Assembly: GCA_945903565.1 (NCBI GenBank)
Contig: CAMDPA010000004.1
Location: forward strand, 1-32,981
Source of the DNA: Devosia equisanguinis
Lineage (GTDB): Bacteria > Pseudomonadota > Alphaproteobacteria > Rhizobiales > Hyphomicrobiaceae
Reading direction: 5' to 3'
DNA length: 32,981 bases
The translations under genes and the position numbers were made by a program. Positions 1 through 32,981 of this stretch are shown piece by piece. Position 1 is the first letter of the stretch. Each line of letters starts with the position of its first letter. The notes under the pieces are model-generated. The model saw only the letters and a program-made list of their open reading frames with translations, was not told the DNA's origin and did no database searches.

Positions 1-59
1 CCGTAAACGTCCAGAAACTTCTCCATTCTCCGGTCCTCGTCACACTTGGCCCGGCTCAT
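1..59 (-). CDS. IS transposase, N-terminal fragment (partial)
   Basis: The minus strand opens with ATG at 59-57 and reads MSRAKCDEDRRMEKFLDVYG before the window ends. The start is preceded by a G-rich stretch that can act as ribosome binding site. The same start and codons occur in the right-hand copy at 32927. Only about 19 residues are visible. The charged start followed by a FLDVYG-type helix resembles helix-turn-helix transposases of the ISNCY/IS481-like groups, but the family call is a guess from so few residues. Confidence 0.55.
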   Translation of the reverse strand, partial: MSRAKCDEDRRMEKFLDVY

Positions 60-150
60 CCAATCCCCCCAATGCTGCGCATTGAGAGAATCACGGATTA
101 CCGGACATATCGTGTGCTACTGGAACCGGACAACTCGTGAGCTACCGACA
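1..150 (-). mobile_element. Insertion sequence, 5' end (left copy, truncated by window edge)
   Basis: Positions 5-150 match the reverse complement of 32836-32981 with two mismatches by eye, and the match stops exactly after position 150. The outer tip of the element is therefore at 150, reading TGTCGGTAGC inward on the minus strand. Just inside the tip a box of the form GTAGCACACGA followed by TGTCCGGT occurs twice about 27 bp apart, as in the multiple transposase-binding sites of some IS ends. The transposase start lies about 90 bp inside. The rest of the element is outside the window. Confidence 0.8.
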
Positions 151-264
151 ACGTACCGCGCACATATTGCGCCGCGGTCGAGGCAGGTGCAGTCTGCGGC
201 CGTGCTGCACAGCAGCATCGAGCGGTCGCAGCATCGGCGACCGCGAAATCAAAGAGGATCGATC

Positions 265-873
265 ATGTACAAGCTTTATTACGCCCCGGGCGCTTGCTCG
301 CTGTCGCCCCACATCGTGCTGCGCGAAGCCGGCGCGCCCTTCAAGATGGTCAAGGTCAACCTCGCCGAAAAGAAGACTGAAGACGGCGGCGACTTCTGGG
401 CCAAGAACCCCGGCGGCTATGTGCCGGCCCTCGAAGCCGCCGACGGCACGATGATCACCGAAGGTCCGGTGATCGTGCAGTACATCGCCGACAAGGCCGG
501 CAAGCTGGTGCCCGCCTATGGCACCAAGGAGCGCTATCAGCTCATGACCTGGCTGAACTTCACGACGAGCGAATTGCACAAGGGCTTCTCGCCGCTATTC
601 AACGCCAAGGTAGACGACGGCTCCAAGGCCGTGCTGCGCGACCGCCTGCGCCACCGTCTCGGCGTGGTCGACAAGCACCTCGCGACGAACCAGTATCTGA
701 TGGGCAAGGACTTCACGGTCGCCGACGCCTACCTGTTCACGGTGCTGACCTGGACCCCACGCCCGGCGATCGCGATCGACCTCGCCAAGGAGTTCCCCAA
801 CCTCAAGGCCTATCACGACCGCGTTGCCGCCCGTCCGGCCGTCGCCGATGCGCTGAAGGCAGAAGCAGCGTAA
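265..873 (+). CDS. gst: Glutathione S-transferase, beta class
   Basis: This 202-aa cytosolic enzyme should conjugate or reduce substrates with glutathione. It opens with a thioredoxin-fold domain (residues 1-80) containing YYAPGACSLSPHI. Cys11 there matches the Cys10 that forms a mixed disulfide with glutathione in beta-class enzymes. The stretch PALEAADGTMITEGPVI is the usual glutathione-binding segment (cis-Pro and Glu-Gly/Ser region). The alpha-helical C-terminal domain includes FTVADAYLF, the N-capping motif of the family. The ATG at 265 was chosen because it follows AGAGGA at 252-257 and gives the family's standard length and N terminus; the open frame further upstream runs into the IS end. 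It is convergent with the DUF1244 gene, with a strong palindrome between them. The substrate is unknown. Confidence 0.93.
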   Translation: MYKLYYAPGACSLSPHIVLREAGAPFKMVKVNLAEKKTEDGGDFWAKNPGGYVPALEAADGTMITEGPVIVQYIADKAGKLVPAYGTKERYQLMTWLNFTTSELHKGFSPLFNAKVDDGSKAVLRDRLRHRLGVVDKHLATNQYLMGKDFTVADAYLFTVLTWTPRPAIAIDLAKEFPNLKAYHDRVAARPAVADALKAEAA

Positions 874-880
874 AGAGTGC

Positions 881-909
881 CGGGGTCAGACCTTGCGGGT
901 CTGACCCCG
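881..909. terminator. 12-bp perfect hairpin between convergent genes
   Basis: CGGGGTCAGACC (881-892) and GGTCTGACCCCG (898-909) are perfect inverted arms with loop TTGCG, followed by a pyrimidine-rich TCTTCTTC on the plus strand. It lies eight bases after the gst stop and six before the DUF1244 stop, so it fits a bidirectional terminator. Its core is shared with the GGTGTCAGACCC palindromes around fdhAB (15918-15946, 15968-15994, 16616-16644), so it is also a member of a dispersed repeat family. Confidence 0.65.
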
Positions 910-915
910 TCTTCT

Positions 916-1224
916 TCAATGCTTGTGCGGCTCGCTCTTCGCGAACGCCGCCTTTTGCTCGGCGGTCGCTTCCTTCTGGAACTTCGCCTGCCAGTCCTTG
1001 TACGGCATGCCGTAGACGATCTCGCGCGCATCGTCCTTGCTCAGCGCCTCGCCCTTCTCCTGCGCCGCCTCCTGATACCAGTTTGACAGGCAGTTCCGGC
1101 AGAACCCGGCCAGGTTCATCAGGTCGATGTTTTGCACGTCGTTGCGCTTGCGCAGATGCTCCACCAGTTTGCGGAACGCGGCGGCCTCCAGTTCCGTGCG
1201 GGTCTTGTCGTCGAAGGTCGGCAT
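916..1224 (-). CDS. DUF1244 family protein
   Basis: This 102-aa protein matches the DUF1244 family closely. Recognisable segments are FRKLVEHLRKRNDVQNIDLM, the core NLAGFCRNCLSNWY (a Cys-x2-Cys pair near residues 43-46) and AREIVYGMPYKDWQ, followed by a family-typical EAT-EQ segment. The biochemical role of the family is unknown; the two cysteines could bind a metal but this is inference. The ATG at 1224 follows AGGAG (minus strand, about 1229-1233). It lies 55 bp downstream of the N-formylglutamate amidohydrolase gene on the same strand. As far as I recall, this pairing is common in alphaproteobacteria, so the two are probably cotranscribed. The length is normal for the family. Confidence 0.9.
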   Translation of the reverse strand: MPTFDDKTRTELEAAAFRKLVEHLRKRNDVQNIDLMNLAGFCRNCLSNWYQEAAQEKGEALSKDDAREIVYGMPYKDWQAKFQKEATAEQKAAFAKSEPHKH

Positions 1225-1279
1225 GGGGCTCTCCTGTGTCGAGATATGCGATTGCCCCGAATATGGACATCGGAGGCCG

Positions 1280-2110
1280 CTATGTCACGGGGCCTGCGCA
1301 CTGCCTGCCACTACGCATCGCGAAACGCTCTACCATTCCCGGTCGCCCCAGGATGCGTGAGAGTATCCTTGCCAGCCGCTCACCCCACGCCTGCTGGCCA
1401 TCGGCATCGCGGATCAAATCCTGCCGCACCTCGATGGCCGCGAACGCCCGCCCCGGCATCGTGCCGTGCTGCCACAGCGTATCGCCCTCGTACTGGCCGG
1501 GATACGGCTCGTTCTCCCCCACGACGAGATCGGCCTCGGCCCGCAGTGCCGCCAGCAGCGGCATGGCAAGCCGCTCATCGTGCTCCCACAGCACACCTGC
1601 GTGCCACGGTCTTGGCGTGCCCTTCCAAACATCCGTAAAGCTGTGCATACCCAGCAACGCGGGCATGCGCCCGCCCGCCGCGCACCGAAAAATCGTGCGC
1701 CGGATCGCATCGTGATAAGGCCGGTAGAAGCGCGCAATTCGCTTCTCGCGCTCGGCGGCGTCGAGATGCCGGTTGCCTGGAATGATTGCCCCGTCCGACA
1801 GCCGCATGATCAACGTCGGATCGTCCTCGCCGCGATTGGGATCGATCAGCAGCCGCGAGAACCGCGTCAGCACAGCAGGCACGCCGAGCGCCTTCGCCAG
1901 ATGCCGCGTCATGTCCGCGGCGCCGATATCGTAGGCAATGTGCCGCTCGAGTTCACTCGCTGGCAAACCGAGCGTGCCGTATTCGTCCGGCAGCGCATTT
2001 GAGGCATGGTCGCAGAGCAGCAGCAGGCCTGCCGTTGCAGCCCCGCCCACGATTTCATAGCTCTCGTGTAACTCGGCCTCGATCTGGGCCGCCCCGCCGC
2101 CGCTCGTCAT
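1280..2110 (-). CDS. N-formylglutamate amidohydrolase family protein
   Basis: The 276-aa protein belongs to the FGase family (PF05013). Members hydrolyse N-formyl-L-glutamate to formate and glutamate at the end of histidine degradation, or act on related N-acyl amino acids. Landmarks are LLLLCDHASNALP (about residues 29-41), HIAYDIGAADMTRHLA (57-72), the signature SRLLIDPNRGEDDPTLI (about 85-101), FYRPYHDAI, and a C-terminal AAIEVRQDLI. The His and Asp residues in these blocks are the expected Zn ligands and catalytic groups. No other hut genes are nearby, so a role in histidine use is not supported by context and the substrate may differ. It starts with ATG at 2110 and is followed by DUF1244 on the same strand; the Tat amidohydrolase is divergent, across 158 bp. 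Confidence 0.9.
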   Translation of the reverse strand: MTSGGGAAQIEAELHESYEIVGGAATAGLLLLCDHASNALPDEYGTLGLPASELERHIAYDIGAADMTRHLAKALGVPAVLTRFSRLLIDPNRGEDDPTLIMRLSDGAIIPGNRHLDAAEREKRIARFYRPYHDAIRRTIFRCAAGGRMPALLGMHSFTDVWKGTPRPWHAGVLWEHDERLAMPLLAALRAEADLVVGENEPYPGQYEGDTLWQHGTMPGRAFAAIEVRQDLIRDADGQQAWGERLARILSRILGRPGMVERFAMRSGRQCAGPVT

Positions 2111-2268
2111 GCCGCCAATATAGATGCAGCTGACGACGTTGAATACGCGCCGCGAAAGCGCAGTCCCTCACCTTTCGCTGTGACGCGGGCCGATAGAGGC
2201 GCTATTTTGCCCTGAGCGGCACTGTTCAATTGACCGCGACAACCACAGAATCCGGGAGGATCGACACC

Positions 2269-3360
2269 ATGCAAAAGCCAGACCACCAAATCCACACGCC
2301 GAACTGCGGCTGCGGGCATCAACCCGGCGACGTCGTCGCCTTCAACCGCCGCGGCATCCTCACCGGCGCAGCCGCGCTCGGCACCATCGGCGCACTTGGC
2401 GTGGGCCTTAACGGGCGCAGCATCGCGCAGGCGGCCGCCCACCGCATCGATGTTCACCACCACATCACGCCTCCCGCCTGGCTCGAGGTCGTCAAGAAGG
2501 CCAAGAAAGACAACCCGCCGCTCGCCAACTGGTCCGTGCAGAAGTCGCTCGACGACATGGACAAGGCCGGCATCGCCACGTCGATGACCTCGCCGACGAC
2601 GCCACAGCTCGGTTTCCTGCCCCCGGCCGAGGCACTCGCCATATCGCGCGCCTCCAACGAGTACGCCAAGAAGCTGGAGAGCGACCACAAGGGCCGCTTC
2701 GGCACGTTCGCGATGCTGCCGCTGCCGCACATCGACGAGACCCTGAAGGCGATCGAGTATGCCTTCGATACGCTCAAAGTCGATGGCGCCGGCATCATGA
2801 CAAGCTACGGCGACAAGTGGCTCGGCGACAAGCACTTCGATCCCGTCTGGGCCGAGCTGAACCGCCGCAAGGCGACCGTCTACACGCACCCCACCGGCGC
2901 CAACTGCTGCGTCAACCTGATCCCCGGCATCCCCGACTCTGCTATCGAATACGGCACCGACTCCACGCGCTCGATCGCCCAGCTCATTTTCACCGGCGGA
3001 GCGGCGAAGTACGGCGAAATCAACTGGATCTGGAGCCACGGCGGCGGCTCGCTCACGGCCTTTTCCGAGCGTTTCCTGATCCAGATGCCCAACAGCGTCT
3101 ACAAGGGCAAGGTCAGCCGGGAGGACGTGCAGGCCCAGCTCAACCGTTTCTACTACGACACCGCGCAAGTCAGCGGCGTGCACACCCTCAAGGCGCTTGC
3201 CCAAACCGTGCCGGTCTCGCAGATCGTCTACGGCACGGACTATCCCTACCGCACGGGCGCCGACCATACGAAGGGCGTCATGGCGGCGTTCTCGGGCGCG
3301 GAACTCGCCGCGATCGATCGCGGCAACGCCCTGCGCATCATCCCCCGATTGAAGGGCTGA
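2269..3360 (+). CDS. Tat-exported metal-dependent amidohydrolase (Amidohydro_2 / ACMSD-like)
   Basis: This 363-aa protein carries a twin-arginine leader, with FNRRGILTGAAALGTIGALG near residues 25-44, and then the amidohydrolase barrel. Metal-site motifs of the PF04909 family are visible: DVHHHITPP just after the signal, YTHPTG, IWSHGGGS, and VYGTDYPY near the C terminus supplying the catalytic Asp. Characterised relatives decarboxylate or hydrolyse aromatic acids (ACMSD, gamma-resorcylate decarboxylase types); the substrate here is unknown. The ATG at 2269 was preferred over the in-frame TTG at 2230 because GGGAGGA at 2254-2260 is an ideal ribosome binding site for it. Export by Tat is unusual for this family, and a CGCGH cysteine cluster lies ahead of the RR pair. 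An Ldh_2 dehydrogenase follows 66 bp downstream, suggesting a short catabolic operon. Confidence 0.87.
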   Translation: MQKPDHQIHTPNCGCGHQPGDVVAFNRRGILTGAAALGTIGALGVGLNGRSIAQAAAHRIDVHHHITPPAWLEVVKKAKKDNPPLANWSVQKSLDDMDKAGIATSMTSPTTPQLGFLPPAEALAISRASNEYAKKLESDHKGRFGTFAMLPLPHIDETLKAIEYAFDTLKVDGAGIMTSYGDKWLGDKHFDPVWAELNRRKATVYTHPTGANCCVNLIPGIPDSAIEYGTDSTRSIAQLIFTGGAAKYGEINWIWSHGGGSLTAFSERFLIQMPNSVYKGKVSREDVQAQLNRFYYDTAQVSGVHTLKALAQTVPVSQIVYGTDYPYRTGADHTKGVMAAFSGAELAAIDRGNALRIIPRLKG

Positions 3361-3426
3361 TAAGCCGTTGGGGTCGGTTTCGCGCGAGCGCGTGCCGCCC
3401 CCTTCACGGAAGCCGATGGAGCACAC

Positions 3427-4518
3427 ATGATGGCCGGCATACCGACGTCAAAACTGCTGACGCTCGATGCCGCCCACGTGCAGCGGTTCATCGAGCAGAT
3501 CTTCCACACCGCCGGCTGGAACGCCGCGGACTCCCGGATCGCAGCCGATTGCCTGATCGGTTCCGACCGCGCCGGCCACGCCTCGCACGGCATCGGCCTC
3601 GTGCCGATGTACGTCGACACCATCAAGGCCGGCCGCCTCAAGCCGGAGTGGACCGCGCGCGTCATCAAGGACGACGGCCCCTTCGTCGTGATCGACGGTC
3701 GCCGCAGCCTCGGCCAGGTCGGCGCCCGCGACGCCACGTTGAAAGGCATCGAGACGGCACGCCAGCACGGCATTGCGCTCGTCAATCTGATCGACAGCCA
3801 TCACGTCGGCCGCATCGGTCACTACGGCGAGATGGTCGCGCATGCGGGCTACGTCGGCCTGTTCTGGGTCAACGTGCACGGGCGCAAGCCGACCGTGGTC
3901 CCGTTTGGCGCACGCGAGCCGCGCTTCTCCACGAACCCGCACTGCGTCGCGATCCCGCGCCAGGGCGCCGACCCGTTCCTGCTCGATTTCGCCACCGCCG
4001 AGATGGCGGTCAACAAGGCGCGCGTCGCTCATGCCAAGGGCGAGAAGGTGCGCCACGGCACGCTACTGGATCACGCTGGCCGGCCGACCGACGATCCCGG
4101 CGTGTTATGGGAAAATCCGCGCGGCTCGATCGCCGCGTTCGGATTGCATAAGGGCTCGGGAATGGCAATCGTCTGCGAGCTGATGTCGGCCGCGCTCGGC
4201 AGCGGTCCCATGGTCGCCGATCAGACCGAAGCCGGCGCGATCCTTAACAACATGATGGGCATCGTCATCGATCCCGCGCGCATGGCGACCGGCGAGGAAC
4301 CGATCGAAGCCGCTACCGATCGCATGATCGATTGGGTTAAGAGCGCCGCTGCCGCCGACGGCGTGCCCGAAGTGCTAACCCCTGGTGAGCCCGAGCAGTT
4401 GAACCGCGCCCGGCTCGGCACACATCTGGAGATCGATCCCGCCACCTGGGGCGAGATCGAGAAGGCCGCGCTTTCGCTTGGAGTAAGCGCGGAAGCGATT
4501 CCCCATAGGTTGGGTTGA
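3427..4518 (+). CDS. Ldh_2 family NAD(P)-dependent dehydrogenase (malate/L-lactate/ureidoglycolate type)
   Basis: The 363-aa protein matches the Ldh_2 family (PF02615), cytoplasmic oxidoreductases with a non-Rossmann NAD(P) fold that oxidise 2-hydroxy acids such as malate, sulfolactate or ureidoglycolate. Family landmarks are DRAGHASHGIGLVPMY (about residues 48-63), SHHVGRIGHYGEM (about 124-136), STNPHCVAIPR, LLDFATAEMAVNKARVA, and the glycine-rich GLHKGSGMAIVCELM. The length is normal. Two adjacent ATGs (3427, 3430) are possible starts. It lies 66 bp behind the Tat-exported amidohydrolase on the same strand, so the pair may process one substrate, first outside and then inside the membrane; that link is inference. 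Its stop codon lies inside the 5' arm of a dispersed palindromic repeat (4505-4610), which may supply the 3' end of the mRNA. The substrate cannot be told from sequence. Confidence 0.9.
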   Translation: MMAGIPTSKLLTLDAAHVQRFIEQIFHTAGWNAADSRIAADCLIGSDRAGHASHGIGLVPMYVDTIKAGRLKPEWTARVIKDDGPFVVIDGRRSLGQVGARDATLKGIETARQHGIALVNLIDSHHVGRIGHYGEMVAHAGYVGLFWVNVHGRKPTVVPFGAREPRFSTNPHCVAIPRQGADPFLLDFATAEMAVNKARVAHAKGEKVRHGTLLDHAGRPTDDPGVLWENPRGSIAAFGLHKGSGMAIVCELMSAALGSGPMVADQTEAGAILNNMMGIVIDPARMATGEEPIEAATDRMIDWVKSAAAADGVPEVLTPGEPEQLNRARLGTHLEIDPATWGEIEKAALSLGVSAEAIPHRLG

Positions 4519-4610
4519 GCTTTTGCGAAACCCAACAATCCACGGCACCACGGAAAACGTTGGGCTTCGCGTCATCGCGTAGCGATGCTCCGCATCGACG
4601 CCAAACCCGG
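4505..4610. repeat. Nested palindromic dispersed repeat, copy A
   Basis: Arms GTTGGGTT (4509-4516) and AACCCAAC (4529-4536) form a hairpin that overlaps the Ldh_2 stop codon. They are followed by CCACGGCACCAC, a second GTTGGG arm, ATGCTCCGC and CCAAACCC. The order and spacing of these blocks match 24696-24809 (copy B), so both are members of one repeat family of roughly 110 bp. It sits between convergent genes and could also act as a terminator. Confidence 0.7.
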
Positions 4611-4612
4611 TT

Positions 4613-5587
4613 TCAGTTCTTCCCCTTGCGGTCCACCGCGACGCGGCTCTCGCTCTCGTTGGGCGCGCCGAAGTGCTCGAAGTAGCGCGGATCAATCTTC
4701 TCGACGGGCAGCACGATCAACACATCGGTCGTGCCGAATTGCCGGTCGATCACCGCGCCGTCGCCCACCATCGCGCCAAGCCGCAAATAGCCCTTGATCA
4801 GCGGTGGTAACGCCTTCAGCGCTGCCTTCACGTCCACCTTGTCCTTGGGAATCCGGTCCATCGGCACGTGCAGCTTCGGGTGCGCCGTGACGCGCCACTC
4901 CGGCGGCGCCAGCGCGTGGTGATACAGGAACGACAGCGCCATCTCGTGCTCGGCCGGATCAACGCCCTCGAAACTGGCGCAGCCGATCATTACGTCGACC
5001 TTGTGCTCGCGGATGTAGGTCCACAGCCCATGCCACAGCAGCTCGACCGTGCGCTTGGTACGATAGGGCTTCAGTACGCAACTACGACCGAGCTCCATGA
5101 AGCGATAGCGCGGCGAGCGCGTGGCGATCAGCGGGGCAATGTCGTATTCGCCCTGCGTATAGAAGCCGAGCGTGTTCTGGGCGACGTCCTGGCGCAATAC
5201 GCGATAGGTGCCAATGACGCGTGGCGGCTTGGCCCTGGACCACCCCCGCTTTTGATCGGCCGAGGCCGAGGTATCGATGACCAGCAGATGATCGCAGATC
5301 GCGTCATAGCGATCCTCGTCCCGGCGGCGCACTTGCGTGGTCAACGTCGGCTTGGCCGACATCTCCTTGTAGAACACGTTGTAGCGCAGACGCTGGGCCC
5401 GCTTCACGTCCGCTTTCGTCAGGGCTAGGCGGACCTCGAGATCACCGATGCGACCGTAAACCTTCGGCGCCAGCCGCGGTCGCATATGGCTGCGGATCAG
5501 GCCGGCACGCTTGGGGATGCCGCGTGTGCCGCGCGGGAGACCGCGCAACCGCAAGCGCCTCAACAAGCCCTGCGTCACGTTCGGCAT
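4613..5587 (-). CDS. olsB: L-ornithine N-alpha-acyltransferase, OlsB-like (GNAT fold)
   Basis: The 324-aa protein matches OlsB-type acyl-ACP:ornithine acyltransferases (Acetyltransf_5 family), which make lyso-ornithine lipid by transferring a 3-hydroxyacyl chain to ornithine at the inner membrane. Typical segments are YGRIGDLEVRLA (about 44-55), AQRLRYNVFYKEM, RDEDRYDAICDHLLVIDT, GTYRVLR, the core MELGRSCVLKPYRTKRTVEL, MIGCASFEG, PPLIKGYLRLGAMVGDGA, and DRQFGTTDVLIVLPV with a C-terminal RYFEHFG. The N terminus is extended and Arg/Gly-rich (about 40 residues), so the true start may be a little downstream of ATG 5587. No olsA acyltransferase is adjacent, which is not unusual. The gene ends beside repeat copy A and is convergent with the Ldh_2 gene. 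The family also includes generic GNAT/hemolysin-like members, but the match here is strong. Confidence 0.85.
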   Translation of the reverse strand: MPNVTQGLLRRLRLRGLPRGTRGIPKRAGLIRSHMRPRLAPKVYGRIGDLEVRLALTKADVKRAQRLRYNVFYKEMSAKPTLTTQVRRRDEDRYDAICDHLLVIDTSASADQKRGWSRAKPPRVIGTYRVLRQDVAQNTLGFYTQGEYDIAPLIATRSPRYRFMELGRSCVLKPYRTKRTVELLWHGLWTYIREHKVDVMIGCASFEGVDPAEHEMALSFLYHHALAPPEWRVTAHPKLHVPMDRIPKDKVDVKAALKALPPLIKGYLRLGAMVGDGAVIDRQFGTTDVLIVLPVEKIDPRYFEHFGAPNESESRVAVDRKGKN

Positions 5588-5816
5588 TTCAGCTCCAGTG
5601 CTGCCCGCCCGTTCAGCCGGGCCGTTCCAAGCTCGTGCGCGATCACCCCAGCCCCCGACGTTAGCGATTCGACGCTAGAACTCCCCCCAACATTGCTGAT
5701 CGCATTGCACCTGATCATGACAATCAAGGCTCCAGCCGCAGCATCATGTCGAATGGTTACATGAACGGGGCAGAATTGCCACAACCGTCCATGCAACAGC
5801 GACCGTATCAGGTTGC

Positions 5817-7928
5817 CTACTTAGCGTCCGCCGGCTTCGAGGATTCGTCTTTCTTGGCGCCCTCCTCTTTCAAGGCACGTTGCCGTTCGCGCTCGGTAAG
5901 GTAATCCTCGCTGGTGCGCACTTGCGGACGAGGCGCCCCTGCATACGGATCGATGCCCGAATTAGTAACCTCCGACACGCGGCAGTCCTCGCACATCCGC
6001 ACGAGATCGAGCCGCTTGGCGTTCGGGCCCGTATACATCCAATGCTTGCCCTCCAGCTTGGCGACGATCTTGTCGATCGTGCTTTTCACGCCGAACGGCT
6101 TTGCGCAAACGATGCAGCAGAACGGCTCCTCCTCCTTCACCATCGCGGGCCCCGCCGCGAAGGCCGGGAAACTGATGCGCGGCTCCAGCGCGATCACCTT
6201 CTCGGGGCAGGTCGCCTTGCACAATCCGCATTGCACGCACAGGCTTTCGTCGAACCGCAGCAGCGGGCGATCCTCGCCAGCCGTCAGTGCCGACGTCGGA
6301 CAGGCCGATACGCATGACAAGCACAGTGTGCAGCCCTTCGTGTCGACGTTCACGCGGCCGAACGGCGCGCGCTGCGGCAGTGCGATCTCGTCGATCGGGC
6401 GCGGCGCGACGCGATGCAACTCGCGCAGCGCGAGCTTGAGAATATCGCGCTTGCCTCCTGTCGCGGCGAACGTCGCGGGCTTGGCCGCCGGCGTCGCGGG
6501 CGGCAGTGCTGCGAGCGCTTCCAGCATCGCGTCGGGATCGTCCGTCTCGATCATTGCCGCCGCGCCATCGCCATAAGCCAGGGCGGCGAGGATCGGTTCG
6601 GCGAGCCCAAGCGTCTGACGCAAGCCTTCGGGATCATGCCGCGGTTTGGCACGCAAAAGCAGGCGAACGTGCGCGGTGCCGTAGGCAAACGCCGATGCGA
6701 TCGTTTCAAGGCCAATCTCCGTGACCTCGTTGACCGCAAGCGGCAGCACGTTGGCGGGCAACCCCGAACCATAACGGGCGGCAGCGTCGATCAACTCCGC
6801 GCCGTGCTCCGCATCGTGCAGCAACAGCACCGCGTTCTGCCCACCCGCGGCGCGGTATGTGGTCAACAACGTGCGGATCGTACCGATCAGCTTGTCGGTC
6901 GCCGGGACGGCATAGCTCACCGCGCCCGTCGGACACGCGGCGCTGCACGCACCGCATCCCCCGCACAAAAACGGGTCGATCGCGACGTGGTCGTGCGCGG
7001 GCGCTATCGCGCCGGCTGGGCACAAATCGAGGCAACGCGTGCAGCCCGTGATGCGCGACCTGGCATGCGCACACAGATCTTCCTTGAAGGTGACGTAGCG
7101 TGGCTTGTCGAACGTGCCGTTGAGACCCTCGGCCTTGCGGATCAGCCGCTCGACGGCAATGGCGTCGGCGGGATCTGCGCGCAGGTAGCCCTCGCGCAGA
7201 TCGGGTGCCGTGAACAGCGAGGGACGTCCGGTCAAGTCGATGATCACGTCGGCGCGCGATGTCAGCCCGCTTCGCTCTGCGCCGAACGCGAGCTTGGCGC
7301 GCGAGGAAGCGGCCGGCTCGGCATAACGGTCGATCGACAGCTCGAACGCCCCGAGGTGTCCGGTGGCCCTACGCACGACGCCTTTGCGCACGGGAAAGTG
7401 CGTCGCCCGCTGCGGCGGCACATCGGCCTCGCCGGTCAGCAACACCGTGATGTCGAGCGTATCCGCCAGCGCCTTGGCGGTCTCGATCGCGACTTCGTCC
7501 CGGCCGAGCACCAGCGTCACGCCCTGGCTTTCGAAGGTAACGAACTGATGCGGTTCCGGCGCGTGGTCGGCGATCGCAAGCAGCGCAGCCATTTTCGGCA
7601 TAGCGGCCGGTGCGGCATCGGACCAGCCCGCGGTCTCGCGAATGTTGACGAACGCCAGCGCCGCGCCGAGGCCTTCGGCTTCGGCCACTTCGCGAAACAG
7701 CGGCTCTTCCTGCGTGCAGGCGACGGTGACGCGACCGGTGCCGGCTTGCGCGCGAAACAAATCGAGCTCGGTGCGGCAGAGGTGGCGGGCGGTCTTGAAG
7801 GCACCACCCTTGCAGGCGCGCTCGAGCCCGGGCACGTCGAGCGGCATGGTGCCCTCGCATGAGCACACGATCACCGTCGGGCCACCCGTCGCCGGTTTGC
7901 CGCCTCGCTTGTCCACGCGCTCCTCCAT
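5817..7928 (-). CDS. Poly-ferredoxin with four [4Fe-4S] motifs, formate dehydrogenase locus
   Basis: This 703-aa cytosolic protein has two pairs of ferredoxin motifs. The first (about residues 296-335) contains CTRCLDLCPAG and CGGCGACSAACPTGAV. The second (about 533-574) contains CTLCLSCVSACPTSAL and CVQCGLCKATCPEKVI. Further cysteines, CCIVC near 604-608 and CEDC near 646-649, could form a zinc ribbon or another cluster. The N-terminal 290 residues begin with VIVCSCEGTMPLDV and resemble a nucleotide-binding or flavoprotein-like region. Homologues sit beside formate dehydrogenase genes in many alphaproteobacteria. It probably carries electrons, perhaps for maturation or reductive activation of the molybdoenzyme or its sulfur chemistry; the exact role is not established as far as I know. 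It is divergent from the accessory run starting at 8014, across 85 bp with a long inverted repeat. The C terminus is charged and disordered-looking. Confidence 0.85.
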   Translation of the reverse strand: MEERVDKRGGKPATGGPTVIVCSCEGTMPLDVPGLERACKGGAFKTARHLCRTELDLFRAQAGTGRVTVACTQEEPLFREVAEAEGLGAALAFVNIRETAGWSDAAPAAMPKMAALLAIADHAPEPHQFVTFESQGVTLVLGRDEVAIETAKALADTLDITVLLTGEADVPPQRATHFPVRKGVVRRATGHLGAFELSIDRYAEPAASSRAKLAFGAERSGLTSRADVIIDLTGRPSLFTAPDLREGYLRADPADAIAVERLIRKAEGLNGTFDKPRYVTFKEDLCAHARSRITGCTRCLDLCPAGAIAPAHDHVAIDPFLCGGCGACSAACPTGAVSYAVPATDKLIGTIRTLLTTYRAAGGQNAVLLLHDAEHGAELIDAAARYGSGLPANVLPLAVNEVTEIGLETIASAFAYGTAHVRLLLRAKPRHDPEGLRQTLGLAEPILAALAYGDGAAAMIETDDPDAMLEALAALPPATPAAKPATFAATGGKRDILKLALRELHRVAPRPIDEIALPQRAPFGRVNVDTKGCTLCLSCVSACPTSALTAGEDRPLLRFDESLCVQCGLCKATCPEKVIALEPRISFPAFAAGPAMVKEEEPFCCIVCAKPFGVKSTIDKIVAKLEGKHWMYTGPNAKRLDLVRMCEDCRVSEVTNSGIDPYAGAPRPQVRTSEDYLTERERQRALKEEGAKKDESSKPADAK

Positions 7929-7972
7929 CCCAGGCCGAGCCTTTCGTATTTCATTGAAGGCTTTGGCTCTGT

Positions 7973-8003
7973 GTCACTGGCCCTCATCTAAGCGTCCAGT
8001 GAC
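7973..8003. promoter_or_regulatory. Inverted repeat in divergent promoter region (candidate operator)
   Basis: GTCACTGG (7973-7980) and CCAGTGAC (7996-8003) are perfect 8-bp inverted arms 15 bp apart. They lie in the 85-bp gap between the divergent poly-ferredoxin gene and the DUF4444 gene. TTATAA at 8005-8010, directly after the right arm, resembles a -10 element for the rightward transcript. If so, transcription would begin near or after 8014 and the DUF4444 start would lie further in. The repeat could bind a regulator controlling both directions; which one is unknown. Confidence 0.4.
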
Positions 8004-8013
8004 CTTATAACAA

Positions 8014-8820
8014 ATGCCAATATGCCAAACCCCTGCCGACTATCGTAGGGTGCGATCCTCAACGTCGCTCCCAGCTAAGGCCGCTCCATTGTCCGCGCTA
8101 TCAGAAACCAGCCTTGATCTCCCACCGGGTTTCCGGGCCGTGGGGCTGCGCGAATTGGGCGACGCCTTTACCAAGGCGGTCGAGATCGCGGCCGAACAGG
8201 GCGCCGGCACGCTCGTCTGGACGCGCCGGTTCGACCTCGTCGAGATTGCCGTCGTGCTCGAGCCGGCGGAACCGCTCGCGACCGCGCGCCGCGCCTTCTT
8301 CGCCGGCATGAACGCTGCCGCCGATGCGCTTGCCGCCCATTGCCCGCCCGAGAAGCCGATCGTGTTCGCCTGGCCCGACACAATCCTTCTCGACGGCGGT
8401 CTGATCGGCGGTGCGCGGCTCGCCTGGCCCGAAAACGCTGCCGAGGACAAGCCGCCGGAGTGGCTGGTGTTCGGCCTGATGCTACGGCTCATGACGCCGA
8501 CGGCGCCGGCCTCGCGTGATCGCACGAGCCTAGAGGCCGAAGGCTTCGATATGCTGGAGCCGCGCGAGTTGATCGCCAGTTTCGCGCGCCATCTGATGGT
8601 GCATTTCGAGACCTGGCGCGAGCGCGGCTTCCAGCCCGTGGGCGCGGACTATCTCGCACGCCTGTCGCCCGAGAAGGGCGCGCGGCGCGGTATCGACCCC
8701 AACGGTGATCTGCTCGTGCATCGCACGGGCAAAGCAGGCAAGGCCGAGCGGCAAGCGCTGATTCCGGATCTCTTGGCGTGCGGCTGGCTCGATCCCCAGA
8801 CCCGGGAGCCGTGGATCTGA
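8014..8820 (+). CDS. Biotin/lipoate protein ligase-like protein (DUF4444), probably non-catalytic
   Basis: The 268-aa protein has the biotin/lipoate A/B ligase fold followed by a C-terminal DUF4444-like domain (about residues 200-268). The central segment FAWPDTILLDGGLIGGARLA (about 121-140) aligns with the WPNDL...KLAG block of BirA-type ligases. The catalytic lysine position holds Leu, and the GRGRRG nucleotide loop is absent from the TRRFDLVEIAVVL region, so it probably does not ligate biotin or lipoate. Homologues sit with DUF6505 and DUF6352 in formate dehydrogenase clusters. ATG 8014 is the longest start. GTG 8050 or TTG 8089 (with AAGG about 10 bp upstream) are plausible, because the first 25 residues do not look like the family. 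DUF6505 starts two bases after its stop, indicating translational linkage. Its role is likely accessory to formate dehydrogenase assembly, by context only. Confidence 0.8.
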   Translation: MPICQTPADYRRVRSSTSLPAKAAPLSALSETSLDLPPGFRAVGLRELGDAFTKAVEIAAEQGAGTLVWTRRFDLVEIAVVLEPAEPLATARRAFFAGMNAAADALAAHCPPEKPIVFAWPDTILLDGGLIGGARLAWPENAAEDKPPEWLVFGLMLRLMTPTAPASRDRTSLEAEGFDMLEPRELIASFARHLMVHFETWRERGFQPVGADYLARLSPEKGARRGIDPNGDLLVHRTGKAGKAERQALIPDLLACGWLDPQTREPWI

Positions 8821-8821
8821 T

Positions 8822-9421
8822 ATGACGGCTCCCATGAAACTCCTGCGCACGATCCGCCTCGACAAGTCCGACACGTTCGTGTTCGCCCGCGCCGCCGAGC
8901 CCGGCGAATGGGCGACACCTGGCGGCTTCATGTTCTGGGACGGCGACCCCGCAACGCTCGACGGCAAGACCCGCGCGGCATTCCGCTCTGGCTTCCTCGG
9001 GCTCGGCTCGTTCGGCTGGTCGACGCTGGCCGAAGTGGCGGAGATCACACCCGATGCCCTCGCAACCATCACGGAATCGCTCGCGCGAATGTTGATGGAG
9101 CAGCACGGCGCACCCTCTCTCGAAGCAGCGCGCGCAGCAGCAGCCGAGGAAATCGCATTCGCGGCCTCGCTTGCGGAACATCCCCCGGGCACTGTGATCG
9201 CCCTGCAGCGCGCGGTTGACGACGATGGCACGGTGCGAGAGCGCTTCCGCACGATCAAGACCGTCTTGGAGCCTGGCGGTAACACGTTCGCGCAGGGCTG
9301 CGTGCAGCCGATCGGTGTTTCGCGCGACGATGCCGATGCCCTGCAGATCGAGGAAGTCGATTTCGTCGGCATGATGGGCGGCAAGGCCGATGCGGATGCG
9401 ACACCCAAGGAGCGGCCATGA
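8822..9421 (+). CDS. DUF6505 family protein
   Basis: This 199-aa soluble protein matches the DUF6505 family. The N terminus has the characteristic LRTIRLDKSDTFVFARAAEPGEW, a pattern resembling the start of small redox-enzyme accessory proteins, followed by AFRSGFLGLGSFGWSTLAEV. No cysteine motif, membrane segment or signal is visible; the only cysteine lies near the C terminus in FAQGCVQPIG. The function is unknown. It starts one base after the DUF4444 stop codon and its TGA overlaps the ATG of DUF6352 (ATGA at 9418-9421), so the three are translationally coupled and likely work together. Context suggests a role in formate dehydrogenase biogenesis. A second methionine (8834) is an alternative start that better matches homologues beginning MKL. 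Confidence 0.85.
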   Translation: MTAPMKLLRTIRLDKSDTFVFARAAEPGEWATPGGFMFWDGDPATLDGKTRAAFRSGFLGLGSFGWSTLAEVAEITPDALATITESLARMLMEQHGAPSLEAARAAAAEEIAFAASLAEHPPGTVIALQRAVDDDGTVRERFRTIKTVLEPGGNTFAQGCVQPIGVSRDDADALQIEEVDFVGMMGGKADADATPKERP

Positions 9422-10425
9422 TCGACTTCTGGGTATCGTCAGGCCATCTGCTGCTGGACAAGAACGAGCACGGCCACCTCGCCGTGACCGATGAGTTCCT
9501 GAAGCTCTACCTCGCGCGGCCCGAGCTGGTGCCGCCGCCGGAAGCGTGCGCGGCCGAGAACGCCCTTTATGCCCGCCTGATGGCGCAACCGCGCGCCGTC
9601 GTCGAGCCGAAGGACATCGCAGCAATCGCCGACGCCGACGCGCGCGAGAACTGGCAGATGATGCTCGGCTTTCGCGACCATCTCGTGCGCCACATAACGA
9701 TCGAGGCGGCCTATCTCGCGCTGATGCGATCGGGCGTTGGGCAAACGCCGCCGCTGTTCGTCGGTCAACTCGCGCATGTCATCCTGCGTAACGTGCTCGA
9801 CGGCGAAACCGATCCGATCGTGCTGCGCGCCGGCGAATTGATGTTCCGCTCGCAGCGTTTGACGCGCGAACAGGGCGGTATTCTCCTGGCCGACGAAGAA
9901 TTGGTCGACGGCGCGGAGAAAGATAAGCATGCCTCCCCGCTGGTCGCGATGCTCGGCGAGCATAAGGCCAAGCAGCTCGACGTGATGACCGCCGCCAACG
10001 CCGAACTCTACTGGAAGCGCAGCGAGGCCTTCGACATGGTGCTCGATTTCACGCCCTCGGCAACCGGGCGTCCGGCACTGGCGCGCGTGATGGAGCGCTG
10101 GCTCGCGCACATGCTCGGCATGACGGCGCGGATCACACCTGTCGAGCGGGTCAAGGACGAGGACTGGTTCTGGTTCATCGGCCTCGATGCCGAGGCGACC
10201 AAGATCGGCAACGCGTTGTGGCAGGGCAAGGACCCCGGCGCCGGCGCAATGGAGCGGATCGTGGCGCTGTTCACGCTCGAACTGCCGGAAGTGCGCGAGA
10301 TCGCGGGGCGCCAGATCCACATGATCCTGGCGATGGCCCCCGGCCAGATCGTGCGCATGAAGCCGCAGAACCTGCTTGTCGGACTGCCGGGCGCAGCGCT
10401 GGGAGGCCAGCATGGTCGAGCATGA
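9418..10425 (+). CDS. DUF6352 family protein
   Basis: This 335-aa protein is recognised as DUF6352, a family known to me only from formate dehydrogenase-linked clusters. It begins MIDFWVSSGHLLLDKNEHG, followed by DEFLKLYLARPELVPPPEAC. Later recognisable blocks include ENWQMMLGFRDHLV, a region of alternating helices, and DEDWFWFIGLDAEATKIGNALW near residues 243-264. It lacks a signal peptide, transmembrane segments and cysteine clusters and looks largely helical and cytosolic. Its ATG overlaps the DUF6505 stop, and its last 14 bases overlap the start of the DUF3305 gene. The function is unknown; a chaperone or scaffold role for the apo-enzyme is inference from position. Confidence 0.85.
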   Translation: MIDFWVSSGHLLLDKNEHGHLAVTDEFLKLYLARPELVPPPEACAAENALYARLMAQPRAVVEPKDIAAIADADARENWQMMLGFRDHLVRHITIEAAYLALMRSGVGQTPPLFVGQLAHVILRNVLDGETDPIVLRAGELMFRSQRLTREQGGILLADEELVDGAEKDKHASPLVAMLGEHKAKQLDVMTAANAELYWKRSEAFDMVLDFTPSATGRPALARVMERWLAHMLGMTARITPVERVKDEDWFWFIGLDAEATKIGNALWQGKDPGAGAMERIVALFTLELPEVREIAGRQIHMILAMAPGQIVRMKPQNLLVGLPGAALGGQHGRA

Positions 10426-10915
10426 AATCGTCGTCGGGCTCGTGCTGGAATGCCTCGCGCCGTCGAACCCGTGGGGCGAACACATCTGGCTTCCCGTCCA
10501 GATCTTGGAGGGCATTCCCGATACGCAACCCTGGGCGGTGTTGAGCCGCGGCCCCGATCGCGTGCGCTACTATGCCGGGGCGTTTGCCGTGACACTAGAT
10601 ACGCTTGATACGGCCTTTTATCGCGACAATCTCACGTCAAAACGTCCCTGCCTTTGGGTCGGCATGCGGCCTGACGGGAAAGAACCGCCGGTCGATATCC
10701 TCGCTGTCACCGCCGACCCGACCGAGGGCGAAGGGCTGACTCAGACCGGCACCAACGTCGTCGAGGTCATCGACATGCCCCTGAGTATTGCGGGCGAGAT
10801 CGCTGCGTTTATCGAGGCGCATCACGTCGAGCGTCCCTTCGAGAAACGCAAGCGTGACAAGCGCCCGCCGGATATGATGGGGCGCCGCCGGCCCATCGAC
10901 GAGTCGCAATCGTGA
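10412..10915 (+). CDS. DUF3305 family protein
   Basis: The 167-aa product has the DUF3305 pattern. An N-terminal VVGLVLECLAPSNPWGEHIW is followed by PVQILEGI, a beta-rich middle with RVRYYAGAFAVTLDTLDTA and FYRDNLTSKRPCLWVGM, and a C-terminal IEAHHVERPFEKRKRDKR, the hallmark tail of the family. The start at 10412 is preceded by GGGAGG (10401-10406) inside the DUF6352 gene, and the two coding regions overlap by 14 bases. DUF3305 and DUF3306 proteins are regularly found next to each other at formate dehydrogenase loci; their biochemistry is unknown to me. It is soluble, without cysteine motifs. Confidence 0.88.
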   Translation: MVEHEIVVGLVLECLAPSNPWGEHIWLPVQILEGIPDTQPWAVLSRGPDRVRYYAGAFAVTLDTLDTAFYRDNLTSKRPCLWVGMRPDGKEPPVDILAVTADPTEGEGLTQTGTNVVEVIDMPLSIAGEIAAFIEAHHVERPFEKRKRDKRPPDMMGRRRPIDESQS

Positions 10916-10925
10916 GCAAGTTCCG

Positions 10926-11681
10926 ATGAACGATCCAAAGGACAAGGGCGAGCCGTTCCTATCGCGCTGGGCGCGTAGGAAACAGGATGCTGCGCGCGGG
11001 CGAATAGACGACGCTGTGCGGGAAAGCATTCCCGCTGGCGACCAGCCGGAGGCCGCCGATGCGGCACCCGCCCGCGAAGCGGAAAAGGAACCAGAACTCG
11101 ATCTTTCCAAGCTGCCGAAGGCTGAGGAACTGACCGCAGAAAGCGACATCACCGCCTTCCTCGACAAGCGCGTACCGGCCATGCTCCGCAACGCCGCGCT
11201 CGGCCGGATGTGGACACTCGATCCCACGATCCGCGATTTCATCGAGGTCGCGGAGAATCAGTGGAACTGGAACATTCCAGGCGGCGCCCCCTTCTACGAG
11301 CCGATCGAGTCCGTCGTCGAAAGCGTCGGCGAGATCGTCGCCCAGGTGGGGAACCAGGCGGTTAGCTTGTCAGGCAATAAGACGGCGCAAGCCTTCGAGT
11401 CACCGAGCGTTACCCCCGGTGCCGAAACGGCGTGTGCGCGCGTTGAGCCGGCAGATACTAAACTAAAGGATAAGTCACGAAGTTTTGAAGTAGCAGCAGC
11501 CCCAACTGCGCCGCAAAACGATCCGCATAAATCCGATGATGGCACCACTTTTGCGGTGGCAATAGACGATGCCTATGTATCAGGCACTTCGAGCGAAGTT
11601 TCGGGTGATGCTGCGCCGCAGCATCTCGATGCCCAAGTCTTCGGCAATCGTCGCCGGCACGGCGGCGCGCTGCCCAGTTGA
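10926..11681 (+). CDS. DUF3306 family protein with extended C terminus
   Basis: The 251-aa protein starts with FLSRWARRKQDAARG, the signature N terminus of DUF3306. An acidic linker follows, then the core LPKAEELTAESDITAFLDKR and VPAMLRNAALGRMWTLDPTI, and a short DFIEVAENQWNWN segment. Family members usually end soon after this core. Here about 110 extra low-complexity residues follow (Ser/Thr/Ala-rich from about residue 140), probably disordered. It starts ten bases after the DUF3305 stop. The function is unknown; a basic N terminus plus acidic linker suggests a binding adaptor, which is inference only. Confidence 0.85.
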   Translation: MNDPKDKGEPFLSRWARRKQDAARGRIDDAVRESIPAGDQPEAADAAPAREAEKEPELDLSKLPKAEELTAESDITAFLDKRVPAMLRNAALGRMWTLDPTIRDFIEVAENQWNWNIPGGAPFYEPIESVVESVGEIVAQVGNQAVSLSGNKTAQAFESPSVTPGAETACARVEPADTKLKDKSRSFEVAAAPTAPQNDPHKSDDGTTFAVAIDDAYVSGTSSEVSGDAAPQHLDAQVFGNRRRHGGALPS

Positions 11682-11790
11682 CCCGGCTTCTGCTACATCT
11701 ACGTACAACCTGCATCTGGACAACGTTCCATAGGCTTGCTCTATGCCGAATGGGGGAGGGGCGTGCCGTCACAAGCGTGCGCGCCGGGAC

Positions 11791-12594
11791 ATGGCAATGC
11801 GAGACGAAGGACTACAAACTGCGATTGACGCCGCTGGTGGCGTCGGCGCCTTGGCGCGAAGCCTAGGCATCAGGCAGCCGTCCGTTTCGTCGTGGCTGAA
11901 GATCCCCGCCGATCGCGTGCTTGCCATCGAAGCAAAGACAGGGGTGCGTCGCGAACGCCTGCGCCCAGACCTTTATCCTGATACCGATGGGGAAGCTGAC
12001 ATTCGGTCCCCCGCCCTTGCGATCGACGATGTCGAGCGCGCGCGCGCCAACGAGTATCACTTGCTCGCCCGGTTGCTGCGCACTGCCCCGACGGCCGCAT
12101 TCCTCGCCGAAGTCGCGCAACTCAGCGGCAACGACAGTCCGCTCGGCATGGCGCACATCGAACTGGCGGAAGCTGCAAGCCGGGCCACTGCTACCGAAGT
12201 CGCTGCCGAGTATTTTGCTCTGTTCATAGGTGTCGGGCGCGGCGAGTTGCTGCCTTACGCCTCCTTCTATCTCACTGGCTTCCTACATGAGCGCCCATTG
12301 GCGCGGGTGCGTGAGGATTTGGCAAAGCTCGGCATCGAACGTGCGGAAGGCAACTTCGATCCCGAAGACCACCTTGGCCTTCTTCTCGAAGTTCTAGGCG
12401 CGATGGCGAATGGAACCTTCGACGCCGATCTGGGTACGCAGAAGGCCTTCTTCGATCGCCACGTCGCACCATGGGCGGAGCGGTGCTTCGCCGATCTCGC
12501 GACGTCGCCGTCAGCGAAATTCTACAAATCGGTGGCCGCGCTCGGCGCCTGTTTCATCGGCATCGAGCGCGAGGCCTACGCGTTCGATTCATGA
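11791..12594 (+). CDS. Cro/YdaS-type DNA-binding domain fused to TorD-family molybdoenzyme chaperone
   Basis: The protein (267 aa from this start) has two parts. Residues 1-65 form a Cro/YdaS-like helix-turn-helix: GLQTAIDAAGGVGALARSLG, IRQPSVSSWLKIPADRVLAI, then the ERLRPDLYP segment that usually ends such domains. After a linker, residues about 80-267 match TorD/DmsD all-helical chaperones: YHLLARLLRTAPTAAFLAEV, ELAEAASRATATEVAAEYFA, then LFIGVGRGELLPYASFYLTG, the best family signature, and EDHLGLLLEVLGAMA. TorD-type proteins bind Tat leaders of molybdoenzymes and aid cofactor insertion. The fusion suggests a chaperone that also senses apo-enzyme and adjusts transcription (inference). ATG 11743 is a possible longer start, but the added 16 residues look non-domain; ATG 11797 is also possible. 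It sits directly upstream of the Tat-signal peptide and fdhA. Confidence 0.85.
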   Translation: MAMRDEGLQTAIDAAGGVGALARSLGIRQPSVSSWLKIPADRVLAIEAKTGVRRERLRPDLYPDTDGEADIRSPALAIDDVERARANEYHLLARLLRTAPTAAFLAEVAQLSGNDSPLGMAHIELAEAASRATATEVAAEYFALFIGVGRGELLPYASFYLTGFLHERPLARVREDLAKLGIERAEGNFDPEDHLGLLLEVLGAMANGTFDADLGTQKAFFDRHVAPWAERCFADLATSPSAKFYKSVAALGACFIGIEREAYAFDS

Positions 12595-12669
12595 GTTCGA
12601 AAAGCTGAATCCGCCACGTGCGGATGGACGGATTGGCCGCGCGATGCGGCACGAAATGAGGAGGCGGAC

Positions 12670-12870
12670 ATGAAAGCCAAGACCGAAGACAAGGGCGTCG
12701 ATCGCCGCGGTTTTCTGAGATCAATCGGCGGCGCAAGCGTTGCCGGAGCTGCTGTTGCGGTTGGCGCCGCCCCCCCGGCCGAAGCCGCCGAATCCGAAGC
12801 CGACAAGAAGAAGACGCGCTATCGCGAGACGGAGCACGTCAAGGCGTTCTACCGCACCAATCGCTATTGA
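12670..12870 (+). CDS. Formate dehydrogenase region Tat-signal protein
   Basis: The 66-aa protein is almost entirely a Tat leader plus a short tail. It has DRRGFLRSIGGASVAGAAVA with RR at residues 12-13, an AEAAESEADK region and a C-terminal RYRETEHVKAFYRTNRY. It matches the small family described as formate dehydrogenase region TAT target (TIGR02811). A strong ribosome binding site (AGGAGG at 12659-12664) precedes the ATG. The gene lies 49 bp before fdhA, which has its own Tat leader. The mature peptide would be about 30 residues. Its conserved tail and constant position suggest a small exported subunit or assembly factor of the enzyme; the function is not established. Its 3' flank carries the fdhA ribosome binding site. 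Confidence 0.88.
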   Translation: MKAKTEDKGVDRRGFLRSIGGASVAGAAVAVGAAPPAEAAESEADKKKTRYRETEHVKAFYRTNRY

Positions 12871-12918
12871 TCTCGATCCCGATGTCGACCGCCACTCCGT
12901 AAGACAAGGAGGCACCTC

Positions 12919-15915
12919 GTGCTCATCCGCCGTAAAGAAGCCAGCGCCCGCGCTTCCACGCTGAGAAGCGCCCTCGTCAGCACCTCGAACGAAAAGCTCG
13001 ACCGCCGCTCGTTCCTTGCCCGCTCGGGCCTTGCCGCCGGCGGCGTTGCCGCGATCGGTGGTCTCGGCGTGGCCGGCGTCAGGAAGGCCGAGGCCGGTCC
13101 AGTCAAGCCCGGTGTCAAGATCGAGCGTAAGAAGAACATCTGTACGCACTGCTCGGTCGGCTGCACGGTCATCGCCGAAGTTCAGGACGGGGTGTGGGTC
13201 GGCCAGGAGCCCGCCTGGGAATCGCCGATCAACCGTGGGACGCACTGCGCCAAGGGCGCCGCTATCCGCGAGATCGTGCACGGCGACCGCCGCCTGAAGT
13301 ACCCGATGAAGCTCGAGAACGGGCAGTGGAAGCGTATCACCTGGGAAGTGGCGCTTACCGAAGTCTCCAAGAAGATGATGGATATCCGCGAGAAGTCGGG
13401 TCCGGATTCGGTGTGGTGGCTGGGTTCCGCCAAGTTCTCGAACGAAGGCGCCTACCTGTTCCGCAAGTTCGCGGCGTTCTGGGGCACCAACTCCGTCGAC
13501 CACCAGGCCCGCATCTGCCACTCGACCACCGTGGCCGGTGTCGCCAACACGTGGGGCTACGGGGCGCAGACGAACTCGTACAACGACATTCGCAACGCCA
13601 AGACCGCCATCATCATGGGCGGCAACCCGGCCGAGGCCCATCCGGTCTCGCTGCAGCACGTGTTGACCGGCAAGGAATTGAACCGCGCCAACCTGATCGT
13701 CATCGATCCGCGCATGACGCGCACGGCGGCGCACGCCACGGAGTACGTGCGCATCCGCTCCGGCACCGACATTCCCGTGATTTACGGGATGCTCTACCAC
13801 ATCTTCGAGAACGGCTGGGAAGACAAGAAGTTCATCGAGCAGCGCGTCTACGGCATGGAGGAAACGCGTGCCGAGGCCAAGAAGTGGGACCCCAAGACCG
13901 TCGAGGACGTGACGGGCGTTCCCGGCGAGCAGCTGAAGCGCGTCGCCGAGATGTTCGCGAAGGAGAAGCCGTCGACGCTGATCTGGTGCATGGGCGCAAC
14001 CCAGCACACCGTCGGCACCGCCAACGTGCGCGCCTACTGCACGCTGTTGCTGGCGACAGGCAACGTCGGCGGCCCCGGCATGGGTGCCAACATCTTCCGT
14101 GGCCACACCAACGTGCAGGGCGCCACCGATCTCGGCGTCGATATCGGCACGCTGCCGCTCTACTACGGCCTGGCCGACCCGGCGTGGCGCCATTGGGCCC
14201 GTGTCTGGGAGGTCGAGTACGATTGGCTCGACAGCCGCTTCGACAAGCTGCCCGGCCCGAACAACACGACCGTCAACTATCGTAACATGCCCGGCATCCC
14301 ATCGACCCGCTGGTTCGATGCGGTCACCATGCCGAAGGATCAGGTTACGCAGCGCGACAACGTCAAGGCCGCGATCATCTTCGGCCACGGCGGCAACACT
14401 GTTCCACGGATACCCGAAGCGGTGAAGGGCATCGCCGCCCTCGAGTTGATGGTGATCGCCGATCCCCATCCCACCAACTTCGTGTCGCTCGGCAACCGCA
14501 AGGACAACACCTACCTGTTGCCGATCTCGACCCAGCTCGAATGCGCCGGCAGCCGCACGGCGTCGAACCGCTCGCTGCAGTGGGGCGAGAAGATTGTCGA
14601 GCCGATCTTCGAAAGCGCCAACGACTACTGGGTGATGTACGAGCTCGCCAAGAAGCTCGGTTTCGCCGACCGGATGTTCAAGAACATCAAGATGATCAAG
14701 GGCAAGTTCGGCGATGAGCCGGAGGCCGAGTCGATCTTGCGCGAGATCAATCGTGGTGGCTGGTCGACAGGCTACTGTGGCCAATCGCCGGAGCGGCTCA
14801 AGGCGCACATGGCCAACCAGGATAAGTTTGACATCACGACGCTCAAGTCGTTGCCGGGCGCGCCTCCCGAAGTCGCGGGCGATTACTACGGCCTGCCTTG
14901 GCCATGCTGGGGCACGCCGGAGCTGAAGCATCCCGGTACGCCGCTGCTCTACAACACAAACCTCGCAGTGAAGGATGGTGGCGGCACGTTCCGTCCCCGC
15001 TTCGGCGTCGAGCGCGTGACCAAGACGAAGGTCATGGAGGACGGCAAAGAGGTCGAGAAGGAAATCCGCACGAGCATGCTCGCCAAGGACTCCTACTCCA
15101 AGGACAGCGAGCTGACCGACGGCTATCCCGAGTTCACACTTGCGATGCTCAAGCGTCTGGGTTGGGACAAGGACCTGACCCCCGCCGAGCTCGAGGTGAT
15201 CACCCGCATCGGCGGCAACACGCCCGATACGGTGTCGTGGGCCATCGACCTGTCGGGGGGTATTCAGCGCGTCGCGATCGCGCACGGCTGCACACCCTAC
15301 GGCAACGGCAAGGCGCGTACCGTCGCGTGGGATCTGCCTGATCCCGTGCCCGTGCACCGCGAGCCGATCTACACGCCGCGTTCTGATCTCGTCGCCACGT
15401 ACCCGACGCGTCCGGACTTCCGGCACTTCCGCATGCCCAACATCGGCTTCTCCGTGCAGAAGGCAGCGGTCGACAAGGGTGCGGCGAAGGAATACCCGAT
15501 CATCCTGACGTCGGGTCGCCTCGTCGAGTACGAAGGCGGCGGCGAAGAAACCCGCTCCAACAAGTGGCTGGCCGAGCTGCAGCAGGACATGTTCGTCGAG
15601 ATCAATCCTGGCGATGCAACCGCGCGCGGCATCAAGGACGGCCAGTGGGTTCAAGTTCAGGGCCCGGAAATGGCCAAGGACAAGTGGGTTCGTGTCAAGG
15701 CCATGGTAACCGAGCGCGTCGGCAAGGGCGTCGCCTGGATGCCGTTCCACTTCGGCGGCTACTATCAGGGCGAGGACCAGCGGAAGAACTATCCGCAAGG
15801 CACCGACCCGATCGTGCTGGGCGAATCCGTGAACACCGTGACCACCTACGGCTTCGACCCGGTAACGGGCATGCACGAAGGTAAAGCCACGTTGTGCCAG
15901 ATCAGAGCCGCGTGA
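12919..15915 (+). CDS. fdhA: Formate dehydrogenase, molybdopterin catalytic subunit (Tat-exported)
   Basis: This 998-aa protein oxidises formate to CO2 in the periplasm. The leader contains LDRRSFLARSGLAAGGVAAI. Next comes the [4Fe-4S] motif with Cys75, Cys78, Cys82 and Cys110, the last in GTHCAKGAA. Blocks of the bis-MGD fold follow: WWLGSAKFSNEGAYLFRKF, then HQARICHSTTVAGVANTWGY, where Cys200 replaces the selenocysteine of E. coli enzymes as metal ligand and His201 is the conserved neighbour, then MGGNPAEAHPV, VIDPRMTRTA, and a C-terminal domain with ILTSGRLVEYEGGGEETRS. The start is GTG 12919, placed six bases after AAGGAGG (12906-12912). Length fits membrane-associated FDH-N-type alpha subunits of alphaproteobacteria. 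It is followed by fdhB after two palindromic repeats. The metal could be Mo or W; sequence alone does not decide. Confidence 0.96.
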   Translation: MLIRRKEASARASTLRSALVSTSNEKLDRRSFLARSGLAAGGVAAIGGLGVAGVRKAEAGPVKPGVKIERKKNICTHCSVGCTVIAEVQDGVWVGQEPAWESPINRGTHCAKGAAIREIVHGDRRLKYPMKLENGQWKRITWEVALTEVSKKMMDIREKSGPDSVWWLGSAKFSNEGAYLFRKFAAFWGTNSVDHQARICHSTTVAGVANTWGYGAQTNSYNDIRNAKTAIIMGGNPAEAHPVSLQHVLTGKELNRANLIVIDPRMTRTAAHATEYVRIRSGTDIPVIYGMLYHIFENGWEDKKFIEQRVYGMEETRAEAKKWDPKTVEDVTGVPGEQLKRVAEMFAKEKPSTLIWCMGATQHTVGTANVRAYCTLLLATGNVGGPGMGANIFRGHTNVQGATDLGVDIGTLPLYYGLADPAWRHWARVWEVEYDWLDSRFDKLPGPNNTTVNYRNMPGIPSTRWFDAVTMPKDQVTQRDNVKAAIIFGHGGNTVPRIPEAVKGIAALELMVIADPHPTNFVSLGNRKDNTYLLPISTQLECAGSRTASNRSLQWGEKIVEPIFESANDYWVMYELAKKLGFADRMFKNIKMIKGKFGDEPEAESILREINRGGWSTGYCGQSPERLKAHMANQDKFDITTLKSLPGAPPEVAGDYYGLPWPCWGTPELKHPGTPLLYNTNLAVKDGGGTFRPRFGVERVTKTKVMEDGKEVEKEIRTSMLAKDSYSKDSELTDGYPEFTLAMLKRLGWDKDLTPAELEVITRIGGNTPDTVSWAIDLSGGIQRVAIAHGCTPYGNGKARTVAWDLPDPVPVHREPIYTPRSDLVATYPTRPDFRHFRMPNIGFSVQKAAVDKGAAKEYPIILTSGRLVEYEGGGEETRSNKWLAELQQDMFVEINPGDATARGIKDGQWVQVQGPEMAKDKWVRVKAMVTERVGKGVAWMPFHFGGYYQGEDQRKNYPQGTDPIVLGESVNTVTTYGFDPVTGMHEGKATLCQIRAA

Positions 15916-15917
15916 GG

Positions 15918-15946
15918 CGGTGTCAGCCCCTCCGGGTCTGACACCG
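15918..15946. repeat. GTGTCAGACCC-type palindrome, fdhA-fdhB gap (copy 1)
   Basis: Arms CGGTGTCAGCCC (15918-15929) and GGTCTGACACCG (15935-15946) pair with one mismatch. It starts two bases after the fdhA stop. The sequence belongs to the same family as 15968-15994 and 16616-16644, and less exactly 881-909. It would form a stable hairpin in the mRNA. Confidence 0.8.
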
Positions 15947-15967
15947 TGCTCCGCTCTGTCCGTTCCA

Positions 15968-15994
15968 GGTGTCAGACCCAGAGGGTCTGACACC
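15968..15994. repeat. GTGTCAGACCC-type palindrome, fdhA-fdhB gap (copy 2)
   Basis: GGTGTCAGACCC (15968-15979) and GGGTCTGACACC (15983-15994) are perfect 12-bp arms around a 3-base loop. It lies just before the fdhB ribosome binding site (GAGGAG, 15998-16003), so the hairpin could affect fdhB translation or mRNA stability. Confidence 0.85.
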
Positions 15995-16010
15995 GTCGAG
16001 GAGAACCAAA

Positions 16011-16607
16011 ATGGCTCGTATGAAATTCCTATGCGACGCGGATCGCTGCATCGAGTGCAACGCCTGCGTCACCGCCTGCAAGAACGAGAACGATGTACCC
16101 TGGGGCATCAACCGGCGGCGTGTCGTCACGATCAACGACGGCAAGCCCGGCGAACGCTCGATCTCGATGGCCTGCATGCACTGCACCGATGCGCCCTGCG
16201 CCGCGGTTTGCCCAGTCGACTGCTTCTACACGACGGCCGACGGCGTCGTGCTGCATTCGAAGTCGCTGTGCATCGGCTGCGGCTACTGCTTCTACGCGTG
16301 CCCGTTCGGCGCCCCGCAGTATCCCAAGCAGGCCAATTTCGGCTCGCGCGGCAAGATGGACAAGTGCACCTACTGCGCCGGCGGCCCCGAGGCCGACATG
16401 ACTCTGGTGGAGTATGCCTCCTACGGCCGCAACCGTCTGGCCGAAGGCAAGCTGCCGCTCTGCGCCGAGATGTGCTCGACCAAGGCGCTGCTCGCCGGCG
16501 ACGGCAACATCATCGCCGAGATCTACAAGGAACGCGTGACCAAACGCGGCTACGGCTCCGGCGCCTGGGGCTGGAAAACGGCCTACAAGGAATCGATCGG
16601 CATCTGA
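16011..16607 (+). CDS. fdhB: Formate dehydrogenase iron-sulfur (beta) subunit
   Basis: The 198-aa protein passes electrons from FdhA to the cytochrome b subunit through four [4Fe-4S] clusters. The motifs are CIECNACVTACKNEN (near residues 11-25), CMHCTDAPCAAVCPVD, CIGCGYCFYACPFGAPQYP, and CTYCAGG paired with CAEMC near residues 160-164. It has no signal peptide and would be exported bound to FdhA. It lacks the C-terminal membrane anchor of E. coli FdnH, so it probably docks on FdhC. ATG 16011 was chosen because GAGGAG ends seven bases upstream; an in-frame ATG at 15969 falls inside a palindrome and would add 14 non-homologous residues. It lies between fdhA and fdhC on the same strand. Confidence 0.95.
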   Translation: MARMKFLCDADRCIECNACVTACKNENDVPWGINRRRVVTINDGKPGERSISMACMHCTDAPCAAVCPVDCFYTTADGVVLHSKSLCIGCGYCFYACPFGAPQYPKQANFGSRGKMDKCTYCAGGPEADMTLVEYASYGRNRLAEGKLPLCAEMCSTKALLAGDGNIIAEIYKERVTKRGYGSGAWGWKTAYKESIGI

Positions 16608-16615
16608 TCGTGAAG

Positions 16616-16644
16616 TGGTGTCAGACCCTCTGGGTCTGACACCA
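16616..16644. repeat. GTGTCAGACCC-type palindrome, fdhB-fdhC gap (copy 3)
   Basis: TGGTGTCAGACCC (16616-16628) and GGGTCTGACACCA (16632-16644) are perfect 13-bp arms with loop TCT. It begins nine bases after the fdhB stop and is the third member of the family within 730 bp. Confidence 0.85.
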
Positions 16645-16761
16645 TGACGCCCGACTGCCGCCGTCTATGGCCGCCGGATGTCGCACAGGCCGCATAAGGT
16701 GGAAGCCACGCGTCGGGGGACGTCGTTTGGTTTCAGGGGACGAAGTGGAGGAACGCACGTG

Positions 16762-17793
16762 ATGACGTTTGCGAGCTGGCGCCGCCTTGTTGGGGTTTTC
16801 GCCGTCCTGATCGGACTTCTCATCGCATTGCCTGCGTTCGCGCAGCAGCCGACCAGGGTCAACCCCACCGCGGATTCGGTGAACGAGCAGAAATTGCTCG
16901 AAGCACTGAAACCGGGCGGGCCGCAGGCGGTCACCGGGCGCGCTTCCATTCCCGATTCGCGTGCTCCGTCTCTCATTCAGCCCGGCGGTCGCGATTGGCG
17001 CGTGTGGCGCGAAACCACCCTGCCCCGGATTGGCGCCGGTACGATCATGGGCATGACCGTCCTGCTCCTGGCATTCTTCGCCATGAAGGGCCGGATCAAG
17101 GTCGAAGCCGGGATGTCGGGCAAGCAGGTGGAGCGCTTCGGCAGCTACGAGCGCTTCAACCATTGGTTGACAGCCACCGCGTTCATCGTGCTCGGCTTGA
17201 CCGGCCTCAACGTCACCTATGGCCGCCAGTTCCTGCTCCCCGTAATGGGGCCGGATGGCTTCACCGCATTCTCGCAGTGGGCCAAGTACCTGCACAACTA
17301 CATGAGCTTCGCGTTCGTGATCGGTCTCGTCGCGATGTTCGTGCAATGGGTCGTCTACAACCTGCCGATGCCCAGCGATATCCGCTGGATCGCGCAAGGC
17401 GGCGGCATCTTCGGCAAGAAGCATCCTCCCGCCGGCAAGTTCAATGCCGGGCAGAAGTTGATCTTCTGGGTCACCATACTTGGCGGCTTCGCGCTTGCGG
17501 CAACCGGCTACGCCATGATGTTCCCATTCTACAGCGCGCCGGGTAGCCTCGCTGGCTATTCCGGCACGATGGAAGGCCTGCAGACGATGTCTGTGCTGCA
17601 CGGCGTGATCGCGCTGGTGATGATCGCCGTGATCATGGCGCACATCTACATCGGCACGATTGGCATGAAGGGCGCGTTCTGGTCGATGGGCAACGGCAAG
17701 GTCGACACCAACTGGGCCAAGCAGCATCACTCGATCTGGGCCGCCAGGGTGTTGCCGAAGGATCCGCCGGGCAAGCCGACGCCGGCGGAATAA
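16762..17793 (+). CDS. fdhC: Formate dehydrogenase cytochrome b (gamma) subunit
   Basis: The 343-aa membrane protein anchors the enzyme and hands electrons to quinone through b hemes. It starts with a cleavable-looking signal, a hydrophobic run ending ALPAFAQQ near residue 28. A periplasmic stretch of about 60 residues follows, then transmembrane segments including GTIMGMTVLLLAFFAM, TAFIVLGLTGLNV, YMSFAFVIGLVAMFVQWVVY, IFWVTILGGFALAATGYAMM and LHGVIALVMIAVIMAHIYIG. Candidate heme ligands are the histidines in ERFNHWLTA, YLHNYMS, VLHGV and MAHIYIG. These fit the FDH gamma family (TIGR01583-like). ATG 16762 (or GTG 16759) follows GGAGGA at 16747-16752; the upstream open frame is not conserved-looking. 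The gene lies third in the fdhABC operon, and a small membrane peptide follows after 41 bp. Confidence 0.93.
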   Translation: MTFASWRRLVGVFAVLIGLLIALPAFAQQPTRVNPTADSVNEQKLLEALKPGGPQAVTGRASIPDSRAPSLIQPGGRDWRVWRETTLPRIGAGTIMGMTVLLLAFFAMKGRIKVEAGMSGKQVERFGSYERFNHWLTATAFIVLGLTGLNVTYGRQFLLPVMGPDGFTAFSQWAKYLHNYMSFAFVIGLVAMFVQWVVYNLPMPSDIRWIAQGGGIFGKKHPPAGKFNAGQKLIFWVTILGGFALAATGYAMMFPFYSAPGSLAGYSGTMEGLQTMSVLHGVIALVMIAVIMAHIYIGTIGMKGAFWSMGNGKVDTNWAKQHHSIWAARVLPKDPPGKPTPAE

Positions 17794-17834
17794 CCTCGAC
17801 CTGAAAAGTTTGCCTCAGAAAGTCTGGTGACGAT

Positions 17835-17996
17835 ATGCGCGCATTTCTCCTCGCAGTATTAGCTGCCTTTGCCCTCGCGGGCATCGCCTCGTTCGTGCTC
17901 GAAAGGTTCCAGGCCTCGAGTGACAGCGCCAACACGACGTCCGGCGCCCGCGTCGACTTCGCCAAGGACGGCGTCAACCGCAAGACGACGCATTGA
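17835..17996 (+). CDS. Small 53-aa membrane peptide in the formate dehydrogenase operon
   Basis: ATG 17835 opens a 53-codon frame ending at TGA 17994-17996. The protein has one N-terminal hydrophobic helix (residues 3-22, MRAFLLAVLAAFALAGIASF) and a polar tail ending NRKTTH. The helix could be an uncleaved anchor or a signal peptide. It lies 41 bp after fdhC and 54 bp before mrp on the same strand. I have the impression that peptides of this design (VLERFQ followed by Ser/Thr-rich tail with ARV) occur after formate dehydrogenase genes in related bacteria, but cannot verify it. Function is unknown; a small accessory subunit of the membrane complex is a reasonable guess. The ribosome binding site is weak (GGTGA). 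Confidence 0.6.
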   Translation: MRAFLLAVLAAFALAGIASFVLERFQASSDSANTTSGARVDFAKDGVNRKTTH

Positions 17997-18050
17997 CGGA
18001 ACCAGGGCCGTTCCGGTGGATGAACCTGTGGTGGGCGGCGCGGCAAGCGA

Positions 18051-19130
18051 ATGAGCGACGCAAGGGCCGATCTGCAGGCCACGATCCGGGCGCAGCTTGA
18101 GCGCGTCCGTGGCCCCGACGGCAAACCGCTGACCGCCAGCGAGCGCCTGTCGGACATCGTCGTCCAGGGCAGCCGCATCTATTTCTTCATCGCGGTCTCC
18201 GCCGGTGAGGCCGCCGCCTGGGAAGCCACACGAAAGGCGGCCGAACAGGCGGTTGCAGCCGTTGAAGGCGTGATCTCTGTCACAATTTCGCTCAGTGCCG
18301 AACGGCACGAAGCGAAAGCACCCCCCCCCGTCGCAGCTCCACCCGCCGCCTCGCCCGCCAGCTTCCCCGCCTTAGCCGAAGTCCGCCACATCATCGCGGT
18401 CGCTTCGGGTAAGGGCGGCGTCGGAAAATCGACAACCGCCTGCAACCTCGCCCTCGGCCTGGCCTCGCTCGGCCTGTCCGTCGGCATCCTCGACGCCGAT
18501 ATCTACGGCCCCTCAATGCCAAAGCTGTTCGGCCTGCGCGCCAAGCCCAACGTGATCGGCGAAAAGACGCTGGTGCCGCTCGACGGCTTCGGCGTCAAGG
18601 TGATGTCGATCGGTTTCGTGGTCGACGAGGCGAAGGCGCTGGTCTGGCGCGGTCCCATGGTGATGGGCGCGATCACCCAGATGCTGCGCGACGTCGCCTG
18701 GGGCAAGCTCGACGTGCTCGTCGTCGACATGCCGCCCGGCACCGGCGACGCGCAGCTCACGATGGCGCAGAGCGTGCAACTCGCCGGCGCCGTGATTGTC
18801 TCCACGCCCCAGGACCTCGCACTGATCGACGCGCGCAAAGGCGTGGCGATGTTCGGCCAGGTCGGCGTGCCGATCCTCGGCCTGATCGAGAACATGAGCT
18901 ATTTCGTCTGCGACGAATGCGGCAAGCGCCACGAGATCTTCGCCCACGGCGGCGCGCGGCGCGAGGCGGCTAGGCTCGGCGTGCCGCTGCTCGGGGAAAT
19001 CGCGCTCGATCCGATGATCCGCGAACGCTCCGACGCCGGCCAGCCCGTGGTGGTCATGGAGCCCGACAGCCAGGCCGCCCAAACCTACCGCGAGATCGCA
19101 CGGCGGGTCATGGCGGCACTCGGCGCATAG
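18051..19130 (+). CDS. mrp: Mrp/NBP35-family Fe-S cluster carrier ATPase
   Basis: The 359-aa cytosolic protein transfers [4Fe-4S] clusters to apo-enzymes. It has an N-terminal MIP18-like domain (about residues 1-85), a Pro/Ala linker, then the deviant Walker A P-loop SGKGGVGKST near residue 120. LGILDADIYGPSMPKLFGL-type switch sequence, VVDMPPGTGDAQLTMAQ, and IGLIENMSYFVCDECGKRH-like segment follow; the CxxC pair in CDECG is the cluster-binding site at the dimer interface. Length is normal. It is the last gene of the formate dehydrogenase run, 54 bp behind the small peptide. Since FdhA and FdhB need five clusters and the poly-ferredoxin four more, a dedicated carrier fits, but Mrp is also a housekeeping protein and the link is contextual. 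Confidence 0.93.
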   Translation: MSDARADLQATIRAQLERVRGPDGKPLTASERLSDIVVQGSRIYFFIAVSAGEAAAWEATRKAAEQAVAAVEGVISVTISLSAERHEAKAPPPVAAPPAASPASFPALAEVRHIIAVASGKGGVGKSTTACNLALGLASLGLSVGILDADIYGPSMPKLFGLRAKPNVIGEKTLVPLDGFGVKVMSIGFVVDEAKALVWRGPMVMGAITQMLRDVAWGKLDVLVVDMPPGTGDAQLTMAQSVQLAGAVIVSTPQDLALIDARKGVAMFGQVGVPILGLIENMSYFVCDECGKRHEIFAHGGARREAARLGVPLLGEIALDPMIRERSDAGQPVVVMEPDSQAAQTYREIARRVMAALGA

Positions 19131-19296
19131 GTCTTCCAGCGTGGGCCTTCACCTCGGGCCCGTCTGGCCAATTCCAGCCAGATTACACGCCGGACCGAAG
19201 AAAGTTCTATCGATACCCTTCACATTGCAACCTGTCAGGAATAGGCTGGTCCAATTATCGATGCCTCCCTCATTTGTACATTGTAGCGGGGTCGCT

Positions 19297-21174
19297 ATGA
19301 ATTTCCTCACGATATTGCAGTCACTGACTGAATCCGGAATCGTCGCTGCCAACGCGTTCCAGCTCGATCAACGTACGATGGAGTCGTTCGGTTCGTTCCT
19401 GGTCCTGGTTCTCGCCTGGTCGATGGTGAGACCCAACATGATCCGCGACTACGACAATCGCGCGCTACCCTACAATCCGACGGCGCGCATTGCGTTTTCG
19501 GTCGCGTGCGCCTTTGCCTATCTGACGTTGGCGTTCACCTATCTCACCTTCATCGGCGTGGCCGAGCGCGTTACGTCGATGGTGCCGCATGCAGGGCAAT
19601 TCATCGAAGCGTTCAAAGGCCAACCCGCCATGTTGGCCGTGGTGACGCTAGGCGGAATGCTGCAGTTCTCGGTGTTCCGGGACATCGAGCGCTCATCGGC
19701 GATCTGGCTGCACAGCCGCCGTCACATTTCCGACGACTTGGAAAAGCTGCGGCGTCATTTGGAGGCCGGCCCGTTCGTGCCGTCGGTGGAAGAGCGGCAG
19801 AAGAACCGCGATAGCGCGAAGAAGCATGGCATTTATGTGACCGACGAGAGCATCGACGTCGTTGGCCTCGTCACCTTTAACAAGTGGCGCAAGGCGTCGA
19901 CGCTGCTGCGCTTGGTCCAGGAGTGGAACGCGGCCGAGGACACCCGCGTCCTCAGCCCGGATGATATGAAGCAGCTTGGCGATCTGCAGACTTCCCACGA
20001 TCGCAAGACCGAGTTGGCGATGACCATTATCAAGATGGTCGACGAAGTGCAGGTTCATCAGGGCGGGGAGACGGAGAAGGCGCTCGGCGCGATGCTCAAG
20101 GTGCTGACCGACACGCCGCACATCGACCGCGACAGCGTGGCCGCCGCCGAAGCCCGCGCAAAGATCATCCTTTCCGGCCTGACCGCAAGCGAGGAGTTCG
20201 CCAAGAAGCCGTTGCGGTTGACCGGCGAGCAACTCCGGAACCGTCTTGGCCAGATCGAGAAGTATTTCGACGTCGAGTATCAGATTCTGCTGGAGCAGGT
20301 CTCGACGTTGGCGGCGCGATCCGTGTTGATCGCCGGTGACAAGGCAACCGACCGCCTGGAGCAGTTGAGCGCAGCCGGTGTCGGCGGCCTTGGGCGCATC
20401 CAGAAATCCAACTTCAACTTCATTTTGTGGATGTTCCTTGTCATTTCACTGGGCGGTTTCCTTGTCATGTACCTGGGCTACAGCCGGAACATGGCGCCCG
20501 GCATGGCCGAGGGCCTGGCACGATTTGCGTTTGCCATGGCGATTGCCTCGTTGATCGGTGCGATCGTCGGTTCGCGTCGGCGGCACGCGCAGGCCAAGGA
20601 TACGCCATGGGGCAAGTACGTAACCGGCGGCATCTTCGCCGGCTTGGCGTTCATCGGTATCAGCGTGCTATCGAACTGGATCAAGACGACGCTCGGTGTT
20701 GCACCGCCTCCCGGGCAGCCGCCCTTCTCGGTCTATCGAATGTTACCGTGGGCATTGTTGCCATTTCTGACGACAGTCGCGATTGCGCGGCTGGCGCGCA
20801 TCCCGCACTGGCCCCAGGTCAAGGGCATCGACACGTTCCGCTGGCTTTACGTGCGCAGCGCGGACGGGCTGTGCGTCAGCCTCGCTTTGCTCGTGGCCTT
20901 CAGCACGGCGATCGCGCTTCATCCACTGCTGGATATCGAATTGTCGGCGAATCTCAAGAAGTCGATGGAAGGGATCTGGTTGCCCATCCCGATCAACTGG
21001 ACCGTCCAGGCGCTCGGTTTCCTGATCGGCTTCACCGTGGTTCGGGACGTCCGCTGGGCCGCGCATTCGACCATCATCGCCGCGGACAAACCAGCTGGTG
21101 AATCTGACGCAGCCGTCGAACCGGAAAGTGCCCGGATCGAGTCGATCGCCCTGGTCCGATCCGAGGCAGCGTAA
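19297..21174 (+). CDS. Unrecognised multi-pass membrane protein, 625 aa
   Basis: I do not recognise this family. From ATG 19297 the protein has three hydrophobic segments near the N terminus (about residues 31-44, 65-87, 110-127). A polar, helical region of about 240 residues follows (130-370), containing a winged-helix-like [20 protein letters not shown] stretch and a Glu-rich middle. Six more hydrophobic segments come next (about 372-394, 408-426, 441-461, 482-501, 524-545, 567-585), then an acidic tail. The layout of a large soluble domain between two membrane blocks suggests a receptor, channel or signalling protein. Longer in-frame starts exist (19141, 19261), but their extra residues lack homology features, and AGCGGGG precedes 19297. 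It stands alone between mrp (166 bp) and the molybdenum hydroxylase genes. Confidence 0.75.
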
Positions 21175-21362
21175 CGCTGACCGCGGATGTTCGGTCCACA
21201 CATGTCTGCATCGTGCACGCGCGCGATCGGGGAGGCGACAACGTCATCTCGGCGATGCTATCCTGCGCGCGTTCCATCATCGGAATTGGGTGCGCCTGCG
21301 GCCACCCCGCATGCAACAACCTACTCAACCCACCCACCACGCACGTTGCAGGAGGCAAAGGG

Positions 21363-21815
21363 ATGGCCATCAAGCTCACCGTCAATGGCAAGTCGCACGA
21401 GGTCGACGTCGATCCGGACACGCCCCTCCTGTGGGTGCTCCGTGATGCAATCGGCCTCACCGGAACCAAGTACGGCTGCGGCATCGCGCAGTGCGGCGCG
21501 TGCACGGTTCACATCAACGGTGAGGCGCAGCGCTCCTGCCAGGTGGCGGTGAAGGACGTCGGCGCCAATGCCGTCGTCACCATCGAAGGCTTGTCCACCG
21601 ATAACAGCCACCCCGTTCAGAAAGCGTGGCTGCAGCTCGACGTGCCGCAGTGCGGCTATTGCCAGTCGGGCATGATCATGGCGGTTTCCGCGCTACTGAA
21701 AGAGAAGCCGAAACCGACCAACAAGGACATCGATGAGAAACTGACGAACATCTGCCGGTGCGGGACCTACACCCGCATCCGCGCGGCCATCCACGAAGCA
21801 GCGAAATCGGCTTGA
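21363..21815 (+). CDS. Molybdenum hydroxylase small subunit, two [2Fe-2S] clusters (isoquinoline 1-oxidoreductase alpha type)
   Basis: The 150-aa protein carries the electron-transfer clusters of a xanthine-dehydrogenase-family enzyme. The N-terminal plant-ferredoxin domain contains [18 protein letters not shown] (about residues 38-55) with a fourth Cys in QRSCQV. The C-terminal helical domain contains [12 protein letters not shown] and the [15 protein letters not shown] motif for the second cluster. It has no signal peptide, so it is presumably carried through Tat with the signal-bearing large subunit 19 bp downstream. ATG 21363 has an ideal GGAGG (21351-21355). Upstream in-frame ATG 21213 would add 50 residues unlike the family. 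Operon order small-large-cytochrome matches aldehyde or N-heterocycle oxidising enzymes with cytochrome acceptors. Substrate unknown. Confidence 0.93.
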
Positions 21816-21834
21816 GAGGCGGGAGGATCACGAC

Positions 21835-24105
21835 ATGACGAACGCAACCGATCACGCCTCCGGCACGGATCTATCGCGCCGCGCTTTTCTCGTTTCCGCC
21901 AGCGCGGCCGCGGGAGGTCTCGTTCTAGGGTTCGGAGCAACCGCCCAGGCACAGACGACCGCCGCCGCCAGCGCCGCTCCCGCCTATGCGCCGTTCACCG
22001 CGTCGCTGCCGGAGATCACGTCTTGGGTTGTGATCCAGCCCGACGATACCGTGATCATCCGCGTCGCCCGTTCCGAGATGGGGCAGGGCGCTCTAACCGC
22101 GCTGCCGATGCTGGTGGCGGAGGAATTGGAGTGCGAGTGGGCCAAGGTGCGGGCCGAGTTCGCGCCGCCATCGGAGAACCTGAAGCGCAAGGCCGAGTGG
22201 CGCGGCAAGGCGGCCCAAGGCGCGCCGCCCAACCATGAGCTCATGAACCACTGGGGCGCGATGTCGACCGGCGGTAGTCGCGGCACCCGCGACAGCCAGC
22301 TTTATCTGCGCGAAGCCGGCGCCATGGCCCGCATCATGTTGATCGAGGCGGCCGCGAAGGAGTGGAATGTGTCGGCTGCCGAATGCACGGCGGCCAACAG
22401 CGTCATCACGCACGTACCATCCGGCCGCAAGACGACATTCGGAAAAGTCGCGGTGGAGGCGGCCCGTGTTCCTCCGCCCACGCGCGTAACGCTGAAGGAT
22501 CCCAAGACCTGGAAGCTGTGCGGCAAGGCGGTTCGCCAGATCAACGCGCCCGGCAAGGTCAACGGCTCCTTGCAATATGGCATCGACGTGCGTCTGCCGG
22601 ACATGCTGCACGCAACGTTGGCGCAGTGCCCCGTGTTCGGTGGCAAGATCAAGAGCGTCGATGAAAGCAAGGTCAAGTCGATGCCGGGCGTACGCCAGGT
22701 CGTGCGGCTGAGTGACGAGGCCGTATGCGTCATCGCCGACAGTTTCTGGCAAGCGAAGAAAGCTCTGGATGCCCTGCCGATTGTTTGGGACGAAGGCCCC
22801 AACGCGAAAGTGACCAGCGAGTCGATCGCTGAGTTCCAGCGAGCCGGCTTCGCCGCGACCAACGCCGGTGTCACCAACGAAGCCGGCGATGCGTTGGGCG
22901 CGATCGAAGGCGCCCCGCGCAAGGTCGAGGCGGAATACAACACGCCGTTCCTCGATCACGCCAATATGGAACCGATGAACGCGACCGCCAAGGTCGCGGA
23001 CGGCAAGGTCGAAGTGTGGGTGTCCTCGCAAAACGGCGAGGCAGCGTTGGCAGCCGCCGCCGAGGCGGGCGGTGTCCGGCCCGAGCAGGTCTACGTCCAC
23101 AAGATGCACTTGGGCGGTGGGCTCGGCCGGCGCGGGTCCTATAACGACCCGATCCACTATGCCGTGCTGGCGGCCAAGCGCACCAACGGCCGGCCGGTTA
23201 AGCTCGTCTACTCCCGCGAGGAGGATATGAGCCACGGCTTCTATCGTCCGGCGTCACGCATCGTTTTGCGCGGCGGGCTCGACGACAAGGGCAACGTGAC
23301 CGGCCTGCACGTGCGCATCGCCGGGCAGTCGATCAACGCCTGGCACTTCCCCGATCGCAACAAGGCCAACCTTGATCCAGCGCAGGCCAACGGTTTCCAC
23401 AAGGCGGACTTCGGCTACACGTTCCCGAATCTGCGTGTCGAAGTCGTCATGCGCAACACGCATGTTCCCGTTGGCGTGTGGCGCTCCGTGAACTCGAGCC
23501 AGAACTCGTTCTACAAGGAGAGCTTCATCGACGAGCTCGCACATGCCGCCGGCAAGGATCCGTTCGAGTTCCGTCGCGCGCTGCTTGCCAATGCACCCAA
23601 GCACAAGCGCGTTCTCGAGATCGTGGCGGATAAGGCCAATTGGTTGAAACCGCTGGCGGCGGGCATGTTCCGCGGCATTGCCGTCGAGAATGCATACGGC
23701 AGCTATCAGGCGGTGGTGGCGGAGGTCACGGTCAGCGAGCGCGGCGCCCTCAAAGTGCATCGCATCGTCAACGCGATCGATTGCGGCCACGCCGTCAATA
23801 CGAACATCATCGAGCAGCAAATGCAGGGCTCGGTCGTGATGGCGATGACGGCGATGTTGTACGGCGAGAACAAGGTCGATCGCGGCCGGGTCGTCGACGC
23901 CAACTTCGATACCTACCAGTTGATGCGGATTGATGAGATGCCGATCGTGGAGAACCACATCGTGCCCTCGTTCGATTTCTGGGGCGGCATCGGCGAGGCC
24001 GGCGTGCCGCCGATCGCACCCGCGATCTGCAACGCGATCTTCGCCGCCACCGGCCGTCGCATCCGCTCGCTGCCGCTGAAGCATCACAAGCTGACGAAGG
24101 TATGA
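21835..24105 (+). CDS. Molybdenum hydroxylase large subunit, Tat-exported (isoquinoline 1-oxidoreductase beta type)
   Basis: The 756-aa protein binds the Mo-pterin cytosine dinucleotide cofactor and hydroxylates or oxidises its substrate in the periplasm. The leader contains [20 protein letters not shown] (about residues 13-32). Recognisable blocks are [19 protein letters not shown] (about 82-100), a repeated-half structure beginning [20 protein letters not shown], then [38 protein letters not shown], and [20 protein letters not shown]. Glu721 in that last block corresponds to the catalytic base of the xanthine dehydrogenase family. It fits the IorB/aldehyde dehydrogenase subgroup, which also uses Tat. 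Its stop codon overlaps the ATG of the SoxX-like cytochrome (ATGA), so electron acceptor and enzyme are coupled. Aldehydes or N-heteroaromatics are the likely substrates. Confidence 0.93.
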
Positions 24106-24689
24106 TGGGCAGCCTGGGTAATCGGCTTCTCACGTGGCCGGCCCGTTTTGGCTCGCCACCTCTCACCCTGCGTCCCCGGCCGAAGCGGCGTGAGCCGCGC
24201 AGAGCCGGGGTCTTTCCCGCTTCAGGAAGGGCGAGCCCTCTACTCTTCACGGTCTTGGCCTGCGTTGCACTCGCGCCGTCAATTGCGCTTGCTCAACCAG
24301 CCGTAGAGGCGCTCGCGAAGTTCGCCATCACCGGCGACACGATTGCGCAACCACTCGGCGGCGCCAAGGGCGACGCGGCGCGCGGGAAAACGCTGGCGTT
24401 CGATCCCGAGCGCGGCAACTGCACGATCTGTCATCCCGTGCCCGGCGGCGATGCCCGCGCCCAGGGCGACGTCGGGCCGACTCTAGCCGGCGTCGGCGCG
24501 CGGCTCACCGAAGGCCAACTCCGCTTGCGGGTGGTGGACGGCACACGCATCAATCCCGACACGATCATGCCGCCCTATCATCGCGTCGAAGGCCTCAACC
24601 GCGTCGGCCCGCGATGGCAGGGAAAACCGGTTCTGTCGGCACAGGAAGTCGAGGATATCGTCGCGTTCCTCGGCACGTTGCGGCAGTAG
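24102..24689 (+). CDS. SoxX-family monoheme cytochrome c with repeat-derived N-terminal extension
   Basis: The 195-aa protein has one heme site, CTICH (residues 107-111), in a SoxX-like frame: ITGDTIAQPLGGAKGDAARG, GDVGPTLAGVGARLTEGQLR, VVDGTRINPDTIMPPYHRVE (Met as the likely sixth ligand) and VLSAQEVEDIVAFLGTL. SoxX normally pairs with SoxA in thiosulfate oxidation, but no sox genes are present. Here the ATG overlaps the stop of the molybdenum hydroxylase large subunit, so it probably takes electrons from that enzyme. The N terminus is odd: residues 17-46 are Arg/Pro-rich and encoded by a REP-like palindrome (24150-24237), and the signal-peptide core LLFTVLACVALAPSIALAQP begins only at about residue 47. 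No convincing later start exists, so the gene may be read with an unusually long signal n-region. Confidence 0.88.
   Translation: MMGSLGNRLLTWPARFGSPPLTLRPRPKRREPRRAGVFPASGRASPLLFTVLACVALAPSIALAQPAVEALAKFAITGDTIAQPLGGAKGDAARGKTLAFDPERGNCTICHPVPGGDARAQGDVGPTLAGVGARLTEGQLRLRVVDGTRINPDTIMPPYHRVEGLNRVGPRWQGKPVLSAQEVEDIVAFLGTLRQ
24150..24237. repeat. REP-like nested palindrome inside the soxX-like gene
   Basis: Three nested pairs of arms are present: GGCTCGCC/GGCGAGCC (24150-24157, 24230-24237), CCCCGGC/GCCGGGG (24174-24180, 24204-24210) and GCGGC/GCCGC (24185-24189, 24194-24198). The style resembles intergenic palindromic repeats of Hyphomicrobiales genomes. Here it lies within coding sequence, adding about 30 residues to the protein. 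Confidence 0.65.
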
Positions 24690-24695
24690 AAACCA

Positions 24696-24809
24696 CGTAG
24701 GCTGGGTCAAGCACTTCGCGCGACCCAGCATTCCCCGGCACCACTTGGATTGCTGGGTCGCGCGCTACCGCGGAACCATGCTCCGCGTCATCGATCGACC
24801 CAGCCTACG
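24696..24809. repeat. Nested palindromic dispersed repeat, copy B
   Basis: Outer arms CGTAGGCTGGGTC (24696-24708) and GACCCAGCCTACG (24797-24809) are perfect 13-mers. Inner arms CGCGCGACCCAGCA (24717-24730) and TGCTGGGTCGCGCG (24751-24764) are perfect 14-mers. Between them lies CCCCGGCACCAC, and ATGCTCCGCGTCATCG comes before the right arm, matching blocks of copy A at 4505-4610. It occupies nearly the whole gap between the soxX-like gene and the acyl-CoA dehydrogenase gene. Confidence 0.8.
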
Positions 24810-24835
24810 CCAGCATCATTGCAAGGCCACGACCC

Positions 24836-25987
24836 ATGACAACAGGCTTCACCACCGAGCAAAAGCTTCTCCGCGAAAGCGTCCGCAAGCTGATGGACAC
24901 GCACGCCACCCGCGACTACGTGCGCGCCAAGGACAAGGCGAAGGCCTACCCGTACGAGCTCTACGACGAATGGGTGAAAGCCGGCCTGCTCGGCGTCGCG
25001 TTCCCGGAGAAGTATGGCGGCTCCGGCGGCGGCGCGATCGAGCTCGCGATCTGCGTGGAAGAGATCGCCTACACCAGCGCCGACTTCCAGATGTGCTACG
25101 GCGGCAGCATGTTCTGCGGCCTCACCGTGCTCGCCAAGGGCAGCGAGGCGCAGAGGGAATACTGGCTGCCCAAGATCGTCGCGGGCGAACGCCGCCTGTC
25201 GATTTCCATGTCCGAGCCGGAAGCCGGTTCCGATGTCGGCGCCATCCGCACCAAGGCCGAGCGCGCCGGCAACGGCTACGTCGTCAACGGCCAGAAGCTC
25301 TGGAACACGGCGGCCGGCGCGCGCGACAACACGATGTGCGTCTACCTCAAGACCGATCCAGCCGTACACTACCGCAAGGGCATGTCGCTGATGCTGATAG
25401 ACAACGACGCGCCCGGCGTGAAGCTCAACAAGCTCGACATGCTCGGCCGCCATTGTGCCGGCACCTACGAAGTCTTCCTCACCGGCGTGAAGGTCGATCC
25501 GGACCGGCTCGTCGGCGAAGAAAACAAGGGCTGGGACTGCGTACTCTCAGGCCTGCAGATCGAGCGCGTCGTTTCCGCCGCCGGCAACTGCGGCTCCGCC
25601 CAGGGCGCGCTCGACATTGCCGCCGCCTATGCGCGCGAGCGAAAACAGTTCGGCCGCCCGATCGGCACCAACCAGGCCATCGCCCACATGCTCGCCGACA
25701 TGCAGACCGAGGTTGCCGCCGCCAAGGCCCTTACCTATCAGGCAGCCGCCAAGGTCGCCGCCGGCGAAGACGCGCTGGCCGAGATCACGATGGCCAAGCT
25801 GTTCTCGTCGGAGACCTACGTGAAGGTCGCCAACATGGGTATGCAGATCATGGGCGGCTACGGCTACTCGATGGAGTTCGACATGCAGCGCCACTATCGC
25901 GATTGCCGCTCGTCCACCATCGCCGCGGGTTCCTCCCAAATTCAGCGCAACCTGATCGCCGGCCTCATGGGGCTGAAGGTACAATAG
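24836..25987 (+). CDS. Acyl-CoA dehydrogenase
   Basis: The 383-aa flavoprotein oxidises an acyl-CoA at C2-C3, passing electrons to ETF. The three-domain fold is visible: N-terminal helices with GLLGVAFPEKYGGSGG, a middle beta domain with SISMSEPEAGSDVGAIRTKA and NGQKLWNTAAGA (FAD and substrate contacts), and a C-terminal helical domain with YARERKQFGRPI and MQIMGGYGYSMEFDMQRHYR. At the usual catalytic position (the Glu of YEGTSxIQR) this protein has Ala364 in IAAGSSQIQR. Glu243 in LQIERVVSAAGN aligns with the alternative base used by isovaleryl- and long-chain-type enzymes, so activity is still expected. Branched or long acyl-CoA is possible, not proven. It lies directly after repeat copy B and is followed by a gap with a hairpin. 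Length normal. Confidence 0.92.
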   Translation: MTTGFTTEQKLLRESVRKLMDTHATRDYVRAKDKAKAYPYELYDEWVKAGLLGVAFPEKYGGSGGGAIELAICVEEIAYTSADFQMCYGGSMFCGLTVLAKGSEAQREYWLPKIVAGERRLSISMSEPEAGSDVGAIRTKAERAGNGYVVNGQKLWNTAAGARDNTMCVYLKTDPAVHYRKGMSLMLIDNDAPGVKLNKLDMLGRHCAGTYEVFLTGVKVDPDRLVGEENKGWDCVLSGLQIERVVSAAGNCGSAQGALDIAAAYARERKQFGRPIGTNQAIAHMLADMQTEVAAAKALTYQAAAKVAAGEDALAEITMAKLFSSETYVKVANMGMQIMGGYGYSMEFDMQRHYRDCRSSTIAAGSSQIQRNLIAGLMGLKVQ

Positions 25988-26042
25988 TTTACCAACGCTT
26001 TACCCTGTTCGATCCAATTCGCCTCGAATGCCGTGCATTTAA

Positions 26043-26060
26043 CCGGGCCGTTACGCCCGG
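26043..26060. terminator. Hairpin after the acyl-CoA dehydrogenase gene (candidate terminator)
   Basis: CCGGGC (26043-26048) and GCCCGG (26055-26060) are perfect arms with a 6-base loop, about 56 bp after the stop codon. An AT-rich CATATATT follows rather than a T run, so intrinsic termination is only possible. A second pair, GCGCGC (26081-26086) and GCGCGC (26096-26101), encloses AGGAG in its loop. Confidence 0.35.
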
Positions 26061-26124
26061 CCCATATATTCCCCTGGTAAGCGCGCAGGAGAAAAGCGCG
26101 CAAGGGCAGGCGTTGGGGTTGTTC

Positions 26125-27132
26125 ATGCGTATCGTGGTCGTCGGTGGCGCGGGCTTTGTCGGCTCGGCCGTATCCAGGTTCCTGGTGTCGCAACGCGGCG
26201 CCACCGTGCTCGTCATCGATAAACTCACGCACGCGGCGAGCCTCGCCTCGCTCGAGTCCATTTCACGCAATCCGCGCTACGCCTTCCGCAAGGCCGACAT
26301 CCGCGACCGCGAGCGCATCGCCGGCTTGATCCAGGCGTTCGCGCCCGACGCCATCGTCCATGCAGCCATCGAGAAGATCGCCGACGCCTGCATTGGCGGC
26401 GCGACTGAAGCAATCGAAACGAACCTGATCGGTACGTGGAGCCTGCTCGAGGCCGCCCGTGCATACTGGTCGACCCTGCCGCAGCCGCAGCGCGACCGGT
26501 TCCGTTTCCTCAGCGTCTCCAGCGCCGATGACGCAGCATCGCCCGCAACCGCGATCCGCACGGCCGCCGATCAGATGGTGCTGTCGTGGCACCGCGGCTA
26601 CGGCTTGCCCACGATCGTCTCCAAGGCTGCCAGCACCTACGGCCCCTATCAATTCCCGAACGAAACCGTGCCGTCAGCGGTTCTTGCTGCGATGGAAGGT
26701 TCGGCCCAGGAAGCCGCCGCCACGCCGGCCCGCGAATGGCTCCATATCGACGACCACGTTCACGCTCTCGCGCTGATGCTCGAGAAGGGCATGCCGGGCG
26801 AAACCTACGCCGTCGCTGGCAATGGCCCAGCTACGACCGAGCAGATCGCAGCCCGCATCGCCAGCCTCGTCGAGCGACACCGCCCCCGCGACGCCGCCGC
26901 TTCGATCCGCGCACTCAAGGCCACTGCCGTCGCCGGCGAGGCGCAGCCGCTCACCGGCATCAAGGCCGTGTCCGAAGCGCTGCAACGCGATACCGGCTGG
27001 CGGGCCGAACATTCGATCGAGACCGGGCTCTCCAACACAGTGCGCTGGTATCTTGCCAATCCGGCCTGGTGGCAGCCTCTGCACGCCGCGCAGTCGGCCG
27101 ACGACGCTTATGGGCTTCTCCGCATCGCCTGA
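26125..27132 (+). CDS. NAD-dependent epimerase/dehydratase, dTDP-glucose 4,6-dehydratase-like with degenerate active site
   Basis: The 335-aa protein has the extended SDR fold of RmlB-type sugar-nucleotide dehydratases. It begins MRIVVVGGAGFVGSAVSRFL, then has DIRDRERIAGLIQAF and VHAAIEKIADACIGGATEAI aligned to the AAESHVDRSI block, ETNLIGTWSLLEAAR, STYGPYQFPNETVPSAV and EWLHIDDHVHAL. The catalytic positions look lost. The TDEVYG block reads SSADDAA (about 132-138), and the YxxxK pair is Ala141 and Arg145 in SPATAIRTAADQM. Cofactor binding is probably kept while dehydration chemistry is not. ATG 26125 gives the standard N terminus; the upstream in-frame extension has no homology. The gene seems to stand alone between the acyl-CoA dehydrogenase gene and a small secreted protein, without other sugar-nucleotide genes. 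Confidence 0.85.
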   Translation: MRIVVVGGAGFVGSAVSRFLVSQRGATVLVIDKLTHAASLASLESISRNPRYAFRKADIRDRERIAGLIQAFAPDAIVHAAIEKIADACIGGATEAIETNLIGTWSLLEAARAYWSTLPQPQRDRFRFLSVSSADDAASPATAIRTAADQMVLSWHRGYGLPTIVSKAASTYGPYQFPNETVPSAVLAAMEGSAQEAAATPAREWLHIDDHVHALALMLEKGMPGETYAVAGNGPATTEQIAARIASLVERHRPRDAAASIRALKATAVAGEAQPLTGIKAVSEALQRDTGWRAEHSIETGLSNTVRWYLANPAWWQPLHAAQSADDAYGLLRIA

Positions 27133-27190
27133 TTGCCGCATTTGTGGCCAATGCGCGCGCTACTGCTGTCGCCCTTGGTGGAGTGGTCAA

Positions 27191-27634
27191 ATGCGCGCTT
27201 GGATGGCCCTGATTGCAGCTGTTGGCGGGCTGACGGCGACTGCCGTTCAGGCCGAGAGCAGCCGTAGCTGGATGCAGGAACCGCAGATCCGCGCGGAGCT
27301 GACCAATCTCAAGATCGCCGGCCTCTACCCCAGCAACATAGCCTGGAGCGAGCAGATCAAGGCCGACGGCACCACCGACTACGAGGAAGCGAACGAGCGG
27401 CGCCCGGGCACGTGGTCGATCGCCGGCGAGCTGTTCTGCTTCGTCTATGCGCTACCCCATCAGGGCGGCTGCTTCCGCATCGTGAAGCACAGCCCCAACT
27501 GCTACGAGCTTTATACCGCCAGCGTCGGCGGTCAGGCGCCCTCGCCACCACCGCCCGCTAGTCGCATGTCGTGGAACGGGCGCATGTGGCGCGACGGTGA
27601 GCGCGCGACCTGCGAGGACAAGATCATCTCCTGA
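27191..27634 (+). CDS. Small secreted protein, possibly DUF995-like
   Basis: From ATG 27191 the 147-aa product has a signal peptide (MRAWMALIAAVGGLTATAVQ, then AES) and a mature part of about 125 residues. A central beta-rich stretch, NIAWSEQIKADGTTDYEEAN, GTWSIAGELFCFVY and GGCFRIVKHSPNCYELY, has three to four cysteines likely to form disulfides in the periplasm. The pattern of a placed Gly-Thr-Trp and spaced cysteines recalls DUF995-type lipocalin-like proteins, but the match is weak and by memory. It starts 58 bp after the epimerase-like gene. Function unknown. Confidence 0.7.
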   Translation: MRAWMALIAAVGGLTATAVQAESSRSWMQEPQIRAELTNLKIAGLYPSNIAWSEQIKADGTTDYEEANERRPGTWSIAGELFCFVYALPHQGGCFRIVKHSPNCYELYTASVGGQAPSPPPPASRMSWNGRMWRDGERATCEDKIIS

Positions 27635-27766
27635 TCTGCCCCTCCTGATTTCACAACGCCAAAAACATTCCCGCTGCGGCCATGCGCCCCTGCATTGAGC
27701 CAACCTATCCCCGCGGCACGCGCGATGCGCTATAGCGTGACCCTGCCGGCGTAGGGGGAAGTTCGC

Positions 27767-28750
27767 ATGCAGCGCACAAGCTGGATTATCCGCGATCGGT
27801 TTCGCGCCGATGCGCTGCAGCCGGCGGCGTGGGAGCGCCTCGCGGCCATTATCGGTATCGTCGCGCTCGGTGCCTCGGCTCTCGTCTGGGAGCTGACGGA
27901 GCCGGTGGAAATCCACGGCGCGGATATCCTGGCCATGGCCGGACCCAGCGACAATTCCCGCGCGACCGGCACAACCTCGCCGGCGCCGGGCGCTTCCACG
28001 CGCGCGGGCACCGAGATCTTGGCCGGCGCCTACTTCGGCACCTCGCACACGCACCCCAGCACCGTCACGATCAAGAACCCCGACCGCACCGATATGACGG
28101 TGCGGGACTTCCAATGGGAAGGAAAGCCCTTCAAGAGCCCGATCTACTACGGCGCCCGTGCCGTCGCCTGGCTGGACAACGCGCGCGTTGGCGCGATGTT
28201 GGACTTCACCCACGCCAAGGCGATCGCCCGCTTTGACGACATCGGCACCTTTACCGGCACGCACGAGGGCAAGCCGCTGCCGTCGAAAGCCAGGGTCGGC
28301 AACGTGTTTAAACACCTCGAATTCAGCCACGGCCACAACATGCTGACGGTCAACGCGCTGACCCGGCTCGGCCGTTTCGCGGTGCAGCCTTACGTCGGGG
28401 CCGGTGCCGGCATCTCGCTGCCGCATACCGAGGTTGCTTTCCGCACCGAGAACGGCCGCACGTACGAGTATCAGTACGCCGGTCTCGTCGGGCAAGCGCT
28501 GGCCGGCGTCGAGGTCAAGCTCGGCCGCGCCACGGTGTTCCTTGAATACAAGTTCACCTACGCGCCCTACGAAGTGCCGCTGTCGGGCGTCGTCAATGGC
28601 TGGTTGCTCGTCACCGACGTATGGCGCCAGCTCACGGCATGGGCGTCGGGTGAGATACCACCGGCGGGCAGATTATCCACGACGCTCATCACGCATCACG
28701 CGGTTGGCGGCGTTCTGGTGCGAGCAACACCCGCCATGGCGGGTCGTTGA
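27767..28750 (+). CDS. Outer-membrane beta-barrel protein, lipid A oxidase (LpxQ)-like
   Basis: The 327-aa protein resembles the rhizobial outer-membrane lipid A oxidase, which converts a proximal glucosamine of lipid A to 2-aminogluconate using O2. Matching blocks are EILAGAYFGTSHTHPSTVTI, FQWEGKPFKSPIYYGARAV, LDFTHAKAIA, LEFSHGHNMLTVNALTRLG, VQPYVGAGAGISLPHTEVAF, YEYQYAGLVGQALAGVEVKL and VFLEYKFTYA, alternating beta strands ending VGGVLVRA. The N terminus (residues 1-60) is longer than usual, with one hydrophobic helix after a charged start, and may act as an anchor or uncleaved signal. ATG 27767 follows GGGGGA at 27754-27759. A palindrome CGCTATAGCG (27728-27737) lies in the promoter region. 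The stop abuts the convergent LysR gene with no gap. LpxQ assignment is by pattern memory. Confidence 0.75.
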   Translation: MQRTSWIIRDRFRADALQPAAWERLAAIIGIVALGASALVWELTEPVEIHGADILAMAGPSDNSRATGTTSPAPGASTRAGTEILAGAYFGTSHTHPSTVTIKNPDRTDMTVRDFQWEGKPFKSPIYYGARAVAWLDNARVGAMLDFTHAKAIARFDDIGTFTGTHEGKPLPSKARVGNVFKHLEFSHGHNMLTVNALTRLGRFAVQPYVGAGAGISLPHTEVAFRTENGRTYEYQYAGLVGQALAGVEVKLGRATVFLEYKFTYAPYEVPLSGVVNGWLLVTDVWRQLTAWASGEIPPAGRLSTTLITHHAVGGVLVRATPAMAGR

Positions 28751-29749
28751 TCAGAACTTTCGCCCGGCCCGCAGGCTCACGCGCTCGTCGGCATCGGAAA
28801 CGTCGGCCTCTGTGCTCTTCGAGGGCTCTGATGGCGTCTGGTTCCGCGCGGCCTGACGGGCTGCCGGATTGAGGCGGTCGCGGCAGAATTCCGCCAAGTG
28901 GTCGAGGAACACGCGCAGGCGCGGCATGGCGTGTTTGGCGTTGGCATAAACCGCCCAGATCGCCGACTCGCTGGCGAGTTCGTACTCCGGCATCACGCGG
29001 ATCAGCCGGCCTGCGGCCAGATCTTCCATCACCGCGATCTCGGACGTGCGCAGCAGGCCCGTGCCCTGCAACGCAGCCATGTGCAGGAAGTCTCCGCTGT
29101 CGGAACCGAGCCGGCCATTGATCCGCCCCTCGGCTTCCTCGCCGCCGCGATAGAGCATCCAGCTTCGTAGGTCGCCGTGGATCAGCCCATGGTGCTTGGC
29201 GAGATCAGCCGGCCGCTGTGGTGCGCCGTGACGCTCGATGTAGCTCGGCGCCGCGACCAGTATTGTGCGGTCACCCGCCAGCCGTTTGGCTTTCAAGGTG
29301 CTGTCGGCCAGTGTACCCGCGCGGATCGCGGCGTCGTAGCCCTCGTCGTGCAGATTGGCGATGCGATCGGTGATGTCGACACAAACGTCGATTGCCGGAT
29401 AGGCCTCGATGAAACCAACCAATGCGGGCAGCACGATCTGCCGCGAAAGGCTCGCAGGCGCCGAGATCTTGAGGCGGCCAGCCGGCGCGCAGGTATTGGC
29501 GCTGATTTCGTCTTGCGCGTGCTCCACCTCGAGCAAAATGCGCTCCACGCGCTGAAGGTACATCCGCCCCTCTTCGGTGAGGCGACTCGATCGTGTCGTG
29601 CGATCGATCAGGCGCACGCCGATCTCCTCTTCGAGCGATTGGATCCGCTTCGACACCGTGCCTGCCGAAACCCCAAGTTCCGTGGCGACCGCCGACAGAT
29701 TATGAACGGCCGCCACGCGCGCGAAGATGCGAAGGTCTTTGATGTTCAT
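28751..29749 (-). CDS. LysR-family transcriptional regulator
   Basis: The 332-aa protein has the N-terminal winged helix-turn-helix (MNIKDLRIFARVAAVHNLSA, then VATELGVSAGTVSKRIQSLE and RLIDRTTRSSRLTEEG) and a substrate-binding domain with LKISAPASLSRQIVLPALVG and AAIRAGTLADSTLKAKRL. This subgroup (CrgA/DsdC-like short binding loop) often regulates aromatic or stress genes. The C-terminal 35 residues are a polar extension ending RVSLRAGRKF. Its stop codon (28751-28753) directly abuts the stop of the LpxQ-like gene. Upstream lies a 400-bp gene-free stretch, so its target is not obvious; the usual divergent partner is absent in this window. The effector is unknown. Confidence 0.93.
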   Translation of the reverse strand: MNIKDLRIFARVAAVHNLSAVATELGVSAGTVSKRIQSLEEEIGVRLIDRTTRSSRLTEEGRMYLQRVERILLEVEHAQDEISANTCAPAGRLKISAPASLSRQIVLPALVGFIEAYPAIDVCVDITDRIANLHDEGYDAAIRAGTLADSTLKAKRLAGDRTILVAAPSYIERHGAPQRPADLAKHHGLIHGDLRSWMLYRGGEEAEGRINGRLGSDSGDFLHMAALQGTGLLRTSEIAVMEDLAAGRLIRVMPEYELASESAIWAVYANAKHAMPRLRVFLDHLAEFCRDRLNPAARQAARNQTPSEPSKSTEADVSDADERVSLRAGRKF

Positions 29750-30004
29750 CGGTTCTGGCTACTCGAGAGCTGGAGACGGAGTTGGAGGTTGAAGCGGGGG
29801 CTGCGTCCGGTGTGTCGATGACGGAACCCTTCTCAAGCCACATCAATTCGAGTCGATCTCCGCGGTCCCTCGTGGCGATACCGCGACCATCAGGACCGCG
29901 TATTGCACAGATCGAACCAGCGCAGCCGAACGGGGACCGCAGCCTACAACTCTCGCGTTCCCCTTGTTGTTGTAGACGTCGAGATCACAATGACTTTAGC
30001 CTAT

Positions 30005-30020
30005 GTGACAGCTCTGTCAC
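30005..30020. promoter_or_regulatory. Palindrome GTGACAGCTCTGTCAC (candidate operator)
   Basis: Two perfect 6-bp arms, GTGACA and TGTCAC, are separated by GCTC. It lies about 255 bp upstream of the LysR start, which is far for a LysR autoregulation site. It may bind an unknown dimeric regulator or be chance. Confidence 0.25.
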
Positions 30021-30084
30021 CCCCGTCTGACATTGGGTGTGAATTAACGCGCAATGCGCTTGCCCGGCGGCAACACGTGCGATT

Positions 30085-30147
30085 CGCGCGTTGACAATCA
30101 GTGTGCGGACCTATTGTCCGCAGCGTCAATTGTGTGCGGACCTGACG
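30085..30147 (-). mobile_element. Possible relic IS end
   Basis: On the minus strand two copies of AGGTCCGCACAC lie 31 bp apart, each followed by a TTGAC or TTGTC box, ending in CGTCAGG at about 30147. This arrangement parallels the window's terminal IS (TGTCGG, then two AGCACAC boxes followed by TGTCC). Alternating arms TGCGGAC (30104-30110), GTCCGCA (30116-30122) and TGCGGAC (30135-30141) can pair in two exclusive ways. It may be a decayed end of a related element; no transposase remains. Confidence 0.3.
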
Positions 30148-30150
30148 GCT

Positions 30151-32760
30151 TCAGAACCGCCGCAGCAGCCGCTCGATATAATCGAGCTCGAGCGTCGGAC
30201 GTGCCGGATCGCTCAGCCTGCGGCGCAGCTCTTCGAGGATCTCGCGGGCGCGCTGCGAGTCTGCCTCGTCCGGCACCTTCACTGTGGTGCCGAGGTCGGG
30301 GCCTTCCGAGCGCTGCGGCCGGCCGAGCGGATCACGCGGCACCTCGCCGCCGGGCCCTTGACCAACGCGCGGCCCCATCTGCCGCATCATCTGCTCCGCC
30401 ATCTCGCGTGCGCCTTGGCGTAGCTGCTCGAGCGCACGGCTCTGCTCGCGCTGCGCACCTTCGAGATCGCCGCGCTCGAGCGAGCGCTGCGCGTTCTCCA
30501 TCGCCTCGGCCGCGCCGTCGAATTGGCCGGGCGCCTGTTGCCCGAACTTCTTCAAGCCATCGCGCATGCGGCCGAGATCCTCGCGCAACTGCCCTTGGCG
30601 CTGGCCGAGTTCACCCGGCGAGTTGCCCCGCCCTTGACCCTGCCCCTGTTGCTGGCCCTGACCCTGTCCCGGCTGCTGTCCCTGTTGTCCCTGTTGACCC
30701 TGTTGACCCTGTTGACCTTGTTGGCCTTGCTGACCTTGTTGGCCACGCTGCGCGTTAAAGGTGTCGTCCATCAGCTGCTGCTCGCGGCGGATGATGTCGC
30801 CCATCTGATCGAGCATCTGCATCATCTGCTGGCCTTGGCCGCGCTGCATCTGACCGGCCTGACCTTGGCCGCGCTGCAACCTGTCGAGCAGATCGCGAAG
30901 CTGGCTCAGCATTTCCTGCGCCGTCTCGCGCGAGCCATTGCGCATCATGTTCTCGAGCTGGTTCATCATCCGGTCGAGATCTTGCTGGCTCATCATCTGA
31001 GACGGATCCATCTGGCTCTGGTCCATCTCGGGCGCATCTTGGCCCTGTCGTGCCATCTCCTGGAGATACTCGTTGAGCGCCTGCCGCAATTCCTGCATCA
31101 GCCGCTGCAATTCCTCGTCCGGCGCGCCCTCTTGAAGCGCACGCGAAAGCTGATCCTGCAATTCACGCAGCCGTTGTTGTGCATCGCTCAGCGAGCGCCC
31201 GTCCTCGATCCGCAGCGCGATGTGCCAGAGCTGCTCCCTGACGCTGTGGAGGCCGACGCGCGTCGTGTCGCGGCGCAGGCGGTGATAGGCCGAGCGCAAG
31301 CCAAGATACACACTGCGGTCGGGGCTGAACTGGGCTGGTTCGTACGTCAGTGCATCGAGGCTGCGCAGTACGCGCGGGCGATAACGCGAATCCGTCGCCA
31401 GCAAGCGCCGCTGTTCGATCACCGCACGCGCCAGTGGCTGCCGGAATAGCCGCTCCGGCACCGACATCTCGATGGTTTGGCTACGACCAATGTTGCCGCC
31501 GTGGTCCTTGGCGACTAGTGTCAGCCGCGCCCGCCGGCCAGCCCACGGATGCGAAGCAAGCTCGTGGAAGCTGAACACTTCCGCGTCCTTGGCTCGGCTG
31601 CTCGGCATCTTGAGGGCAAGCACAGGGGGCCTTTCCTGTGGCCGGCGCGGCCCCTTAAGCTTCTGGTCCTCGCGCGCCCACGCGGTGCGCGGATCGCCTT
31701 GGTCCGGCTTCAGCAGTTCGAACTTCGCCTCAGCACTCGCGATGCCGTAGTCGTCCTCCATCTTGTAGAACGTCTTGATCGAACCGCGCCGCGAGATTTC
31801 GGGCGGGCGCGTCATGGTGATGCGTGGCGCCTGATCGGGGATGACGACGAACGTCCAGCGCGCCAACTCAGAGCTGCCGGCCATGGCGCGTACTTGCCCC
31901 GATTGCTTGATCGTGTAGCGCACTTCGAAGGCATCGGTGCCCTCGGTCGCGGCATTGGCGGCGGCGCGCACGGCCGTGCCAGCGTCCGGCTTGACGTCGA
32001 GCTCGACCTGAACCGCGCCCTTGCCGCTGGAGCGCGCAATGATGATGCTGTTTTCCGGCACTTCGAGCGGCTTGCCATCGGCGCCGGCAAGCAGGATGCC
32101 ACCGCGCGCGCCATCCGCCAGCAGCAGCGGCGGTTTGGCCGTATAGGCCGGCGGCGTTACCCACGCGTCGAGACGGGCCTCTGCGGCGGTGATCGGCGGG
32201 CCGAACCGGAATGCGGCCGCAAGCCGGTCCTTGGCGCTGTCGCCGACAAGCCCGAGCAACGTCAGTACGCCCAGCAGAAGGGCGGCACGCACCGCGAAGG
32301 GATCGCGGCGTTCGGTGCGCGGCTGCGGCCGGCCAACCTGCAGACGGCGGATCTGGTCGGCGAGCCGCTTGCGATGCGCCTGCCAGATCGTGTTGGTAGT
32401 GGGATCCTCGCGATTGAGCGAGAGCGTGTCCTCGTAGGAGGTCGCGGGGCGATGCGGCACGCCGCTGCCCTTCTCCATCCCCCGGATCGCGTCAGCCCGC
32501 GTCGGCCATGGCGCACGCGTGGCAAACAGCACGGCGGCGGCGAGCGTGAGCCCAAAAGCCCCCAGCACCAGCTTGTGCGCGAGTGCCCCGAACAGGCCCC
32601 ACACCCCCGCCAGCGAAGCGACCACGAACAGCGCCAGCAACCCGACCACGAGCCACAGCCGCGGCCACATGCTCTCCAGGAACATGGCAAGCCGGCTCAT
32701 GCTGACCTTCTGCTCGAAGGCCTGCTGCTGCGGTGTACTGCGGGTCTCTATTTCAGCCAT
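30151..32760 (-). CDS. DUF4175 / TIGR02302 family large membrane protein with Gln-Gly repeat tract
   Basis: The 869-aa protein matches the alphaproteobacterial TIGR02302 family (DUF4175). Its N terminus has two transmembrane helices (about residues 35-55 and 65-80), then a cytosolic loop and a third helix near 155-175 (AALLLGVLTLLGLVG). A long periplasmic region follows: beta-rich segments with WVTPPAYTAKPPLLLADGA, which resemble surface-protein or fibronectin-like folds, then extended coiled coil rich in Gln, Met, Arg and Leu (about 500-800). A tract of QQG repeats lies near residues 670-695 (9-bp DNA unit). The C terminus has a conserved SDPARPTLELDYIERLLRRF. The function is unknown; a cell-envelope structural role is often assumed for such proteins. 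It starts with ATG 32760, 75 bp from the right IS tip, so its upstream promoter region is short or partly IS-derived. Confidence 0.9.
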   Translation of the reverse strand: MAEIETRSTPQQQAFEQKVSMSRLAMFLESMWPRLWLVVGLLALFVVASLAGVWGLFGALAHKLVLGAFGLTLAAAVLFATRAPWPTRADAIRGMEKGSGVPHRPATSYEDTLSLNREDPTTNTIWQAHRKRLADQIRRLQVGRPQPRTERRDPFAVRAALLLGVLTLLGLVGDSAKDRLAAAFRFGPPITAAEARLDAWVTPPAYTAKPPLLLADGARGGILLAGADGKPLEVPENSIIIARSSGKGAVQVELDVKPDAGTAVRAAANAATEGTDAFEVRYTIKQSGQVRAMAGSSELARWTFVVIPDQAPRITMTRPPEISRRGSIKTFYKMEDDYGIASAEAKFELLKPDQGDPRTAWAREDQKLKGPRRPQERPPVLALKMPSSRAKDAEVFSFHELASHPWAGRRARLTLVAKDHGGNIGRSQTIEMSVPERLFRQPLARAVIEQRRLLATDSRYRPRVLRSLDALTYEPAQFSPDRSVYLGLRSAYHRLRRDTTRVGLHSVREQLWHIALRIEDGRSLSDAQQRLRELQDQLSRALQEGAPDEELQRLMQELRQALNEYLQEMARQGQDAPEMDQSQMDPSQMMSQQDLDRMMNQLENMMRNGSRETAQEMLSQLRDLLDRLQRGQGQAGQMQRGQGQQMMQMLDQMGDIIRREQQLMDDTFNAQRGQQGQQGQQGQQGQQGQQGQQGQQPGQGQGQQQGQGQGRGNSPGELGQRQGQLREDLGRMRDGLKKFGQQAPGQFDGAAEAMENAQRSLERGDLEGAQREQSRALEQLRQGAREMAEQMMRQMGPRVGQGPGGEVPRDPLGRPQRSEGPDLGTTVKVPDEADSQRAREILEELRRRLSDPARPTLELDYIERLLRRF
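30678..30744. repeat. 9-bp tandem repeat within the DUF4175 gene
   Basis: Units of the type CTGTTGACC repeat about seven times with small changes, encoding Gln-Gln-Gly steps on the minus strand. Slippage here would change the length of the tract in frame by three residues per unit. Confidence 0.8.
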
Positions 32761-32835
32761 GACCCAATCCTAACCCGACACAAGCTGCTATTGGATCACC
32801 AAATGCCGGGATGCTCAAGTTTTTCAGGCCCGAAC

Positions 32836-32981
32836 TGTCGGTAGCACACGAGTTGTCCGGTTCCAGTAGCACACGATATGTCCGGTAATCCGTGATCCTC
32901 TCAATGCGCAGCATTGGGGGGATTGGATGAGCCGGGCCAAGTGTGACGAGGACCGGAGAATGGAGAAGTTTCTGGACGTTT
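32836..32981 (+). mobile_element. Insertion sequence, 5' end (right copy, truncated by window edge)
   Basis: This is the inverted counterpart of 5-150. The tip starts TGTCGGTAGC at 32836, with duplicated GTAGCACACGA...TGTCCGG boxes and the transposase start inside. The bases left of 32836 do not match those right of 150, confirming the element edge. Target duplications cannot be examined because only one end of each copy is visible. Confidence 0.8.
32927..32981 (+). CDS. IS transposase, N-terminal fragment (partial)
   Basis: ATG 32927 opens the frame MSRAKCDEDRRMEKFLDV, identical at the protein level to the minus-strand fragment at 1-59. The run-off at the window edge hides the rest. A purine-rich GGGGGGATTGG precedes the start. 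The family is only tentatively ISNCY/IS481-like. Confidence 0.55.
   Translation, partial: MSRAKCDEDRRMEKFLDV

Follow-up and report, generated by a model that had tools for sequence, protein, structure and literature searches.

A helix-turn-helix domain fused to a TorD-type chaperone ahead of formate dehydrogenase genes in Devosia equisanguinis: a probable autoregulator that may respond to enzyme maturation

Chaperones of the TorD family encoded within formate dehydrogenase operons have been described as TorD-fdh and DmsD-fdh, whose operons also hold DUF3305, DUF3306, fdh tat and fdhGHI according to the sections on these operons in Bay et al. (2015; PMC4464133), and FdhM of Campylobacter is named as a formate dehydrogenase chaperone in the corresponding passage of PMC10609526. 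As portrayed there, they belong to the same chaperone family and the same kind of operon as the protein considered here, a TorD-type chaperone fused to a helix-turn-helix (HTH) domain. The main text of PMC4464133 uses none of the terms helix-turn-helix, DNA-binding and fusion, and the review PMC10609526, in its passages on these chaperones, speaks of neither helix-turn-helix nor DNA-binding nor a repressor. The searched open-licence literature, which covers few subscription journals, yielded no account of an HTH-TorD fusion.

The DNA-binding half has its counterpart in the YdaS/P22 Cro-type HTH (PF15943, PF14549): by profile it is the same domain, and what reads as a Cro-type recognition helix and a palindrome before the own gene add to the likeness. 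YdaS and P22 Cro proteins are stand-alone and phage-type, whereas the HTH described here is part of a chaperone protein and belongs to a single metabolic operon. In its design, the fusion also recalls BirA, a protein with a repressor HTH N-terminal to an enzyme that fills an apo-protein and with an operator located by the genes of its own pathway. Here, too, a maturation factor carries an N-terminal DNA-binding domain, a candidate operator lies by the pathway genes, and the demand for filling could relieve repression. Unlike BirA, the protein is a chaperone and not a ligase, and no small-molecule co-repressor is known; the likeness is one of design, not of homology. SicA-InvF and FliT exemplify secretion chaperones whose free or occupied state is read out by transcription; they act on a separate transcription factor, unlike the single-protein fusion. 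In Escherichia coli, apo-TorC controls TorS (Gon et al., 2001, summarized in passages of PMC10845959). In that account, an unfilled subunit feeds back on the transcription of its own operon, as proposed here, but it does so via a two-component sensor, whereas the fusion would be a chaperone equipped with its own DNA-binding domain. New in the present analysis is a palindrome, ATAG-N7-CTAT, which lies upstream of the fusion gene in most loci of the main class (S) and in none of the 54 unfused relatives compared.

The window, i.e. the whole stretch of 32,981 nucleotides that was analyzed, harbors a formate dehydrogenase operon in the order accessory block, DUF3306, fusion, TAT-target protein, FdhA, FdhB, FdhC (Table 1). 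Bradyrhizobium sp. 184 shows the same order; there, the fusion bears no annotation beyond 'molecular chaperone TorD family protein', and fdh3B is the name given to the beta subunit. An FdhA match was present in all 51 fused loci of the first count and adjoins the chaperone gene, lying 3' of the fusion where positions were read. The short protein matched by TIGR02811 comprises 66 amino acids with little beyond a Tat leader; it, too, was matched in all 51 of these loci, lies between the chaperone and FdhA in the loci with mapped positions, and could be a partner, a decoy or a signal for the chaperone half. Several further features of the window were recorded. A palindromic repeat occurs in four copies (874-911, 15911-15948, 15960-15997 and 16609-16646), three of them around fdhB, with the core GGTGTCAGACCC-N3-GGGTCTGACACC in the best copies. 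The contig ends (5-150 and 32836-32981) are inverted copies of 146 nt with 99% identity, either an assembly effect or a repeat present at both ends. Downstream, 24102-24689 encodes a SoxX-like sulfur-oxidation cytochrome (TIGR04485), and the adjoining open reading frames, judged by eye from their translations, read like a molybdenum hydroxylase.

Table 1. Coordinates of the fusion gene, its domains, the palindromes and the neighboring genes in the window.
Feature	Position	Strand	Remarks
Accessory genes: biotin/lipoate-ligase-like, DUF6505, DUF6352, DUF3305	8014..10915	+	Pfam; same order in Bradyrhizobium sp. 184
DUF3306 protein, gene preceding the fusion	10926..11681	+	Pfam
Operator-like palindrome ATAG-N7-CTAT, copy 1	11562..11576	.	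inside 3' end of DUF3306 ORF
Operator-like palindrome ATAG-N7-CTAT, copy 2	11730..11744	.	intergenic; extended form CATAG-N7-CTATG
HTH-TorD fusion protein	11791..12594	+	intact ORF, 267 aa; true start may be ATG 11797
YdaS/Cro-type helix-turn-helix, residues 8-63, recognition helix QPSVSSW	11812..11979	+	PF15943
Variable linker, residues about 64-80	11980..12030	+	identity across 48 S-class loci
TorD/NarJ-type chaperone domain	12031..12591	+	PF02613; TorD, DmsD models below cut-off
Short 'formate dehydrogenase region TAT target' protein	12670..12870	+	TIGR02811 above cut-off
FdhA, alpha subunit, twin-arginine leader	12919..15915	+	TIGR01591 best, below equivalog cut-off; true start may be further in
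FdhB, iron-sulfur subunit	15969..16607	+	4Fe-4S domains; true start may be further in
FdhC, cytochrome b subunit	16678..17793	+	TIGR01583 above cut-off

Both halves of the fusion are identified by profile. The N-terminal part matches the Pfam model YdaS_toxin (PF15943) over residues 8-63 with an E-value of 1.6e-15 (57.1 bits, cut-off 30) and falls just below the cut-off for P22_Cro (PF14549; E 3.9e-6, 27.0 bits, cut-off 30.2); among PDB sequences, it matches Cro (3bd1, E 6e-6). The name YdaS toxin is an inherited Pfam label and says nothing of a toxin function here. The second part matches Nitrate_red_del/TorD (PF02613) over residues 115-233 (E 1.4e-31, 109.8 bits, cut-off 22.2) and, in PDB, the TorA-specific chaperone 1n1c (E 8e-4). 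The NCBIfam equivalogs are not reached (TorD 54.8 vs. 132 bits, DmsD 36.8 vs. 162 bits); by these scores, the chaperone half is a member of the TorD/NarJ family, not TorD or DmsD proper. It is the sole PF02613 match found in the own genome, which is 94% complete. The AlphaFold model of the fusion is poor (pLDDT 51, alignment of three rows) and was left out of the reasoning. A putative ribosome site, GGGAC, ends six bases upstream of ATG 11797 (MRDEGL...), and MRD or MRE stands at this place in 24 of 48 S-class loci, with V in ten more by hand count; because of the ribosome-site spacing and the recurrence of MRD/MRE, the reading frame may start at 11797 rather than at 11791. Across the same 48 loci, mean pairwise identity amounts to 68% in the HTH, 57% in the TorD half and 25% in the linker. 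The stretches LPY, TGFL and PEDH in the TorD half are retained in at least 95% of 43 loci.

The full-length fusion was found in at least 38 of the 397 genomes of the order sample, at the same operon position, and in ten of the 385 genomes of the class sample, three of these from the order (own genome included). The phylum sample yielded ten full-length matches in 398 genomes, all from the window's own order. The arrangement DUF3306 - fusion - TAT peptide - FdhA is identical in 42 loci (L064-L105). In relatives that lack the HTH, the TorD half stands by itself, in several cases within the same operon; the examined stretches of 49 unfused loci contain no separate related HTH gene at E <0.05. This lack, together with the number of genomes that encode the full-length protein, excludes two genes joined by a sequencing artefact. 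The original prediction, which had read the N-terminus as a Cro/YdaS-like HTH, the remainder as a TorD-family chaperone and the position as next to formate dehydrogenase genes, thus agrees with the Pfam matches above cut-off, with the PDB matches and with a location just ahead of the fdh structural genes; its suggestion that the fusion may recur in relatives is likewise borne out by the order sample.

In a tree of the TorD domain, the fused proteins do not form one group. The loci with a recognition helix of the QPSVS type (class S) fall within one supported set of 61 rows that includes 13 unfused ones, a pattern as expected if the HTH had been gained once there and lost several times; the strict ATAG-N7-CTAT palindrome is kept in none of these 13. 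The loci with a different helix (class W) are placed outside this set. A tree in which all 51 fused rows form one clade can be rejected (p 5e-59), but not one that groups the S clade, its 13 unfused members and class W (p 0.147); the placement of class W suggests a second, separate fusion event. Single loci illustrate different states of the gene. The unfused locus L109 (G376) shows GATAG-N7-TTATC before its TorD gene, which agrees with the strict form in only one arm and would fit a recent loss of HTH and operator. L183 (G1193) harbors a decaying fusion in which only HTH residues 3-34 match and the palindrome is still present. A second HTH-like copy, broken by stops, lies at G011:C41:34156-34503, and G268 carries a fused (L081) and an unfused (L113) copy on one contig, each beside fdh genes.

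Within 320 bp upstream of the gene, ATAG-N7-CTAT occurs in 50 of 54 S-class fused loci, in 0 of 17 W loci and in 0 of 54 unfused loci, the latter having been chosen from the better matches and not at random. L160 (no TorD match) as well as L181 and L191 (same places as L124 and L128) were dropped before counting, and L183, with its broken HTH, was counted as class S. The palindrome had first been noticed by reading the upstream stretches of the first loci. The first count gave 44 of 51 fused and 0 of 49 unfused loci; the seven fused loci without the strict form comprise four with ATAA-N7-TTAT and three (L128-L130) with a different HTH. All 11 S loci fetched after the motif was seen contain the strict site (L124-L127, L144, L182, L183, L186-L188, L207), L144 being a weak held-out case as a near relative of L102. 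The first held-out test stood at five of eight, the three loci without an ATAG site being L128-L130, which only afterwards were assigned, on account of their helix, to a separate class W. Enumeration of all palindromes with 4-bp half-sites and gaps of 0-12 ranks ATAG with gap 7 at the top in S loci (50/54), whereas the best palindrome in unfused loci reaches 9/54. Only gap 7 is enriched in S loci; other gaps from 0 to 15 reach at most 1/54. Since the 50 strict sites contain 40 different spacers and no other gap is enriched, the conserved part is the arms and not the neighborhood. In the 581 kb of the 51 fused loci, 47 of 49 strict sites fall inside the 320-bp upstream stretches. The own genome (5.27 Mb) contains nine strict sites, two of them before the fusion gene. 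Since the reversed control pattern reaches the same count of nine, the strict sites are unusual by place and not by number. A wide regulon was considered and rejected: 28 genomes contain 52 copies of CATAG-N7-CTATG vs. 44 of the reversed control, 11 of the 52 lie at fdh, and there is no general excess elsewhere. A site 7 kb downstream in G513 was also discarded, as it is located not at a promoter but in the gap between convergent genes, following reading frames whose translations read MobA-like and MoeA-like.

The recognition helix appears to vary together with the palindrome. Alanine at the third position of the QPSVS helix is found in exactly the four S loci with ATAA-N7-TTAT (4/4), and serine, threonine or proline at this position goes along with ATAG in 49 of 49 readable loci, the remaining ATAG locus being L183 with its broken HTH. 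This covariation is striking but not statistically independent, as the change to alanine and ATAA represents only two events on the tree; a looser ATAA-type pattern is also present upstream in 2 of 49 unfused loci. Class W provides a further case. Its recognition helix reads QANVWHW, QGHVWHW or a similar sequence, and there is an insert of some four residues; Pfam still calls these proteins YdaS plus TorD. Upstream of the genes, ACAAA-N4-TTTGT occurs exactly in 13 of 17 W loci and with at most one mismatch in all 17, compared to exact matches in 0 of 108 S and unfused loci taken together and, with at most one mismatch, 4/54 in S and 1/54 in unfused loci. This motif had come to light on visual inspection of L128-L130; a prediction was then written for eight loci of family f144, and six loci of family f179 came later. 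It was found exactly in 6/8 and 4/6 of these, respectively (10/14 overall, 14/14 with at most one mismatch).

How much weight the association can bear depends on ancestry. The loci are related, so raw P-values overstate their independence, and the starred branches yield only four independent pairs of fused and unfused loci, too few for significance. On average, 3.8 of these 4 pairs link the fusion to a palindrome of any class and 2.8 to the strict ATAG site; none points in the opposite direction. The shared descent of many loci and the small number of contrasts are what could be said for another regulator that binds the palindromes, their link with the fusion being a by-product of common ancestry. 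This is very improbable, since the palindrome base follows the recognition-helix residue, a second HTH class has a second palindrome at the same place, and spacers diverged while the arms stayed. Scarcely credible is an HTH half that is vestigial or a mere dimerization module: the TorD half does stand alone at the same operon position in several lineages, but the HTH is the more conserved half (68% vs. 57%) and the strict palindrome is present in 0 of 54 loci without HTH. The DNA-binding role that had been proposed for the HTH half is strongly supported, as far as comparative data can tell, by palindromes that track both the presence of the HTH and its recognition helix, and the domain very probably binds DNA and autoregulates fdh. 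Of the two regions that had been named as targets, 11682-11790 contains copy 2 of the palindrome, and 7929-8013, a divergent promoter region, contains no site.

The sign of the regulation is less clear from the position of the sites. Sigma70-like promoter scores near the S palindromes average 7.1, compared to 5.2 for shuffled flanks (highest 5.7), and because they exceed the shuffles, a promoter near the palindromes is likely. The W loci score about as their shuffles (5.4 vs. 5.1), and the promoter predicted in the window itself scores weakly (4.9 vs. 4.0), with the palindrome at +26. Relative to the best predicted promoter, the palindrome center falls between -45 and +15 in 42 of 54 S loci; shuffled flanks give 36.5 loci on average and up to 43, so placement was rejected as proof of repression, and confidence in repression and in the explanation as a whole was lowered for this reason. 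The repression reading draws mainly on the relatives of the domain, as YdaS/Cro proteins are mostly repressors. This background is also what speaks against the protein as an activator of the fdh promoter, with or without sensing. Activation would suit the 9 of 54 S loci in which the palindrome center lies upstream of -45, where activators sit, and near-promoter placement not above chance leaves room for it; all in all, we regard it as unlikely.

Sites of the same kind lie before tungstate-uptake-like genes in a few lineages. In two genomes of family f77 (G503 and G634), ATAG-N7-CTAT occurs twice ahead of a gene for a TupB-like permease, at distances of about 137 and 81 bp. In G503, the genes that follow the permease encode an ABC ATPase and a TupA-like protein; the matches to the TupB and TupA models stay below the respective equivalog cut-offs. 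In f144, ACAAA-N4-TTTGT lies about 55-110 bp before tupB in four of five genomes tested. G205 and G170 show a site 1.5-1.7 kb before tupB, which in G205 stands in front of an ApbC/Mrp-like gene. The comparison covers 76 of 80 genomes, G378, G599 and G1185 (no tupB at E 1e-20) and G513 (tupB cut at the contig end) being left out. A matching site within 400 bp before tupB is present in 2 of 41 S, 4 of 11 W and 0 of 24 unfused genomes; any site in the examined tupB upstream stretch was found in 5/41 S genomes and in 0/6 of the W genomes of f179, and none lies before tupB in the own genome. The general prediction of a site before tupB in fused genomes thus failed, and the tupB-linked site is a feature of few lineages, not a rule. 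The loci with such sites in f77 and f144 are L230:4174-4190, L235, L236, L311-L313 and L285. In these two families, the sites would tie the regulator to metal supply, and they fit a switch that reacts to a lack of metal cofactor.

Taken as a whole, the explanation we favor, with modest confidence, is a chaperone that also acts as its own transcription regulator and is switched by its occupancy. Both halves of the protein are intact and conserved. The HTH, presumably as a dimer, would bind the palindrome a short distance ahead of the gene that encodes it, the first gene of the stretch torD - TAT peptide - fdhABC; given the coevolution of helix and site, we hold this step with high confidence. 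The bound protein would repress this internal promoter, which is likely on rather light support. The TorD half would then bind newly made FdhA, either its leader or the cofactor-free enzyme, and its occupancy would alter DNA binding: as long as it is free, the chaperone would repress, whereas engagement with unfilled FdhA would make it release the DNA, and supply would follow demand. Such sensing, which has the logic of BirA, is plausible, its probability being about evenly balanced; occupancy would be the simplest signal because the TorD half keeps its conserved stretches.

The palindromes, their position and the covariation with the helix demand nothing beyond plain autoregulation, in which the HTH represses its own gene, holds the amounts of chaperone and FdhABC constant and receives no signal from the TorD half; the long variable linker (25% identity) may even mean that the two halves do not communicate. 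Plain autoregulation gives no reason for the fusion of regulator and chaperone in two HTH classes and leaves the f77 and f144 sites before tungstate-uptake-like genes unexplained, and we consider it rather unlikely. The maturation-coupled switch is consistent with the anatomy of the protein and with these sites in few lineages. A tentative extension, somewhat doubtful as it stands, is a chaperone-repressor that gauges unfilled formate dehydrogenase and in some lineages also raises tungstate uptake, i.e. a switch responding to cofactor demand; it builds on two HTH classes with two candidate operators, each of which also occurs before TupB-like genes in some lineage (f77 and f144).

How bacteria match the synthesis of complex molybdenum and tungsten enzymes to the supply of cofactor and chaperone is poorly known. 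If true, the proposed switch would be a chaperone-based counterpart to BirA, and a single purified protein together with a DNA site and a peptide would suffice to address the question. The switch would also bear on the regulation of the formate dehydrogenase operon in Bradyrhizobium and in many genomes of the same class.
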